Shown: positions 1 to 64,000 of the stretch, piece after piece | How the letters are laid out: each line of letters starts with the position of its first letter | Position numbering within the stretch: the stretch's first letter is position 1 | Assembly: GCA_937141405.1 (NCBI GenBank) | Contig: CAKZQQ010000005.1 | Span: 434,001 to 498,000, forward strand | Source of the DNA: an uncultured Campylobacterota bacterium | GTDB lineage: Bacteria; Campylobacterota; Campylobacteria; Campylobacterales; Sulfurovaceae | Direction: 5' to 3' | Length of the DNA: 64,000 nucleotides | Notes under the pieces: model-generated | What the model saw: only the letters and a program-made list of their open reading frames with translations | Told to the model about the DNA's origin: nothing | Databases searched by the model: none | Program-made: the position numbers and the translations under genes

Positions 1-280
1 GTTCTGAAGCACCTGCCGTTATGGAAGAGGTTGAAAATCTCACATTGAGTATCGCATTTGCGCCCATGGATTGTGCTTGATTTATCATTCTATCGATCGC
101 TTCATCTCTTGCTTCACTTAAAAGTTCCGTATACCCTTTAAGTTCCCCGCCAAACACATTTTTGATCCCTGCCATCAGGTCTCTTCCGATGTGTTTAGCA
201 CGGACAGTTGAACCTGAGACAACACCATAATGCTCTACGATCTCCTTATTGGGGAGATACTCCAAATTTGTGATATTCAT
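1..280 (-). CDS. YbjQ/UPF0145-family protein (3' end missing)
   Basis: Partial gene; the window cuts off its C-terminus. The reading frame from the ATG at 280 begins MNITNLEYLPNKEIVEHYG, followed by VVSGSTVRAK, an EARDEAIDRM helix and GANAILNVRF, all typical of the YbjQ family of small oligomeric beta-rich proteins with a proposed but unproven heavy-metal-binding role. An AAGGAGGGT ribosome-binding site sits just upstream, which fixes the start. It is separated from the phnA-like gene by about 120 bases and may be the last gene of the same minus-strand group or a separate unit. Confidence 0.82.
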   Translation of the reverse strand, partial: MNITNLEYLPNKEIVEHYGVVSGSTVRAKHIGRDLMAGIKNVFGGELKGYTELLSEARDEAIDRMINQAQSMGANAILNVRFSTSSITAGASE

Positions 281-374
281 ACACCCTCCTTATATTCTTA
301 TTATGATTTTATCATATTTTTAAGATATTTTACTCCATAAATATAGAAGTTTAGAAGAGGGTAGAAAACAGGAG

Positions 375-399
375 AATGCTGTCTTTTGCAGATAGCATT
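375..399 (-). terminator. hairpin after the phnA-like gene, possible weak terminator
   Basis: A nine-pair stem (375-383 with 391-399, one G-U pair in RNA) with a seven-base loop begins at the stop codon of the phnA-like gene. There is no clean T-run after it on the minus strand, so it is only a possible intrinsic terminator. The rest of 281-374 is AT-rich with nothing else recognisable. Confidence 0.3.
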
Positions 400-944
400 T
401 ATAATTTCTTTAAGAACTTACTTAGAAGCACGATCTTAACACCGTTAACTCTGCCTTCTATCTGCTCAGGATTGGAAGTAAGATAGATATTTTTAACGGT
501 TGTGCCCTGCTTTGCAGTAAATCCGGCACCTTTGACTTCGAGATCTTTAATGATAGAGACGCTATCACCCTCTTGAAGGATAGTACCGTTACTATCTCTT
601 GTAGGCTCGCTTGCGCTCTCTTCAAAGATAGATTCTGCTATAGCTAAAAGTTCAGGTTCAAGATAAGCAATCTGTAGTGCATCAAGAGCCCAAGACTCAT
701 CTTGCAATTTTTTTAACAATCGATAGGAGAGCACTTGTAGCGGTGCTATAGGACTCCAAATCGTCTCAACAAGAGAACGAAATTGATTTGCATTATTTGA
801 AGGCTCTTCGATATCTGCCGCACAAAGTGCGCAGATAGCAACACCCTCATCCATCCCCTCAACACTATACTCTCTGATATCCTCACTACTACCGCAAATC
901 TCACACACACCACCACATCTCTCTATTGCACTACTCAAAATCAC
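399..944 (-). CDS. PhnA/YjdM-family zinc-ribbon protein
   Basis: 181 residues. The N-terminus carries a zinc ribbon with CxxC pairs at C14/C17 and C38/C41. The C-terminal part holds the PhnA core: DSNGTILQEGDSVSIIKDLE followed by the VKGAG element, an SH3-like beta domain. The family is named after E. coli phnA, but a role in phosphonate use is not established, so 'alkylphosphonate utilisation protein' would over-read it. It lies six bases downstream of the thioredoxin-like gene, as the likely last member of the murF-TRAP group. Length and domain order match the family. Confidence 0.82.
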   Translation of the reverse strand: MILSSAIERCGGVCEICGSSEDIREYSVEGMDEGVAICALCAADIEEPSNNANQFRSLVETIWSPIAPLQVLSYRLLKKLQDESWALDALQIAYLEPELLAIAESIFEESASEPTRDSNGTILQEGDSVSIIKDLEVKGAGFTAKQGTTVKNIYLTSNPEQIEGRVNGVKIVLLSKFLKKL

Positions 945-949
945 TCCTT

Positions 950-1435
950 TTATTGTATCAGCTTGACTCTTGCCCTTACTCCGAGTTCACTTATGTACCC
1001 TGCCTCACTAAATTTTAGCTCATTTTTTGCATCATAGATAAATGTGGTCGGATAGACATGAACGCCAAACTTTTTTGCCAATTTACCTTCACTGTCATTG
1101 ATAACCTTGAAGTGCAAATCTTTTTGTTTTAAAAATGACATTATATCAAAATCACTTCCCGAATCTACTGCAATCGTTATGACATTATAATCTTTAGAGA
1201 GTGCATCCATGTTGGATATCTCCACTTTACATACCCTACACCATGTTGCCCAAAATTGGATAATAGTCGGTTTGCCGTTATACTCTTTGATATCATAAAC
1301 GCCCGCATTAAGCGTTTGATACTTAAAATCACTAAGCACTTTTGGTGTCTGCTCGCTCTTTCTAAACTCGTTAATCACAAACGAGAGCACAAAGAAGATG
1401 AGTATAAATAGAAGTATCTCTTTAAGAAATTTCAT
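950..1435 (-). CDS. membrane-anchored thioredoxin-like (TlpA/ResA-type) protein
   Basis: 161 residues. An N-terminal hydrophobic segment (about 6-22) should anchor it in the inner membrane with the thioredoxin fold in the periplasm. The redox centre is WCRVC (C66, C69), the cis-proline loop is VYPTT (P129), and FWATW precedes the active site as in TlpA/DsbE-like proteins. Such proteins reduce or exchange disulfides on exported proteins or apocytochromes; the substrate here cannot be told. It follows the TRAP transporter gene by one base, so co-transcription is likely. Confidence 0.85.
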   Translation of the reverse strand: MKFLKEILLFILIFFVLSFVINEFRKSEQTPKVLSDFKYQTLNAGVYDIKEYNGKPTIIQFWATWCRVCKVEISNMDALSKDYNVITIAVDSGSDFDIMSFLKQKDLHFKVINDSEGKLAKKFGVHVYPTTFIYDAKNELKFSEAGYISELGVRARVKLIQ

Positions 1436-1436
1436 C

Positions 1437-3311
1437 TTAACCTCTAAAGATATAGATAAGATTTGGATAGTAAATCATGATAGCTATTGCTACAAGTTGT
1501 AAGAGAATAAACGGAATGACTCCTCTATATATGGTTGAAGTTGCAAGCGTATCTCCGGCGGCACCCTTGAGGAAAAAGAGCGAGAAGCCAAAAGGGGGTG
1601 TAAGAAATGATGCTTGTATATTCATCGCGATTAACACACCAAACCATATGGGGTCGATATCGTAAAAATAGACCAAAGGCAAAATGATAGGAATAACGAT
1701 AAAAATAATCTCTATAAAATCGATAAAAAAACCTAAGACAAATACAACCGCCATCGCTAAAATGATAAAGCCGAGTTCACTTTCTATATTGTTCTCAAAA
1801 AAGCCACGAACGACATCACTGCCGCCTAGCTCATTAAAGACAAGAGAAAATGCTGTTGCACCGATAAGTATGAGCATTATCATAGATGTAAGCTTCACGC
1901 TCTCCGTGAGTGCATATTTTATAATATCAATTGTGAGGAGTCTCTTTCTGTACGCTAAAAGTATGGCAAAAAATACACCTACTGCGGCTGATTCCGTTGG
2001 CGAAGCGATACCTACAAGGATGGAGCCTAAGACTATAAAGATAAGTAATGTTGGTGCAAACATTGCTTTGAGTGCACTCGATACAACATCCTTATAGGGC
2101 GCACTAATCTCCATAGCAGGAGCAACATCTTTTTTCAAAAATGATACTGCCAAGATATAGATGATGTAGAGTGAAACAAGTAAAATACTCGGCACTATCG
2201 CACCTCCAAAAAGCTCTTTCATATCTAGATGCATCTGATCACCAAGTATGATAAGCGCAACAGAGGGTGGAACGATCTGCCCCAATGTTCCGCCTGCTGC
2301 GATAGAACCTGAAGCGAGGGCTGGCGAATATTTCTCTCTAAGCATAAGAGGCAAAGCAATAAGCGCCATCATAACAACACTTGCGCCGACTATGCCTGTA
2401 CTTGCACCTAAAATCGCGCCAACCAAAATAACCGATACGGCAAGCCCCCCTCGTATGACACCAAAAAGTCTGCCCATCGATACTAAAAGATCTTCTGCTA
2501 TCTTTGCTTTTTGCAAAACAAGCCCCATAAAGATAAAAAGAGGGACCGCCAGAAGAGTAAAATTGGTCATGATACCATACGTTCTAAATGAGAGAAGCTC
2601 TAAAGACTCCAATCCAAGCTCATAAGTAATTGTTGAAAACAGAAGTGCGATAGCTCCAAAAATAAAACCAATCTCAAAACCAATCATCAGCATCGTAAAT
2701 GCCAAAATTGCGATCAATATTATAGGATTGAGCATAAAAACAAGATCACTCATATAAGCTAGATAGATCGAGAGAAACAGAGCAACCGATGATGCAAGCA
2801 TAGTACTTTTTAATCTTGTTGATTCTATGCTCAAAAATGCGTGCATAGCTTTAGATGCCACTTGCAAGAGTAGTAAAACAAATCCGATAACAACAAAGGA
2901 TTTGATGATATATCTATAAGGCAAACCTCCCGGATCACTTGAGCCATCCATCTGCAAAAAGCTCTGATGAACCATCTCCCATGAATTATATATGACAAAA
3001 AGCGTAAAAGGGATTGCCAAGAGAGTCATAGAAAAAAAATCAACGATATTTTTTGTTCTTGGTGAATATTTCGAATAGAAGATATCAACACGCACATGAC
3101 TCTCGTGATAGAGTGCATAGGAGAGCCCTAGTAAAAAAAGCACATCAAAAAGATGCCAAGAGATTTCATAGAAAAGAGCAGAAGTTGAATTAAAAAGAAA
3201 TCGCATGATGATATCATAAACAACGACACCGCAGAGTAACAACAAAGCAAGCGAAGCTATAGCTCCTGAAGCCAAGGATAATCTATCGGCAAATCTCATA
3301 TAGCTTTTCAT
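1437..3311 (-). CDS. TRAP transporter, fused small and large membrane subunits (DctQM)
   Basis: 624 residues. Residues about 10-160 are a four-helix DctQ small subunit; from about 185 to the end is the twelve-helix DctM large subunit, with the conserved GASTGIVGASVVMM and GGTLGQIVPPS stretches. DctM is the Na+-coupled elevator subunit that moves organic acids or related solutes delivered by a periplasmic binding protein. Fused QM proteins are well known. No DctP binding protein is encoded in this window, so the substrate is unknown. The start overlaps the stop of the lysozyme-like gene by four bases, showing translational coupling. Confidence 0.93.
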   Translation of the reverse strand: MKSYMRFADRLSLASGAIASLALLLLCGVVVYDIIMRFLFNSTSALFYEISWHLFDVLFLLGLSYALYHESHVRVDIFYSKYSPRTKNIVDFFSMTLLAIPFTLFVIYNSWEMVHQSFLQMDGSSDPGGLPYRYIIKSFVVIGFVLLLLQVASKAMHAFLSIESTRLKSTMLASSVALFLSIYLAYMSDLVFMLNPIILIAILAFTMLMIGFEIGFIFGAIALLFSTITYELGLESLELLSFRTYGIMTNFTLLAVPLFIFMGLVLQKAKIAEDLLVSMGRLFGVIRGGLAVSVILVGAILGASTGIVGASVVMMALIALPLMLREKYSPALASGSIAAGGTLGQIVPPSVALIILGDQMHLDMKELFGGAIVPSILLVSLYIIYILAVSFLKKDVAPAMEISAPYKDVVSSALKAMFAPTLLIFIVLGSILVGIASPTESAAVGVFFAILLAYRKRLLTIDIIKYALTESVKLTSMIMLILIGATAFSLVFNELGGSDVVRGFFENNIESELGFIILAMAVVFVLGFFIDFIEIIFIVIPIILPLVYFYDIDPIWFGVLIAMNIQASFLTPPFGFSLFFLKGAAGDTLATSTIYRGVIPFILLQLVAIAIMIYYPNLIYIFRG

Positions 3312-4114
3312 TGTTTATCCAAGATATATGTATCGAGTCTTTTAAACCACCCTGCCCTCCAGCGACTCTCTCCTCTCTCTTTTGGAGAGTTTTTGATGCG
3401 CCTATCAAGCATCGCTTTTGCACTATCACTAAATGCCTTGAAACGATCGCTACTGTTTGCATCCATATGCTCTAAGACTTGCAAAAGCCCCCAGCCCTCA
3501 CCGTTATATCGTTCACTTTTCAATGTACCCTCGCCTTTGAAGTTGACATAATCAAGAAGCACATAAAGTCCATGTTCATTGATGCTTCCGTCCATATTTA
3601 ACAAAATAGCATTAAATCGATCTTCAATGAGTGCTCTTTTATCGCCATCATCAATCGTCTCTAACATCGCAGGAAGTGCTCTTTGGAGCCTATCGGCCAT
3701 ATATCCGGCTTGGTATGCTCTTGTGCTGTCGATAAAATCAAAAAGTCGCGTATATGTCACATCTTGTGTTGTTTTTGATCGTATAAAGGAGGCTTTATCA
3801 CTCCATGGGCAATCACTCTGTACATCTAACCAATCAGGCAATACAACCCCACGCTTTTGCATATACTCTAAAACAAGTGGAAAAACTTCACGGAAGCGCT
3901 CGGTATGATCTTTTGAAAACCAGATAAAATGACCGATACCAAGCGAGATAAAATCCTCCCCATCATTCCAATGGATAAGATATTTATCAAGCCCGGCACC
4001 CTCATTTTGCCATACTTTTTGAGCGATATACTCCTCTTGTGCCTTTGTGAGTGTTATCTCGTTGGCAAAAGAAATAGAGAAAAAGGCGACAAAGATGAAA
4101 ACTATACGAATCAT
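3308..4114 (-). CDS. secreted lysozyme-like protein of unknown function
   Basis: 268 residues with a signal peptide (about 1-17, cleavage after SFA). The mature N-terminus reads QNEGAGLDKYL (E38) then, some 20 residues later, ISLGIGHFIWF (G59-H62). This resembles the phage-T4-type lysozyme pattern, a catalytic Glu in an EG motif followed by a TIGIGH-like strand, with about four extra residues between. No family name is certain for the remaining 200 residues. It overlaps murF by four bases and the TRAP gene by four bases. A periplasmic murein-active role is an inference from this motif and the murF context; the fold assignment needs a structure prediction. Confidence 0.6.
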   Translation of the reverse strand: MIRIVFIFVAFFSISFANEITLTKAQEEYIAQKVWQNEGAGLDKYLIHWNDGEDFISLGIGHFIWFSKDHTERFREVFPLVLEYMQKRGVVLPDWLDVQSDCPWSDKASFIRSKTTQDVTYTRLFDFIDSTRAYQAGYMADRLQRALPAMLETIDDGDKRALIEDRFNAILLNMDGSINEHGLYVLLDYVNFKGEGTLKSERYNGEGWGLLQVLEHMDANSSDRFKAFSDSAKAMLDRRIKNSPKERGESRWRAGWFKRLDTYILDKQ

Positions 4115-5529
4115 ACAAAACTCGGCGCATCATTTGCAAAAAGAATCAAATCACCCGCTCTTGTCTCTCTTGCTAGCAGTGTTTGCATCTGAGATTTCGA
4201 TTCTAACTTTAAAAGTTTTTGAGGCGCAACATGTTCTTTAAATATCGCATAATTAAGCTCACCCGTTGCAATCACAAGATCAAATATCTCATTGGCTTTT
4301 TGGGCCACTTGGATATTGAGTGCGTCATCCACTTCGACAAGCCCGGGAGTGATGATGACTTTTCTGCCACCATAGGTTGCAACAAGCTCAAAAGAACTTA
4401 GCATCCCGTCGATATTACCGTTAAAACTATCATCAATGATGATTTTACCGCCACTCTCTATCTTTTGAAGTCTATGCGGTGTTGGCTCAAGCGTGGCAAC
4501 TCTTCTAGATATCTCGCCCTCATCCACTCCTAAGCTTTGGGCAATCCTAATAGCCGCAGCGATATTGAGTGCATTAAAAGCTCCTAAAATATGTGTGCTA
4601 TACTCCTTACTATCAAGCTTGAAGCTTACACCGGCAAGGCTAGCATTTATCTCTGTTATATCATCGCCAAAGGGGGTGATGTTATCTTGCTCGGCTATAT
4701 GTGCACTTGTATGAACAAAAGCTTTTTTTAGCTCAGGACTCTGCGTAATCTCCATCTTCGTATCTCGGATATTTTCTAAAGTTTTAAAATAGTCTATATG
4801 CGCAGGACCTATCTTGCCTACCACCGCATATTGCGGTTTTACAAAAAGAGATATCTCGACGATGTCACCCTTGCCTCGCGCGCCCATCTCGACGATATAA
4901 ACTTGTGTATCGCTCGGAAGGTCTTCGTTGATATCTTTGATCACACCGCCAAGCGTATTGACCGATCTTGGTGTTGCATAAGCTCTATATTTGTTGCCGA
5001 TAATATGGGCTATCATATTTTTGATACTTGTCTTTCCATAACTTGCCGTGACACCAATTACGATAAGCCCATCCATGCTCTCGAGTTTCGCTTGTGCTCT
5101 TTTTTTATAACCCAGAAAAAGGATCTTCTCTAAACCGACTGAAAGCAAAAAGGCAAGTACAAGCGAGAGGAGTATCACTTTAAAATCCAACAGGGCAAAA
5201 AGCAAAGATATCACAAAAAGTATGGCAAAAAATCGCTTGATGCGTGCCGTAAAAACAAGTGGTTTATCAAGACCTCTAACCCATAAAAAAAGCACTAAGC
5301 AATAGACGATAAGTATAGCAATCGATGCATACAGCGCGATAGACTCAAAATATTGCGCACTCCAGTAGAGCAAAAGAGGCAAGATAAAATAGGTGATATT
5401 CCACCATGGTTTCGTATGAAAAAAGAGCACGCGTTCTATCTTATAGCTATACCACTGGAGATTCGTGATGAGATAGTAACCTAAAGCCAAAGTAAAAAGT
5501 ATAAAAACCACCATATCCAAGCTATACAT
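4111..5529 (-). CDS. murF: UDP-N-acetylmuramoyl-tripeptide:D-Ala-D-Ala ligase
   Basis: 472 residues. MurF adds D-Ala-D-Ala to the UDP-MurNAc-tripeptide in the cytoplasm. Residues about 1-145 form an unusual hydrophobic membrane domain with several helices, seen in Campylobacterota MurF; the Mur ligase core follows, with the ATP loop GVTASYGKTS, EMGARGKGDI and the PHRLQ region. I start at the ATG at 5529 because GGAGG lies five bases before it; a GTG at 5535 would fall inside that spacing. The start overlaps the hydrolase gene by eight bases. In Campylobacter a hydrolase gene and ddlA accompany murF; ddl is not found in this window. Confidence 0.92.
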   Translation of the reverse strand: MYSLDMVVFILFTLALGYYLITNLQWYSYKIERVLFFHTKPWWNITYFILPLLLYWSAQYFESIALYASIAILIVYCLVLFLWVRGLDKPLVFTARIKRFFAILFVISLLFALLDFKVILLSLVLAFLLSVGLEKILFLGYKKRAQAKLESMDGLIVIGVTASYGKTSIKNMIAHIIGNKYRAYATPRSVNTLGGVIKDINEDLPSDTQVYIVEMGARGKGDIVEISLFVKPQYAVVGKIGPAHIDYFKTLENIRDTKMEITQSPELKKAFVHTSAHIAEQDNITPFGDDITEINASLAGVSFKLDSKEYSTHILGAFNALNIAAAIRIAQSLGVDEGEISRRVATLEPTPHRLQKIESGGKIIIDDSFNGNIDGMLSSFELVATYGGRKVIITPGLVEVDDALNIQVAQKANEIFDLVIATGELNYAIFKEHVAPQKLLKLESKSQMQTLLARETRAGDLILFANDAPSFV

Positions 5530-6256
5530 CCCCACCTCCGCAATTATCTAATATCTCTTTTTCTATCTCTTTTGCATGCCCTAAAAAAAAGTAGTGATCA
5601 CCGCGCATCGGGTACAATCTGCTCTCCTTTATAAGCTCATTGATCTTCTTGCCTGTCCAAAGAGGTGTCGCGGTGTCACTCTCTCCCCAAAAAAGAAGGG
5701 CTTTACCTGTGAAGTTTTGAAAATTGTGCTCAAAATCCTCATCAACTACATTTTTAAATGTCTCATACATACTTCTGCTCATCCCTCTTGCATCACTACT
5801 GACAAAAAAAGATCGTAGCTTACTCAATCCAAGAGGTTTTAAGAGTTTAAAAATCGCTATCTTTATCTTGATATTGAGCGGCTTAGGCACCAATATACCC
5901 GATGATGAGAGAAGCACCAAACATTGAGGGTTTAAAAGAGTTGCGACTTTGCCGCCAAAAGAGTGTCCTGCTATGATCTCGGGCTCAAGCTTGATAGATT
6001 TTAAAAAAAGCTTTACCATCTCTTTATAATCCTCAGTTTTTAAGATCATATCGCCATTGGAGCTTGCACCAAATCCGGGCATATCAAGATAGATATGTTT
6101 ATGATCTTTAAAACACTGCCCAAATGCCTGCTTCATGATCTCTTTGTTGCTGCCCCAACCATGCAAGATGAGTATGGCGTCTGTCGCTTTTCCATTGAGC
6201 ATCTCATAAGAGAGCTTGAAATTTACCTCTTTATATCGTATCTTTTTTATCGCCAT
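5522..6256 (-). CDS. alpha/beta-hydrolase
   Basis: 244 residues. The oxyanion-hole motif LHGWGS is near residue 32, the nucleophile elbow is GHSFGG (S99), and a candidate acid/base pair is in WGESDTATP and RGDHYF. Family members are esterases or related hydrolases; the substrate is unknown. The gene directly precedes and overlaps murF, an arrangement conserved in Campylobacter, which suggests a link to cell-wall or envelope metabolism but does not prove one. Confidence 0.85.
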   Translation of the reverse strand: MAIKKIRYKEVNFKLSYEMLNGKATDAILILHGWGSNKEIMKQAFGQCFKDHKHIYLDMPGFGASSNGDMILKTEDYKEMVKLFLKSIKLEPEIIAGHSFGGKVATLLNPQCLVLLSSSGILVPKPLNIKIKIAIFKLLKPLGLSKLRSFFVSSDARGMSRSMYETFKNVVDEDFEHNFQNFTGKALLFWGESDTATPLWTGKKINELIKESRLYPMRGDHYFFLGHAKEIEKEILDNCGGGDV

Positions 6257-6296
6257 TTACACTCTTCTCGTTCTTTTAAATTGTTGGGTATTTACC

Positions 6297-7460
6297 CTAT
6301 ATGGTGTAGTTTGAAGCTATTTTATCACATAAGGACTTAGCACACACATACCCGCTTGAAAATGCCCACTGAAAATTATAACCACCAAGCTCTCCCGTGA
6401 CATCCAAAAGCTCACCGATAATATAGAGGTTGCTCTGTTTTTTACTCATCATACTCTTAGCATCGATATCTCGTATATCAACACCGCCTTTTGTGACCTC
6501 CGCTCGCTCATAGCCAAAATTGCCGGCCGGCGCAAATCTATAGGATCGTAAAGATTCTAACTGTAGCTTCTCTGCTTTGGAAAGCTGCTTATAGGGCTTA
6601 TCTTCTACGCCTAAATGTTCCAAGAATGCTTTGGCAACTCTTTTTGCAAAAGGTAAAAGAGAGCTGATCAACTTCTCACTTTGCGCTTCAAAGCTAAAAT
6701 CACATAAAAAATCTATGCTCACCTCACCCCTATTCCAATAGAGTGAAGCATTAAGTACAGCCGGACCACTGATACCTTTATGTGCAAAAAGGAGTGCACC
6801 TTCAAATCTTTTTTTATCTACACTGATGCGAACCTTCTCGATACTTGTTCCACTGAGCTCTTTCATAAAAAACTGCTCTTTTTGCAGAGTAAACCCGATA
6901 AGTGCCGGCAAAGTCGCATTGATAGTATGTCCGAACTTTGATGCTATCTTGTAGCCCATATCACTCGCGCCTATCTTTTTGTAGCTGAGCCCTCCGAGTG
7001 CTAGGACTAAATGATCGCACTCAAAGCAACCTTTGTTGCTGGTAACCTTAAAACGACCCTCCTCTAACGTAATATCTAAAATCTTCGTCTCTAAAGAGAG
7101 CCCTTGTTTGCTTATCTCTTTTTTAAAAACATCAAGCAACTCTTGCGCACTTTGCTCACAGAAATATTGTCTCTCTTTTTTGAGTCTCAAGCGTAAACCT
7201 TTTGCATCAAGCCAAGCGAGCATATCCTCATTGGAAAATTCTCTAAAAACATCCTCTATAAAATAGCGGTTTCCAAGATAATTATCACTTGAGAGACGCT
7301 CATTTGTGACATTACACTTCCCGCCACCCGATATAGCCATCTTTGCACCGATACTCTTGTTTATATCTATAAGCAGAGCGCTTTTTTTTGGTAAAAAAGC
7401 GGCGCACATAAGCCCGCTAGCACCTGCACCTAAGATAATGGTAGGATAATATTTTTGCAT
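6297..7460 (-). CDS. BaiN/RdsA-family NAD(P)/FAD-dependent oxidoreductase (HI0933-like)
   Basis: 387 residues. The N-terminal dinucleotide-binding motif is IILGAGASGLMCA, followed by the family signature SGGGKCNVTN. A second conserved block, ALGGLSYKKIGASDMGY, is near residue 155, and the C-terminal GELLDVTGELGGYNFQWAFSSG closes the FAD site. The family is widespread and poorly defined; some members reduce unsaturated steroid or dienone substrates. It is divergent from the nlpC gene. A TATAAT box lies exactly six bases upstream of the ATG, with no Shine-Dalgarno sequence, so the mRNA may be leaderless. Confidence 0.9.
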   Translation of the reverse strand: MQKYYPTIILGAGASGLMCAAFLPKKSALLIDINKSIGAKMAISGGGKCNVTNERLSSDNYLGNRYFIEDVFREFSNEDMLAWLDAKGLRLRLKKERQYFCEQSAQELLDVFKKEISKQGLSLETKILDITLEEGRFKVTSNKGCFECDHLVLALGGLSYKKIGASDMGYKIASKFGHTINATLPALIGFTLQKEQFFMKELSGTSIEKVRISVDKKRFEGALLFAHKGISGPAVLNASLYWNRGEVSIDFLCDFSFEAQSEKLISSLLPFAKRVAKAFLEHLGVEDKPYKQLSKAEKLQLESLRSYRFAPAGNFGYERAEVTKGGVDIRDIDAKSMMSKKQSNLYIIGELLDVTGELGGYNFQWAFSSGYVCAKSLCDKIASNYTI

Positions 7461-7466
7461 ACTGAA

Positions 7467-7472
7467 ATTATA
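7467..7472 (-). promoter_or_regulatory. -10 box (TATAAT) of the BaiN-type gene, leaderless geometry
   Basis: Perfect TATAAT on the minus strand with six bases (TTCAGT) between it and the ATG at 7460. The expected transcription start falls on or next to the start codon, and there is no Shine-Dalgarno sequence. No -35 match is seen, as is usual for Campylobacterota sigma70 promoters. Confidence 0.5.
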
Positions 7473-7520
7473 CTCATAAAATCTTCGTTATGTTACAATG
7501 ACAGAAAAAAGAGTTAAATA

Positions 7521-8186
7521 ATGCGCAAAGTGTATGTGGCTATCGTCTTACTCTCTTCATTGCTAGTAGCCAACTTCATCACCGTCCAAGATGAAAATGG
7601 CACGCTTAAGAAGAAAGATATCGCGCACCAAGAAAATGAATGTCTCAATCAAGATGAAAAAGAGTACTCCCTCCAAGCCTTCTATAGAGAGCTACAGATA
7701 GAAAAAGTAAAGGCGATCAATGCCATGGTTGCCAAAAGAAAAGCAGAAGAGGTACATAAAAAAGAGCAAATAGCCAAAGAAAATAAGACCGTCTATGTGC
7801 CGACAAAGACCGACAAAGAGATACTCTTAGAGTATGCAAAATATTTTAAAGGCGGTAAATATGTATGGGGTGGGACAACGCCTGAGGGGTTTGACTGCTC
7901 GGGATATGTGCAGTATCTCTATAAAAAACAGAATGTCAATATGCCTAGAACGGCATGGGAGCAATCAAAGGTTGGTATAGAGATCCCAAAAGATCAACTT
8001 AAAAAGGGTGATTTGGTCTTTTTCCTCACGGATAAGAGCAGAAAAATCCCCGTGACACATGTAGGCATCTATATGGGCGATAATCAGTTTATCCATGCTG
8101 CTTCAAAAGCGCAAGGGATTATCATCTCTCGACTTGATAGCGGCTCGTATGCAAAAACTTTTGTAAAAGCTACAAGGGTGTTTTGA
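7521..8186 (+). CDS. secreted NlpC/P60-family cell-wall peptidase
   Basis: 221 residues. Signal peptide about 1-18, a charged alpha-helical region about 40-90, then an NlpC/P60 domain from about 100. The catalytic Cys is C126 in FDCSGYVQYLY, with H180 (VTHVGIYMG) and H192 (FIHAAS). These enzymes cut peptide stems of murein, usually between D-Glu and meso-DAP. The gene stands alone between divergent and convergent neighbours. A second NlpC/P60 gene at 18486-19304 has the same catalytic triad but a different N-terminal architecture. Confidence 0.92.
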   Translation: MRKVYVAIVLLSSLLVANFITVQDENGTLKKKDIAHQENECLNQDEKEYSLQAFYRELQIEKVKAINAMVAKRKAEEVHKKEQIAKENKTVYVPTKTDKEILLEYAKYFKGGKYVWGGTTPEGFDCSGYVQYLYKKQNVNMPRTAWEQSKVGIEIPKDQLKKGDLVFFLTDKSRKIPVTHVGIYMGDNQFIHAASKAQGIIISRLDSGSYAKTFVKATRVF

Positions 8187-8222
8187 TCGGTCTCATTTCT
8201 GTAATTGTTTCATTATTCCAGG

Positions 8223-9068
8223 TCATTTTTTACTCACCTTTTTATATTTTCTATAAAGTTTACTATTAAAGCTTTCTGCAATAGCACCAGAATAATTTAT
8301 ATATATTTCATCAAAAATATGTCTAAAAAAATACTGAGTATCTTCACTTCCAGATATTTGCCCATCCCGCGGATTATAATATAAATTTCCCAGCGATAAA
8401 TCAGGTGCCATATTATAAAAAAGCCTCATATAACGCCTGTTGTAGGCTACGGTTTCATTGGTAGAATTATCTATGATTTTAGTCTCATCTGAGTATAGAA
8501 ACTTTTTTGCAAAAAAGTTAAGTTTCACTTCATCAAAAGTAACAGTATAGTTTATCTTCGGCATTCTCTGTTTTGTATATGATTTTTCAGAAGTTTGCAT
8601 AATGTTTTGTGCTATGGTGTCAACCATATCATAGTAGGATTGACTTCTCTCTTTCTCTAAAGGTTTTAGTTTTTCCCATATAGAAGAGTCCGCTTCATAT
8701 AGGTAAATTTTTCCATCCTCTCCATTAAGTGCCATTGTTTTTAGATGTACTCCGTCGAGATAGTTCATTATCATTAATTTTCTATCTTCTTTATCAAATC
8801 CTCCAAAAATATTATCTTCCCAATAGATACTCTCCGGATACTCCACTTTCTTTTTAATGAATGTCTTTGAATTTGGATCAGTTTTGCAATAATAAGCTCC
8901 AAGAGCATTGGTGATGATGATGTCATAGGTAGGAAGTAGCACACCTATAGCTATGAGAATAACTGTCACACTCTTACTTTTTGTTGCAAATCTTCGCACT
9001 AAAATAACAACTAAAGCCACAGCAAACATATATAGTAGTATGTATAAAGGCATCAGTATCATTCCCAT
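8223..9068 (-). CDS. membrane protein of unknown function
   Basis: 281 residues; I do not recognise a family. Two hydrophobic segments (about 5-22 and 33-55) are followed by about 225 mostly soluble residues containing several Tyr-rich stretches (YNRRYMRLFYN, IYINYSG). The topology suggests a periplasmic or cytoplasmic domain held by two helices. It is convergent with the nlpC gene, 36 bases away. The upstream side is the repeat patch 9069-9565. It could be a lineage-specific accessory gene. Confidence 0.6.
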   Translation of the reverse strand: MGMILMPLYILLYMFAVALVVILVRRFATKSKSVTVILIAIGVLLPTYDIIITNALGAYYCKTDPNSKTFIKKKVEYPESIYWEDNIFGGFDKEDRKLMIMNYLDGVHLKTMALNGEDGKIYLYEADSSIWEKLKPLEKERSQSYYDMVDTIAQNIMQTSEKSYTKQRMPKINYTVTFDEVKLNFFAKKFLYSDETKIIDNSTNETVAYNRRYMRLFYNMAPDLSLGNLYYNPRDGQISGSEDTQYFFRHIFDEIYINYSGAIAESFNSKLYRKYKKVSKK

Positions 9069-9239
9069 TAGCTATCCACTCTCATTCCACCTCTCTCGGG
9101 GCGGAACGTATATTTGTAATATTGTAACATATTTATTTTGTCGCTTTCACACTTCTTGTGCAGTTGTGAATGCGAGCACTGCGAAGCACGAGCGTTGAAC
9201 AACGCCCGCACAATTGTGAAACGACGATTTTCTTTTCTT

Positions 9240-9264
9240 ACTTTTCTTTACTAAAAAGAAAAGT
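9240..9264. repeat. hairpin 1 of the 9.1-9.5 kb repeat patch
   Basis: Perfect nine-pair inverted repeat, ACTTTTCTT (9240-9248) and AAGAAAAGT (9256-9264), seven-base loop. The stretch 9069-9565 has no convincing gene; it is a mosaic of such inverted repeats with local GC-rich islands unlike the surrounding sequence. Confidence 0.7.
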
Positions 9265-9290
9265 TATAGAGATTTCTTATTTTCTTTTTA

Positions 9291-9311
9291 CTACTTTTTT
9301 AGAAAAAGTAG
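9291..9311. repeat. hairpin 2 of the repeat patch
   Basis: Perfect nine-pair inverted repeat, CTACTTTTT (9291-9299) and AAAAAGTAG (9303-9311), loop TAG. On either strand it could act as a weak terminator for neighbouring genes, though it is far from both. Confidence 0.7.
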
Positions 9312-9321
9312 CACAAAAAGC

Positions 9322-9410
9322 GTCATGCTCACAAAGTCGCGGGCGGCATATCCATGCTTGCTATCTGTACCGCCGCGGATATGCCTGCTTTACAAGGATG
9401 CTCGCATGAC
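9322..9410. repeat. nested inverted repeat, MITE- or REP-like, GC-rich
   Basis: Outer arms GTCATGC (9322-9328) and GCATGAC (9404-9410) enclose inner arms GGCATATCC (9345-9353) and GGATATGCC (9377-9385). Both pairs are perfect. The nested layout and the higher GC content mark an 89-base cassette that could fold as a long interrupted stem. No ORF is seen. Confidence 0.65.
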
Positions 9411-9446
9411 AGTTATTTGATAATATGGATTGTCGCGAAGTTCAAC

Positions 9447-9540
9447 CTTGTCGAACCATGAAAATTCCCTATATCCATCACCCTTCGATGGTTCGACAAG
9501 CTCACCACGAACGGAATTTCGACAAGCTCACCATGAACGG
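9447..9540. repeat. inverted plus direct repeats of a TTCGACAAGCTC motif
   Basis: CTTGTCGAACCAT (9447-9459) is perfectly complementary to ATGGTTCGACAAG (9488-9500). The right arm overlaps a tandem direct repeat: 23 bases at 9492-9514 recur at 9518-9540 with one mismatch, period 26. Motifs of this kind (TTCGACAAGCTCA..GAACGG) are dispersed in many bacterial genomes. Confidence 0.7.
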
Positions 9541-9565
9541 GATTTCATCAAATGCACTACTCACG

Positions 9566-10126
9566 CTAAAGCCTCTGTAATTTCCTCAACGCCTCTTTAA
9601 CTAAAGATGAAGTATCCCCACTAAGTCCATGCAACGCTTTTCTCACTTCATCTTTTTTAAACCCAAGCGATTCAAGTGCCAACGAGGCATCAAAATGCGA
9701 ACCGGATAGGCTCTCTGTGCTCGCATTACCATCGACTATAAAGTCAGCAAGCTCGACAAGTATCCTACTTGCTGCTTTTGGTCCGATACCAGGTACTCTT
9801 TTGAGCATACCCACATCCTTGCTTGCAACCACTTTTGCAAAAGTATCAGGCGCAAAGGTGGAGCAGACAGCGAGTGCAACCTTTGGTCCTACACCATTGA
9901 TCTTGAGAAGTGTATCAAACATCTTCTTCTCGTCTTTGTTTATAAACCCATAAAGTGCATCGCTCTCTTCTCTGATAATCCTCGTCGTAAGTAGCCTCAC
10001 TTGCTCATTTTGTATCTGTGAAGATGTATTGATCGAGACAAATACCTCATAGGTGATACCCGCAACATTGATATGCACAAGCATCGGCTCTTTATGTTCA
10101 ATCTTCCCTTCAATAGCTACTATCAT
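9566..10126 (-). CDS. ruvA: Holliday junction branch-migration protein RuvA
   Basis: 186 residues. RuvA tetramers bind four-way junctions and recruit the RuvB motor. The N-terminal OB fold (about 1-62), the helix-hairpin-helix region with [10 protein letters not shown] and [13 protein letters not shown] (about 70-130), and the C-terminal domain III ([15 protein letters not shown]) that touches RuvB are all present. The length matches the family. The ATG at 10126 is preceded by AAAGG. In Campylobacter ruvA lies near ddlA, a hydrolase and murF; here murF and the hydrolase are about 3 kb away. Confidence 0.96.
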
Positions 10127-10213
10127 ATATGCCCTTTACAATGTTTTTATCACTATAGCATAGAAAAAAATTGAAAAGAAAAAATATTTCATTTTGACAT
10201 ATTTTTACCAATC

Positions 10214-10489
10214 TCAATAGACATCATCATGAGTGCCTATATCGATTGGTATAATCATACCATCGTCTATGATAAAATCTATAACTACTCTATATTGCAT
10301 ATTGATAGAAATACTGTGATACTCCTTGAGTCTACCTTTAAGCTTGTGAATCCTAAGCGAAGGATGGAAAGGGTCAATCTCGAGTATCTCAATCATCTTA
10401 ATATATCTATCTAAAACCTCCGGATGTTTTTTGATAAATTTTTTCAGCTTTTTAAAATAGTATTCCGTTATAACTATCTTATAGTTCAT
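10214..10489 (-). CDS. RelE/YafQ-superfamily toxin
   Basis: 91 residues. It has the RelE/ParE fold pattern of YafQ-like mRNA interferases: basic helices at the start (YYFKKLKKFIKKHP), IHKLKGRLKEYHSISI, QYRVVIDF and a terminal GTHDDVY, matching the H-x-H-x-x-H-D-x-VY arrangement with one His less obvious. Such toxins cut mRNA on the ribosome. Its start overlaps the upstream antitoxin gene by eleven bases, the standard coupled order of antitoxin first. Confidence 0.85.
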   Translation of the reverse strand: MNYKIVITEYYFKKLKKFIKKHPEVLDRYIKMIEILEIDPFHPSLRIHKLKGRLKEYHSISINMQYRVVIDFIIDDGMIIPIDIGTHDDVY

Positions 10490-10733
10490 TTAAAAGCTCT
10501 TGCGTATGCTCTTTTGCACTTTGAACTTTATATTTTTTATCTTCTATATCTTGCATTGTTTTCATATAAGCAATATCGAGTTCATTCATTCTAAACTCTC
10601 TATATCGCTCTATATCAAGCACAACATATTTCTCTTTTCCGCGCACATTTATAATAAGCTCATCAAATTTTTTTAAAAGACTTTCAAAAAGAGAAACCCC
10701 TTTAAGTTTGACTTCATTTGCATTTACTTTCAC
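10479..10733 (-). CDS. antitoxin of the type II module
   Basis: 84 residues, GTG start at 10733 with AAGGA seven bases upstream. The N-terminal half (NEVKLKGVSLFESLLKKFDE, VRGKEKYVVLDIERYREF) resembles Phd/YefM-like antitoxins, with an 'xxKYVVLDIERY' strand-helix unit. The C-terminal half is a charged helix that would wrap the toxin. It should neutralise the toxin and repress the promoter through the palindrome at 10747-10768. Confidence 0.8.
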   Translation of the reverse strand: MKVNANEVKLKGVSLFESLLKKFDELIINVRGKEKYVVLDIERYREFRMNELDIAYMKTMQDIEDKKYKVQSAKEHTQELLNEL

Positions 10734-10746
10734 AATAGTATCCTTA

Positions 10747-10768
10747 ATAGTACTTTTAAAAGTATTAT
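10747..10768. promoter_or_regulatory. palindromic operator of the toxin-antitoxin module
   Basis: TACTTTTAAAAGTA (10751-10764) is a perfect 14-base palindrome, extending to 22 bases with one mismatched pair. It lies between the -10 box and the antitoxin start and overlaps the -10 box, the expected site for autorepression. Confidence 0.65.
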
Positions 10769-10792
10769 ATTGCAGAAAAACTATAATGTCAA
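10764..10792 (-). promoter_or_regulatory. consensus sigma70 promoter of the toxin-antitoxin module
   Basis: TTGACA (10787-10792) and TATAAT (10764-10769) on the minus strand with a 17-base spacer, a perfect consensus. This is unusual in a genome group where -35 boxes are poorly conserved, and it begins just ten bases after the lptB stop codon. Confidence 0.8.
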
Positions 10793-10801
10793 GAGAAGAA
10801 A

Positions 10802-11524
10802 TTAGAAAGAAAAATGCTCCCCAAGGTAGTATTTGCGCACATTTTCATCATTGGCGATCTCATCACTACTGCCGCTTGCGAGCATCTCACCACTTCGCAT
10901 AACATAAGCTCTATCACAAACGCCGAGTGTTTCGCGGACACTATGATCGGTGATAAGCACGCCCATATCAAGCTCCACGAGCTGTTTGATGATATTTTGG
11001 ATATCAAGCACAGCGATAGGATCAACACCCGCAAAAGGCTCATCAAGCAGTAAAAATTTCGGCTCACCCATAAGTGCTCTTGCAATCTCTGCTCTTCTTC
11101 TCTCGCCACCACTGAGCTTGATGCCTTTTCTATTGCGTATCGGCTCGATATTAAATATCTCCAAAAGATTTTCTATCCGTTTATGCGTCGTCTCCTCATC
11201 AAGCTTCAACGCTTCGGCTGCTATGAGAAGATTTTCCTCAACACTCAGGTCTTTAAAAATGCTCGATTCTTGAGGAAGATACCCGATGCCAAGCCTTGCT
11301 CGTGCACTCAAAGGAAGTTTTGTGATGTCTTCGCCATCAAGTATCACCTCGCCCTCATTGGCTTCAGTCAATCCACATATCATATAAAATGTCGTGGTTT
11401 TCCCTGCGCCGTTTGGTCCCAAGAGCCCCACGACTTCTTTACTGCGGACATCCAAAGAGATATCATGGACTATCTTTGTCGTCTTGATAGATTTAAAAAG
11501 ATGCTTCGCTGCTAATTTGTGCAT
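10802..11524 (-). CDS. lptB: LPS export ABC transporter ATP-binding protein LptB
   Basis: 240 residues. LptB is the cytoplasmic ATPase that powers extraction of lipopolysaccharide from the inner membrane with LptF/G. Walker A is LLGPNGAGKTTTF, the signature is KLSGGERRR, Walker B is FLLLDEPFAGVDP and the switch His is in ITDHSVRET; the wording YLPQESSIF is typical of LptB. It overlaps tsaE by 13 bases. In Campylobacter and Helicobacter the next gene is usually rpoN; here a toxin-antitoxin module follows instead. Confidence 0.93.
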   Translation of the reverse strand: MHKLAAKHLFKSIKTTKIVHDISLDVRSKEVVGLLGPNGAGKTTTFYMICGLTEANEGEVILDGEDITKLPLSARARLGIGYLPQESSIFKDLSVEENLLIAAEALKLDEETTHKRIENLLEIFNIEPIRNRKGIKLSGGERRRAEIARALMGEPKFLLLDEPFAGVDPIAVLDIQNIIKQLVELDMGVLITDHSVRETLGVCDRAYVMRSGEMLASGSSDEIANDENVRKYYLGEHFSF

Positions 11525-11940
11525 ATTTCCTCTATTGTATATAATCTTTTAGTATCGCCTAGTGGTTTAATATTTATAATCCAAATATTATACCCCAAGC
11601 CTTCTAAAAATTCTTTAAGCCTATCATCTCCCCACTCGACAAAATGCCAACCACTCTTCTCAAACTCTTCCAAAAGCCCAAGAGCAGCGATATCCGCAAA
11701 TTCTACGCGATAAAGATCATAATGAAAAAGATGTTCGCTATAACAATTTTGAAGTGAAAATGTAGGTGAAGTCACCTCAAAGTTCGGATCTATCTTTTGT
11801 GCAATATGACGCATCAGTGTAGTTTTGCCGGCTGCAAGATCACCATCTAAAAAGATGATAGCATCTTTTGGCAATAAACCCAAGAGGCAAGAGGCGACAC
11901 TGTCAACCTCCGGGAGTGTTGCCTCAATCGTCTTTGTCAT
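11512..11940 (-). CDS. tsaE: tRNA threonylcarbamoyladenosine biosynthesis ATPase TsaE
   Basis: 142 residues. TsaE works with TsaB and TsaD to place t6A on ANN-decoding tRNAs. The P-loop is FLDGDLAAGKTTL; the usual GDLGAGKT glycine is alanine here, probably tolerated. The switch region SPTFSL and the W-G motif HFVEWGDD are present. It overlaps trpD by four bases (ATGA) and lptB by 13 bases. Confidence 0.92.
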   Translation of the reverse strand: MTKTIEATLPEVDSVASCLLGLLPKDAIIFLDGDLAAGKTTLMRHIAQKIDPNFEVTSPTFSLQNCYSEHLFHYDLYRVEFADIAALGLLEEFEKSGWHFVEWGDDRLKEFLEGLGYNIWIINIKPLGDTKRLYTIEEICTN

Positions 11941-12914
11941 AGGCTATTTGAGAGTGCGATTATGCGCGCGAGGTGGGCTGTTGCTCTACCATCCTCGATG
12001 GCACTTTTAGCAAGTTCTATGCCGTGCTTTATATCTTTTGCTTTACCCTCTACAAAGAGTGCAAAAGCAGCATTGAGCAACACAATATCTCGCTTGGCAC
12101 CAACCTCTTCTCGGTTAAATATATCACGAATAATCGCAGCATTATGCTGTGCATCACCGCCTAGTATCTCCTCTTTTGCAACTTTTTTAAATCCAAATGT
12201 AGTTGGATCAATCACTCCACGGCTAATCTTGCCTGCTTCTATATAAGCAAAATCCGTATCATCACAAAGCGATATCTCATCCGTCTTATCTCGAGAACTT
12301 ACCACATAGGCTCTTGTGATATCGAGTTCTAACATCGCTTCTGCGATAGGATCGATGAAGCTCTCATCAAAAACACCTAAAAGGTATTTTTTAACACCGG
12401 CGGGATTGGTAAGAGGGCCTAAGATATTAAATATAGTTCTATGAGGGATAGAGCGACGAATCGGCATAACATATTTCATAGCAGGATGATACTCGGGAGC
12501 AAACATAAAACAAAATCCACACTTCTCCAACATAGTAGCATTTTGTTCAGGCGTGAGCTTCAGATTGACTCCGAGCACTTCAAGAACATCAGCAGAGCCG
12601 GAACTACTTGTAATGCTTCTATTGCCATGCTTCGCGACGATACACCCAAGAGAAGCAAGGAGCAAGGAAACAGTCGTTGAGATGTTAAAAGTACCACTCT
12701 TATCACCGCCTGTTCCTACGATATCGATCGCTCTCTCTCGCAGCTCATCACTGATATCAAGCTTGATGCTATGCTCTCGCATAGTCTGAGCAGCCGCAGC
12801 AATCTCTGCGGGAGTTTCGCCCTTTTCATACAAAGAGATAAGGAAATCTCTTCCCTCCTCTTCGCTTAAAGTTCCACTAAAAAGTCTCTCGAAAATCTCT
12901 TTAGATCCATCCAT
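11937..12914 (-). CDS. trpD: anthranilate phosphoribosyltransferase
   Basis: 325 residues. It transfers phosphoribosyl from PRPP to anthranilate, the second step of tryptophan synthesis. The PRPP-site signature IVGTGGDKSGTFNIST is at about 65-80, KHGNRSITSSSGSADVLE follows, and the anthranilate-binding arginine region NILGPLTNPAG is near 165. No other trp gene lies here, so the pathway is dispersed. It is coupled to the S4 gene by a TAATG overlap. Confidence 0.94.
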   Translation of the reverse strand: MDGSKEIFERLFSGTLSEEEGRDFLISLYEKGETPAEIAAAAQTMREHSIKLDISDELRERAIDIVGTGGDKSGTFNISTTVSLLLASLGCIVAKHGNRSITSSSGSADVLEVLGVNLKLTPEQNATMLEKCGFCFMFAPEYHPAMKYVMPIRRSIPHRTIFNILGPLTNPAGVKKYLLGVFDESFIDPIAEAMLELDITRAYVVSSRDKTDEISLCDDTDFAYIEAGKISRGVIDPTTFGFKKVAKEEILGGDAQHNAAIIRDIFNREEVGAKRDIVLLNAAFALFVEGKAKDIKHGIELAKSAIEDGRATAHLARIIALSNSL

Positions 12915-13183
12915 TACTCGCCTTTTATCTCTATGGTTTGGATATGTTTTACATATCGCTCTTTGTCGGATTTTGGTGTAGATTTTGTAGTAGGGATATC
13001 CAAAACCTCATACTGCTCTTCCCTGCTCAGAAACTTCAAACTTACCTTATCGCCTATAGCTACATTTTTCGAAGCCTTGGCTTGAAGTCCATTGACATAA
13101 ACAACACCACTATGGAGCATATCAGTCGCAACTGTTCTTCGTTTTACGACATTGGTACTACTGAGCCACTTATCTATGCGCAT
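12914..13183 (-). CDS. S4-domain RNA-binding protein (HSP15-like)
   Basis: 89 residues. It starts MRIDKWLSSTNVVKRRTVAT, the S4 domain hallmark, with VYVNGLQAKASKNVAIGD completing the fold. HSP15 (HslR)-type proteins bind stalled 50S subunits carrying peptidyl-tRNA; this is a family inference. I start at the ATG at 13183 because the S4 domain begins there and AAGG lies six bases upstream; the frame is open to 13267 but that part overlaps the TPR gene. Confidence 0.85.
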   Translation of the reverse strand: MRIDKWLSSTNVVKRRTVATDMLHSGVVYVNGLQAKASKNVAIGDKVSLKFLSREEQYEVLDIPTTKSTPKSDKERYVKHIQTIEIKGE

Positions 13184-13184
13184 A

Positions 13185-13457
13185 TCAAGCCTTGCAACAA
13201 TCTGTAGTATTTTGAGAAATCTCAAGCAAAGCGTATTTTGCATCGACACTTCCAAGTTTGAGTGCACTTTTCCAGTAACTCATCGCTTTTTGGACATCCT
13301 TAGAGACGCCAAGCCCCTCATTGTGATGCTTTCCAAGCATAAAATATCCATCAGCGCTTCGAAACTCTTTTGCTAACTGCTCGTAAAGCTTCAGTGAATC
13401 ATCATAGCGATCCTCATTAAATGCTCTATTTGCCTCTATCTTAAGCTCTTCTAACAT
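13185..13457 (-). CDS. small TPR/SEL1-like repeat protein
   Basis: 90 residues forming about two TPR/SEL1-like repeats (RYDDSLKLYEQLAKEF; AMSYWKSALKLGSVDAKYAL). No signal peptide. Probably a protein-interaction module; partner unknown. ATG at 13457 is preceded by GGAGG four bases upstream and overlaps the stop of the preceding 79-residue gene. Two Cys near the end (TTDCCKA) are of unknown meaning. Confidence 0.75.
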   Translation of the reverse strand: MLEELKIEANRAFNEDRYDDSLKLYEQLAKEFRSADGYFMLGKHHNEGLGVSKDVQKAMSYWKSALKLGSVDAKYALLEISQNTTDCCKA

Positions 13458-13696
13458 CAATCCTCCAAAGTAAAAGCTTTGAGGGCTTCATTTGCCATAG
13501 AGATACCCAAAAAAGTAAGCTTACCGTCAACGATAGCCTCTTCCTGCTCTAGTCGCGTCACGATCTCTCTGCCCTCAGCCAAGCTCACCGCTCGAGACTC
13601 TTCAAGCATTTTTAGAACATCATCGATACTCTCATTTGGCTCTTTTTTCAAGATCGCCAAAAGCACTACTTGCTCTAAAAGTGCTGCGTCACTCAT
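13457..13696 (-). CDS. conserved small protein of unknown function
   Basis: 79 residues, mostly helical and acidic (LLEQVVLLAILKKEPNESID, VTRLEQEEAIVDGKLTFLGI). I cannot assign a family; the pattern of helices followed by a short beta hairpin resembles a winged-helix-like small domain, but this is a guess. Its reality is supported by TAATG coupling to dapD upstream and TGATG coupling to the TPR gene downstream. Confidence 0.7.
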   Translation of the reverse strand: MSDAALLEQVVLLAILKKEPNESIDDVLKMLEESRAVSLAEGREIVTRLEQEEAIVDGKLTFLGISMANEALKAFTLED

Positions 13697-14886
13697 TAGT
13701 GCAACTCACTATTGAGCTTGACTTCTCTTGTGCTTCTATAGGCTTCCATCGCACCTGTAGTGGAGTTTTGACGAAAATGGATACCATGCAATCCTTGTAG
13801 CTCGCTCCCTTTGAATATCTCTTTTTGTCCAAGTTCACACTGTGGATTTGCCTCTTGGATCTTCGCTAACTCTTTTGCAGATATAGCAACTTTTGTACCT
13901 GCAAGTATCGTAATCCCCGCATCGACGATACACCCATCACCTAGAGGAATGCCTGTAACGGAGTTAGCACCAAGAAGTGTATTTTCACCTATACTCACAG
14001 GGTTCCCGTCTGTTCCGCTGAGCACACCTAAGATACTCGCTCCTCCGCCTACATCGCTACCCGAACCAACAACAGCTGAGCTTGAGATTCTCCCCTCAAC
14101 CATAACGGGACCAAGCGTTCCGGCATTGAAGTTGATATAACTAGCTCCGGGCATCACGGTTGTCCCTGCTGCAAGATGTGCACCCATTCTTACTCTGCTT
14201 GCTTCTAATACTCTTGTATTATCAGCAGGGATGATATGTTGCAAATATCTTGGAAATTTATCGACACTATCTACAAGAGGGTATGTGCCATCAAGTTTGA
14301 GAGCTATCTCATTATCTCTTAGATAATCAAGCTCATAAGGCTTGTTGCCTACCCAAGCTACATTGCTCAGCACTCCAAAAGCGCCACCCAGATTGAGACT
14401 TCTAAGCGGTGCTTTCCCCGTAGAGAGTGCATAGAGTTTCAGATAAACAGCCTCTACACTTTGCGGGGCATCATCTTCAAAGAGAAAGACGATTCTATAG
14501 TCTGCACCTATCTTGCCCTTAGTAGAGAGTGCTTTGATGATCTGCACATTTTTATGAGCATCACCTGTTGCTTCATCGATATAAGGCGCAAAGGCATTCA
14601 TCGCATTTTGAACAAAATCATCGCTGAGTGTTGCTACAAATTCGCTACTACTACAATCAACTTCTACTCTACTATGAGCCAAAGCTTCCATAAACACGGC
14701 AGCTGAGCCTAGATTTTCATTCCAATTTATAAGGGGGAAAGAGGCTTGGAGTATTTTATCTCTATTTTTTTGACCTCTATCAACCCTCGCGATACCAAAA
14801 CCGATAGGATCTCTATGCCCCTTTTTTGATCTGATATCCTCTACAAAAGTTTTAAACTCATCAGTTGAATTTATAGGTGAGAGCAT
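13696..14886 (-). CDS. dapD: tetrahydrodipicolinate N-succinyltransferase, long form
   Basis: 396 residues. It succinylates tetrahydrodipicolinate in the lysine/meso-DAP pathway that feeds murein synthesis. The N-terminal half (about 1-220) is a long domain typical of the Campylobacterota DapD; the C-terminal half is a left-handed beta-helix with hexapeptide repeats (RVRMGAHLAAGTTVMPGA, VSIGENTLLGANSV). I start at the ATG at 14886 because AAGGA lies seven bases before it; an upstream TTG at 14916 lies inside the inserted repeat. A MITE-like element ends 21 bases before the start codon, so the promoter must be inside or beyond it. Confidence 0.92.
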   Translation of the reverse strand: MLSPINSTDEFKTFVEDIRSKKGHRDPIGFGIARVDRGQKNRDKILQASFPLINWNENLGSAAVFMEALAHSRVEVDCSSSEFVATLSDDFVQNAMNAFAPYIDEATGDAHKNVQIIKALSTKGKIGADYRIVFLFEDDAPQSVEAVYLKLYALSTGKAPLRSLNLGGAFGVLSNVAWVGNKPYELDYLRDNEIALKLDGTYPLVDSVDKFPRYLQHIIPADNTRVLEASRVRMGAHLAAGTTVMPGASYINFNAGTLGPVMVEGRISSSAVVGSGSDVGGGASILGVLSGTDGNPVSIGENTLLGANSVTGIPLGDGCIVDAGITILAGTKVAISAKELAKIQEANPQCELGQKEIFKGSELQGLHGIHFRQNSTTGAMEAYRSTREVKLNSELH

Positions 14887-14906
14887 ATGTTTATCCTTGT
14901 TAATTT

Positions 14907-15181
14907 TTATTACCAACCCGATATATAGTTTGAGTTTTTGATACAGTGATTTTGTTCATAGGCAAGGCGGATTTTTGCAGGACTAGCCTTAGCTAATTCA
15001 AAAAAATCTAACACAGCCTTATGAGCAAAGGTGCTGTACCCGACGGGGAGAACAATAAAAGGCAATCTGCAAACAAAAAAATCTTTGAATTCCCTACGGG
15101 GAGTACTGTAGATTTCTTTACTCACATTCCACCTTTTCTTGCTCTCTCAAAACTTCAAACTATATATCGGGTTGGTAATTA
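14907..15181. mobile_element. MITE-like element with 24-bp terminal inverted repeats
   Basis: Perfect inverted repeats at 14910-14933 and 15155-15178 begin TTACCAACCCGATATATAG and match over all 24 bases, then over eight more with two mismatches. They bracket a 269-base element flanked on both sides by TTA (14907-14909 and 15179-15181), a plausible 3-bp target duplication. No transposase is encoded. The interior contains a 71-codon minus-strand frame (14910-15125) whose stop lies in the left repeat, and two CTCCCCGT-GGG motifs. It lies between the dapD ribosome-binding site and any upstream promoter. Confidence 0.8.
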
Positions 15182-15226
15182 GGTTATTATACTTTGATTT
15201 ATTTAAAATCCAAAGTAAACAAAGGA

Positions 15227-15232
15227 TATAAT
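15227..15232 (+). promoter_or_regulatory. -10 box (TATAAT) upstream of the TonB-receptor leader
   Basis: Perfect TATAAT with six bases (CTTCCC) between it and the ATG of the small ORF at 15239, the same geometry as at the BaiN-type gene. A T-rich upstream stretch replaces a -35 box. The transcript probably starts at or next to the ATG, giving a leaderless ORF and a leader of about 200 bases before the receptor gene. Confidence 0.55.
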
Positions 15233-15238
15233 CTTCCC

Positions 15239-15403
15239 ATGAAATACCTCAAAGGCTTTAGAAGACGATACTTCTCATTGGCGATTATAGCGCTCTACTC
15301 TACGCTCTATAAACTGTGTCGTCTAGATAGCAATTATCAGTATCATAGATTGGCCTTTAAACTCCAAGAAAATAAAACCTCCCCTCCCTTTTTGATCTAT
15401 TAA
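15239..15403 (+). CDS. putative leader ORF upstream of the TonB receptor
   Basis: 54 codons from ATG 15239 to TAA 15401-15403. The product is basic at the start (KYLKGFRRRYF), has a short hydrophobic stretch (SLAIIALYSTLY) and many Tyr and Leu. I do not recognise it. Its last six codons form the left arm of a stem that would hide the ribosome-binding site of the receptor gene, so it may be a regulatory upstream ORF rather than a functional protein. A longer frame from 15194 exists but would start upstream of the -10 box. Confidence 0.4.
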   Translation: MKYLKGFRRRYFSLAIIALYSTLYKLCRLDSNYQYHRLAFKLQENKTSPPFLIY

Positions 15404-15430
15404 CTCATACAAAATTCAAATCAAAAAGGG
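15386..15430 (+). promoter_or_regulatory. stem that would sequester the TonB-receptor Shine-Dalgarno site
   Basis: CCCTTTTTGAT (15386-15396) is perfectly complementary to ATCAAAAAGGG (15420-15430). The right arm contains the ribosome-binding site (AAAAAGGG) of the receptor gene at 15436; the left arm is the end of the 54-codon ORF. A ribosome reaching the stop at 15403 would cover the left arm and free the site. The logic is inferred; the pairing is seen. Confidence 0.5.
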
Positions 15431-15435
15431 AAAAA

Positions 15436-17265
15436 ATGGGCAACAAGCCACGCAACATATCAATCATATTGCTACTTCTAACAGCAATGCTACCGGCTCA
15501 GGATATCACACTTGGAAATATAGAGATAATCTCGACCAATAAGACAAAACAAAAAGCAACAAAGACAACTGCAGATATTGATGTTATCACAAGTGAAGAT
15601 ATCAGACAAAATGGATACATATCCATCGTTGATGCACTATCAAAGGCAACGGGTATTAATATCTCTCAAAATGGGGGGATAGGACAAAAGAGTTCGTTTT
15701 TTCTAAGAGGGATGGATAGTGGAAAAATCTTGGCTCTTGTTGATGGAATGAGACTCAATGACCCCTCAACTACAAATAACACATCCTTGATTGAATTTCT
15801 GCCTATATCCAATGTTGAACAGATAGAGATCGTAAGAGGTGGAAGCTCAAGTGTATGGGGAGCAAATGCAAGCGCAGGTGTTATAAACATCATAACAAAA
15901 AAAGCCCTCAAAGATGGGGTAAGCGGAAGCATAGGAGTAGAAGGCGGAAGCCATGGAACAAAGGGGAGTGATCTCTCTCTGTTTTATAAAAACGGTAAAT
16001 TAAATGCAAAATTACTTGGTTCTTATTTGGATACGAACGGTATATCGGCCTTAGCTCCGCAAAACTCCGAAAAAGATGGATATACCAATAAAAATCTAAC
16101 CGCAGGCATAGGGTATGATTTTACTGATACCACCAAAGCTTCGATTGCCATAATCAAAACAAAAACCAAAGGTGATTACGATGATGAGTATAACAGTAAT
16201 GGCGCAAATGATGATTATAGTCATTTTATAACCGATAGTACAAATATAAGTGGGTCTCTTTCAACAAAAATAGGTGCAATAGACTCTGTCTTCAACGCAA
16301 CACACGGAAAATATAAAAGAGAGTATTTTACAACATCTTTGTGGGGCGATGGAGACAATAGATACGAAGCCACAACAGATGAATATTCCCTTATCAATTC
16401 GTATGCTCATAAGTTTGGAAAAAGCGTTTTAGGATTTGAGTATAAAGAGATTGATGGTTTTAACCAGTACAATACATACGCACCGACGGATGGAAGTTTC
16501 ACGAACAAAGGTATATTTTTATCCAACAGCATACACCCAACTGATACGCTGCTTATCGAGGCAAATCTAAGATATGATGATTTTGATAAGTTTGACGGGA
16601 AAGCAACCTATAAACTAGGTGCAAAATATAAACTATCTGATGATTTTACATTTAAAGCAAACTACTACACCTCGCTCAATGCACCCTCTGTGTATCAGCT
16701 TGCAAATATACTCTCCGGCGAAACGCTCAAGCCAAGTTTTGTAAAAGGGTATGATGCCTCTTTTTCTTATAAAGATTATCTCTCTTTAACCTATTTTGAT
16801 AATAGCATACAAGATGATATAGTCTACGACAATACTCTTTGGGGATATAAAAACAATACGGCTGATGAAAATATAAGAGGTATTGAGATATCAGCAAGCA
16901 CTCCAACTCTTTTGGATAGATTTATAATGAGAGCAAACTATACGCACCTGCTTGATATGAACGATGAAAGCGGGACACCACTTTATAATAGAGCACAAGA
17001 TGAACTCAATGGGTGGCTGGAGTATTTCTATGATGCAAATACCATTGCAAGTCTCAATATACATTATGTTGGAGAGAGGGTATCGTATGGTGATATGCCA
17101 AGCGGAAACTATACTGTTTGGAATCTGAATTTAACCAAAAAATACAGTGATCATTTTGATATGGGATTGCATATTAAAAACCTATTTGACAAAGAGTATC
17201 AATCTATTTATGGCTATAACATGGAAGGCATGAGCATCTATGCTACAATAAAATATTCATTTTAG
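15436..17265 (+). CDS. TonB-dependent outer-membrane receptor (BtuB-like)
   Basis: 609 residues. Signal peptide about 1-21, ending LPAQD. The plug domain (about 40-155) contains ITSEDIRQNGYISIVDALSK, FFLRGMDSGKILALVDGMRLND and IEIVRGGSSSVWGANASAGVINI, typical of BtuB/Cir-type receptors; the rest is a 22-strand barrel ending in the outer-membrane signature ATIKYSF. It should bind a large scarce ligand such as cobalamin or a siderophore and use ExbB/ExbD/TonB energy. No cobalamin riboswitch was seen in the leader, so the ligand is open. Confidence 0.9.
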   Translation: MGNKPRNISIILLLLTAMLPAQDITLGNIEIISTNKTKQKATKTTADIDVITSEDIRQNGYISIVDALSKATGINISQNGGIGQKSSFFLRGMDSGKILALVDGMRLNDPSTTNNTSLIEFLPISNVEQIEIVRGGSSSVWGANASAGVINIITKKALKDGVSGSIGVEGGSHGTKGSDLSLFYKNGKLNAKLLGSYLDTNGISALAPQNSEKDGYTNKNLTAGIGYDFTDTTKASIAIIKTKTKGDYDDEYNSNGANDDYSHFITDSTNISGSLSTKIGAIDSVFNATHGKYKREYFTTSLWGDGDNRYEATTDEYSLINSYAHKFGKSVLGFEYKEIDGFNQYNTYAPTDGSFTNKGIFLSNSIHPTDTLLIEANLRYDDFDKFDGKATYKLGAKYKLSDDFTFKANYYTSLNAPSVYQLANILSGETLKPSFVKGYDASFSYKDYLSLTYFDNSIQDDIVYDNTLWGYKNNTADENIRGIEISASTPTLLDRFIMRANYTHLLDMNDESGTPLYNRAQDELNGWLEYFYDANTIASLNIHYVGERVSYGDMPSGNYTVWNLNLTKKYSDHFDMGLHIKNLFDKEYQSIYGYNMEGMSIYATIKYSF

Positions 17266-17272
17266 GAAAAAC

Positions 17273-17824
17273 ATGCAAATCATAAAAGAATACTTTATAG
17301 CCTATAAATTTGCAAATGCACTCTTTACAGGTCTTTCGATCGGAACGATAATAAGCATCTACACACCTCTTCATCCCTCTATCTACTCTTTAGGAGGGGT
17401 TGCGCTTGCACTTGGTATGCTTGTCGTTGCGAGGATGTATGATAGGCTCTTTACAATCGAATGGTTTTATAGGATAACACTTTTTGTTGAGCTCGTCTTA
17501 CTAGCTATGGTGCTCTATTTTTTGAGCTCTAACATCTCTTATGAGACAGCACTTTTGATCTACATAGGCTATCAGCTCACTTTTCTTTTTGGAAGCTACC
17601 TTGTTCGTGCCGAGACGATTTTTCTCAATCAAACAAAAACACTAAGCGATATCGATAGCTTTAAGCAGATAGGCTCAATTTTTGGCATGGTAGCCTCCTA
17701 TCTCTTCTACAAACACTACGATAAACTTACCAATATCGAGCAAGTTTACAATATCCACTACCCGCTTTTAGCAGTGCAGATAATAGTAATCTTCTTTGTT
17801 CTAAAAAGTTTTGTGAGAAGATAG
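17273..17824 (+). CDS. integral membrane protein of unknown function
   Basis: 183 residues with about five or six transmembrane helices. Residues VVARMYDRLFTIEWFYR recall half of an MFS-type transporter, but the protein is too short for a complete one. It follows the TonB receptor by seven bases and ends one base before the convergent bactofilin gene, so it is probably co-transcribed with the receptor and might take part in the same uptake route. Confidence 0.65.
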   Translation: MQIIKEYFIAYKFANALFTGLSIGTIISIYTPLHPSIYSLGGVALALGMLVVARMYDRLFTIEWFYRITLFVELVLLAMVLYFLSSNISYETALLIYIGYQLTFLFGSYLVRAETIFLNQTKTLSDIDSFKQIGSIFGMVASYLFYKHYDKLTNIEQVYNIHYPLLAVQIIVIFFVLKSFVRR

Positions 17825-18463
17825 CTATTTAGCTACCTTAAGTTCCGTCTTTGTCTCTTTTGGTTCTTCAACTTTTTTTGGTTTTTCACTCTCATAAGTA
17901 GACATAGAACCGAGCATACAACCGCCCTCTTCTACTTTGATCTTTTTAGCAATAATCTCTCCATCGACTTTTCCGGTACTACTGATACTTAGAAGCTCAC
18001 TCGCTACGATCTTGCCTTTGAGCGAACCAAGCACAGAGATTTGTGCACTTTGAAGCATGGTAGCATCGATGTTCCCGTTTTTTTCTATCGTGATGTTTTT
18101 TTCGGCCAATATATCTGCTTTAAGCGTTCCATCAATTTTAGCACTATTGGTTGTGATATGACTTGAGAGATTACCGCTTTTAAGCACCTCTAGATAATTA
18201 CACTCGATATTACCCTCAACTTTACCGCTAATGATTGCTTGGGATGCCTTTATATTGCCGTTGACCGAGCCACTCTCACCTATAATGAGTGTATCAAAAT
18301 TCTCTACATTCCCCTGGATATGCCCATCGATATGCAGTGTTCCACATCCGGAGATGCCCCCTTGCACACGCATACACTTTGAGATAAATGCCATAGTACC
18401 CGACTTACTATTTTGCGTATTTGATGTTACCTCCGCACTACTTTTACTATCAAAAAATCCCAT
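17825..18463 (-). CDS. bactofilin-family cytoskeletal protein
   Basis: 212 residues. The central bactofilin domain (about 25-150) shows the repeating beta-helix pattern (IDGHIQGNVENFDTLIIGES, VNGNIKASQAIISGKVEGNI, IDGTLKADILAEKNI). Bactofilins polymerise without nucleotides and localise wall-modifying enzymes; in Helicobacter CcmA sets helical shape with Csd proteins. The C-terminal tail (about 185-212) is Lys/Glu-rich and disordered. It follows the coiled-coil NlpC/P60 gene by 22 bases, an obvious functional pair. Confidence 0.9.
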   Translation of the reverse strand: MGFFDSKSSAEVTSNTQNSKSGTMAFISKCMRVQGGISGCGTLHIDGHIQGNVENFDTLIIGESGSVNGNIKASQAIISGKVEGNIECNYLEVLKSGNLSSHITTNSAKIDGTLKADILAEKNITIEKNGNIDATMLQSAQISVLGSLKGKIVASELLSISSTGKVDGEIIAKKIKVEEGGCMLGSMSTYESEKPKKVEEPKETKTELKVAK

Positions 18464-18485
18464 TTTATTCCTTTTTTATTTTATT

Positions 18486-19304
18486 CTATTTTAAGACTCG
18501 TCTTGCTGTTACAAATCGTTTGCCGTAAAAGGTACCACTCAAATGGCTAATCACAACCTTTTTCTTTGATGAACTTGCATGGATAAACTTATTGCTGCCA
18601 ATATATATCCCAACATGATTTACTTTACCTTTTCTCTCTCTGCTTGTATCAAAAAATATCAGGTCACCTTTTTTAAGATTGTTCCTGCTAACTGCTTTGC
18701 CGTATTTTGATTGATAAAATGAAGTTCTAGGGATGCTGATGCCGGATCTTTTACACACATAACTTGTAAACCCGGAACAATCAAATTTTGAAGGACCTAC
18801 CGCCCCCCACACATATCTTTTACCTAGCTGGCTAAAGGCAATATTTTTAATCTTTTTAAATTTGCTCTCTCTTAATGCGATTGCTTTTTCTAGTTTTTTG
18901 ATTTTATTTTTGAGCGTATCTATCTCTTTTTTGTTTTTGTTCTCTTTTTGTTTTGACTCAGTTTTCAAAGACTTTATAGCTGCTTCTTTCTCTTTGATGG
19001 TGGAATCATACTCTGCTTTAATGCTTTGGACTTTCATGTCTATCTTGGCATCCATATTTTTATCAAGCTCTTCTTTTTGCTTCTTTATATCTTCTAAAAG
19101 AGAGCTCTTAGCTTGTAGCTTTTCATTTTCTTGGGCAAGAGTAGAGGTTTTTTGCTGGAGTGAATGCATGTAATAGTAGAGTGATAGTGATACAACGATA
19201 AGTATCGACGCGACAATAAAAGGAATCTTCTTCATAAAGAGAGGTAAACTATACTGCTTTAGCCCTCTTTTATCCCCTAAAGTTATGATAAATCTATCAT
19301 CCAC
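18486..19304 (-). CDS. membrane-anchored coiled-coil NlpC/P60 peptidase next to bactofilin
   Basis: 272 residues from the GTG at 19304, which has GGGAG eight bases upstream; a TTG at 19319 has none. N-terminal segment DDRFIITLGDKRGLKQYSL, one transmembrane helix (about 28-46), a long Lys/Glu-rich coiled coil (about 50-150), then an NlpC/P60 domain with Cys176 (FDCSGF), His230 (NHVGIYIG) and His242 (FIHASS). The N-terminal pattern is that of the M23 peptidases usually paired with bactofilins in Campylobacterota, but the catalytic domain here is NlpC/P60. Probably a periplasmic cell-shape endopeptidase. Confidence 0.88.
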   Translation of the reverse strand: MDDRFIITLGDKRGLKQYSLPLFMKKIPFIVASILIVVSLSLYYYMHSLQQKTSTLAQENEKLQAKSSLLEDIKKQKEELDKNMDAKIDMKVQSIKAEYDSTIKEKEAAIKSLKTESKQKENKNKKEIDTLKNKIKKLEKAIALRESKFKKIKNIAFSQLGKRYVWGAVGPSKFDCSGFTSYVCKRSGISIPRTSFYQSKYGKAVSRNNLKKGDLIFFDTSRERKGKVNHVGIYIGSNKFIHASSSKKKVVISHLSGTFYGKRFVTARRVLK

Positions 19305-19457
19305 TTCTTGATCTCCCAAAAGAATGCATCATAAATTAATTGTTTTGGCAACTATCTTAAATACAAACAAATTTAAAAAAAATTAAATTAAAAAACTTAG
19401 AACAAATTCACAATAAAATTATTAAATAACATCCATATTCTAACCATAATTTCTTTA

Positions 19458-19473
19458 TAGTTTTATAAAACTA
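19458..19473. repeat. 16-base palindrome after the amt gene
   Basis: TAGTTTTATAAAACTA is a perfect palindrome directly after the stop codon of the amt gene. It is AT-only apart from two pairs, so it could act as a weak terminator for amt or as a protein-binding site. No T-run follows. Confidence 0.35.
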
Positions 19474-20652
19474 CTATATATTGGTCCTAAATTCCGGATA
19501 TGATTCCACCCCGCATTCGTTGATATCGAGTCCTTGAAGCTGCTCATCATCGGTTGCACGAAACTTGATAAATAAGTTTATTATATAGATAGCGATAAAT
19601 GAGATAGTAAAAACAAATACACCGACTATTACGATACCCTTAATCTGCTCAAAGAGTGTAATTCCCTCTGCCGGATTTGAAGCAAAAATACCGACAGCCA
19701 ATGTCCCCCATATACCATTAATCAAATGCACTGAAAGTGCGCCCACGGGATCATCTATCTTTATCTTATCAAACATAGGTACAGCTAAGACCACAAGAAC
19801 ACCACCTACCGCACCTACAATCATAGCCCCAGCGGTACTATAGAGATGTGGTCCGGCAGTGACTGCCACGAGTCCTCCAAGCGCTCCATTTAAAATCATC
19901 GTGATATCAAAAAGTCGATAACGGATATAGATCGCGATGCCTGCTGCTAGTGCGCCAAGGAGTCCTGCCGTGTTTGTATTAAAGATTGTTTTTGCAACAC
20001 TATCTGCAGCTTCTTTTGTCGCGATAGTACCGACTGATCCACCGTTAAAACCAAACCATCCTATCCAGAGCAACATTGCACCCAAAACGACGAGCGGTAT
20101 ATTGGAAGCGGGAATTACATTGATATGCTCTTTATTGTAGCGTCCTTTACGAGGACCTAGAATCAAAATCGCAGCTAAAAGTGCCCAACCACCGGTTGAA
20201 TGAATAACTGTTGAGCCTGCTAAATCAACCATATGGAGATCAAACATCGTATCTTTGATCCAATCACTTCCCCAATTTACATTGACAACACTCGGGTATA
20301 TAAATGCACCCATTATAAGGGTAAAAAGAGTCAGGGGGAGTAGCTTTGCACGCTCGCCGACACCGCCACTCATGATATTGATTGCTTTCCCTACAAATGC
20401 CATCTGAAACATCATAAATGCCCAAGGGCTAAAGGATGTAAAGTTGCTATCGCCGAATGCAAGATTGTAGCCGATAGTGATAAAAGCGGTTGAGGCAATC
20501 ACATAAATCATCACATTCACAGTCAGCACGCTTGTGACATTTTTTGTTCGTACTAAACCCGCCTCAAGCATTGCAAAACCCGGAACCATAAAAATGATAA
20601 GTGTCATTGCAAAAAGGGCAAAGAGAGTATCTATAATATAAGCATTATCCAT
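19474..20652 (-). CDS. amt: ammonium transporter (Amt family), first copy
   Basis: 392 residues, eleven transmembrane helices expected. The first helix serves as signal anchor (no cleaved signal peptide, unlike the second copy). The conserved pore features are present: VDLAGSTVIHSTGG with the twin-His first residue, NGGSVGTIA, and VHLINGIWGTLAVGI with the second His. It conducts ammonium across the inner membrane. No glnK is beside it; the GlnK gene lies with the second Amt at 51631-53253. The 119-base upstream region to the I78 gene shows no clear promoter. Confidence 0.93.
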   Translation of the reverse strand: MDNAYIIDTLFALFAMTLIIFMVPGFAMLEAGLVRTKNVTSVLTVNVMIYVIASTAFITIGYNLAFGDSNFTSFSPWAFMMFQMAFVGKAINIMSGGVGERAKLLPLTLFTLIMGAFIYPSVVNVNWGSDWIKDTMFDLHMVDLAGSTVIHSTGGWALLAAILILGPRKGRYNKEHINVIPASNIPLVVLGAMLLWIGWFGFNGGSVGTIATKEAADSVAKTIFNTNTAGLLGALAAGIAIYIRYRLFDITMILNGALGGLVAVTAGPHLYSTAGAMIVGAVGGVLVVLAVPMFDKIKIDDPVGALSVHLINGIWGTLAVGIFASNPAEGITLFEQIKGIVIVGVFVFTISFIAIYIINLFIKFRATDDEQLQGLDINECGVESYPEFRTNI

Positions 20653-20791
20653 AAAATAAACCTTTGTTTAAAATAAACCTTTATTTTATAGTTTTGTCTT
20701 GGATTCTCAAATTGATTATTGCTTAAAAATTATACAAATAAGAAGATGCATGTATAAATTTTAGATAAGAAGTTGTTCAAATATTAATCAT

Positions 20792-21052
20792 TTACCCGCA
20801 AAATATTTTCACTATCTTTCCATCATCATCTACTCTAATATTAAGCCTTGTTGATATAAAACGCATATCTACCATCATATTTGGCTTTATGATCCTTACT
20901 TTGTTTTCAAAATCCATACTATTTACATTTTCAATGCTCTCACCTATGAGATATTGATATTCTTCAGCCTTGCATTCACTCACTTTTTTATCATCTGCAT
21001 AAGAACATCCCATAAGCATAACTCCCACTAAAAATGAAATAATAAATCGCAT
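20792..21052 (-). CDS. I78-like peptidase-inhibitor lipoprotein
   Basis: 86 residues. N-terminal lipobox LMGC (C16) predicts a lipoprotein. The core matches the I78 inhibitor family: LIGESIENVNSMDFENKVRI, then DMRFISTRLNIRVDDDGKIV and the terminal FCG. Known I78 members inhibit secreted proteases. It starts ten bases after the stop of the S8 protease gene, so protease and candidate inhibitor are co-encoded, in that order. The family call rests on motif recognition only. Confidence 0.75.
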   Translation of the reverse strand: MRFIISFLVGVMLMGCSYADDKKVSECKAEEYQYLIGESIENVNSMDFENKVRIIKPNMMVDMRFISTRLNIRVDDDGKIVKIFCG

Positions 21053-21062
21053 ATATTTACGA

Positions 21063-22367
21063 TTACACTAAAACCGCATTGGCTGATGAAGTTATGAGAT
21101 TGACTAACGCCTCATCAGTTGAAGCATTATCAGCTATAAGTCCTGTCGATAAGAGTATGGCTGCTTCAGCAGCAACCAAAGGAGCCGAAAATGATGTACC
21201 ATCCTCATACACTTCGTTTCCGTGGGCATCATATCCTTCCACCTGAACACCTGCAGCAACAACATATCCATACGCTGTAGAACTACCAGAAGGATTACTC
21301 CAATCTGCTGTATGACCATTGATATCTATAGCACCGACTGCTAAGACGCCATCTATCTCTTGTGCTGCAATTGCAGGAGACAAAGGTTCATCGCTAATAA
21401 CCTCTCCAAATATATCACAAGCACCATCTCCACAATTCCCGGAAGATATAACCACAAGTACACCATGATCATCCGCATACTGTAAAGCATCTCTATAGAG
21501 AGAATCTAGTTCATTAGTATAACCACCCAATGACATATTGATGATATCAGCATCATGATCTACTGCATAATATATAGCCTCTATGATATCGCTTCCATAA
21601 GTTGCATCATAGTTTACATTACCATCAGCATCAAATACTTTTAAGATCATCAGTTCCGCATCATAAGCAGCACCCGTTAATCCTTCACCATTATCAAGTG
21701 CACCGATAATAGAAGCGCCCACTGTTCCATGCCCATAATAATAAATATCATTAATCTCATCATGATAAACATAATCATCATCGGGAGTATTATCACCTTC
21801 AACAAAATCCCAAGAATCTGCACTTATAGGAGCAAAATCAGTATTGTCCATATCTATACCGCTATCAATGATAGCTATCGTTACGCCCTCACCCGCATGC
21901 CCTAAAGCATTTACATCGTTAGCATCTGATCTGTTAATACCCCACGAAACATCAGTGGCATCTGCTGTATCTTCATACTCCTCGCCTGTTAATGATGATA
22001 AGGCTGCAAGCACATCTATCTCACCCCAACCTGATTCACTCGACCAACTTGTAGTTACGCCACCATCACTGCTTCCGCCACCGCCACCACCGGCAGCAGC
22101 TGCGAGTCCACCCAAAACCAATGCTCCAAGACCTATGGACCAACCGGAAACTCCTCCTGCGGCAGCTCCTGTATTAACGGTAACATCTCCTGTAGCCGTG
22201 CTTGCTTCTTCTGCATGCTGACTCACTTCATGCTTGACCTCTTGTGTCTCCTTAGCTTCTTTTGGCTCTTCACTCTTTTCTTCTTTAGTCTCTTTGAGCT
22301 TAGAATTTTTTTTATCATTTGCATTCATAACTACTTTTGCGGCTTCTTTAACGATAATACTCGGCAT
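21063..22367 (-). CDS. S8-family (subtilisin-like) serine protease
   Basis: 434 residues. The catalytic triad is D168 (IAIIDSGID), H213 (YGHGTVGAS) and S392 (GTSFSAP), with oxyanion N311 (SSGNCGDG). Residues 18-55 are a Lys/Glu-rich tail, followed by a glycine-rich hydrophobic segment (about 75-98) with a run of Gly, as seen at the N-terminus of large surface adhesins. There is no classical signal peptide and no RTX repeat, so the export route is unclear: it may be membrane-held by that segment. The I78-like lipoprotein follows immediately. Confidence 0.88.
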   Translation of the reverse strand: MPSIIVKEAAKVVMNANDKKNSKLKETKEEKSEEPKEAKETQEVKHEVSQHAEEASTATGDVTVNTGAAAGGVSGWSIGLGALVLGGLAAAAGGGGGGSSDGGVTTSWSSESGWGEIDVLAALSSLTGEEYEDTADATDVSWGINRSDANDVNALGHAGEGVTIAIIDSGIDMDNTDFAPISADSWDFVEGDNTPDDDYVYHDEINDIYYYGHGTVGASIIGALDNGEGLTGAAYDAELMILKVFDADGNVNYDATYGSDIIEAIYYAVDHDADIINMSLGGYTNELDSLYRDALQYADDHGVLVVISSGNCGDGACDIFGEVISDEPLSPAIAAQEIDGVLAVGAIDINGHTADWSNPSGSSTAYGYVVAAGVQVEGYDAHGNEVYEDGTSFSAPLVAAEAAILLSTGLIADNASTDEALVNLITSSANAVLV

Positions 22368-22516
22368 GAATCAACCTTTATGATGATTTTCTTAGAATGA
22401 AATATTTTACCCAAAACATATATAATTTTTATTAAATATAATCAATTTTATTATTTTTCTCATCCTTATCAAAATAACGAGAAAGTGATTATCCTCTCCT
22501 ATTGGTGAAATAGGAT

Positions 22517-23779
22517 TTAAATTTTAACAACACTCTTAAAATGCAAATACAAAGGCGTAAATCCATAGAGCAAGATAAGCACCAACAACAAAGCTACAGA
22601 GGCAGGCACGCCCCAAAAGAATGCTCCTATGATGAGTGCTAAAGAGTAGAGTGGCAAGCCAAATTTGTAGCGTTTTTTGCCTTCTGAGAATGCACGACCC
22701 AAATGTTTGTAGTGTGTATCAAAAGAGACCATCTGCATCGTAGCGATACCCACAAAAAGACCGACAAGCACCGGGTATTGAGCAAACAGTATCAGTGCAC
22801 ACAACACGATGAGACCACCGGCTGTACTTGGCACACCTGAGAAGTATGCGGGATCGGCATTGTCTTTATTGAGCGTGAAGTAGACAAGGCGAGAGAGCGT
22901 AAAAATAGTATAAAAAAGTCCTACACTCATAGAGATCACATCCGATCCAAGTGCAAAGTAGAGTGCAAAACCCGGTGCTATACCATAGTTAACACCATCG
23001 GCAACATCATCAGAGTAGACACCCCAGCGTGTCCCACCCCATCTTCTCGCAGCCGCCCCATCAAATCCATCAAAAAGACCACCCAAGATGAGTAGCAAAA
23101 GACTCATCTCTAGCTTGTCGTGATAGGCAAAATAGATGCTCCCTAAACCACAAAGTAGATTGACTCCCGAGATCGCATCAGCGATAAATCGTTTTTGCAA
23201 TACCTTGGCATTGTGAAGGATCACGATAAAAGAAAAAGCGATATTGAGATAGAGTAGCCACTCTACATACTCGACCTTCAACCATACCTCGCCCCACTGC
23301 TGACTCGCCGCTAACATACCAAGGAGCACCACATAAGAGATAGTCGTGCGTATACGATTTTCCGTGGTGCCTTGCGTGAAGATGTATTGGACAAAAAGTA
23401 TAAGGTCTATGGTGAGTTTAGCCAAGATGAGAAAGAGAGGGATCTCTCCTATAGCATACCATGAGATCAAAAACAAAAAAGGATAGTCCGTAAATCGGTC
23501 AAAGATTCTGCCAAATTTCGTCTCGAGATTATGCTCTCTTGCCATGATACCATCGAGGTAATCAAAAAAACAGAAGAGTAAAAAAAGAGAGATAAGTATG
23601 GTTTTTATATGCGCAAATTCATCACTATGGAAAAGTATATAGCCAAATATCGGGGTTAAAACAAAAAGTTTAATGCCTGATATCACATTTGGATGCCAAG
23701 AGAAGTGACTTACAATGTAGGATTCTAGGGTGCGTATAAAGTCCGGTTTGTGTATGAGTGATCTATGTTTGTTGTCCAC
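22517..23779 (-). CDS. fused double CDP-alcohol phosphatidyltransferase
   Basis: 420 residues, GTG start at 23779 with AAGG six bases upstream. It carries two complete copies of the CDP-alcohol phosphotransferase motif D-G-x2-A-R-x8-G-x3-D-x3-D: first at D76-D98 and second at D240-D261, each within its own set of helices. The second half resembles PssA-type phosphatidylserine synthases; the first is closer to generic CDP-alcohol transferases. The substrates are not known. The next upstream gene is the divergent csp. Confidence 0.85.
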   Translation of the reverse strand: MDNKHRSLIHKPDFIRTLESYIVSHFSWHPNVISGIKLFVLTPIFGYILFHSDEFAHIKTILISLFLLFCFFDYLDGIMAREHNLETKFGRIFDRFTDYPFLFLISWYAIGEIPLFLILAKLTIDLILFVQYIFTQGTTENRIRTTISYVVLLGMLAASQQWGEVWLKVEYVEWLLYLNIAFSFIVILHNAKVLQKRFIADAISGVNLLCGLGSIYFAYHDKLEMSLLLLILGGLFDGFDGAAARRWGGTRWGVYSDDVADGVNYGIAPGFALYFALGSDVISMSVGLFYTIFTLSRLVYFTLNKDNADPAYFSGVPSTAGGLIVLCALILFAQYPVLVGLFVGIATMQMVSFDTHYKHLGRAFSEGKKRYKFGLPLYSLALIIGAFFWGVPASVALLLVLILLYGFTPLYLHFKSVVKI

Positions 23780-23892
23780 AAGCTGCCTTTTTGATTTTAA
23801 AATTATATTATAATTTAAAGTATTTTTCTATGGAAAATATGGATATTATCACAAAAATGATGCCTGCCCTTGTTATTGGTATATAATTCGGC

Positions 23893-23898
23893 TATAAT
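23893..23898 (+). promoter_or_regulatory. -10 box of the cold-shock gene
   Basis: TATAAT about 150 bases before the csp start codon. The distance gives a long 5' leader, usual for cold-shock mRNAs. Confidence 0.5.
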
Positions 23899-23907
23899 GC
23901 CCACATG

Positions 23908-23930
23908 AAAGATGGTTCGAATACATCTTT
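23908..23930 (+). promoter_or_regulatory. stem-loop near the 5' end of the csp leader
   Basis: AAAGATG (23908-23914) pairs perfectly with CATCTTT (23924-23930) around a nine-base loop, a few bases after the expected transcription start. Cold-shock leaders often refold with temperature; a role here is inferred only. Confidence 0.35.
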
Positions 23931-24046
23931 GGAATGTTTTATATTGATAACCTTCGTTAGACAACACAAACCAAACCAAAAGATAGTTTCATAATTAGAT
24001 TTTCAAAAAACATCAGCAATGATGCAAAAAACACAAAGGCGTAAAA

Positions 24047-24265
24047 ATGGCAGAATTAGTAAATGGAACGGTTAAATGGTTTAACAGTGACAAAGGTTTC
24101 GGATTTATAGAACAAGAAAATGGCGGTAAAGATGTATTTGTACACTTTCGTCAAATAAACAACCCTGGATATGGTCGTGTTTCACTTGAAGAGGGACAAA
24201 AAGTTACTTTCCAAGTTGGACAAGGTGAAAAAGGTCCTCAAGCAGAGAACGTTACACCTCTATAA
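24047..24265 (+). CDS. cold-shock protein (CspA family)
   Basis: 72 residues, a single cold-shock domain. The RNA-binding motifs [13 protein letters not shown] (RNP1-type) and DVFVHF (RNP2) are present, and the C-terminus [10 protein letters not shown] is typical. It binds single-stranded nucleic acid and melts RNA structure. AAAGG precedes the ATG. The leader is long and the gene is followed by a hairpin. Confidence 0.95.
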
Positions 24266-24268
24266 TCA

Positions 24269-24290
24269 AATAAGCGGTCTTCCGCTTATT
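24269..24290. terminator. hairpin after csp
   Basis: AATAAGCGG (24269-24277) and CCGCTTATT (24282-24290) form a perfect nine-pair stem with loop TCTT, three bases after the csp stop. There is no U-run after it, so termination strength is uncertain; it could work in both directions for the convergent SSS gene. Confidence 0.55.
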
Positions 24291-24333
24291 GCAACTCTTC
24301 CTCAAACAAACATCAATCTAAAAATTATCAATA

Positions 24334-25737
24334 TCAAATAACTCTTCTTTTTGCATGAGCTCTATCTGTGACAAAAAATGCTATGCAATTAGCCAAAGTT
24401 CCCACAACTAATCCATCTATGCCAAATGGGGTACCAAGCAGATTACTCCATACAATCGTCGTGATGATACCGGCAGTTGCACCTGCTATGAAGCGATACT
24501 TACTCAGAGGTGCCCCAAGAAGTGCAGCTGCCAATGGTACCAAAATAGTCGGCGCCCAAAAATTATATGCATAGATCAATATATCTAAAATACTATCGAT
24601 TGAAAGCGCAAACATTACAGCCAAGATGCCAACTGCCAAAGTAATTGTTCGTGCCATCTTAAGCTCCAATTCCGGACTCAAAGGTTTTTTTCGAATCGGC
24701 TTGATGATGTCATTGCTAAATGCAATCGCAGCAGCATTTAAAAAAGAGTCGGCCGATGACATGATGATAGAGATAATAGCGGCGATAACTATCCCCTGCG
24801 GTAGAGGCGAGAGCGCTTCTTGGATCACATAAGGCATCGCCAAATTTGCATCCATCGACGGATTCATAGCCAATGCAACCAATCCGATAAGACCGGTAGC
24901 TGCAAAAAACGGGATGGAGAAAAGTCCACTCATAAGTGTCCCTTTTCTGATGTGATGATTCTCTTTGCCTATAAGAAGTCTCTGAACATAGGGAGGCACT
25001 AAGGTCTCGCCTAAAAGAAATGTCAGAAAGAGTGAACCAAGAGCTATCAAGGCTTTAGGGTCGGTGGAGATACTCAAATGATTAGCGGGAACTTTTGCAA
25101 CAACCTCACTCCAACCACCAACATACTCAATACCATAATAGAGTGTCAAGGGTATGCCGACAACCAAAACTCCAAACTGCATAATATCTGTCCAAACAAC
25201 GGCTTTCATGCCGCCAATAGTCGCATATATGATTACTATGCCCAAACCAAAAATGATCCCTACCGTATGGCTTATGCCAAGAAAAAGGTTAAATATATAC
25301 CCGATAGCTCCTATCTGAGCGCCAAGTATACCTGCGCACAATATCACTCCAAAAATCCCCGCAAAAATTCTAGCCTCTTTGCCGTAAGCAGGCTCCATGA
25401 TATCACCCACGGAGATAGCATGCGGATAGTGGATGATATTTGGCGCTATATATCTCGCCACTAAAATCTCCTTAAGACTAAAACCCCACAATGCCACTAT
25501 ATTTGAGATGCCGACCAAAAAGACCTTTTCAGCATTACCCATAGAAAAGCCTCCACCGATAAATGAAGCGCTCAAAGTAGCAAAGATAGCCATAGTCCCA
25601 AATGATCTACTAGCTACGGCATAATCTTTCATATTGTTAACACCGCGCCCCGCCCAGACGCCTATGATAAGCACCGCTATCAAATATATAAATATGATGA
25701 TGTTCTGTAGAGTGAGCATCTCTGTTGTTGCTTGCAT
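24334..25737 (-). CDS. sodium:solute symporter (SSS family)
   Basis: 467 residues with about 13 transmembrane helices. The SSS signature is visible in NNMKDYAVASRSFGTMAIFATLSASFIGGG near the start, GGMKAVVWTDIMQFGVLV in the middle, and SIIMSSADSFLNAAAIAFSNDI later, including the Na+-site serines. Family members take up amino acids, pantothenate, sugars or acetate; the substrate cannot be read from the sequence. The start has AGGATG upstream. It is followed on the same strand by nothing until csp, to which it is convergent. Confidence 0.9.
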   Translation of the reverse strand: MQATTEMLTLQNIIIFIYLIAVLIIGVWAGRGVNNMKDYAVASRSFGTMAIFATLSASFIGGGFSMGNAEKVFLVGISNIVALWGFSLKEILVARYIAPNIIHYPHAISVGDIMEPAYGKEARIFAGIFGVILCAGILGAQIGAIGYIFNLFLGISHTVGIIFGLGIVIIYATIGGMKAVVWTDIMQFGVLVVGIPLTLYYGIEYVGGWSEVVAKVPANHLSISTDPKALIALGSLFLTFLLGETLVPPYVQRLLIGKENHHIRKGTLMSGLFSIPFFAATGLIGLVALAMNPSMDANLAMPYVIQEALSPLPQGIVIAAIISIIMSSADSFLNAAAIAFSNDIIKPIRKKPLSPELELKMARTITLAVGILAVMFALSIDSILDILIYAYNFWAPTILVPLAAALLGAPLSKYRFIAGATAGIITTIVWSNLLGTPFGIDGLVVGTLANCIAFFVTDRAHAKRRVI

Positions 25738-25828
25738 ATAACATCCTATGATATAAGTTAGTAAATTTTATTGAAATAACACTGAGTAGTCCCTAAACAT
25801 TGACTCGTAATAAATGAAATAGGGTGAT

Positions 25829-27010
25829 TTATACTAAAGCAATACGATGTTGAGCGATAAAGGCTTGGCAACTTGCCTCTATGGAGCGTTCTTGTATCTG
25901 CTGAAATCCGGCTACACCCATCGCCACTCTTTTTTGGTGATTGAGAGTAAGCTCTTTGAGTTTTTCCACCCAAAGATGTGCACATTCGATACTCAGCGTA
26001 TAACCACTGATGCCATCTTGAACATTCTCTATAACACCGCCTTGATCGGCAACTATAGCACACACGCTGCTTGCTTGTGCCTCCATTATAGTCTGGCCTA
26101 AAGTCTCGGTTGTTGACGCACTCATAAATATATCGCTATTTGCATAGATAGATGAGAGCTCTTCTCCTCTCTTTACACCAAGATAGAAGATATCTTCTTG
26201 TATCCACTCATCGGCATGTTTTGCATACTCCCCCTCGCCTACTAATACCAAAACAACTTTCTGCTTTGTCTCTTTTTTGAACTCTCGAAAGCGATCGATC
26301 AAAAAAAGAAGATTTTTCTCCACATTAAGCCTGCCGACATATAAGAGGATGAGTGCATCTTTTGCGATACCGTAACGAGTCCAAAAACCCTCTTCTTTGA
26401 AAGAGGGGTGAAATTTTTGTGTATCAGTTCCGGAGCTTAGGTAGATGATTTTCTGTCGAGATATACCTATCTCCTCTTCTATAGTTTTTATATAGGGTTT
26501 TGATCTTGAAAATGTAAAACGCATCTGTTTGTAAAAGCGGCGCATAAACCAAACAGTTATTTTTCTAATCTTCTTTGAGCCTGTGTTCTCCTCTAAAAAA
26601 GCGGGGAAATCAGTATGGTATGTTCCCGCAACCGGAATTTTGAGTATCTTTGCCATAAAAAGTGCCGACCACCCGAGGGGTCCCGGAGTTGATATATGGA
26701 TAATATCGGGCTTGAGTGCCCTTATTTTCTTCCATAAGCTCAATAGTGGGGGGATAATCTGCAAAGATTGTTCTTTGTAAAAAGGCATACGCATAGCCAA
26801 AAAAGGCTGAATGCAGATGATATTTGGTGAAGATATCGGTACATCAATGTCTGCAGCTGTGATAGCTGTAAGCGTAGCATTATTTTTTGGAGCAAAATGT
26901 ACCATATCGTGGATAAAACGAGAGACGCCATTAGTATCAAAAAGTGTGTCGGTCACTAAAACTATCTTGATATTATCTCCCCCTATTAAGATATCGCATA
27001 GAGAAATCAT
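25829..27010 (-). CDS. glycosyltransferase family 4 protein
   Basis: 393 residues. The GT-B fold is shown by KIVLVTDTLFDTNGVSRFI at the N-terminus, the donor domain LLYVGRLNVEKNLLFLI, VGEGEYA, and the E-x7-E motif ASTTETLGQTIMEAQA. It resembles GDP-mannose-dependent mannosyltransferases. The conventional ATG at 27010 has no ribosome-binding site and adds 13 residues absent from relatives. GGGGGAG lies five bases before an ATC at 26971 that would give the usual start (x-KIVLVTD), so initiation at ATC is possible. No sugar-pathway genes are nearby. Confidence 0.88.
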   Translation of the reverse strand: MISLCDILIGGDNIKIVLVTDTLFDTNGVSRFIHDMVHFAPKNNATLTAITAADIDVPISSPNIICIQPFLAMRMPFYKEQSLQIIPPLLSLWKKIRALKPDIIHISTPGPLGWSALFMAKILKIPVAGTYHTDFPAFLEENTGSKKIRKITVWFMRRFYKQMRFTFSRSKPYIKTIEEEIGISRQKIIYLSSGTDTQKFHPSFKEEGFWTRYGIAKDALILLYVGRLNVEKNLLFLIDRFREFKKETKQKVVLVLVGEGEYAKHADEWIQEDIFYLGVKRGEELSSIYANSDIFMSASTTETLGQTIMEAQASSVCAIVADQGGVIENVQDGISGYTLSIECAHLWVEKLKELTLNHQKRVAMGVAGFQQIQERSIEASCQAFIAQHRIALV

Positions 27011-27021
27011 AATCGAAGATT

Positions 27022-27159
27022 ATTACAACTTTATTACCAATTTTGCTTTTCTTTCTCGTTCTCGCGATATTCTCGGGAATGTATGGAGAACTTATTAGCA
27101 TAATGCATGAGACTCAAAAACAAGTTCAGAGTGACAAAAAACGCCAAAAACAGCGATAG
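27022..27159 (+). CDS. candidate small membrane protein, start uncertain
   Basis: An open frame runs from 27013 to TAG at 27157-27159. It reads ITTLLPILLFFLVLAIFSG followed by MYGELISIMHETQKQVQ and a basic tail ending KKRQKQR, a plausible single-helix protein with cytoplasmic tail. There is no ATG before 27079, which would lose the helix; start codons ATT (27022) or TTG (27043) lack good ribosome-binding sites. It could be a remnant. The remainder of 27011-27321 holds nothing else except the nrdB promoter region. Confidence 0.3.
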   Translation: MTTLLPILLFFLVLAIFSGMYGELISIMHETQKQVQSDKKRQKQR

Positions 27160-27321
27160 CAAAAATAGAAAATTACCATTCTCAACCTACTTTTAAAGCC
27201 TTAAACGATTGGCAAAAAAAATTTCAACAAATCCTCTACAAAAAACAAGAATATTTACTTCTTTTTTAACAATCTATGGTTACAATAAAAAAACAGAATC
27301 TATCATAAAAGTAGAAAATAC

Positions 27322-28335
27322 ATGGACCCAAAAAATTTTTATAACCCGAACGGGGAAGAGATACTTGACGAAAAAATATTTGGTGGATCACCGAGCGGAT
27401 TTGTTGATTTTAATCGCTCAAAATATAAATGGGATAGCAATATCTACAACCTTATGAACGCCAATACTTGGTTCCCATCAGAGGTCAATACCAGTACAGA
27501 GAAAAAAAACTTTGAACAGCTCTCGCCTGATGAACAATCCATATATAAACTCACTTTTGCGCAACTTAGCTTTAATGATTCAGCCCAAGAGGAGTATCTA
27601 AGTGATTTTAGACGCTTGGTCAATAATCGATTGGTAAAGTCGGTTATCACACTCCAAACAATGCAAGAGGTCAATCACTCAAAAAGTTATGCTGTTTTGC
27701 TTGATGCTTGCGGAAATTCTGAAGAGGTTTTTAATCTCTACAAACACAACAGTGCACTCAATCAAAAAAATCAAAAGATCGCTGAACAATTTGCAAGCTA
27801 CATCGATGGTGGTTCTGTCGATAAGATGCTCTTAAGTGCTATGGCAAGCGTCAACTTAGAGGGGATATACTTCTTGCTTGGATTTAGCTATATCTATCTC
27901 CTTGGTGATAAAGTGCCGGGTGCGCGAGATATGATCAAATTTATAGCCAGAGATGAGCTCAATACCCACTTGCCACTCTTTGCCAATATCTTTAAAACTA
28001 TTCGCAATGAGAACAAGATTCAAACAAGTACTATTGATAGCGTTTATGAGATGATCAATGATGCCGTAAATATAGAGCTAGAATATGGGCACTATCTTCT
28101 CGATCAATTTCCTATCATGGGAACAACGCATGAGATCATGGAGCAGACAGTTCATAACTACGCTAACAACAGACTCACAACAATAGGACTTGATCCTATC
28201 TTTAAACAATCAGATACGACCTATCTTCAAAAACTTGTGACAAAACATTTGGAGATGAATGAAGTTAAGAGTAATTTCTTTGAAAGCAATGTTTCAAACT
28301 ATGCTAAATCAAGTATCGATTTGGATGATTTTTAA
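27322..28335 (+). CDS. nrdB: class Ia ribonucleoside-diphosphate reductase, beta subunit
   Basis: 337 residues. It makes the tyrosyl radical used to convert ribonucleotides to deoxyribonucleotides. Metal ligands and radical site are visible: D86 (FNDSA), E116 and H119 (QEVNHSKSY), radical Y123, E in NLEGIYF, and E/H in RDELNTH. The C-terminus ends SSIDLDDF, the tail that binds the alpha subunit. nrdA is not adjacent. No NrdR box pair was found upstream. Confidence 0.95.
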   Translation: MDPKNFYNPNGEEILDEKIFGGSPSGFVDFNRSKYKWDSNIYNLMNANTWFPSEVNTSTEKKNFEQLSPDEQSIYKLTFAQLSFNDSAQEEYLSDFRRLVNNRLVKSVITLQTMQEVNHSKSYAVLLDACGNSEEVFNLYKHNSALNQKNQKIAEQFASYIDGGSVDKMLLSAMASVNLEGIYFLLGFSYIYLLGDKVPGARDMIKFIARDELNTHLPLFANIFKTIRNENKIQTSTIDSVYEMINDAVNIELEYGHYLLDQFPIMGTTHEIMEQTVHNYANNRLTTIGLDPIFKQSDTTYLQKLVTKHLEMNEVKSNFFESNVSNYAKSSIDLDDF

Positions 28336-28353
28336 TTGTTACAAATGTAAATA

Positions 28354-28490
28354 GTCATTGCGAGAAGTCATTAGACTTCGCGGCAATCTCAAAACATTTT
28401 ATATTAATTATTTTATGGATTGTCCTCGGACTAAAGTCCTGCGAGATTTCGTTTCACTACATGCTTCTTCGCGTTGCTCATCGCAATGAC
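28354..28490. repeat. 137-base inverted-repeat element (GTCATTGCGA ends)
   Basis: GTCATTGCGA (28354-28363) and TCGCAATGAC (28481-28490) are perfect ten-base terminal inverted repeats. The interior is GC-richer than the flanks and contains internal complementary pieces (AGTCATTAGACT; GGACTAAAGTCC). Repeats with CATTGCGAG ends are dispersed in many bacteria. It lies between nrdB and tRNA-Asn; no ORF. Confidence 0.7.
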
Positions 28491-28585
28491 AATCACTACT
28501 AACCACTAATGACAAAATACTAGAAAAATACTCGTATAACAAAGTTGTCTAATAATAAAATTTGAAATGGATTATGTTTAAGAAG

Positions 28586-28660
<75 letters not shown>

Positions 28661-28661
28661 A

Positions 28662-28683
28662 TAAAAAAGAAGCGAACGCTTCT
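28662..28683 (-). terminator. intrinsic terminator of the gyrA-asd-hemE-radical SAM group
   Basis: On the minus strand AGAAGCG, two bases, CGCTTCT form a seven-pair stem followed directly by a T-run (TTTTTTAT). It lies 50 bases after the radical SAM stop and just before tRNA-Asn, so it separates the two transcripts or leaves the tRNA to read-through. Confidence 0.75.
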
Positions 28684-28732
28684 CTAAAGTGGATGAGATT
28701 ATAGTAAAAAAACGCTTTGATGTCAAGGATAT

Positions 28733-29683
28733 TTAGGGTGTAGCGTAAAAAAATATGCCTTCATTCTCTATTTTTTTTAATTTCCCTCTATTGAGCAATT
28801 CTTTGACTCTTTTTTGACTCTCTTTATCAAATAATATTGCAATATCCTCATCTGCTAGCGGTCTATTTGCGAGAGTGGCGAGTATCTCATCATCACTATA
28901 ATTCTCCGCTTTTATCTTGGTTATTTTTCTACTTACGATATAGATAGGCAGACGCGTATCAAACTGTTTTGAGAGCTTCAAAAGCGCATCATAATTTAAC
29001 CCCTTCACATCATATGCAGGGGGTCTATCGATGCTACCTATATCAATCCTGCTTGGTTGTAGTTTTAATAGATACTCATTGAGCCCCGAGATATTTTGCG
29101 CATCATCGTTGATATTTTTAACGAAAAGTACCTCTACGATAAGCGCTCCCTTGTAGATCTCTTTAAACGCCAACATGCCCCGCTTGATATTTTCAATATC
29201 AATACTCTTTGAAGCACGATCAAGTTTTTTAAGACATTGTGCATTGGCACAATCAAGCGAGAGCTTAACGGTATCAAGCTTGAGGAGTGCTTTTTGCACC
29301 TCTGCTTTATCGATAGTCGCGCCATTACTGAGAATAAGTGTTTTCGCATCGCCTTTAAGTCTATCGATTTCATCTATAAGTTCATCAAGATATGGGTAGA
29401 GTGTTGGCTCACCGTTTGCCGTAAGCGTAATAACATCGATATCTTGATGTTTCGCAAATGCGTTTTTAAGTGCAGTGATGATGTTTTCTACACTCAATAC
29501 ATCACTGTAACTATCAACTGTTTTTGCGGGCTTGAGCTCACAGTAGAGACAATCAAAATTGCACTGTTTTTTTGATGGGCTCAGATCAATACCGAGTGAC
29601 TTTCCAAAACGACGAGAATTAACGGGACCAAAAATAATCTTAGAGCTGAGTGCTTGATCTTGGGTATTTAGATTATTGGGCAT
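28733..29683 (-). CDS. radical SAM protein (COG0731-like)
   Basis: 316 residues. The [4Fe-4S] cluster motif is C41-x3-C45-x2-C48 (CNFDCLYC), preceded by IIFGPVNSRRFGKSLGIDL, typical of COG0731 Fe-S oxidoreductases. TANGEPTLYP and LSNGATIDKAEVQ are the expected SAM-barrel loops. The C-terminal 80 residues are a small winged-helix-like tail. The family has no clear general function. It is the last gene of the gyrA group, 27 bases after hemE. Confidence 0.88.
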   Translation of the reverse strand: MPNNLNTQDQALSSKIIFGPVNSRRFGKSLGIDLSPSKKQCNFDCLYCELKPAKTVDSYSDVLSVENIITALKNAFAKHQDIDVITLTANGEPTLYPYLDELIDEIDRLKGDAKTLILSNGATIDKAEVQKALLKLDTVKLSLDCANAQCLKKLDRASKSIDIENIKRGMLAFKEIYKGALIVEVLFVKNINDDAQNISGLNEYLLKLQPSRIDIGSIDRPPAYDVKGLNYDALLKLSKQFDTRLPIYIVSRKITKIKAENYSDDEILATLANRPLADEDIAILFDKESQKRVKELLNRGKLKKIENEGIFFYATP

Positions 29684-29710
29684 ATTTTTTTATCAATCCT
29701 ATAAATATTT

Positions 29711-30742
29711 TTATCGTTTACTCACCTCTTGACACAGTTTTACAAAATATTTTGCATTTTCTACAGGTACATCCGGAAGTATGCCGTGTCCTAGATTAAA
29801 TATATGTCTGCCCTCTTTCATAGTATCTGCCAGTGATTCTACACATGCTTTTGTGGCTTCTTGGCTATAGAGCCTGCAAGGCTCCATATTGCCCTGGAGT
29901 ACATACTTATCTCCCAATTTCTCTTTAGCCAAAGCCATAGGAGTAGCCCAATCAACTCCAAATACATCAAAATTACCATATACTTTATCTAAGAAAGCAG
30001 GAACGCCTTTTGGGAACATAATGATAGGAATATGAGGATATTTTGCTTTGATGAAGTCACTTATCTCAACCATATATTTCCAAGAAAATTCATCATACTT
30101 CGATGGTTCGATTGCCGCTGCCCAGCTATCAAATATCTGCACGACATCAACACCTGATGCTATCTGCTTCTCCAAGTAGTACTTCACGACTTCAGTGACT
30201 TTTGCAAGAATCTTGTGAAGCAACTCCGGATTTGAGTACATCATTTTTTTACAAATATTATATGTTTTTGTCCCTTGACCTTCTATCATATAGGTTGCCA
30301 AAGTCCAAGGTGCGCCCGTAAAACCAATCAGTGCTTTATCAGATGATAACTGCTCTCTTACAATCTTTATAGTCTCATACACATACGTTAATCTATCCGC
30401 TGCTGCTTCACCACCGAGCAAACTATCTATATCTTCGCTTGTTGCGATTGGCTTTTCAAATACCGGACCTTCACCTTTGATAAAATCAAGATTCATACCC
30501 ATCTCATTGGGAATAACCAATATATCACTAAATAAAATCGCCGCATCAACACCAACGATATCAACCGGTTGCAGGGTGACTTCGGCCGCAAGAGTTGGAT
30601 TGTGACAAAGATTTAAAAAATTACCTGCTTTTGCTCTCACTTTCATATACTCAGGAAGGTATCTCCCCGCTTGACGCATCATCCAAACAGGGGTGTATGG
30701 TGTAGGCTTGTCGAAGCATGCATCTACAAAAATTTTACTCAT
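29711..30742 (-). CDS. hemE: uroporphyrinogen decarboxylase
   Basis: 343 residues. It removes four acetate carboxyl groups from uroporphyrinogen III to give coproporphyrinogen III in haem synthesis. The N-terminal signature [16 protein letters not shown] (about 17-32) and [16 protein letters not shown] (about 143-158) are both present, with IFDSWAAA and [12 protein letters not shown] near the C-terminus. The start overlaps yqhA by eight bases, so it is translated as part of that operon. Confidence 0.96.
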
Positions 30743-31250
30743 GATGCCCCACTTTACTCAAGAAATAAAGCCCGACCGCCAAAGCTGTAATGGAGAGTGC
30801 AAAATAGAGCATTTCAAGGGGTGTTGCAAAGTTGGTATGCAGAACTCTTTGGAAAAAATTAACGACAAGAACCATGACAATGACTTTTGCAATTTTATCT
30901 TTCAGTTGGTCAAGTGAATGAATAGCAAGTAGTTTATTGGAGTTCTCACTCTCTGCCGCCTCATCAATTTCTGAGATGAAAAGTTCATAGATACCAAAAG
31001 AAAATATGAAAAGAACAACAGCGATAAGATAAAGATCGACTGCGCCAATAATAGCAGCAACGATATCTTCATGAAAATGCTCCGGGTGTTCTCCTGAGAA
31101 AATCGTATTAAAACTTTTAACTGCAGCATCCCATATATCTATCGATGCTACGATAAAGAGGATAATCGCCCCGATAAGTCCGAAAACAACCGCTAAAATA
31201 ATAACAAATCTACTTCGCCAAATGGCACCTTCAAATAGTCTTTCAATCAT
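30735..31250 (-). CDS. YqhA/UPF0114-family membrane protein
   Basis: 171 residues with about four transmembrane helices; [22 protein letters not shown] and [20 protein letters not shown] are typical of UPF0114. Function unknown. I start at the ATG at 31250, which overlaps the asd stop by four bases and has GAGGTG upstream; a start at 31280 would lie deep in asd. The C-terminus ends before hemE with an eight-base overlap. Confidence 0.88.
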
Positions 31251-32290
31251 AAGCTCACCTCTTCTTGTAACGCTATCCATTTCTGTGCAATTCTTACGGC
31301 ATTAGTCGCAGCCCCTACTCGCACCTGATCTGCAACGCCCCATATGTGAAGGATATTTGGAGCATAAATATCTTTTCTAATCCTACCCACATAAGTCTTA
31401 TCCGTATCCGTTGCGATGATAGGCATAGGATATTTTGCATTCTCTAAATCATCAATCACTTCAACATTTTCAAAATTTGCAAGTGCACTTCTTGCTTCTT
31501 GCTCACTCACATCAACACCCTCTTTGAAAGTAATCGTAATCGATTCACTATGACTTCGTAAAACAGGTACCCGCACACAAGTAGCACTTACGGCAAAATC
31601 GCTATGCATGATTTTGTTGGTCTCATTGACCATTTTCATCTCCTCTTTTGTATAACCATTTGGCTGAGGAACATCGATTTGCGGTATGACATTGAGTGCT
31701 ATTTGGTGTGCAAAGGCTTTCACTTCACTTGTCTCAAGTTTAAAGTTAAAAAAATCACGCATCTGCAACACGAGCTCTTCCATCCCCTTTTTGCCGGCTC
31801 CACTTACCGCCTGATATGTACTGACATCGACTCTTTTGATGTCATAAAGATCGTCGAGTGGTTTGAGAAGCTGTACCATCTGTATAGTTGAGCAGTTTGG
31901 ATTGGCGATGATGCCACTCTCTTCCCAAAATTCTATATCTTCCGGGTTCACTTCAGGCACAACGAGCGGAACATCAGGATCCATCCTGAAGTGACTTGTG
32001 TTGTCTATAACCACAGCGCCTGATTCAACTGCACAGTGCGCAAATTTTGCCGATATAGATCCACCTGCACTAAAGAAAGCGATATCGATATCTCTCCCTT
32101 TAAAGACATCATCAGTGAGCTCTTCTATCTTATATTTTTTACCGGCAAACTCTATCTCTTCACCTGCACTTCTAGCACTTGCCAAAGGTAAAAGCTCACC
32201 TATTGGAAAATTTTGCTCTTCTAAAACACGAAAGAGCTCCTCACCCACTGCGCCGCTTGCACCCACGACTGCAACATTATATTTTTTCAT
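31247..32290 (-). CDS. asd: aspartate-semialdehyde dehydrogenase
   Basis: 347 residues. It reduces aspartyl phosphate to the semialdehyde, the branch point to lysine/DAP, threonine and methionine. NADP loop VGASGAVGEELFRVLEE, active-site Cys in NPNCSTIQMVQLL, and base His region in RVPVLRSHSESI are present. It follows gyrA by 13 bases; its product feeds DapD, encoded elsewhere in the window. Confidence 0.96.
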   Translation of the reverse strand: MKKYNVAVVGASGAVGEELFRVLEEQNFPIGELLPLASARSAGEEIEFAGKKYKIEELTDDVFKGRDIDIAFFSAGGSISAKFAHCAVESGAVVIDNTSHFRMDPDVPLVVPEVNPEDIEFWEESGIIANPNCSTIQMVQLLKPLDDLYDIKRVDVSTYQAVSGAGKKGMEELVLQMRDFFNFKLETSEVKAFAHQIALNVIPQIDVPQPNGYTKEEMKMVNETNKIMHSDFAVSATCVRVPVLRSHSESITITFKEGVDVSEQEARSALANFENVEVIDDLENAKYPMPIIATDTDKTYVGRIRKDIYAPNILHIWGVADQVRVGAATNAVRIAQKWIALQEEVSL

Positions 32291-32303
32291 AAAATTTAAA
32301 TCC

Positions 32304-34778
32304 TTACTCTTCTATCTCATCTATATTATCAGGCTCAACCTCTTCATCATCTTTTGGACATTTAGCGATACTTACAACCTCATCTTTATTTGCAACCTTA
32401 ACTATCGTCACGCCTGAAGCCGCACGACCTGTTTTTCTTATGCTTGCCATATCGACTCTTATCATCTTGCCGATACTCGTTAAACACATAAGGTCTTTAT
32501 CGTCCTCAACAAAAACAACACCGACAACATCACCGGTTTTATCTGCAATCTTCATAGAGATAACACCTTTACCGGCTCTCGTTTGTTCTCTATACTCACT
32601 CGCCGTTGTCTGTTTACCAAATCCTTTTTCACTTACGATGAGTATCTCATTGGATTCATCTTCTATGGTTGTTGCACCGCAAACATAGTCATCTTTAACT
32701 TTAAATTTAATCGCGGTAACGCCTCTTGCAACTCTACCGATCTCTCTTAAATCATCGATCTTAAATCTGATACACATACCTTTTTTAGTCGCAACAAATA
32801 TCCATTTGGTATCAGGCGTAACTATCTTGACTTCTACAAGTGAATCATCTTCATCAAGATTGATAGCTCTTACACCGTTACTTCTGATATTTGAATACTC
32901 ACTCAAGTTTGTTCTTTTCGCTATACCTTTATTTGTAAAGAAGACTAAGCCTTTATCGTTTTCAAAATCAGATGTCGGGATAATAGACATTATCTTCTCA
33001 TCAGGCTGTAAGTTGATGAGATTTACGACCGCTTTTCCTTTGGCTGCTCTACTGCCTTCCGGTATACGATAAACTTTAAGCCAATAGAGCTGTCCTCTAT
33101 CTGTAACAAACATGAGCGTATCATGTGTGTTGGAGACAAAGAAACGCTCTATAAAGTCATCTTCATAGGTAGTAAGTGCTGTTTTCCCTTTGCCGCCTCT
33201 ATTTTGCTTATCATACTGTTTAAGTGGTACTCTTTTGATATAGCCTCTATGAGTAATGGTGACAACCATAGGCTCATTTGGGATAAGATCTTCGATGTCA
33301 ATATCATCATAATCATCAACAATCTCCGTTCTTCTTGGTAGGTTATAAGCCTCGCCTATCTCTTTAAGTTCACTCTTGATAATACCATTGATCTTCTTCT
33401 CGCTTTTGAGGAGTCCTTCAAGATGTGCAATCGTTTTTCTCAGCTCAGCCAATTCATTTTCAATCTTCTCAATCTCAAGTCCTGTGAGGCGTCTAAGGCG
33501 CATCTCAAGAATTGCTTTGGCTTGTATCTCGCTGAGATCAAACTTACTTATAAGGTTTGCTCTCGCATCTTCATCATCACTACTTGCTCGAATGATTTTG
33601 ATAACCTCGTCGATGTTATCGACTGCTATCTTGAGTCCTTCGAGTATATGGGCTCTTGCTCTTGCTTTTTCAAGATCAAAAATGGTTCTTCTAATAATGA
33701 CTGTTTTTCTGTGTTTCAAGAAAAGGTCAAGAAGCTCTATAAGTGTAAATACTTTAGGCTCTTTGTTAACAATCGCAAGCATGATAATCCCAAAGGTTAC
33801 TTGCATCTGTGTCGATTTGAAAAGGTTATTGAGTACGATATCACTCATGGCATCACGTTTAAGCTCAATGACGACTCTTATCCCTTCTCTATCACTCTCA
33901 TCTCTAAGTTCTGATATACCTTCGATATTTTTATCTCTTACAAGTTGTGCTATATTTTCTATGAGTTTTGATTTGTTGACTTGATATGGTAACTCGTCGA
34001 TAACAATAGTCTCTTTGCTCCCCTTTTGCTCTATATGTGTCTTGGCTCTTACTTTTATACGCCCTCTTCCCGTCTCGTATGCATCAGTGATTCCTTTGCG
34101 TCCAAAGATAATCCCACCGGTTGGAAAATCAGGACCTTTAACAATCTCTCTGATATCTTCTATACCGCTCTTTGGATTATCCACTCTATACATAAGTGCA
34201 TCGATAAGCTCTTCTAGACGATGTGGCGGTATGTTTGTTGCCATACCGACAGCAATCCCCGAACTTCCATTAAGTAGTAAGTTTGGTATACGACTTGGCA
34301 ATACATCCGGCTCTTTCATACTATCATCATAGTTTGGCACAAAATCAACGGTATCTTTGTCGATATCAGTCAATAGCTCTTCTGCTATCTTTGTCATCCG
34401 AGCTTCCGTATAACGCATCGCGGCTGCATTATCACCATCAACAGAACCAAAGTTCCCCTGACCATCAACGATCGGAGCTTGCATTGAAAAATCTTGTGCC
34501 ATACGAACAAGCGCATCATAAACAGCAGTATCACCATGCGGATGGTATTTACCGATAACATCCCCGACGATACGAGCTGATTTTTTATAAGAACTTCTAT
34601 GAGAGAGGCTCAACTCATTCATAGCAAAGAGGATACGACGATGAACAGGTTTTAGCCCATCTCTTGCATCAGGTAGAGCACGCCCGATAATAACACTCAT
34701 CGAATAATCCAAGTAACTAGACTTGATACTTTCTTCTATCAAAACCTCTTCAGATTTTTCTTCAAACAAATGCGCCAT
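32304..34778 (-). CDS. gyrA: DNA gyrase subunit A
   Basis: 824 residues from the ATG at 34778, which has AAAGGAG three bases upstream; an in-frame ATG at 34796 is not needed. The breakage-reunion domain includes [17 protein letters not shown], the quinolone region [17 protein letters not shown] (wild-type-like Thr, as in Campylobacter) and the catalytic Tyr in MRYTEARM. The C-terminal beta-pinwheel repeats start near 510, including the GyrA box region [11 protein letters not shown]. The tail is acidic. It leads a minus-strand operon ending at the terminator near 28670. Confidence 0.97.
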
Positions 34779-34809
34779 AAGACTCCTTTGGGTCATAAAA
34801 AATTAGATT

Positions 34810-34815
34810 ATTATA
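34810..34815 (-). promoter_or_regulatory. -10 box (TATAAT) upstream of gyrA
   Basis: Perfect TATAAT on the minus strand 32 bases before the gyrA ATG, leaving a short leader with a strong ribosome-binding site. No -35 match. Confidence 0.5.
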
Positions 34816-34885
34816 GCCAAGAGAGCCTTAAAAGCTTATCGAATCCGCTAGAAAAACTTTTAATATAGAATTAACATAAATATTA

Positions 34886-34891
34886 TATAAT
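34886..34891 (+). promoter_or_regulatory. -10 box (TATAAT) upstream of exbB
   Basis: TATAAT on the plus strand 36 bases before the GTG start at 34927, in an AT-rich divergent region shared with gyrA. Confidence 0.45.
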
Positions 34892-34926
34892 TCTTCGTCA
34901 ATTTTAAAATATATAAAGGAATTTTT

Positions 34927-35364
34927 GTGCCAATAGAGCAGCTGAAAAACATTGTTGATTACGGAGTTATCGGGTTACTTGTATTTTTAAGTTTTATCGT
35001 TGTTGCTTTTGCGATAGAGAGAGTTTTATTTTTTCGATCTCTCAAGCTAGAACACTATACCAGTAAAACAAAATTGGAACTTGATCTAAGTAGTCACCTC
35101 TCAACGATAGCTTCCATTGGCACAAACGCGCCATACATTGGGCTCCTTGGAACAGTTCTGGCTATCATCATCACATTTTACATCATAGGCGAACAAGGTG
35201 ATAACATCAATGCAGGCGAGATCATGAAAAACTTGGCTCTCGCACTCAAAGCGACTGCAGCAGGACTTTTAGTCGCCATCCCTGCTACGGCAATCTATAA
35301 TGCACTACTAACAAAGGTCGATAGAATCTTAGCAACATGGGATATAGCACAAGAGAGCCGATGA
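34927..35364 (+). CDS. exbB: ExbB/TolQ/MotA-family proton channel subunit
   Basis: 145 residues, GTG start with AAAGGA six bases upstream. Three transmembrane helices; the family core is GTNAPYIGLLGTVLAIIITFYIIG and LALALKATAAGLLVAIPATAIYN. With ExbD it turns proton flow into force on TonB for outer-membrane receptors such as the one at 15436. It is shorter than enteric ExbB and matches the short Campylobacterota form. It overlaps exbD by four bases. Confidence 0.9.
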   Translation: MPIEQLKNIVDYGVIGLLVFLSFIVVAFAIERVLFFRSLKLEHYTSKTKLELDLSSHLSTIASIGTNAPYIGLLGTVLAIIITFYIIGEQGDNINAGEIMKNLALALKATAAGLLVAIPATAIYNALLTKVDRILATWDIAQESR

Positions 35365-35741
35365 GAAGAGAAAAATTTGATAAGATAAATATAGTTCCGT
35401 TCATTGATATCGTTCTTGTATTGCTCGTTATCGTTCTTGCAACGGCAAGTTTTATAGAAAAAACAGGCATTGATATCGATCTGCCTACTGCATCATCAAA
35501 AAGCAAGGTCGATCCTAAAAATATAGCGATCGTTATAGACGCGAAGGGGAGTTATTTTTATGACGATAAACCTCTCACGCTTGATGAGCTTAGGGAAAAT
35601 ATCACATCACTTGATCCAACCAAAGACAATATAACGGTCACGACCGATAAAGCAAGTTCTTTTGAATCATTTGTTGCGATTATTGATATACTCAAAGCCA
35701 AAAATTTTGAAAAGATATCGATACTCACAAAAAGAGATTAA
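35361..35741 (+). CDS. exbD: ExbD/TolR-family protein
   Basis: 126 residues. I start at the ATG at 35361, which overlaps the exbB stop (ATGA); an ATG at 35337 lies inside exbB. One N-terminal helix carries the essential Asp (NIVPFIDIVLVLLVIV), then a periplasmic domain with IVIDAKGSYFYDDKPLTLDEL. It completes the ExbB/ExbD motor. A tonB gene is not next to it. Confidence 0.9.
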   Translation: MRREKFDKINIVPFIDIVLVLLVIVLATASFIEKTGIDIDLPTASSKSKVDPKNIAIVIDAKGSYFYDDKPLTLDELRENITSLDPTKDNITVTTDKASSFESFVAIIDILKAKNFEKISILTKRD

Positions 35742-35773
35742 GCTACTGTTAGCATTTTATACAATATAACAAT

Positions 35774-36400
35774 TTAAACATTTTTTATATATTTTGGAAA
35801 CCCGATAAGTACTCTTTTTAGCTTAGCTATTATTCTAAAAAATATTTTCTTTTTATTCGCTTTAGACTCTTTTGTGGCATTATATCTCATATTAAATTCT
35901 GCAAGTGCAGCACTGAGGTCTCCTTGGGCATTAATTAAATTCCAAAATTCTAAAAATCCTTCATCAATATTCTCAAGAGTAATTGTTATTTTTTTAGATT
36001 TATCTTTTAAAAACAGATCGATATTGGAATTTACCGTTTCATAATAATCCAACGCAACAGACATAGAATCAGTTTTTTTAGGCAACTTCATCAAAACCCC
36101 ATTTCTATATGCTTTCATAATTCCATACCAATATCGCTTTGCATAACTACGAGAGGTATCATTTTTGTTTCTTTTTAAATGAACATAAAAAGCATCATCA
36201 CCATATTTCTTATCGAGACGACCTAAAAACCAAGAAAGCCGATTATCTGCTTCGATATGATTCTTAGGATAATCTAAACGATCCTCTCCTAACATTCCAC
36301 TTCTCGATTCATGCGCACAAGAGTAATTTGTGATATGACTGCAAGCACGGTTAAATGTTGTTGAACCACACCGACCGGTATTTAATACAAAAATATTCAT
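35774..36400 (-). CDS. sulfotransferase-like protein
   Basis: 208 residues. The N-terminus MNIFVLNTGRCGSTTFNRA matches the PAPS 5'-phosphosulfate-binding loop of sulfotransferases, with R10, S13 and T14 as likely contacts. A second half-motif (HLKRNKNDTSRSYAKRYW) is where the 3'-phosphate site usually lies. The C-terminus is basic. It stands alone between exbD and a thioredoxin gene on the opposite strand, AT-rich, so a transferred gene is possible. The acceptor is unknown. Confidence 0.65.
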   Translation of the reverse strand: MNIFVLNTGRCGSTTFNRACSHITNYSCAHESRSGMLGEDRLDYPKNHIEADNRLSWFLGRLDKKYGDDAFYVHLKRNKNDTSRSYAKRYWYGIMKAYRNGVLMKLPKKTDSMSVALDYYETVNSNIDLFLKDKSKKITITLENIDEGFLEFWNLINAQGDLSAALAEFNMRYNATKESKANKKKIFFRIIAKLKRVLIGFPKYIKNV

Positions 36401-36431
36401 TGCAACTCTCCTCCTAAAAATACAACTCTAC

Positions 36432-36749
36432 TTAACGCTCCAATATCTCATATATTCGTGTAAGTTTCTCCTCAAGCGTATGAATGCTCATGGCTCTTCC
36501 CTCTCTGATGTACTCTTTACCTTCTATAAAAATGATAAGCGTGGGTACACCAAAAACTCCAAGCCAGGCAGCAACTTCAAGATGCTCTTTAGTATCTAAA
36601 AAAGCTCTTTTAATAAATGGAAATTTTTGCTCCAAAAGCTCTTCTATCTTTGGCTTGAGTGCATTACAAACGCCGCAATCCTCCCCGCTAAAGTAGAGTG
36701 CTACGGCTGTATTGTTATGTACTAATGCTTCGATATCTTCAGGACTCAT
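36432..36749 (-). CDS. thioredoxin-family protein (CGVC active site)
   Basis: 105 residues. A thioredoxin fold with EDCGVCNALKPK as the redox motif instead of WCGPC, FLDTKEHLEVAAWLGVFGVPTLIIF with the cis-proline. No signal peptide, so cytoplasmic. It probably reduces disulfides or acts in thiol exchange; CGVC forms are less well defined than WCGPC thioredoxins. Confidence 0.85.
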   Translation of the reverse strand: MSPEDIEALVHNNTAVALYFSGEDCGVCNALKPKIEELLEQKFPFIKRAFLDTKEHLEVAAWLGVFGVPTLIIFIEGKEYIREGRAMSIHTLEEKLTRIYEILER

Positions 36750-36838
36750 AAGCTTCCTTGGAAATGATATTATAATGAAAGATAGTATCTAAAAAACTCT
36801 TTCAGATGAGTTACAGCCTCCCCTAAATGGCAAAAGTG

Positions 36839-36844
36839 TATAAT
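36839..36844 (+). promoter_or_regulatory. -10 box (TATAAT) upstream of yebC
   Basis: TATAAT on the plus strand 34 bases before the yebC ATG, leaving room for the AAAGGAAAG ribosome-binding site. No -35 match. Confidence 0.45.
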
Positions 36845-36878
36845 TTTGAAAATATTTAGGATTAGCAAAGGAAAGATA

Positions 36879-37616
36879 ATGGGAAGAGCGTTTGAATACA
36901 GAAAAGCCGCCAAGATGAAGCGATGGGGAAATATGTCAAAAGTATTTCCAAAATATAGCAAACTCATCACTATGGCAGCCAAAGATGGTGTTCCTGATCC
37001 TGATCAAAATGCCAAACTAAGAACCGTCATCCAAAATGCAAAAGCCGAAAATGTACCTAAAGATGTCATCGAAAATGCTATCAAGCGAGCAAGCGGCAAA
37101 GATACTGCTGACATCAAAGAGGTGCGATATGAAGCAAAAGGACCTTATGGTTTGCAACTCATCATAGAGTGTGCGACAGATAACGGTACTCGCACAGTTG
37201 CCAATGTAAAGGCGATTCTCGTGCGCAATAAAGCAGAGCTTCTTACATCGGGGGCGCTTGATTTTATGTTCACAAGAAAAGCTGTTTTTCTCTTTGATAA
37301 AAGCGATGATATCAATCTTGAAGAGCTTGAGCTTGATCTTATAGACTATGGACTTGAAGAGATAGAAGAAGATAAAGAAGCACAAGAGAATGGGGAGGAT
37401 AAAGATATCATCCGAATTTATGGTGAATACAAGTCATTTGGTGAGCTTAGCAAAGCACTAGAAGATCGCAAGATAGAGGTCACCAAAGCAACGCTTGAGT
37501 TTATCCCAAATACCCCTATAGAGTTAGCTGAAGAGCAACTTGATGATGTAGAATCGCTCATAGAGAAACTTGAAGATGATGAGGATATACAAGTAGTTTA
37601 TACCAATTTAGCATAA
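36879..37616 (+). CDS. YebC/PmpR-family regulator/translation factor
   Basis: 245 residues from the ATG at 36879, which has AAAGGA upstream; the frame is open to a TTG at 36846. It begins MGRAFEYRKAAKMKRWG and contains VPKDVIENAIKRASGKD and YEAKGPYGLQLIIECATDN, the YebC signatures. YebC proteins act as DNA-binding regulators or as factors that help ribosomes through proline-rich sequence, depending on the subfamily; which applies here is unclear. Confidence 0.93.
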   Translation: MGRAFEYRKAAKMKRWGNMSKVFPKYSKLITMAAKDGVPDPDQNAKLRTVIQNAKAENVPKDVIENAIKRASGKDTADIKEVRYEAKGPYGLQLIIECATDNGTRTVANVKAILVRNKAELLTSGALDFMFTRKAVFLFDKSDDINLEELELDLIDYGLEEIEEDKEAQENGEDKDIIRIYGEYKSFGELSKALEDRKIEVTKATLEFIPNTPIELAEEQLDDVESLIEKLEDDEDIQVVYTNLA

Positions 37617-37626
37617 AGATGTAAAA

Positions 37627-37968
37627 ATGAAAAAAATACTTTTAGCGTCTATTTTGTGCTTTGGATTTGTATTTGCAAATGCTGATGCGATCTTAGATGG
37701 TGAGTGGATAAGAGTGGGTGGCGGCAGCGGTAAGATCATGACAATTAAAGATAATGAAGGAAATTTCAATGTCAAATGGATGAACACCTATGCTTATATA
37801 CGGTCGATAAAACAGACAAACCTAACACATTGGAGCTGTGAAATGATCCACAATAAAGGTGCAGAGCTCTTCTGGGAAGAGTGTGGGATCGATCTCGTGG
37901 ATGGTCATAAGCTCATCATCAAAGATAAACACTCCGAGCATATTTTTACAAGAGAAATAGAAAAATAA
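37627..37968 (+). CDS. small secreted protein of unknown function
   Basis: 113 residues with a signal peptide (about 1-19, ANA|D). The mature part is a small beta-rich domain with DGEWIRVGGGSGKIMTI and two Cys (HWSCEM, WEECGI) that could form a disulfide in the periplasm. No family recognised. It follows yebC by ten bases and ends four bases before the convergent flavin-reductase-like gene. Confidence 0.65.
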   Translation: MKKILLASILCFGFVFANADAILDGEWIRVGGGSGKIMTIKDNEGNFNVKWMNTYAYIRSIKQTNLTHWSCEMIHNKGAELFWEECGIDLVDGHKLIIKDKHSEHIFTREIEK

Positions 37969-37972
37969 TAAA

Positions 37973-38542
37973 TTAAATCTCTTCTAATTTTGCGAAGCTT
38001 GCCCCTACTCTCCCAAGAGCATCAAAATGGACTCTTAGCCTCTCTTTATCAGTGATAATCGCATCATCAAAAAAAGCTTTTTTTACATCTAAAAGCAGAG
38101 GTACCGTTTTGCCATCAAGATCAAGCTCCTGCCTTAATTCACAAAAATACGCCACTTGAGCATCTGCTATCATCGGCGGATAAGCCTCATCAATAATCTT
38201 AGTTTCTATCTTGCAAAATTCGGCTTCGCTCTGTTTACTATCCAATGCCTCACTTGTACATACAAGCTGCTCTTTGTGAGTCACATTTGCTAAGCAAAGC
38301 ACGCATTTTTTTGTTGCTCTTAGATTTTTTAATGTATCTTTTGGCTCACCACTCTCCTTATGACCTATGGAGACTACAAGCACTGGCGGGGTTGCACTGA
38401 GTGCATTGAAAAAAGAGAATGGAGCGATATTGATGATGTTCTCATTTTCTGTCACTACCCAAGCAATCGGACGCGGAATTACACTTTGAGCGATTAGCTT
38501 ATAGCGCTCATCTGGGTTTAGGTTTGTAAAATCATATAGCAT
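37973..38542 (-). CDS. flavin reductase-like (FMN-binding split-barrel) protein
   Basis: 189 residues. It starts with a flavin-reductase-like pattern, IPRPIAWVVTENENIINIAPFSFFNALSATPPVLVVSIG, and KDTLKNLRATKKCVLCLAN, typical of the FMN-binding split barrel. Members reduce FMN or act on small substrates. It overlaps the PLA2-like gene at one base (TAATG). Confidence 0.85.
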   Translation of the reverse strand: MLYDFTNLNPDERYKLIAQSVIPRPIAWVVTENENIINIAPFSFFNALSATPPVLVVSIGHKESGEPKDTLKNLRATKKCVLCLANVTHKEQLVCTSEALDSKQSEAEFCKIETKIIDEAYPPMIADAQVAYFCELRQELDLDGKTVPLLLDVKKAFFDDAIITDKERLRVHFDALGRVGASFAKLEEI

Positions 38543-38988
38543 TATTTTTCCTTTTGATTTTTTAAATAGGTATTGATTGCAGATTTAAGCAGTTCAAGCT
38601 TCTTCTTAACCTCTCTTTTCTCCTCAACACTCAAGGCTTTATAGCCTCTAGATTCCGACCATCCGTATCCCCATCGAAAAGATGTCGGCAAATAGGGAGT
38701 ACCCCCTACGCGTACACCTGCTAACATAATCTTAGCAATTTCCGGTTCTCCAGCATTTGTGACACATGTTTTTAAAGCTTCATCTGCTTGCAGACGCTCT
38801 TCTTTTGTACCGCCTTTCCAATAAGCAAGATCGTGGCCTATGCAACAATTTAGCCACTCCGATCTTTGATTGAATGTGCCATCGGGAAATGAGCTGCAAC
38901 CATCAGTTGTAAATAGTTTCAGCTCATTACTCTGAGCGGCTATAGAGATAAAAAATAGAGATACGATACATCTGTTTATAATTTTCAA
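38542..38988 (-). CDS. secreted phospholipase A2-like protein
   Basis: 148 residues with a signal peptide (about 1-19). The mature start has TTDGCSSFPDGT and then NCCIGHDLAYWKGG (C48, C49, H52, D53), the CC-x-x-H-D catalytic arrangement of secreted phospholipase A2 folds, with further Cys (C31, and one in LKTCVT) likely to form disulfides. It could hydrolyse phospholipids in the envelope, but no activity is shown. The calcium loop is not obvious. Confidence 0.65.
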   Translation of the reverse strand: MKIINRCIVSLFFISIAAQSNELKLFTTDGCSSFPDGTFNQRSEWLNCCIGHDLAYWKGGTKEERLQADEALKTCVTNAGEPEIAKIMLAGVRVGGTPYLPTSFRWGYGWSESRGYKALSVEEKREVKKKLELLKSAINTYLKNQKEK

Positions 38989-39011
38989 TTCATACCTTTA
39001 TTGACCAAAAA

Positions 39012-40607
39012 TTAATGCCCATACACCTCGACAAAAGCTTCATAGTCCCCTTCAAAGTCGATGATAGTTCCATCGTCTTGTATCTTGATGATACGATTTG
39101 CAAAAGCATCGATAAGTTCACGGTCATGTGTTACACAGACAACACCACCTTGATATTCGTGCAATGCTTCACCGAGTGAAACGATCGCCTCAAGGTCTAG
39201 ATGGTTATTGGGCTCATCAAGCACTAAGTAATTGGCACTATCCATCATCATCTTACTTAGCATCAACCTATGCTTCTCGCCACCACTGCACGCACTTACT
39301 TTTTTACCCTGCTCTTCTCCTGTGAAGAGCATACGACCAAGACATTTGCGTATCTCATCGATATGCCATTTGGGATCAAAGTTTTGTATCCATTGTGGCA
39401 AAACATCATCACCTTGTATGATATCAGTTGTATTTTGGGGAAAATAGGTAGTGGTGATTGTCTGCCCCCAATTAAAATCTCCACTATCAGATTGTATCTT
39501 GCCCATGAGTATCTCGATAAGTGTACTCTTGCCGACACCATTACCACCGATGATTGCCACTTTATCATTTTTATTAAGCTTAAATGAGAGCTCTTTTAAT
39601 ACCTCTTTATCACCATAGCTTTTTGAAAGTTTATTCACCAAGAGTACTTCATTGCCTATATCTCTATGTGGTTTAAAAACGATAGAAGGGTCTCTTCTGC
39701 TTGAGAGCTTTATCTCGCTTATATCAAGTTTATCGAGCTGTTTTTGACGACTTGTTGCCTGCTTTGCTTTTGAAGCATTGGCACTAAAGCGCGCGATAAA
39801 TTTCTCCAAATCCTCTTTCTCTTTAAGCGCTTTCGAACGCTCAGTTTGTGCCTGTTTTGCTAACAAATTTGCCGCAATATACCACTCATCATAATTCCCT
39901 GTAAACTCTCTAATGGTTTGAAAATCAAGGTCTAAAATATGTGTTACGACGCCGTTTAGAAAGTGTCTATCATGTGAGATTACGACGAGGACACCCTCAT
40001 GACGCTTAAGCTCCTCCTCGAGCCAACTAATCGCTTCAATATCAAGGTTATTTGTAGGCTCATCAAGAAGCAATACATCAGGCTTCAAAAAGAGTACCTG
40101 TGCAAGCAATATCTTAAATTTATCACTACTTGGCAATGAGCTCATAAGCTCACCCTGGGCTGTTTTAGAAAACCCAAGTGCTCCAAGAAGTTTTTCTATC
40201 TTCACATCACTTTCATAGGTTGGATCTTCCTCTGCACAAATCATCTCAAGCTCTGCTAAACGGTTATTGACGGATTCACTCTCAAAATCTCCCTCCATAT
40301 AGAGCTTCTCTTTCTCTTTTTGGGCATCAAAGAGTCTTTTATTGCCATAGAGTACTGCATCACTAAGTGTATAATCTTCAAAAGCATATTGATTTTGTCC
40401 AAGCACTCCAAGCTTTACCCCTGATTGCAGCTGCACTTCACCTTCACTTTGCTCTATCTCGCCTGAGAGTATCTTGATAAGTGTTGATTTTCCGGCTCCA
40501 TTTGCACCTATAAGCCCATATCTTTTCCCTGCATCTAAAGAGATATTGATCTTGTCAAATAGTACTCGTTTGCCGTATCTTTGTGTTAGGTTGATCGTTG
40601 ATAACAA
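39012..40607 (-). CDS. ABC-F family ATPase (YbiT-like)
   Basis: 531 residues with two ABC cassettes and no membrane domain. First Walker A GLIGANGAGKSTL, second IIGGNGVGKSTL; the inter-domain linker near 250-330 includes SRFSANASKAKQATSRQKQLDK. Length and the wording of the N-terminus match E. coli YbiT. ABC-F proteins act on ribosomes to resolve stalls or give antibiotic resistance. The 81 bases to the next gene show nothing notable. Confidence 0.9.
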   Translation of the reverse strand: MLSTINLTQRYGKRVLFDKINISLDAGKRYGLIGANGAGKSTLIKILSGEIEQSEGEVQLQSGVKLGVLGQNQYAFEDYTLSDAVLYGNKRLFDAQKEKEKLYMEGDFESESVNNRLAELEMICAEEDPTYESDVKIEKLLGALGFSKTAQGELMSSLPSSDKFKILLAQVLFLKPDVLLLDEPTNNLDIEAISWLEEELKRHEGVLVVISHDRHFLNGVVTHILDLDFQTIREFTGNYDEWYIAANLLAKQAQTERSKALKEKEDLEKFIARFSANASKAKQATSRQKQLDKLDISEIKLSSRRDPSIVFKPHRDIGNEVLLVNKLSKSYGDKEVLKELSFKLNKNDKVAIIGGNGVGKSTLIEILMGKIQSDSGDFNWGQTITTTYFPQNTTDIIQGDDVLPQWIQNFDPKWHIDEIRKCLGRMLFTGEEQGKKVSACSGGEKHRLMLSKMMMDSANYLVLDEPNNHLDLEAIVSLGEALHEYQGGVVCVTHDRELIDAFANRIIKIQDDGTIIDFEGDYEAFVEVYGH

Positions 40608-40688
40608 AATAGTCCTTCTGTATTGTAATTTATCATTTGTGAGTTTAAATGCAATTTTAGCATATTGTATTAAAAGTCAGCGTTTATT

Positions 40689-41138
40689 TTAACTTTTATG
40701 TTTAGAGATAAGCTCTTCATTGCGTTTGAGTATCCGCTTATAATCTTTTTGTATCGAAAGGTGTTCATCTTTTAAAACCCTCAACTCACTACTCAGCAAC
40801 TCAAGCTGTTCTTGCGCCTCTCGAAGCTTATGTTCCGTCTTAAAAAACTCTTCTTGCTTGGATTCATAAGCAACCTTGGTGCGTTCTAACTCTTCGATAT
40901 ATGCTTTATCTTTTTCAAGCTCTACTTTGAGTGTTTCGTATTTCTTTATGAGTTCTCCAAGCTTCTTTTTTTGCTCTTGGTCTGTCAATGCAAACTTCTC
41001 ATTTTGTTGTTTTATCGTTTTGAGCTTGATAGAAAATCCATTGGCTATGATAATCATCATCAAAAAACTACTCAAAATGATAATCATAATGAGAAACAAC
41101 CATGTACCGGTAGAGAGGTTTGCAATAAGCTCAGCCAT
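40689..41138 (-). CDS. single-pass coiled-coil membrane protein of unknown function
   Basis: 149 residues. One N-terminal transmembrane helix (about 13-33) then a continuous Lys/Glu-rich coiled coil (about 40-145). No family assigned. It lies six bases after lolA and is probably co-transcribed with it, perhaps as an envelope scaffold. Confidence 0.7.
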   Translation of the reverse strand: MAELIANLSTGTWLFLIMIIILSSFLMMIIIANGFSIKLKTIKQQNEKFALTDQEQKKKLGELIKKYETLKVELEKDKAYIEELERTKVAYESKQEEFFKTEHKLREAQEQLELLSSELRVLKDEHLSIQKDYKRILKRNEELISKHKS

Positions 41139-41144
41139 ACAACA

Positions 41145-41669
41145 CTACTCCTCTATGATATCGTAACTACTTGGATAGGAGCAGAACATATCTTGTTGCT
41201 TGATAACTTTATTGCTTGAGCGCATATCGCTAAAAATAATAAGCACAGAGTTATCAAGTCCATCTTTATAGGCCACCCTACTCAGCTCACCCTTTTGATT
41301 GACTTGCAGTGTGTAAATATGCTCTTTATAAGTTGCATTATAGACAGTTGGACGGATAGGCTTTGCCTCTTTGATAAGCCCGATAAGATCAAGACCATCA
41401 TCAAGCAGATAAGCACTCACTTGCTCCAAGTTATGATCGACTATAAGTATCTCTTCCATATTAGAGCAAACATCTTTTTTGGTAGGCGAGAGATAGCTCC
41501 ACTTTATGTTTGAAGGCGAAGAGTAAAGTATTTTGCCTGTATATTTGATCTTCTCTTTTTGTGGGTTTGTTATCTCTTGTGTAAAATTTGCACGAAAAGA
41601 TTTGGGCAATACAATATCGCTTGCAAGAAGGAAAAATGGCATAAATAATAGTATAAATATCTTCTTCAT
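41145..41669 (-). CDS. lolA: outer-membrane lipoprotein carrier LolA
   Basis: 174 residues, signal peptide about 1-16. LolA takes lipoproteins released by LolCDE across the periplasm to the outer membrane. The half-barrel pattern begins SFRANFTQEITNPQKEKIKYTGKILY, with IKWSYLSPTKKDV and TYKEHIYTLQVNQKGELSRVAYKD following; the first segment is the LolA hallmark. A LolC/E-type permease is encoded three kilobases away after secA; LolD is not here. Confidence 0.85.
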   Translation of the reverse strand: MKKIFILLFMPFFLLASDIVLPKSFRANFTQEITNPQKEKIKYTGKILYSSPSNIKWSYLSPTKKDVCSNMEEILIVDHNLEQVSAYLLDDGLDLIGLIKEAKPIRPTVYNATYKEHIYTLQVNQKGELSRVAYKDGLDNSVLIIFSDMRSSNKVIKQQDMFCSYPSSYDIIEE

Positions 41670-41797
41670 AAGGCTCCTAAATTAAAAATTTACTATATCA
41701 AAAGATGACTTTGATACCGTTTTGTAATTATGGCAGAAAATCGTGATGTAAATAGGGTTAGAATAGAATGCTAAACATAATTTTTAGTATATTTCGA

Positions 41798-41803
41798 TAG
41801 AAT
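41798..41803 (+). promoter_or_regulatory. possible -10 box of secA
   Basis: TAGAAT, a near-consensus -10 hexamer, 49 bases upstream of the secA ATG in the AT-rich gap between lolA and secA. Confidence 0.3.
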
Positions 41804-41852
41804 AATCAAACTTAATAGGTAAAATAATAAGCAAATAAGGCAAACTAATATT

Positions 41853-44453
41853 ATGAGCATAGTAGGCAAAATTTTTTCAAACAGAAATGACAGAATAGTG
41901 AAGAAGCTTCTCAAAAGAGCGGCAAAAATCAATGAGCTCGAGATTATCTACAAAGGAATGAGTGATGCGGAACTCAAAGAGAGTTTCGAGGCGCTAAAAG
42001 CAGAAGTGAGTAGTGGTCAGAAAAGTCTTGATGAGGCACTCAATGACTCTTTTGCTATCACAAGAGAGGCAAGCATGCGAGTGCTTAATATGCGCCATTT
42101 TGATGTGCAACTTGTTGGTGGTATGGTTTTGCATGAGGGCAATATCGCTGAGATGAAAACAGGTGAAGGGAAAACCCTCGTTGCAACACTTGCAGTCATC
42201 TTAAATGCCATGGAAGGCAAAGGTGTACATGTCGTTACTGTCAATGACTACCTTGCAAAAAGAGACTCAGACGAGATGGGAAAACTCTATGAATTTTTAG
42301 GCTTTAGTGTTGGGTGTATCACTGCTGATATACATGATGAGCAATCAAGAAAATCACAATACAATCAAGATATAACTTACGGCACAAACAATGAGTTCGG
42401 CTTTGATTACCTGCGAGATAATATGAAGATAAGAGCCGAAGATAAAGTGCAAAGCACCCATAACTATGTCATAGTTGATGAAGTTGACTCAATCCTTATT
42501 GATGAGGCTAGAACACCGCTTATAATTTCCGGCCCTACTAAAAGAGATCAAAGTTATTATGGAAGAGCGGATGCAATCGCGAAAAAGATGATTAAAGGCG
42601 AGAAAAAAGATACAAAACCGGGAGAGCCTGAAGTGACGACCGGTGACTTTATAGTCGATGAAAAAAACAAAGTCATCATCATGACAGAAGATGGATTGGA
42701 AAAAGCGCAGGTACTTTTTGAAGTAGAGAATCTCTATAGCTTGGAGAACGCCGTACTCTCTCACCATTTAGACCAAGCACTCAAAGCACACTATCTTTTT
42801 GAAAAAGATGTTGATTATGTTGTAAGAGATAATGAGATAGTCATCGTTGATGAATTTACCGGAAGATTAAGCGAGGGTAGAAGATATAGCGAAGGACTTC
42901 ACCAAGCACTTGAAGCAAAAGAGGGAGTAATAATCCAAGAAGAGAGCCAAACACTTGCAGAGATAACTTACCAAAACTACTTTAGGCTCTACAATAAACT
43001 AGCAGGTATGACAGGTACGGCACAAACCGAAGCGACAGAGTTTTCTCAGATATACTCGCTCGATGTTATCTCTATCCCTACCAATGTTCCTGTGATGAGA
43101 ATCGATAAAAATGACCTTATCTACAATACAGAAAAAGAGAAACTGGATGCCGTTACCATGAAAGTAAAAGAGCTCCATAAAAAAGGGCAGCCAGTACTCA
43201 TAGGAACTGCATCAATTGAAAAGAGTGAGATGATTCATGAGAGACTTGCAAAAGAGAAGATTCCACACACTATACTCAATGCTAAAAATCACGAAAAAGA
43301 GGCTGAGATTATCAAAAATGCCGGTGAAAAAAGTGCCGTAACAGTAGCAACCAATATGGCAGGGCGTGGTGTTGATATCAAGATTTTAGATGAAGTGCGA
43401 GAACTTGGTGGCCTCTATATACTAGGTACTGAACGCCATGAAAGTAGAAGGATAGACAATCAGCTCCGAGGAAGAAGCGGAAGACAAGGAGATCCGGGAG
43501 AGAGCCAGTTCTATCTGAGCCTTGATGATAATCTTCTAAGAATATTTGGTGGTGAAAAAATAAGAAACATTATGAATAAAATAGGTGTGCAAGAGGGAGA
43601 ATACATAGATTCCAGGATTGTTACAAAGAGTGTAGAAAAGGCTCAAAAGAAAGTAGAAAATATGCACTACGAGTCTAGAAAACATATCTTAGAATATGAT
43701 GATGTAGCCAATCATCAAAGAAAAGCTATCTATACATTTAGAAATCAACTCCTTGATCCAAATTTTGATATAGCTTCTAAAATCAAAGAAAACAGAAGTG
43801 AGTATGTAAATTATATCCTTGATGCATGCGATATCTTTGATGGAACTCTCGATGAAGATATTGATCCAAGCAAGATTGCACTTATGCTCAAAGAAGATGT
43901 CAATATCGAGTTCAATCTCCATAATCTACAATCTAAAAATAGAGATGAACTCTACGAATACATCATAAATGAACTTGAAAAGAATTATGAAGAAAAAATG
44001 CAGCCACTTGCTAGTGAACAAAGGGATGAGATAGAACGTGTACTCTATCTGCAAGTACTCGATCCTGAATGGAGAGAACATCTTTATGAGATGGATGTGC
44101 TTAAAACGGGTATTGGACTTCGTGGTTACAACCAAAAAGATCCCCTTACGGAGTATAAACAAGATAGTTATAGACTCTTTAGTGATCTCATTGTACGGAT
44201 TAAAAATGAAGCTATCAAACTGCTTCAACTCGTGCAATTTGATTTTAAATCAGCCGAAGAAGAGAAAGAGGCGATAGAAAAGATAAGGGATGAGCTTGAA
44301 GTTGAAGCCAATGAGCCTCAAAATGATGATGTAACACAACCGATAAGTGGCGTAAAAAAACCGAAAAGAAACGATCCATGCCCTTGTGGTAGTGGGAAAA
44401 AATATAAAAACTGTCATGGCAAAAGCGGACCGAAAGAAGGACTCCTCTCTTGA
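41853..44453 (+). CDS. secA: preprotein translocase ATPase SecA
   Basis: 866 residues. It drives Sec export through SecYEG. Walker [16 protein letters not shown]-type [17 protein letters not shown], and the motor motifs [15 protein letters not shown] are present, and the C-terminus is a zinc-binding SEC-C motif ([17 protein letters not shown]). Length matches Campylobacterota SecA. The last codons overlap the start of the LolC/E-type permease (TTGA), so they are translationally coupled. Confidence 0.97.
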
Positions 44454-45688
44454 GCGATAAACATCTTGATCAAAAAAAAAGCTTTGAGAATCGTTTTGTA
44501 AAGACTATCATAAAACACTATTTTAGGTATGACAAAGATAATCCTTTTATATTTGTCTCCATGATGCTAGCACTTCTCAGTGTCGCCGTTGGAGTCATGG
44601 TGCTTATCTTGGCAATGGGCATCATGAACGGAATGCAAAAAGAGTTTGAAAAAAAACTCTTTGTTATGAACTACCCTCTTACAATGGTCACTTTTCAAAA
44701 AGATGCGATCAATGATAATATGCTTGAAAAACTCCATCAAAAATTTCCAGAACTTAGATTTAGCCCCTTCTATACAACACAAGTAATCAGCAAACACCAA
44801 GGTATGGTTCAAGGAACGATCTTGTATGGAGTAGATAGCAAAAAGGAGAGTGCACTCAACCCTATATATAAAAAATCACAAACCGATAGTACCCAAATAG
44901 AGCCATATAGCATCACGATAGGCGAGGGGTTATCAAGTGAGATAAATGTCTTTAGTGGCGATAAGATCACACTCTATTTCTCTGAACAGCAAGCCATAGG
45001 CTTTGGCACCATGCCGCTTCAAAAAAGATTTACAATTACGGGCATCTATAAAAGTGGGCTCAAAAATTATGACAAAGTGATAGCCTATACGACTCTAGAA
45101 GCCTTTTGGAAACTTTTAGGGAAAAAGCAAGGCTTCTATGACGGGGTTCATATCTATGCTAAAGAGCCGATGAAGATCATAGACGCGATAAAAAAAGTAC
45201 TGCCTGAAAATGTCTTTATAGAGGGATGGTGGGAGCAAAATGGAAACTTTTTTGCTGCTATGGAGTTGGAGAAAAAATCTCTTTTTTTAGTCTTGCTTCT
45301 TATCATTCTCATAGCATCACTCAATATCATCTCCTCTCTTGTAATGACAATTATGAGCAGACGCGCTGAAATAGCGCTTATGAGCACTCTTGGGGTCACT
45401 AAAAGAGAGATTAAAGCTATCTTTTTTAGACTCGGTGCTGCGATAGGGACACTTGGCATCGTGTTGGGCATACTCTTGGCATTCCTTGGAAAGTGGATTA
45501 TCGATACATTTGACATCATATCAGTTCCTGAAGATGTTTACGGTGTCAGCAAGTTGCCAATCGATATAGTATTCAGTGATTTTAGTTTAGTTGTTATCGG
45601 TGCGGCCATTATTGTCATCATAACTTCGCTCTATCCGGCACAAAAAGCAGCAAAACTCAATCCACTCAATATCTTGAGAAATGAGTAA
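44450..45688 (+). CDS. LolC/LolE-type lipoprotein-releasing ABC permease
   Basis: 412 residues, TTG start overlapping the secA stop. Four transmembrane helices and a large periplasmic domain between the first two; FtsX/MacB fold with [25 protein letters not shown], and the C-terminal [18 protein letters not shown]. Its N-terminal helix ([29 protein letters not shown]) is LolC/E-like. It should extract lipoproteins with LolD for LolA; single-permease (LolF-type) systems exist, and only one permease is seen here. Confidence 0.88.
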
Positions 45689-45692
45689 TAAC

Positions 45693-48260
45693 CTACTCTT
45701 TTTCAAATTGCTTGTAAAAAGTTACCATTCGCTCCAAAAAGACAACAGGAAGCAAAAGCACATCTTGTGCTACATTTGTCTCAATTTTTGGGTCTTCATA
45801 GCTCCCCGTAATTCGCGTACCTATCGTTACACTTTCATCTTTGCCGAGTAAGATATAACCAAGAACGGGTATCTTGCTAAGAAAACTTCCGGCCTCTTTT
45901 ACACTCTGAACAGCAAGATCAATCTCGACAACCTTGGTTTTTAAATTCACGGTTCCCCTACCCGCTATATTTGCCGTTTTTCCTCGTATGTATATCGAAT
46001 GAAAATCGATGATATCATCTTTAAGTGTATAGTCTATGATGCCATCTTTTATCTCAAACCCTTTGGATGAAAAGCCCGGAGAGTTCAGTGAAGCTAGCGA
46101 GGGAATTGTATTAAGAAATGCTAAAAGATTATTGTAGAGCATAAAATCATTCATAATTCCACCCTCAATCAATATATCTCCTCTCATCTCTTTATCAATA
46201 TCTCCACTAAATTTAAAACTATATCTCCCATTTTTCAATCCGTTAAAATTGATAAGTTTTGCAAGCAATTTATCTTTTGTTCTATAAGCTTGAAACTCTA
46301 AATGACGATTTTTCTTACTAAACTCTATAATATCGTCATCCATACTGCCAACCACTTTAACATTCTGTTTTGAATCGATATCAGCATCGTAATGATCTGT
46401 TAGAAGTGAATATTTACCATACCGTATCTTGCCATTGTCTGCAGATATACTGATCTTACCAAGAAGACTCTTTGCAGAGTTACTATAATTTTCTTTTGAT
46501 GCAAGAAGCTGCTTGAGATCAACATTCATTGTATCAAGCCAGATGAGTGATTTTTTAGAATCATAAGTTAACTTTTTCCCAAAAGCATTAAGTCGCATAT
46601 TGCCGTTGTTAACCGTCCCACTAAATGGGATTTTGCTCTCACAAACATCATCTTTCTCAAACAAAAAACACTCATCCCAGAAGAGGGTTCCCTCAAATGC
46701 ATAATTCTTAAAATCACTTGTTACGATTTTAAGCGTTCCGCCCTTTTTAGAGATTGGATGATTTTTCATAAATGGAGCTACCTTTTTTATATCTCCTAGC
46801 GATATAGTGACATTACCATCTTCTTTTTGTATCTCCAGATCATATTCGGGCAATTTAAAGAGGAGTTTATTGTCATAATCAACATCCAGCTTTATCTTTT
46901 TATCTTTGATGTTAATAATATTTTTTGTAGCCCCATTAATTGCTAAACTTTTTGTGTCAAGCAACAGCTCGCCTTTCTTTTTCTTCACATCAAGCTTACC
47001 ATCCACTTTGAGATCATAGTCTTTATCTTTGAGCGCTATATCCTTTAGAGTCAATATATTTTTTCTCAAAGTTACCTTGCCACTTTGTGCAATGAGTGGT
47101 ATACCGCCAAGATTAATCTCGCTTTGAGCTAATATATCAACATCTACATTTGCATATATTTTTTTAGGGAAAAATTTAATATTGAGCTCGACATCAGCAC
47201 TTGCTTTGCCGCTATTTTGTCTCACGGGGAGATTGATCTTATATGCACTGAGTATATCTAAAACATTTTGACTTAAAGTGGTATCTTTTGATCCTAAAGA
47301 GACTTTGATTCTTGCCTTATCTTTATAGGGAATATCGCTGATAACCACATTACTCGTTATACTCTCCCCCTCATAGGTTACATTTTTAGGATACAAATGA
47401 AGATCCGAGTGGGTATATTCAACTTTCATATCGGTTGCATGTGCGGCAGGAAGACCTTCTTTAAAATGAACATCTACATCTTTTAATGTAGCCACACCCC
47501 TCATACCATCTAAATCTATATCAAAACGACCATTATGATAGGTCAATTTTGAATTAAACCAATCAAGCTTATAACTTTTTGCTAAAACTTTTGTTGTAAT
47601 CCAAGCTTTGATTTTCTCTTTGAGTGGAAAGATATCAGCAAGAGGTTTGATGTCATGAAATGTATCTGTTTTGATATCAATAGATATGTCATCACTACTC
47701 TTTGTGATAGCAAAAGCCCCATCAAGAGTTGCGCTCTTTATGCTACCGTTAAAATCCGCCGTCTCATCAAGATAGTTATAAACGCCTTTGGAGGCAACGA
47801 CAAGATCACTCTTTTTTAGTTTTGCAAAAGGGATATCAACATTGAGCTTTCCATCCTCTTTTTGCAAGTTTGCGTTAATCTCATAATCATCGCTTAAAAA
47901 ATAAAACTTTTTACCCTCAGTGATGATAAATGTAAGTTTTTTATCTCCGATATGTAGTTGCTTAATCTCAAAATAGTCAAATAGTTTCAAGGTAAAATTG
48001 ATACGATTAAAAAGAGTATCGATATCTTCAAGCGCACTACTCTGCCCGCTTAATGAATAGTTCCATGTAAGCTCTTCGGCTTTAAAAGTCAACTTTTTAT
48101 CAAGTTTTAAGTATAATCCTTTAGCGTTAAATATTCCGCCATAAAAATTATCTAAAGATATTCCTATCTTCAAAATAATAAAAAGAGTGATAAGTATGAT
48201 TGAAAGATATAAAAAAAGATTACCAATGATAAACTTGATAGGACGCGCTACTCTTTTTAT
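45693..48260 (-). CDS. large AsmA/DUF3971-like envelope protein, apparently AUA-started
   Basis: 856 residues from an ATA at 48260; 826 from the conventional TTG at 48173. The body is a long beta-rich, low-complexity chain of AsmA/YhdP type with a conserved C-terminus (KGFEIKDGIIDYTLKDD, VEIDLAVQSVKEAGSFLSKI). AsmA-like proteins bridge inner and outer membranes for lipid transport. The TTG start would remove the N-terminal transmembrane helix that the open frame clearly encodes upstream (FLYLSIILITLFIILKIG). No ATG, GTG or other TTG exists up to the stop at 48279, but AAAGGAA lies seven bases before ATA 48260, giving a basic segment (KRVARPIKF) then the helix. The start is inferred. Confidence 0.75.
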   Translation of the reverse strand: MKRVARPIKFIIGNLFLYLSIILITLFIILKIGISLDNFYGGIFNAKGLYLKLDKKLTFKAEELTWNYSLSGQSSALEDIDTLFNRINFTLKLFDYFEIKQLHIGDKKLTFIITEGKKFYFLSDDYEINANLQKEDGKLNVDIPFAKLKKSDLVVASKGVYNYLDETADFNGSIKSATLDGAFAITKSSDDISIDIKTDTFHDIKPLADIFPLKEKIKAWITTKVLAKSYKLDWFNSKLTYHNGRFDIDLDGMRGVATLKDVDVHFKEGLPAAHATDMKVEYTHSDLHLYPKNVTYEGESITSNVVISDIPYKDKARIKVSLGSKDTTLSQNVLDILSAYKINLPVRQNSGKASADVELNIKFFPKKIYANVDVDILAQSEINLGGIPLIAQSGKVTLRKNILTLKDIALKDKDYDLKVDGKLDVKKKKGELLLDTKSLAINGATKNIINIKDKKIKLDVDYDNKLLFKLPEYDLEIQKEDGNVTISLGDIKKVAPFMKNHPISKKGGTLKIVTSDFKNYAFEGTLFWDECFLFEKDDVCESKIPFSGTVNNGNMRLNAFGKKLTYDSKKSLIWLDTMNVDLKQLLASKENYSNSAKSLLGKISISADNGKIRYGKYSLLTDHYDADIDSKQNVKVVGSMDDDIIEFSKKNRHLEFQAYRTKDKLLAKLINFNGLKNGRYSFKFSGDIDKEMRGDILIEGGIMNDFMLYNNLLAFLNTIPSLASLNSPGFSSKGFEIKDGIIDYTLKDDIIDFHSIYIRGKTANIAGRGTVNLKTKVVEIDLAVQSVKEAGSFLSKIPVLGYILLGKDESVTIGTRITGSYEDPKIETNVAQDVLLLPVVFLERMVTFYKQFEKE

Positions 48261-49158
48261 GATGATTTCCTTTATGTTCTATATAACAATCCCCATCAAA
48301 ACAACTTCGACTGTGCTTGTGCCACAGGGCTCAATAACGCATATTATATCACACTTGGGTAAAAATGGATATGCTGTTTCAAAAATAGATAAATATATAC
48401 TTTGGATGCTTGGAACACCTCAAAGCGGATGGATAAATATGGGAAAAAATGAGATAAACCGTATTGACTTCTTTTATAAAATTGTCAATGGAGAGACGAA
48501 GCTTATGGAGGTACAACTCATACCCGGCGAAACGCTTGTGATTTTCTTTGAAAAGTTAAACAAAGAGCTCGTGCTTGATACGATAAAGCTAGCAAACTAC
48601 TACAATGAGCTCTCACCTTACAAAGAGGGAGGTATTGCTGCTGATACCTATCATGTTCCCTACGGCATTAGTGAGTCTGCACTTATAAGATTTCTCATTA
48701 AAGAGTCCGAAGAGAGATATGCAAATCTTTCAAATAAAATATATGGCGTTTATGATAAAAATCGCTGGAAGAAGATACTCATCATCGCCTCTATCATCCA
48801 AAAAGAAGCAGCAAACAATGAAGAGATGCCACTTGTCTCTTCTGTAATCTACAATAGGCTCTCAAGAGGTATGGCTCTGCAGATGGATGGCACGCTTAAT
48901 TATGGGAAATACTCCAATATAAAAGTAACTCCCGAAAGAATCAAAAACGATACAAGTAGCTACAATACATACAAATACAAAGGGTTGCCTCACGATCCTA
49001 TCTGTGCCGTCTCGACCGATGCTATACTTGCAGCCATTAAGCCTAGCCATACAAAATATCTCTATTTTATGAGACAAAGCAATGGAAAACACCAATTTTC
49101 AAAGACCTACAACCAACACCTTCGATCAATTCAAAAAAGAAAAAGAGACCTTAGATAA
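48196..49158 (+). CDS. mltG: endolytic murein transglycosylase MltG
   Basis: 320 residues. It cleaves nascent glycan strands near the membrane and sets their length. One N-terminal helix (about 14-32), a LysM-like subdomain (VLVPQGSITHIISHLGKNGY), then the catalytic domain with IIQKEAANNEEMPLVSSVIYNRL (catalytic Glu in QKEA) and ALQMDGTLNYG, CAVSTDAILAAIKP. I start at ATG 48196; a GTG at 48187 is a weaker option. Its 5' end overlaps the divergent AsmA-like gene if that starts at 48260. Confidence 0.92.
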   Translation: MIERYKKRLPMINLIGRATLFMMISFMFYITIPIKTTSTVLVPQGSITHIISHLGKNGYAVSKIDKYILWMLGTPQSGWINMGKNEINRIDFFYKIVNGETKLMEVQLIPGETLVIFFEKLNKELVLDTIKLANYYNELSPYKEGGIAADTYHVPYGISESALIRFLIKESEERYANLSNKIYGVYDKNRWKKILIIASIIQKEAANNEEMPLVSSVIYNRLSRGMALQMDGTLNYGKYSNIKVTPERIKNDTSSYNTYKYKGLPHDPICAVSTDAILAAIKPSHTKYLYFMRQSNGKHQFSKTYNQHLRSIQKRKRDLR

Positions 49159-50023
49159 TCTTTTGTCTCATATCTTCAAGATCAAAAAGCATAACATCTT
49201 TTGGCGGATTATTTGCTAGCTCATTTGAAAACCCCTGTTTTGAAAAAAGCACAAATAAATCGGGTTTCATATGAAGCGTTTGGCTCTTAGAGACGAGTTT
49301 GCTCAACTCATTTTTGCAGACTTTTCTGTTTTTATATTTGCACTCTCCAAAAATTACTTTTCCACTCTTTGTAATGGAGATGATATCAAATTCATTATCT
49401 TTGTCCCAATAACTACCAAGTGAAATGATAGGATCTATCTTGGAAAAATGCTCTTTTAGTATCTCGTTTGATAGCTGCTCAAATACAAGACTTCGCAGTC
49501 GTTCATACCCTTTTTCAAAATAATCCATAAATCGATTGGTCTCTTTTGCGATGATTGATGCTCTGTAAGGCTCTACAAATCCAAACCAAAATCGATAAAA
49601 CGGCTTGCTAAATCTAACTTTTGATTGGATTCTATAGCCTCTTTTTACATCATGCGTGTATTCTCTTGAGTGCTCCTGATAGATAATACCTAATGATTCA
49701 AGCTCTTGGATGATCTTCTCCCCAAGTGTCTCTGCTATCCTCGCTTTTTTTAGTATGGCATAGAGCCTTCCATCACCTCTTGCTGAAGCAATAAGTATCT
49801 CTCTATAAGGGGGCTCTAAAATATACTGGGGAGTAATGCAGGATTCTAGTTTTAAAAAATCATTTTCAACTAAATTTTTAATAGATTCAAAGAGATCGGC
49901 AAAATAGTCAAACTCTAAAGGCTCTTCAATACCGCCAAAAATAGAAAAATATTCTATAGCCTGTTCAAAATCCAAATACTTATGCGTATTAAAAAAATCC
50001 CTAAATAACTCTTTTATGTTCAT
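49151..50023 (-). CDS. DUF234-type protein with PD-(D/E)xK nuclease-like domain
   Basis: 290 residues. The N-terminal half is helical and ends in a winged-helix-like region (about 85-165); RFSKPFYRFWFGFVEPYR is typical of DUF234, the C-terminal part of archaeal-type AAA ATPases. The C-terminal third has FDIISITKSGKVIFGECKYKN, a PD-(D/E)xK nuclease-like core (D, E, K). The ATPase half normally fused to this domain is absent, so the protein may act as a regulator or nuclease on its own. It overlaps the end of mltG by eight bases, convergent. Confidence 0.75.
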   Translation of the reverse strand: MNIKELFRDFFNTHKYLDFEQAIEYFSIFGGIEEPLEFDYFADLFESIKNLVENDFLKLESCITPQYILEPPYREILIASARGDGRLYAILKKARIAETLGEKIIQELESLGIIYQEHSREYTHDVKRGYRIQSKVRFSKPFYRFWFGFVEPYRASIIAKETNRFMDYFEKGYERLRSLVFEQLSNEILKEHFSKIDPIISLGSYWDKDNEFDIISITKSGKVIFGECKYKNRKVCKNELSKLVSKSQTLHMKPDLFVLFSKQGFSNELANNPPKDVMLFDLEDMRQKII

Positions 50024-50120
50024 CCTATTTTTATATTATTGGAGTATATTAACATACTTTTGTTACAATATTTTTAATTTTCAGCTATAAAACTTTTAAA
50101 ATTTATCTTTTGAGCATAAA

Positions 50121-50846
50121 ATGGAAAACTTTAACACATCATCACCGGAGATTATCAAGATCCAAAAGGGATTGAGACTTACAAAAACCCTTCTAGTCTC
50201 TTCTCTTGTTGCCGGCGAGAAACATACAGGCAAAAAAACGCTTATAAAAAATATCTTTCCTGATGCTTTTTGGATTGACGCCAGAGATATAAAAGAAGTT
50301 AAAAGAGCTCTAGAGCTTCACCAGGAAGTCGTCTTAACCAATTTTGATAAGTCTCTTCCATATAATGAAAGTGACTTTTACTCCAAAAGGGTTGTTGCAA
50401 TATGTGATGATCCTACGATTGCAAAAAAGAAAGAGTCACTCTTCTCTTTTGTGTATCTCCTGCCTTCGCTCAAAGATAGACCTGAGGATGTAAAAATATT
50501 AACTAAGATATTTCTCAATGAGGCAAAAGAGATTATAGGGACTAACATCGGTGTCAATATGGAGAATCTTGACATATCACAAAACATAAAATCTCTAAAA
50601 AAGTGTATCTATAAAAAAGTTTTTTCAAGTTCTTTGGATAAAAATGAGATAAAATCTATACTGTATAGTTATCTTTATGATGTGCTTGATGAAGAGAGCG
50701 GGTACAGAGAGTTGATTGAGGTTTTTGAAAAGCCGCTTATTGAAGCGGGTCTAAAAAAATATAGATCACAGCTAAAGTTAGCCTCGATACTCAAAATAAA
50801 TAGAAACACACTAAGAAAGAAGATTTATGAGCTTGGAATCGATTGA
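50121..50846 (+). CDS. degenerate NtrC-like (sigma54-activator-derived) regulator
   Basis: 241 residues. An AAA+ core and a Fis-type helix-turn-helix at the end (KLASILKINRNTLRKKIYELGI). The Walker A equivalent is GEKHTGKKT (G32-T40, cf. GESGTGKE of NtrC), and LLPSLKDRPEDVKILTKIFL matches the NtrC LPPLRERxEDI region. The sigma54-contact GAFTGA loop is missing and the Walker B region (VVLTNFDKS) lacks the D-E pair. There is no receiver domain. It should bind DNA but probably cannot activate sigma54. It overlaps the next gene and precedes amt-glnK. Confidence 0.8.
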   Translation: MENFNTSSPEIIKIQKGLRLTKTLLVSSLVAGEKHTGKKTLIKNIFPDAFWIDARDIKEVKRALELHQEVVLTNFDKSLPYNESDFYSKRVVAICDDPTIAKKKESLFSFVYLLPSLKDRPEDVKILTKIFLNEAKEIIGTNIGVNMENLDISQNIKSLKKCIYKKVFSSSLDKNEIKSILYSYLYDVLDEESGYRELIEVFEKPLIEAGLKKYRSQLKLASILKINRNTLRKKIYELGID

Positions 50847-51531
50847 TTTTAACTTTTTAATTGAAGCAGATATTAACCCGGTAATTATCTTCTCTCCTGA
50901 TGGCCATATAATCCACCTCAATTCTACTGCAGAAGTACTTTTAGGATACACATCTTCTAACGAGCTCTTTGAGATAGCCATGCAGTATGCCCCACAGACC
51001 TATGGACACAAAACAACAACCATGGATCTTAAATATAATCTGTTTCTTTTCTATGGTATCACAGTTGGATATGATAATGATGAGTACATCTATCTAAGAC
51101 TCTATCATAAACCAAGACTTGGATCAAATAAAGAGCCCCTTAACTGTAATACAACGCAAACTGATATCAATACGCTTATTGAGGCCAATATTGCACTTTT
51201 CCAGATAGAGAGCAGCGCCGAGATAACTCTTTTAACAGATCAGGGGCTTCCTGAGATAAAGATAGATCAAAACCGCTTCTCTAAATTACTCAATAAATCA
51301 CTAAAAAACTTTAAAGATTGTAATAGTGTTGATATTTCTCTCAAGTTAATCATAGGAGAATATATCATAATCAAAAAAGAGAAACATCAAATACTTTCAC
51401 TTGAAATAAAGTCTGAGAGTAGAGATGTTGCCTTTGATAACCAGCTAGAATCCCTATCGGAAAATAGTTTTATCACTATTTCACTCAATGAAAACTCTAT
51501 CTCCCTTGAAATTCCATTTATTGCGCAATAG
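50827..51531 (+). CDS. degenerate NtrB-like PAS/kinase-derived protein
   Basis: 234 residues. An N-terminal PAS domain (about 8-75, INPVIIFSPDGHIIHLNSTAEVLLGY) is followed by a reduced HATPase-like region (IKIDQNRFSKLLNKSLKNF, NSFITISLNENSISLEIPF). The phospho-acceptor His region of NtrB and the G1/G2 ATP-binding boxes are not recognisable, so kinase activity is unlikely. Its start overlaps the NtrC-like gene by 20 bases. Together they look like a two-component pair that has lost catalysis and now regulates by binding, probably the amt-glnK genes downstream. Confidence 0.65.
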   Translation: MSLESIDFNFLIEADINPVIIFSPDGHIIHLNSTAEVLLGYTSSNELFEIAMQYAPQTYGHKTTTMDLKYNLFLFYGITVGYDNDEYIYLRLYHKPRLGSNKEPLNCNTTQTDINTLIEANIALFQIESSAEITLLTDQGLPEIKIDQNRFSKLLNKSLKNFKDCNSVDISLKLIIGEYIIIKKEKHQILSLEIKSESRDVAFDNQLESLSENSFITISLNENSISLEIPFIAQ

Positions 51532-51630
51532 AAAAAATATAATTGCCTATTTTTTAATCAAAATTTACTATATTGATATTTAGTTTAAATGCTACTATTA
51601 AATTGTGAAAATTAACACAAAGGATTAGAG

Positions 51631-52896
51631 ATGAAAAATAGATTTTTCGCTTTATTGGCACTAATAATGTTGCCAATAGGACTTTTTGCAGATGAAAGCG
51701 CTTTAAATAGCGGCGATACGGCATGGATGATAGTAGCAACTGCATTTGTTATGATTATGACTCCTGCCGGATTGGCACTCTTTTATGGTGGTTTAACAAG
51801 AAGTAAAAATGTTCTCAATACTATGGGGATGAGCTTAATTGCTTTTGCTGTTGGGACACTTGTTTGGGTTTTGTTTGGATACAGTATAGCCTTTGGCGAG
51901 GGTGACTATATAGGAACAGGTAAGCTGTTTTTAGCAGGCATTACGGATGAGAGCTTAAGCGGGAGTATTCCTGAGCTTCTTTTTGTTGCATTCCAGGGTA
52001 CTTTTGCGGCAATTACAATTGCTATCGCATCCGGTTCAATGATAGAGAGAATTAAGTTTTCTACTTACACTATCTTTGTAGCTCTCTGGGTTGTCATAGT
52101 TTATGCTCCTATCACACACTGGGCTTGGGGTGGCGGTACGACACTAAACTTTGGCGAGATGGACTTTGCAGGTGGTACGGTTGTTCATATCAATGCCGGT
52201 GTAGCAGGGCTTGTTGTAGCCATGATAATGGGACCAAGAAAAGATTATGGGAAAGTTGCACTTAAACCATTTTCACCGATACTTGCAGTTCTTGGTGCTG
52301 TATTACTTTGGTTTGGATGGTTTGGATTCAATGCCGGTAGTGAAGTAGCAGCTGACGGCGTTGCGGCAAATGCATTCCTTATAACCAATGTAGCAGCATC
52401 TCTTGGTGTGATCGGATGGATATTTTGCGAATGGATTATCTATAAAAAACCGACACTTATCGGTGGAGCATCAGGTGCAGTAGCCGGTCTAGTAGCGATT
52501 ACTCCTGCCTCTGGTTCTGCAGATACAATAGGTGCAATTATCATTGGTCTTGTGGGTGGTATCGTTGGTTTTGTGGGTGTTTCTAAATTGAAAAAACTAT
52601 TCAAAGTAGATGATTCACTTGATGCATTTTGGGTGCATGGTCTCGTAGGTATTTGGGGTTCTATCGCAACAGCAATATTTGTAGCTCCGTATCTTATGCC
52701 TGAAGATTTTGCACTTGGAAGCCAACTCATAGCGCAAATTAAAGCGGTACTATTGACAATCGTATATAGTGGTGTTATGACAGCCGTTGTTTACTTTATA
52801 TCAAGTATAATTACAGGTGGCGGTAGAGTTAGCGAAGAGACTGAGGATGCAGGTCTTGACGAAAACGTACATGGCGAAAAAGCAATCAATCTCTAA
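51631..52896 (+). CDS. amt: ammonium transporter (Amt family), second copy
   Basis: 421 residues with a cleavable signal peptide (about 1-20, LFADE), then eleven helices. Pore features: DFAGGTVVHINAGVAGL (first His), WFGFNAGSEVA, and FWVHGLVGIWGS (second His). A cytoplasmic tail of about 20 residues (GRVSEETEDAGLDENVHGE) is where GlnK binds. AAAGGA precedes the ATG; an extended -10 (TGCTACTAT) is about 40 bases upstream. It is followed by glnK, as in most bacteria. Confidence 0.95.
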   Translation: MKNRFFALLALIMLPIGLFADESALNSGDTAWMIVATAFVMIMTPAGLALFYGGLTRSKNVLNTMGMSLIAFAVGTLVWVLFGYSIAFGEGDYIGTGKLFLAGITDESLSGSIPELLFVAFQGTFAAITIAIASGSMIERIKFSTYTIFVALWVVIVYAPITHWAWGGGTTLNFGEMDFAGGTVVHINAGVAGLVVAMIMGPRKDYGKVALKPFSPILAVLGAVLLWFGWFGFNAGSEVAADGVAANAFLITNVAASLGVIGWIFCEWIIYKKPTLIGGASGAVAGLVAITPASGSADTIGAIIIGLVGGIVGFVGVSKLKKLFKVDDSLDAFWVHGLVGIWGSIATAIFVAPYLMPEDFALGSQLIAQIKAVLLTIVYSGVMTAVVYFISSIITGGGRVSEETEDAGLDENVHGEKAINL

Positions 52897-53253
<357 letters not shown>

Positions 53254-53260
53254 AACTCAT

Positions 53261-53284
53261 GAACCCCTTATTCTTTAGGGGTTC
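53261..53284 (+). terminator. hairpin after glnK
   Basis: GAACCCCT (53261-53268) and AGGGGTTC (53277-53284) form a perfect eight-pair stem, loop TATTCTTT, just after the glnK stop codon. The stem is GC-rich, but there is no long U-run; a likely terminator of the amt-glnK mRNA. Confidence 0.6.
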
Positions 53285-53345
53285 AAACCTCTCCCTAAAC
53301 TCTCTTTTAGTATGATACAATATCATAAATCAAAAGGGGACAGCA

Positions 53346-54065
53346 ATGATTATAATTCCTGCTCGCATAGGCTCAAGCAGATTTCCAAATAAGATACTAG
53401 CTGATATTGACGGTATCCCAATGGTTGTAAGAACCGCATTGAGTGCACAAAATATTGATAGCGTATGTGTAGCAACCGACTCCGGGGAGGTTATTGACAT
53501 ATGTAAATCATTTGATATCAATGCGATTATCACATCAGATAAGCATAACAGTGGAACTGATCGCATATATGAAGCTGCACAAAAACTACAGTTGCATGGT
53601 GAAGATATAATCATAAATGTACAAGCTGATGAACCTTTTATTGAGCAAGAGGTTATAAAAACTATATATACGCTCACAAAAAGCAACATAAAAAATAGAG
53701 ATGTGCTTATCAATTCATGCTATAAAGAGATCAGCTCTTTGGTGGCCGATGATCCAAATATTGTGAAAGTAGTAACCGACAAAGATGAGATGGCACTCTA
53801 TTTCTCAAGATCAAAGATTCCCTATTCAAGAGATCATTTTTTGGATCAGTATAAAGCGCATATCGGGATATACGGCTTTACAATGCATTCACTTCATCTC
53901 TTTGCAGATTTACCAAATACTATACTTGAAGATATAGAGAAATTAGAACAATTGAGAGCGCTTTATAGCGGCTACAAAATTGCTATGAAAAAAGTAAAAA
54001 CCGATAGTTTCGGGATAGACACTCCTGAAGATTTAGAAAGAGCCTTAAAAATTCATAGGCTCTAA
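53346..54065 (+). CDS. kdsB: 3-deoxy-manno-octulosonate cytidylyltransferase
   Basis: 239 residues. It makes CMP-KDO for the inner core of lipopolysaccharide. It begins MIIIPARIGSSRFPNKILADI with the CTP-binding R-S-R-F pattern, and contains SGTDRIYEAAQKL and INVQADEPFIEQEV, with DSFGIDTPEDLERA near the end. AAAGGGG precedes the ATG. It is convergent with the secretion cluster. Confidence 0.95.
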   Translation: MIIIPARIGSSRFPNKILADIDGIPMVVRTALSAQNIDSVCVATDSGEVIDICKSFDINAIITSDKHNSGTDRIYEAAQKLQLHGEDIIINVQADEPFIEQEVIKTIYTLTKSNIKNRDVLINSCYKEISSLVADDPNIVKVVTDKDEMALYFSRSKIPYSRDHFLDQYKAHIGIYGFTMHSLHLFADLPNTILEDIEKLEQLRALYSGYKIAMKKVKTDSFGIDTPEDLERALKIHRL

Positions 54066-54071
54066 ATTTCC

Positions 54072-55319
54072 CTATCCTTTAACTGCTTTTCCAAGGTCCC
54101 ACATAGGCATGAATATACCAAGCGCCATTAAAAGTACCAACCCTGCTATAAAGAACATCATAATAGGCTCAATATAGGTACTAAGATTATCAATAATATC
54201 TTGGAACTGCATATCATAATAGGTTGTTACTTTTCCAAGCATTGCATCAAGCTGACCACTCGCCTCTCCTGCCTTTATCATTTGAAGCAACATGTTTTCA
54301 AAAAGACCTGTCTGCTCAAAGGCTTCAGTGAGGTTCATCCCTCTTTCAATATTTGCATTTACTCTCTCAAGTTGCTCTTTTATGACACTATTATCAACCA
54401 TTCCAACTGCCGTTTGAAGTGCCTCAGAAACAGGTATACCTGAACGCACAAGCTCACCAAAAACAAGTGTGTACTTATGCATAGTCGATAGAAAGATTAC
54501 TCTATTGATAAGATAAAATCTCTTGTGAATTAAAATTTTATCTATTTTATATTTAAACTCTTTATTATTCTTATAAAAATAAATAAGCGCATATATTGAT
54601 GTTATAAGCACGACAAGAACAACAACACCGTAATTACTAAAAACATATTCAATGCTTAAAAGTATTTTAGTTGGAATAGGTAAGTCTGTTTTGAATTTAT
54701 CAAAAATCTCTTTAAATTTTGGCACAACAACCATAATTAAAACAACAAATGCTATTGCCATTGCCGTGAGTGTTATAAGTGGATAGCGGATAGCTTTTTT
54801 GAAACGCGCGACATTGTTTCTAATGCTCTCTAGTATATCAGCCAGCTTATGATAAGAGCCGGATATATTCCCTGTTCTCTCACCAAGCTTTGTCATAGCT
54901 ATGCTTACATGCCCAAACTCATTTCCATACTTCTCCATAGAATCTGATAAACTTTTCCCCGCATTAATATCACTGCTAACATCATAATAAATATCCTTAA
55001 GTTGCACATTATGGGTATTCATTGCCACATCCTGGAGAGTGTCGTTAATTGGTATACCCGCATCAGTCATAACGGCAATCTGTCTTATGGTAGCAATTTT
55101 ATCATTGATATTGACACTCTTTTTAAATGACTTTTTTAGTTTAGCAGTTAAATTACTAATGACCACTTCAACAGGAGGCGAAGTGGGTATTGCCTTCAAA
55201 ACAATTCCTGAGGGAAATTTGTTTTTTGCCTTTACAATTGCCGATTTTTGATTCTCGGCTTCTATGAGCTCGAGTCTCTTCTTCCCTTTATACATTATCG
55301 AAACATTAAAATAATCCAT
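54072..55319 (-). CDS. type II secretion/type IV pilus inner-membrane protein F (CtsF/MshG-like)
   Basis: 415 residues. GspF/PilC family: an N-terminal cytoplasmic part, three transmembrane helices and two GspF domains, with QIAVMTDAGIPINDTLQDVA, KLADILESIRNNVARFKKAI and GELVRSGIPVSEALQTAV. It is the platform protein of the machine. The order of this cluster (F-E-X-P-D-R) matches that of the Campylobacter cts transformation genes. Its start overlaps the gspE-like stop by one base. Confidence 0.88.
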   Translation of the reverse strand: MDYFNVSIMYKGKKRLELIEAENQKSAIVKAKNKFPSGIVLKAIPTSPPVEVVISNLTAKLKKSFKKSVNINDKIATIRQIAVMTDAGIPINDTLQDVAMNTHNVQLKDIYYDVSSDINAGKSLSDSMEKYGNEFGHVSIAMTKLGERTGNISGSYHKLADILESIRNNVARFKKAIRYPLITLTAMAIAFVVLIMVVVPKFKEIFDKFKTDLPIPTKILLSIEYVFSNYGVVVLVVLITSIYALIYFYKNNKEFKYKIDKILIHKRFYLINRVIFLSTMHKYTLVFGELVRSGIPVSEALQTAVGMVDNSVIKEQLERVNANIERGMNLTEAFEQTGLFENMLLQMIKAGEASGQLDAMLGKVTTYYDMQFQDIIDNLSTYIEPIMMFFIAGLVLLMALGIFMPMWDLGKAVKG

Positions 55320-57058
55320 TATAACCTCGCAACTCTATAGACTTCATCTAAGGTAGTTTTACCTTGTAGTGCCTTACCTATGCCATCAGCAAACATTGAT
55401 ACAAACCCCTCTTCTATTGCCTGTTTTTCCAAATCCTCTTTAGAGGCACCTGAAGCAATCATATGGGATAGCTTTTCACTTATCGGCAACATCTCTGAAA
55501 CCATCTCTCTTCCGGCATAACCACTATGTCTACACTCTTTACAGCCCTCACCCTTATAGAACTGATACTCTCCCTCTCCAATATACTCTTCTATGTCCTC
55601 TATGACATTAGGGGGAAGCGTAATGGGAGTTTTACAATGCTCACATATCTTTCTAACAAGCCTTTGCGCTTGAATACCAACAAGAGCACCACTCACCAAA
55701 TAATTCTCAACACCCATATCGACCATTCTATTAATTGCGCTTACAGAATCATTTGTATGCAATGTTGAGAGCACAAGGTGCCCAGTAAGTGCAGCTTGGA
55801 TAGCTATACGGAGTGTTTCAGTATCTCTAATCTCCCCTATCATTATCTTATCAGGGTCTTGCCTTAAGATTGAGCGCAAAGCATCCGAAAAACTAAGGCC
55901 AACATGTGCATTAACTTGAACCTGCTGAATCCCACTCATCTGATACTCCACAGGATCTTCAACGGTAATTATCTTATCCTTAACATCTCTGATGCTATTA
56001 AGCGCTCCATAAAGGGTTGTTGTTTTCCCACTTCCTGTTGGTCCAGTAACTAGAACAATTCCATAAGGAACCTGAATTGCATTTGAGAATTTTTCATAAC
56101 ACACCTTGCTCATCCCGGAATCCTCAAGACGGATCATCGCTTTTGTTTTATCGAGTATCCTAAGCACGATCGACTCTCCAAAAAGTGTCGGCAAACTTGA
56201 AACCCTAAAGTCAAAATCTTTTCCATTTATTGTGGCGCTAAAGCGGCCATCTTGGGGTTTTCTCTTCTCGGCGATATCAAGATTTGATAAAAGCTTCATC
56301 CGAGATGAGAGCGGTGCAAAAATATCTTTATCAAATGAAAAAGTTTGCCTGAGCATCCCATCAACTCTCTCTCTTACTGAACAACTTTTCTCAAGTGCTT
56401 CAATATGAATATCACTTGCCCCTGCATAAATAGCTGATTTTAGTATCAAATCAATAAGTTTCAATATGGCAGAAGATTCACCATCCATAGTCTCTTTGCC
56501 TTCTTGGGCTAAATCTTTACGAATGTCAACAACTAAACTTTTTATACTCTCATTCGCTTCAAGCCTTCTAAGGTATTGCAGTATCTGCTTTGGGCTTGCA
56601 ATTGCAACTGAGATTGGCTTTTTTGGAAATATTCTTGAGATTGCATCATAAGCAGACATATCAAGAGGATCAGAAAAAACAACGCCAACATGCAAATCAG
56701 TCTCTTCAAAAGGAATAACACTATATTTCATGAGTTGTTTATAAGGGACTTCTGAAAAAAGTCGCATATCAAGCTCAATCTCATCAAGATCAATAAATTT
56801 AACTTTAAGCTCTTTTGCGGCCATTTTTATGATATTTTTAGAGTCTATTCCATCTATTTGCTCAACATCACTTAGAGTTATCTCGCCTTGTCTTATCTTT
56901 TTTGCTAAATATTCATTTGCTTTATCTGCATCAAGCATATTCTCACCTATAAGATTAGCAACAGAAACCTTTTTGGGAGGTCTGCATTTAACAAGCGTAG
57001 ATAGGTTATCTTTTGTGATGAGTTTATCTCGCAACATCATCTCAATTATTTTTAGCAT
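55319..57058 (-). CDS. type II secretion/type IV pilus assembly ATPase (CtsE/MshE-like)
   Basis: 579 residues. GspE/PilB family: an N-terminal domain (to about 150), then the motor with Walker A VTGPTGSGKTTTLYG, the Asp box, Walker B MIGEIRD and the tetra-Cys zinc domain CEHCKTPITL...CKECRHSGYAGR. It powers pseudopilus assembly. A conserved AAA ATPase and secretin lie just upstream. Confidence 0.92.
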   Translation of the reverse strand: MLKIIEMMLRDKLITKDNLSTLVKCRPPKKVSVANLIGENMLDADKANEYLAKKIRQGEITLSDVEQIDGIDSKNIIKMAAKELKVKFIDLDEIELDMRLFSEVPYKQLMKYSVIPFEETDLHVGVVFSDPLDMSAYDAISRIFPKKPISVAIASPKQILQYLRRLEANESIKSLVVDIRKDLAQEGKETMDGESSAILKLIDLILKSAIYAGASDIHIEALEKSCSVRERVDGMLRQTFSFDKDIFAPLSSRMKLLSNLDIAEKRKPQDGRFSATINGKDFDFRVSSLPTLFGESIVLRILDKTKAMIRLEDSGMSKVCYEKFSNAIQVPYGIVLVTGPTGSGKTTTLYGALNSIRDVKDKIITVEDPVEYQMSGIQQVQVNAHVGLSFSDALRSILRQDPDKIMIGEIRDTETLRIAIQAALTGHLVLSTLHTNDSVSAINRMVDMGVENYLVSGALVGIQAQRLVRKICEHCKTPITLPPNVIEDIEEYIGEGEYQFYKGEGCKECRHSGYAGREMVSEMLPISEKLSHMIASGASKEDLEKQAIEEGFVSMFADGIGKALQGKTTLDEVYRVARL

Positions 57059-57078
57059 GCTCTTCTCCCTTTGATTGT

Positions 57079-57753
57079 TTAAATAATATCTTTTTGAATT
57101 TTTTCCATTAACACTTCAGCTTCTTTTGAATCTTGAGTCTTTAAAAAAGACTTTAAAAGCTCTAGCGCTTCTTCTTTTTTGCCAAGTTTATATTTTGCTT
57201 TTGCAAGCACCATCCAACTCTCATTGATATTGGCAATTTTATTTGTCTCAACTGCCCAATCATGAGCCTTAGCATACTCCCCGTTTGAATAGTATGTTGA
57301 AGCCAAAAAGAGAGAGTCGTAGGGGTCTTTCTCTTTTTTAAATCTCTCTATTACGTTTTCCAAAACACTCTTATCAACCGGTACTTTTTTTATCTCAACG
57401 ACTACTTTCTGTTTTACCTTTGGTGCAGTACTAACCGGTGCAACAGGAAAAGCCGCATCATTAGGGTCAAGGAAAAGAGCATCTTCGGCATTATGCTCAA
57501 TAGCCGGTTGACTACTTTTAGCATTAAAACTACCACCTATCTCTAGCTTAGCTATCATAGGGTTGCTCTCAAGTTTTACATTGTGCATTTTAACATTTGA
57601 TGGTAAGCCAATATGTGCCTTAGCATGGTCGCTACTTAAAAATATACCGCTAATAACAACAAATATAAATGCGATACTAAGCACTCCGGCCGGTGCATAC
57701 TGTTTGATTTTGTATCTTTGCCATCGCTCCTCTAATTGTTTTATCTCATACAT
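57079..57753 (-). CDS. inner-membrane TPR protein (CtsX-position)
   Basis: 224 residues. One transmembrane helix (about 21-41) after a short cytoplasmic part, then a low-complexity periplasmic segment with Pro and Val-rich stretches, then TPR repeats (about 140-220, LASTYYSNGEYAKAHDWAV, AKYKLGKKEEALELLKSFL). It occupies the place of ctsX/cj1472 in Campylobacter; sequence identity to CtsX was not tested. It overlaps the ATPase gene by eight bases. Confidence 0.65.
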   Translation of the reverse strand: MYEIKQLEERWQRYKIKQYAPAGVLSIAFIFVVISGIFLSSDHAKAHIGLPSNVKMHNVKLESNPMIAKLEIGGSFNAKSSQPAIEHNAEDALFLDPNDAAFPVAPVSTAPKVKQKVVVEIKKVPVDKSVLENVIERFKKEKDPYDSLFLASTYYSNGEYAKAHDWAVETNKIANINESWMVLAKAKYKLGKKEEALELLKSFLKTQDSKEAEVLMEKIQKDII

Positions 57754-58558
57754 TTATATATCCTAACTTCAGAGCTGCCATCTCAATAATTTTTGGATCC
57801 ATGGCTTGATAATTTACCTTGAGCGGCTCATGCTTATCATAATACTCACTAATTTCAAATATAGAATAGAGAAGTTTATTGCAATCTCTGAAATTACCTT
57901 TTGTAATCTTATGTATCAAGCGTACCTCTTTGTCTTTGATGATATTGGCTATTTCATAAAGGTCTTTGTTGAGTAACTTTCTTCTCATATAGTCACCAAG
58001 TTCATCTCTAGAGGCATTTTTAAGCTCAACTATCTCCCAGATTCTTGTCTGAAAATGTTTTTTTGCAACCAAATCTTCATCTTCATTTTTGTGTAAAGAG
58101 ATAACAAATTTAACTGCTCTCGTATCTGAAAGTAATCTAATTTTTTCAAGAACATCTGCATTATACATCTGTGCTTCATCGATCAAAAAAACAACCTCTC
58201 TTTTGCCCCGTATACTTTTGCAGTAATTCACCAAACCAAAAAAATTTATCTTTGCATCAAGCGATACACTCTCGCTTGTTAGTGGTGCTACCAAACATCT
58301 TAGAAAGTAGTTTTCATCAGCAGCAGGAATCTCAAGATAGTGAATCTCTTTTTCATATTTAAGCTCATTATAGAGCCTATTAAGAAGTATGCTCTTCCCG
58401 GTGCCCGGCTTGCCAAAAATTAAAATCATCTTCAGGGGCTTATCCAAAGACTTTTTAAGCTTATCATAGGCGACGATTGATGACCCTAATTCTACATAAT
58501 CATCTACATCGACACTATCGATAAAGACATTTTTAGCATCCTCATATCTACTTTTCAT
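57746..58558 (-). CDS. AAA ATPase of the secretion cluster (CtsP/MshM/ExeA-like)
   Basis: 270 residues. A P-loop ATPase of ExeA/MshM type: FGKPGTGKSILLNRLY (Walker A), VVFLIDEAQMYNADVLEKIR (Walker B). It lacks the C-terminal peptidoglycan-binding domain of ExeA. In Campylobacter the corresponding CtsP is needed for transformation. It overlaps the secretin gene by eleven bases. Confidence 0.85.
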   Translation of the reverse strand: MKSRYEDAKNVFIDSVDVDDYVELGSSIVAYDKLKKSLDKPLKMILIFGKPGTGKSILLNRLYNELKYEKEIHYLEIPAADENYFLRCLVAPLTSESVSLDAKINFFGLVNYCKSIRGKREVVFLIDEAQMYNADVLEKIRLLSDTRAVKFVISLHKNEDEDLVAKKHFQTRIWEIVELKNASRDELGDYMRRKLLNKDLYEIANIIKDKEVRLIHKITKGNFRDCNKLLYSIFEISEYYDKHEPLKVNYQAMDPKIIEMAALKLGYINV

Positions 58559-60161
58559 TCAATTTTGTATACCCTAAATCTTTCATGTCAAGATCTTTTG
58601 CATTTTTTACTATATGAGGTGTGATAACGATAACAAGCTCCTCAACAGTTTCAATTTTCTCATCTCTACTAAAAAAGTATTTCAATCCAGGTATATCTCC
58701 AAGCAAAGGTACTTTATTAGATTTTGTTCCATTTTTACTTGTAATAAGTCCGCCCAAAATAGCATGCTCACCATCTTTTACTTTGATAACAGAAGCTATC
58801 TGTCTTCTAACAAGGTCGGGCGGCATTGTTCTTCCATCATTACCTCCGCTAGTAACTGTTTCTACCGTATCAGAAACAGATGGATTAATTTTAAGTGTAA
58901 CCATGCCATTTGGATCAATTTCCGGCGTTATATCAAGCAAAATACCGGCAAATACAGAATCGACAAGCTCGCCCTGCGATGATGCATCTGCACCAGCACC
59001 ACCATTACCGCTTAATGTTGTACTTGATTTTAATTTATAAAAGAGTTCTTTACCAACACTAATGAGTGCCGGTTGGTTATTAAGCGTCATCACCCTTGGG
59101 CTAGAAATTGACTTCACATCGCCTTGAGTTCCTAAAAATTTTACAATATCAGAAACCCCGACTTCCCCTGTTGCAATCAAAGCTTGTGAATTATCCTTGA
59201 AAAATGGGCTAGTACCTGCGGCAACAGGAGACCACTCTGTTATACCGCCCTTTTCTCTGTCAATCTTTATGCCATCCATATTTCTTCTAAAGTCAAGAAG
59301 AGTATTTACAGTTAAATTTTGCAAACTATAAATTTGTGACCAATCAATACCAGTTGTGCGACTATTATCAAAGCTTACTCCTAAAATTCTTACATCAATC
59401 ATTACCTGTTGTTTAATTTGATTTCTAAGCGTCTTGATATACTTCGATATTCTTTCTATCTGATCAGCAGTCCCTGTTACAGTAACCATGCCTGCTTCTG
59501 GGTTAACGATCGGGGCAACCGGATTATACTCCCATATTTGCCCATCAGGACCAACCCAACTATCATCAGATGTTTTCGTGTAGTGCGTGCTTCCATCAGA
59601 TGCACCTATTAAAATTCTTTGTAGCTCTTTCTCAACTGTTTTCCAAAATTGAAATTCATCATTGCTCTCTATTGATGTGCCGGTTTTAGAAGCACTACTA
59701 CTATCTTGACTATCCGAAGAAGAACCTCCTCCTGTTGCTAATGCATTATTTGAATTAGCTATCGTTACACGAGCATTACTTTTGCCAACTCGTTGTCCAG
59801 AGATATAATGGATACGAAAAGTTCTTGTAATCAGATAGGATATATCTAATTTTTTACCATCAAGCGTATAATGCAGATCATTATCTTCTAAAACAGTATT
59901 TAAAAAACCTCGCAATGTTGCATTTTTTAAATTGACATAATAGAGATTTTGATTCATCTTTTTCTTAGCAGCTTCATCTTTAATAATCACACTTAAATTA
60001 CATGTATCCGCAATATTTTCAACCACATCACCTATCGTGAGCTTACTATCAAGTGTGGCACTAAAAAGCTTTCCATTACACTCGCCTGCATTCGCAAAAA
60101 GTGTTAACCCAAAAAACAACAATAGTGTTACTAAAATACTTTCTTTTTTACTTTTTATCAT
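58548..60161 (-). CDS. secretin (PilQ/MshL/CtsD-like)
   Basis: 537 residues with a signal peptide (about 1-25). An N-terminal STN-like domain (about 40-110), a low-complexity Ser-rich linker (about 150-165), the N3-type domain (MVTVTGTADQIERISKYI), and the secretin gate with VGVSDIVKFLGTQGDVKSISSP, EHAILGGLITSKNGTKSNKVPLLGDIPGLKYFF. It forms the outer-membrane channel for a pilus or DNA-uptake pseudopilus. No cognate lipoprotein pilotin is seen. Confidence 0.9.
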   Translation of the reverse strand: MIKSKKESILVTLLLFFGLTLFANAGECNGKLFSATLDSKLTIGDVVENIADTCNLSVIIKDEAAKKKMNQNLYYVNLKNATLRGFLNTVLEDNDLHYTLDGKKLDISYLITRTFRIHYISGQRVGKSNARVTIANSNNALATGGGSSSDSQDSSSASKTGTSIESNDEFQFWKTVEKELQRILIGASDGSTHYTKTSDDSWVGPDGQIWEYNPVAPIVNPEAGMVTVTGTADQIERISKYIKTLRNQIKQQVMIDVRILGVSFDNSRTTGIDWSQIYSLQNLTVNTLLDFRRNMDGIKIDREKGGITEWSPVAAGTSPFFKDNSQALIATGEVGVSDIVKFLGTQGDVKSISSPRVMTLNNQPALISVGKELFYKLKSSTTLSGNGGAGADASSQGELVDSVFAGILLDITPEIDPNGMVTLKINPSVSDTVETVTSGGNDGRTMPPDLVRRQIASVIKVKDGEHAILGGLITSKNGTKSNKVPLLGDIPGLKYFFSRDEKIETVEELVIVITPHIVKNAKDLDMKDLGYTKLNEK

Positions 60162-60165
60162 CTGC

Positions 60166-60561
60166 TTACCTCGCTTCTATTTTGATAAAACTATCTTTTT
60201 TATTTTTTAAAAATAGCTCTTTAGTTCGATCTTCTCTTTTAAGAAGTACACTCTTTGAAGTTATGCTAACAACCTTGTAGCCTTCTACTTCATCGTTTAG
60301 TCCAACCCACGCATTATTAATATATGCCTTGGAATTCATGATTCCTTTTAAAGAGATTTTCTCAACTGGCTGTACTGCAGATTCATCAGCTTCGATACCC
60401 TCTGCATAAAAAGGATTTTTTGTATTGTTTAAAGCTTTAATAGTTATCCCCTCTCTCGGAGAGTCAATTTTGGAAATTTTATCATCAATATTTTTTATCT
60501 CAACATCTTGCGCATTCACAAACAATAAGAGAAGAAAACAGATAAGTATATACTTTTTCAT
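60166..60561 (-). CDS. small periplasmic protein of the secretion cluster (CtsR/MshK-position)
   Basis: 131 residues from the ATG at 60561, which overlaps the stop of the PilO-like gene (TAATG). Signal peptide about 1-17 (NAQD). The mature part is a GspC/PilP-like beta domain (KISLKGIMNSKAYINNAWVG, VVSITSKSVLLKREDRTKEL), which in such systems contacts the secretin. Low complexity otherwise. Confidence 0.7.
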   Translation of the reverse strand: MKKYILICFLLLLFVNAQDVEIKNIDDKISKIDSPREGITIKALNNTKNPFYAEGIEADESAVQPVEKISLKGIMNSKAYINNAWVGLNDEVEGYKVVSITSKSVLLKREDRTKELFLKNKKDSFIKIEAR

Positions 60562-61214
60562 TAGTGATTTACCCCCCATACTGAGATATTAATATCCGCA
60601 TTAATAAAAGATGAATTAACATCTTTATAAATTTTACTTCCGTAGATATCAGTTACAAGTCTATTTTGCTCGATATCATTCATAAACTTCAATATATCTC
60701 TATAGTCGCCTTGACATGCAACTTGGATCTCTAGGACATGCCCAAAACTATTATTTGAGTCGACGAATGTATTAGTAATATTGGAGATATCAATACCGTT
60801 TGACTCAGCCTTTTCCGTAATTGAATCTAAAAATCTAGACCAACTCTTTTTATCAAAAATCATATCAGATAACTTTTTAGTACCATCATTGATATGCTTA
60901 ATCCTATTTTTATAATCTTCTATGCTCTTATTTTTCTGGGTAATATCTTTATTATATTTCTTTACATAAAAATCTCGATCACCATTCATGCTAATTGAAT
61001 TTAGATAACTCCGATGATCATTCAAACTTTTTTCAACTCTACTCTTTTGGCTTTCAGCATTTTTATCCATCTGTTCAGCACTTGGACCAAAACCATAATA
61101 CCCAAAAAGGGCGACAAAAGCAGCAATACCAATAATCATCATCCATTTTTCGCGCTCACCTTTTTCTCCAAAATAGAGATCAAGTTTTTCTAAATTATCT
61201 TCAAGTAGTTTCAT
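60561..61214 (-). CDS. PilO/MshJ-like inner-membrane protein
   Basis: 217 residues. One transmembrane helix (about 25-42), a coiled coil (about 50-110), and a C-terminal ferredoxin-like domain (about 125-215) with VACQGDYRDILKFMNDIEQN. PilO-type proteins form the inner-membrane alignment complex with PilM/N. It overlaps the upstream gene by four bases. Confidence 0.8.
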   Translation of the reverse strand: MKLLEDNLEKLDLYFGEKGEREKWMMIIGIAAFVALFGYYGFGPSAEQMDKNAESQKSRVEKSLNDHRSYLNSISMNGDRDFYVKKYNKDITQKNKSIEDYKNRIKHINDGTKKLSDMIFDKKSWSRFLDSITEKAESNGIDISNITNTFVDSNNSFGHVLEIQVACQGDYRDILKFMNDIEQNRLVTDIYGSKIYKDVNSSFINADINISVWGVNH

Positions 61215-62743
61215 TTTAACTCCACCTTTAACACGCCATTATAGTAGCTACTATTTCCATCTTTTGCAATAGACTCTATATTGATATCTTTTATATCATT
61301 AAATCTGTTTTTAGCAATATAATCAATAAGCTCGGTAATTTTCTTATCATCCTTACCAACAACTGAGATATAGAATTGGCTTTCATTATTCTCTAATGAG
61401 TTTACTGAGACATCAAACTGCTTGAGATACTTCGAAAAATTATAAAAAACTTCTGAGCGCATCTTATAATTTACCTTTTTATCATAAATAGCATTGAGTG
61501 TGCTTGCTTTATCATTATAGACACCCCTTAGTCTGTTTTCCTCTTTTGTCAAGAGTTCGATTTCACTTTTTTTCTCAGCCAAAATTTTTGTATATTTATC
61601 AACCTCAACCTTCAAGTCATTATCTTGACTTTGCATAAATGCAGTTTGTGTTTTTGCAATCATTGCCGAGAGAAAATAATATCCGGGATATAAAAGAGCG
61701 ACTCCTAAACCAATTCCCATTGCAATTGTAAATTGACCACTTGGACGATTTGCAAACGAAGGTGGTCTTGGGAAAATGGTAAGATTGGCATAAGAAGAGT
61801 CATCTTTCAAAAACTCTAGTGCCCGAAGTGCTAGAAGATATTCAAGTTGATCCGTATACCACTCATTACTAGCTAGGTCATATTCAAAAATTAAATCTTT
61901 TGAAGCCATACCAAGATAATTTTCACTATATTGTGATAATCCTGCGATGTTACCTATGATAGAGCCGATAAAAATATTATCAATAGCATCAAGGGAAAAG
62001 GCTCTTTTGGAATAGATAACAACATCATTAAGAGCAACAAAAACTTCGCTAAATATCTTCATAAGTATCTGTTGTGAGTCTTGATCTTTGAAGTATATTC
62101 CCTCTTTTGTAAGTGCGTTGATAAACTCTTTTTTATCAACATTCTCACCCTTTGCCTCACAATACATAGCATGTATTTTATCGAGCGAAAATTCTAAACT
62201 TTTTGCGTAAAGATAATTACCATCTTTATAGACACTAATAAAGGCATCTTCTTCCATGAAATATATAAAAAGGTCTGTTCTGCCTTGTTGCAATATATCT
62301 TTTTCATAAAGAATTTTATATAAAAGAGGTGCCGGAAATATAAGGTCAACATATTTAGCATCACTTACTATCTCACCATATAACTCGCGCAGTCTCTCCG
62401 GTTTAGCGGCAAAAACATCAAAAAGTCTCTCTTCGCCTTCACTTGGAGACTCAAAATGGTCAATCACATATTCACTCGCTTGATCTAATCCTAACTCTTC
62501 ATACGCCTTGTTCTCAATAGCACTATCAATATCTACATCATAAACTGATCTGCTTATACCTATCTTTGCAGAGATATAATCTCTATTAGATAGATAAGAT
62601 GCCAAAAAGTTTGAAGTATTGAATGTTGGCTTGTTCTGCAGGCTAAGCTTATTAGACTTTAGAAGATAACTGTTTTTCGTATAAGGATTAACAGTTACGA
62701 TCCTTGAGATAGACTTTCTCGATGAATCTTTTTTTGTAAACAT
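61211..62743 (-). CDS. PilM-PilN-like fusion protein (MshI-like)
   Basis: 510 residues. The first 320 residues resemble the cytoplasmic actin-like PilM/MshI fold (YVDLIFPAPLLYKILYEK, DLFIYFMEEDAFISVYKDGN); a single transmembrane helix lies at about 340-360; the last 150 residues are a coiled coil and a PilN-like periplasmic domain (SVNSLENNESQFYISVVGKDDKKITELIDYI). A fusion of PilM and PilN would lock the cytoplasmic and periplasmic parts of the alignment complex together. It is the first gene of the operon. Confidence 0.7.
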   Translation of the reverse strand: MFTKKDSSRKSISRIVTVNPYTKNSYLLKSNKLSLQNKPTFNTSNFLASYLSNRDYISAKIGISRSVYDVDIDSAIENKAYEELGLDQASEYVIDHFESPSEGEERLFDVFAAKPERLRELYGEIVSDAKYVDLIFPAPLLYKILYEKDILQQGRTDLFIYFMEEDAFISVYKDGNYLYAKSLEFSLDKIHAMYCEAKGENVDKKEFINALTKEGIYFKDQDSQQILMKIFSEVFVALNDVVIYSKRAFSLDAIDNIFIGSIIGNIAGLSQYSENYLGMASKDLIFEYDLASNEWYTDQLEYLLALRALEFLKDDSSYANLTIFPRPPSFANRPSGQFTIAMGIGLGVALLYPGYYFLSAMIAKTQTAFMQSQDNDLKVEVDKYTKILAEKKSEIELLTKEENRLRGVYNDKASTLNAIYDKKVNYKMRSEVFYNFSKYLKQFDVSVNSLENNESQFYISVVGKDDKKITELIDYIAKNRFNDIKDINIESIAKDGNSSYYNGVLKVELK

Positions 62744-62847
62744 CCTTCACCTTCCCTCTAGTTTATAAAAAAATTATATATACTTTAATATTAAAACTTT
62801 CTTAGAAAAATATAAAATTTTAAATAAATTAATTTTTTTTATTATAA

Positions 62848-63771
62848 TTAATCAATTATATATCCAAAATTTTCTAAGTCACCCCTGTTCTTACTCCACC
62901 CTTTTTTTACTGTTACAAACAGCTCTAAAAAGCATTTTTTGCCCGATAACTTCTCGATAGATTCCCTTGCACTCTTCCCTATTCTTTTTATAGAGATGCC
63001 GCCTGCACCGATAATCATCCGCTTTTGTATATCTTTTTCTACGATTATTGTGGCACGAATCCTATCGATATCTTTTTGCTCATCAATTTTATCTATTATG
63101 ACATCACTTTCATAGGGAATCTCATCACTGATATTTTCAAAAATAGATTCTCGAATAAACTCTTTATAAATGGATCGCATATACTCCGTAGTAAGCATAT
63201 CATCATCATAAAGCCATGGTGAAGGCTCTAAATACTTGACTATTTCATCCAATAATTGGGTTTTTCCTATATTTTTCTTAATGGAAAATGGAATAATCGC
63301 CTCAAATTTATCTTGATATTTCTGATACATTGATAACTGCTTTAAGAGTTCTTCATTGCTGAGCCAATCAACTTTTGTCAAAAGCACGATATGTTTTGCT
63401 CTTTTTGATTCTTGAAGCTCTAAAAACTTCTCATACTCTTCTAAACTATCATTTGCCGGTGCTAAAAAAATGATGAGATCGCAGTCCCCCATCGCTTTAA
63501 GTGCTTCACCCAGCATAAATTGATTTAAGAGTTTCTCTTTTTTATGAATACCGGGCGTATCTACAAAAACAATCTGTGCCATATCGTGCGTGACAATGAT
63601 ATGCATTCTTTTTCTTGTTGCCTGTGCTTTTTTTGATACCATTGCAAGTTTCTCGCCGACCAGGTAGTTTAAAAGAGAACTTTTACCCGCATTTGGTCGA
63701 CCAACAACTGCCACAAAACCACATTTAGTTGCCTCTTTATTGTCTTCTTGTTTATCCAAAACTGTATCCAT
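62848..63771 (-). CDS. era: ribosome-assembly GTPase Era
   Basis: 307 residues. G1 GRPNAGKSSLLNYLV, G2 region KAQATRKRMH, G3 VDTPGIHKKEK, G4 TKVD and G5 are in order, followed by the KH domain with VEKDIQKRMIIGAGGISIKRIG. Era matures the 30S subunit by binding the 3' end of 16S rRNA. Its start overlaps the hslU stop (TAATG), so they are coupled. Confidence 0.96.
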   Translation of the reverse strand: MDTVLDKQEDNKEATKCGFVAVVGRPNAGKSSLLNYLVGEKLAMVSKKAQATRKRMHIIVTHDMAQIVFVDTPGIHKKEKLLNQFMLGEALKAMGDCDLIIFLAPANDSLEEYEKFLELQESKRAKHIVLLTKVDWLSNEELLKQLSMYQKYQDKFEAIIPFSIKKNIGKTQLLDEIVKYLEPSPWLYDDDMLTTEYMRSIYKEFIRESIFENISDEIPYESDVIIDKIDEQKDIDRIRATIIVEKDIQKRMIIGAGGISIKRIGKSARESIEKLSGKKCFLELFVTVKKGWSKNRGDLENFGYIID

Positions 63772-64000
63772 TATAATATATATCGTGTACTATCTTCATC
63801 TTCTATTATAGTACTCACCTTCTCATCTACTAACGACTCATCCACTTTTATCTCATTGCCGCTATGCATATCAGCCTCAAAATTTATATCTTCTAAAACT
63901 TTTTCTACGACAGCATAAAGTCTTCTTGCGCCGATATCCTCTGTCTTCTCATTGGCACTCATCGCATAGAAAGCTATCTTTTTGAGTGCTGCCTCGGCAA
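63771..64000 (-). CDS. hslU: ATP-dependent protease ATPase subunit HslU (C-terminal part)
   Basis: Partial gene; the window ends inside it and only the last 75 or so codons are seen. It reads ALKKIAFYAMSANEKTEDIG followed by ARRLYAVVEKVLEDINFEAD and ends TRYIL, matching the C-terminal HslU region that includes the arginine finger (ENIGARRL) and docks into HslV. hslV would be expected upstream, outside the window. Confidence 0.9.
   Translation of the reverse strand, partial: AEAALKKIAFYAMSANEKTEDIGARRLYAVVEKVLEDINFEADMHSGNEIKVDESLVDEKVSTIIEDEDSTRYIL

Follow-up and report, generated by a model that had tools for sequence, protein, structure and literature searches.

A gene for a BtuB-like TonB-dependent receptor in an uncultured Campylobacterota bacterium is preceded by a short open reading frame whose last codons are complementary to the ribosome-binding site of the receptor. 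The question is whether this reading frame is a regulatory leader and, if so, to what signal it responds. The original prediction, made on the 64,000-nucleotide stretch of DNA analysed here (the window), described a leaderless reading frame of 54 codons and proposed that its translation to the stop codon opens a stem that hides the receptor Shine-Dalgarno (SD) sequence. The positions given for the TATAAT hexamer, six bases 5′ of the ATG, and for the 54 codons all hold (Table 1), and the second stem arm does include the receptor SD, AAGGGA. The two arms are perfectly complementary as described, over 12 bp rather than the 11 bp first reported. The description was nevertheless too narrow, as the locus belongs to a leader-peptide regulon that spans the phylum. 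It missed that conservation resides in the peptide sequence, in which a Pro-Pro is invariant, and that this sequence is met again ahead of cbi and metE genes.

Table 1. Features of the leader and receptor locus (window positions)
Feature	Position	Strand	Remarks
−10 box TATAAT	15227..15232	+	6 nt 5′ of leader ATG 15239; predicted start of a leaderless mRNA
Leader-peptide gene, 54 codons, MKYLKGFRRRYFSLAIIALYSTLYKLCRLDSNYQYHRLAFKLQENKTSPPFLIY	15239..15403	+	Conserved family A1; TAA stop at 15401-15403
Pro49-Pro50 codons (CCT CCC)	15383..15388	+	Proposed pause site; C-rich, hence also anti-SD
5′ arm of SD-hiding stem, end of leader ORF	15385..15396	+	12 bp, 100% complementary to 15420-15431
3′ arm of stem	15420..15431	+	Contains receptor SD AAGGGA, 15426-15431
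BtuB-like TonB-dependent receptor, proposed controlled gene	15436..17265	+	Pfam Plug and TonB_dep_Rec
183-aa membrane protein	17273..17824	+	3′ of receptor in many relatives; no Pfam/NCBIfam match

A conserved family of small proteins

The receptor was located in genomes of the same genus and the upstream regions were then read. Relatives with a well-matched receptor encode a leader of the type MKHLKGFGNRYFSLAIIALYSTLFKLCRNDSNYQYHN..IFKTPKTSPP, and their genes differ at many synonymous positions. A profile built from ten leaders matches 127 of the 175 genomes in the same taxonomic family and also further families of the order; a scan with taxon names yielded 78 loci, mostly of Sulfurovum, together with Arcobacteraceae, Nitratifractor and others. 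The median Ka/Ks of the leader is 0.089 (788 pairs with 8–30% nucleotide difference).

The Pro-Pro is found in all 101 members, 1–13 residues before the stop codon, a count that is somewhat favoured because part of the set was gathered with a pattern that contains Pro-Pro. In some leaders of family f16 the stop codon directly follows Pro-Pro. The N-terminus is a hydrophobic, signal-like segment; Cys27 is not conserved in every member of the 54-aa class. The family can be defined by an open reading frame of 54 or 115 aa, an N-terminal motif [KR]G[FYH]xx[KR]YFxL, a Pro-Pro within approximately 20 codons of the stop, and a position upstream of btuB, cbi or metE. The window reading frame has the N-terminal motif, the Pro-Pro near the stop and the location upstream of a BtuB-like receptor gene. 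A Pfam and NCBIfam search with the 54-aa leader gave no model at cut-off. The window reading frame is a conserved small-protein gene of a previously unnamed family. An alternative TTG start at 15194, which would give a protein of 69 aa, was rejected because family members begin at the position of ATG 15239.

In other families, the leader N-terminal motif KGFRGKYFSLAAI forms the N-terminus of long TonB receptors (L072 1501-3075, minus strand; L075 1501-3090, plus strand; L166 1748-3664, plus strand), and some of these also have an EE[ST]PP-like stretch at the N-terminus, which gives the impression that the leader and the receptor N-terminus are related or can replace each other. The recurrence of the segment in these receptors is a reason why the signal-like N-terminus of the leader may matter.

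Promoter and neighbouring genes

A −10 hexamer lies exactly 6 nt before the leader ATG in 49 and 7 nt before it in 29 distinct relatives, together 78 of 101. It is much rarer at other positions, and comparable 5-nt windows further upstream score 10%, which is background. Most of the remaining members have a weaker hexamer at the same place or an ATG directly after an upstream stop codon. An SD sequence is absent before the ATG in 96 of the 101 members. Considering the −10 spacing and the missing SD, the leader mRNA is probably leaderless.

Just 5′ of the promoter in the window, at 14909-15179, is a 271-bp MITE-like element with 38-nt terminal inverted repeats that are 89% complementary. A second copy (77%) is found elsewhere in the genome (G000:C8:46943-47211), and in the relative L002 seemingly only the left end is present at the corresponding place.

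The gene that follows the leader is a BtuB-like receptor at nearly all loci with enough sequence, one exception being L150, with a more distant TonB receptor. The distance from leader stop to receptor start is 29–311 nt (median 107 nt). At many loci the 183-aa membrane protein comes next, and it is probably part of the same B12 unit as the receptor. The window receptor has BtuB as its best solved relative (9e-44), and its top NCBIfam match is TIGR01779 TonB-B12 (1.4e-77, below the curated cut-off). At loci without a receptor, the leader is followed by CbiM, CbiK, a CbiL-like tetrapyrrole methylase and CbiC, i.e. a cobalamin operon, as identified with Pfam.

Two loci have a second leader copy a few kb 3′ of the receptor, followed by a cbiM-like gene (L104 9502-9669; L124 9693-9851). 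In L002, L004, L006 and L009, dispersed hairpin-like repeats of the GTCATTCC...GGAATGAC type are situated between leader stop and receptor and widen the gap.

Probable cobalamin control and the riboswitch

The cobalamin riboswitch is the textbook means of B12 gene control in bacteria, and btuB, btuFDC, the cbi operon and metE are its standard targets. The possibility that a riboswitch had been overlooked in the original prediction was rejected, as RF00174 is found neither in the window nor in the other genomes of the phylum: in a covariance-model search with strict filters, which may lose weak matches, none of 298 Campylobacterota genomes had RF00174 above the gathering score. The same search was positive in 8 of 14 control genomes. 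In the window, the Rfam models gave nothing over threshold apart from one tRNA. Since the leader has the target set of the riboswitch and RF00174 was not found, B12 control without a riboswitch, an idea raised at the outset, is strongly favoured. The Campylobacterota probably detect B12 in another way that is protein-based.

The 115-aa leaders, metE and MetH

Weak profile matches in other families revealed a second class of approximately 115 aa, which shares the N-terminus and has CHC...FRRTGVHPP or a similar sequence at its C-terminus. A Pfam search with this form gave no match at cut-off. The first examples were all located before metE except L171, which is before a TonB receptor. Phylum-wide, 87 of the 107 matches that include the C-terminal part are 45–295 nt before metE. 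Other matches examined precede metE (L166, L236, L245-L250) or a TonB receptor gene that is commonly accompanied by btuF, btuD and btuC; one match is split between contigs. A metE leader is also present in the genome from which the window comes (G000:C6:87351-87677).

The metE product is the B12-independent methionine synthase and MetH the B12-dependent enzyme. B12 control of metE is sensible only where MetH is present, and co-occurrence of leader and MetH is read as a link to B12. Of 201 genomes with a good metE match, 87 have MetH and 114 do not; the former include 76 with and 11 without the metE leader, the latter one with and 113 without. A Fisher p-value for this association overstates the evidence because the genomes are related. 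Within family f18 a contrast nevertheless exists (7 of 8 genomes, the exception having neither leader nor MetH). Ten of the 11 genomes with MetE and MetH that have no leader belong to f13. The one MetH-less genome that does have the leader (G012) was considered as a possible case of decay; its leader is intact.

A C-terminal-only version of the leader precedes metE in 19 f10 genomes without MetH. An example is L207 982-1245, with similar f10 loci in L209 and L210 (no MetH), where a reading frame of up to 88 codons before metE has only the C-terminal part, HCNCIF...RRSGCHPP.

Pairing between leader end and SD

At the window locus the arms of the stem are separated by a loop of 23 nt, and the stem is present in both the minimum free energy and the centroid folds of the leader region. 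The 248-nt leader as a whole has a folding z of only −1.75 relative to shuffled sequences. An 11-bp perfect complement of the SD region within 60 nt upstream occurs at 1 of the 214 SD-preceded ATGs on both strands of the window. The leader-SD duplex, at −16.9 kcal/mol, is the strongest among 75 receptor loci. In folding computations the probability that the window SD is unpaired rises from 0.00 in the free RNA to 0.85 with a ribosome placed at Pro-Pro.

The exact stem was rejected as a conserved element. Distances and sequences vary, and the pairing relation alone is kept. To regard the exact stem as the conserved element was a mistake; it belongs to this genome only, and the reading frame is real and probably leaderless throughout the family. 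Several close relatives have no strong stem. The original prediction named relatives with the receptor and without both reading frame and arms as evidence that would speak against it; instead, L002-L005, the nearest relatives, retain reading frame and receptor and have no comparably strong stem.

The pairing relation is seen when each leader end is compared with the SD of its own locus and with those of others. Native duplexes are stronger than swapped ones at receptor loci (n = 75, z −7.9; 0/20000 swaps) and at metE loci (n = 44, z −6.9; 0/20000 swaps), and the effect is not significant at 14 cbiM junctions. Base composition and relatedness were examined as sources of the signal and rejected. 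GC-stratified swaps leave z values of −6.4 and −5.6 in the receptor and metE sets, leads shifted by 33–60 nt give z between −0.1 and −1.3, 37 ordinary adjacent gene pairs display no excess of native over swapped pairing, and stringent de-duplication (at least 20 of 60 positions different) leaves z at about −6 in both sets. A compensatory change is found in sister loci: L148 has CCUUGUUUGU/ACAAACAAGG and L146 has CCUUGUUUAU/AUAAACAAGG. Comparison of related genomes, which had been suggested as a check, thus finds the reading frame and compensatory changes between leader and SD, and does not find the 12-bp stem itself.

With a ribosome placed at Pro-Pro, the probability that the SD is free becomes higher by 0.31 on average at 64 receptor loci, versus 0.04 in dinucleotide shuffles, and the density of SD pairing partners peaks at the second Pro codon. 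When receptor and metE junctions are averaged, the downstream SD is therefore hidden by pairing that a ribosome at Pro-Pro would open. Pairing is clear in 33 of the 64 receptor loci, about half, and hence another mode, e.g. Rho-dependent attenuation, may act elsewhere.

Proposed mechanism

It is likely that the leader peptide controls the BtuB-like receptor in step with corrinoid supply, as a member of a Campylobacterota-wide family that replaces the riboswitch for btuB, btuFDC, cbi and metE. The computed support consists of protein conservation, the −10 position, the gene neighbourhood, the absence of the riboswitch, MetH co-occurrence and leader-SD co-adaptation; from these we infer arrest at Pro-Pro, the corrinoid as sensed ligand and the direction of the effect.

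In the proposed scheme, transcription would begin at or next to the ATG and the peptide would be made from a leaderless mRNA. The last leader codons, around the invariant Pro-Pro, would act as an anti-SD for the downstream gene. At low B12, when the genes are needed, the ribosome would pause at Pro-Pro and cover the anti-SD, leaving the receptor SD free. With B12 present the pause would be relieved, the ribosome would depart and the SD would be hidden. Coupling of leader and receptor translation, as first envisaged, stands in outline. A regulated pause near Pro-Pro is more probable than simple read-through to the stop codon, given that a peptide with an invariant Pro-Pro is conserved and recurs before cbi and metE genes.

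As to how the pause might be set, it is tentatively suggested that the nascent leader chain recognises the corrinoid in the ribosome tunnel and switches the Pro-Pro arrest on or off, in place of the riboswitch, for uptake, synthesis and metE. Counting against arrest, the motifs are K-T-S/A-P-P, R-T-G-x-H-P-P and I-S-P-P, and not the RAPP/RGPP motif that has been tested.

The phylum includes Campylobacter, Helicobacter and major hydrothermal-vent chemolithotrophs, and the leader would explain its B12 regulation. If true, a vitamin would join the few signals that leader peptides are known to read, and the system would be a compact and testable one.

Alternative explanations

The leader might act through ribosome occupancy that blocks Rho-dependent termination, as CruR does 5′ of a TonB-dependent transporter (PMC9426467), and not through SD release. 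The median stop-to-start gap and the loci without a strong stem are in keeping with such a role. The significant leader-SD co-adaptation in the receptor and metE sets speaks against it, and we consider this rather unlikely as the sole mechanism; the two could coexist.

An equally improbable alternative is that the leader senses a signal other than B12, i.e. cobalt or another metal via Cys/His, methionine supply or Sec translocation. The 115-aa class has Cys/His motifs, CHC among them, the N-terminal segment is signal-like, CutF and CruR provide copper precedents, and the C-terminal-only metE leaders are from f10 genomes that have no MetH. Against these stand the targets, which are the B12 regulon, and the variability of Cys27 in the 54-aa class. 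Furthermore, the metE leader tracks MetH, which is not expected of a pure metal or Sec sensor.

Less probable still is a stable small membrane protein for corrinoid uptake or handling, co-expressed with its neighbours, with regulation by an unknown repressor and SD pairing as mere translational coupling. Conservation extends over the whole protein length, and the hydrophobic N-terminal segment and the motif shared with the signal-peptide region of long TonB receptors are what such a protein would have. The family, however, is found ahead of the gene for a cytosolic enzyme (metE), ahead of an outer-membrane receptor gene and ahead of a biosynthesis operon. This is the pattern of a common regulon, not of a machine. 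In all members Pro-Pro is near the stop, and the leader mRNA has co-adapted with the downstream gene's SD.

That an ordinary upstream reading frame and a fortuitous stem came together by chance has a negligible probability: the closest relatives do lack the 12-bp exact stem, but conservation with its Ka/Ks rules out a chance reading frame, native-versus-swapped duplex energies with their controls rule out a fortuitous stem at the family level, and promoter anchoring and neighbourhood argue likewise. Control of the B12 genes by the leader peptide remains the preferred reading.

Comparison with known systems

Literature searches, with subscription papers and preprints outside their scope, yielded no description of an arrest or leader peptide linked to cobalamin. 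In the Campylobacter jejuni translatome, leaders LeuL, TrpL and MetL are described, and the main text of that work has nothing on metE or cobalamin (PMC11955535).

With respect to target genes, the leader is like the cobalamin riboswitch RF00174 in that btuB/btuFDC, the cbi operon and metE are common to both, and unlike it in that the conserved element is a translated peptide. The Mycobacterium tuberculosis metE B12 riboswitch also places metE under B12 and has an upstream reading frame (PMC11260477); it is an RNA aptamer, and none was detected here.

SecM, ApdA and ApdP resemble the present family in being short leaders of secretory or membrane type, in which a motif with Pro lies only a few residues from the stop codon and the regulated gene follows (PMC10987492, PMC10951233, PMC12992588). 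They differ in targets (secA, secDF and yidC) and in motif, which is R[AG][PG]P and not KT[SA]PP, RTGxHPP or ISPP. The SecM/RAPP-type motif (R/Q/H)-(A/G)-(P/G)-(P/G) is absent from the leaders, and the window peptide ends KTSPPFLIY. Identity with a known arrest-peptide family was thus rejected, as neither the motif nor the profiles match. RAPP-like arrest peptides have a wide distribution, and some are also found before TonB receptors (PMC10987492, PMC12992588).

A further system is CruR (DUF2946)-bfrG of Bordetella pertussis, where a small reading frame is upstream of a TonB-dependent transporter and a C-terminal Pro-Pro motif has been proposed to arrest the ribosome until ligand binds (PMC9426467). 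CruR differs in that it is 145 aa long, belongs to DUF2946, responds to copper and works with RAPP and Rho-dependent termination. RAPP was not seen in the present leaders, and neither form has a Pfam match at cut-off, DUF2946 included.

CutF-cutO of Rhodobacter capsulatus is also similar (PMC9973294). CutF is a small upstream protein with an N-terminal signal segment and a Pro-rich C-terminus, and it senses copper by means of a stem-loop that sequesters the downstream SD and unfolds when translation is slowed. It uses CxxxC for copper and controls a multicopper oxidase, whereas the targets here are B12 genes; the present leader is shorter and probably leaderless, and no sequence relation between the two was found. 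The simplest reading would be a SecM/CutF-like leader, in which a paused ribosome would cover the anti-SD and the next gene would be translated.
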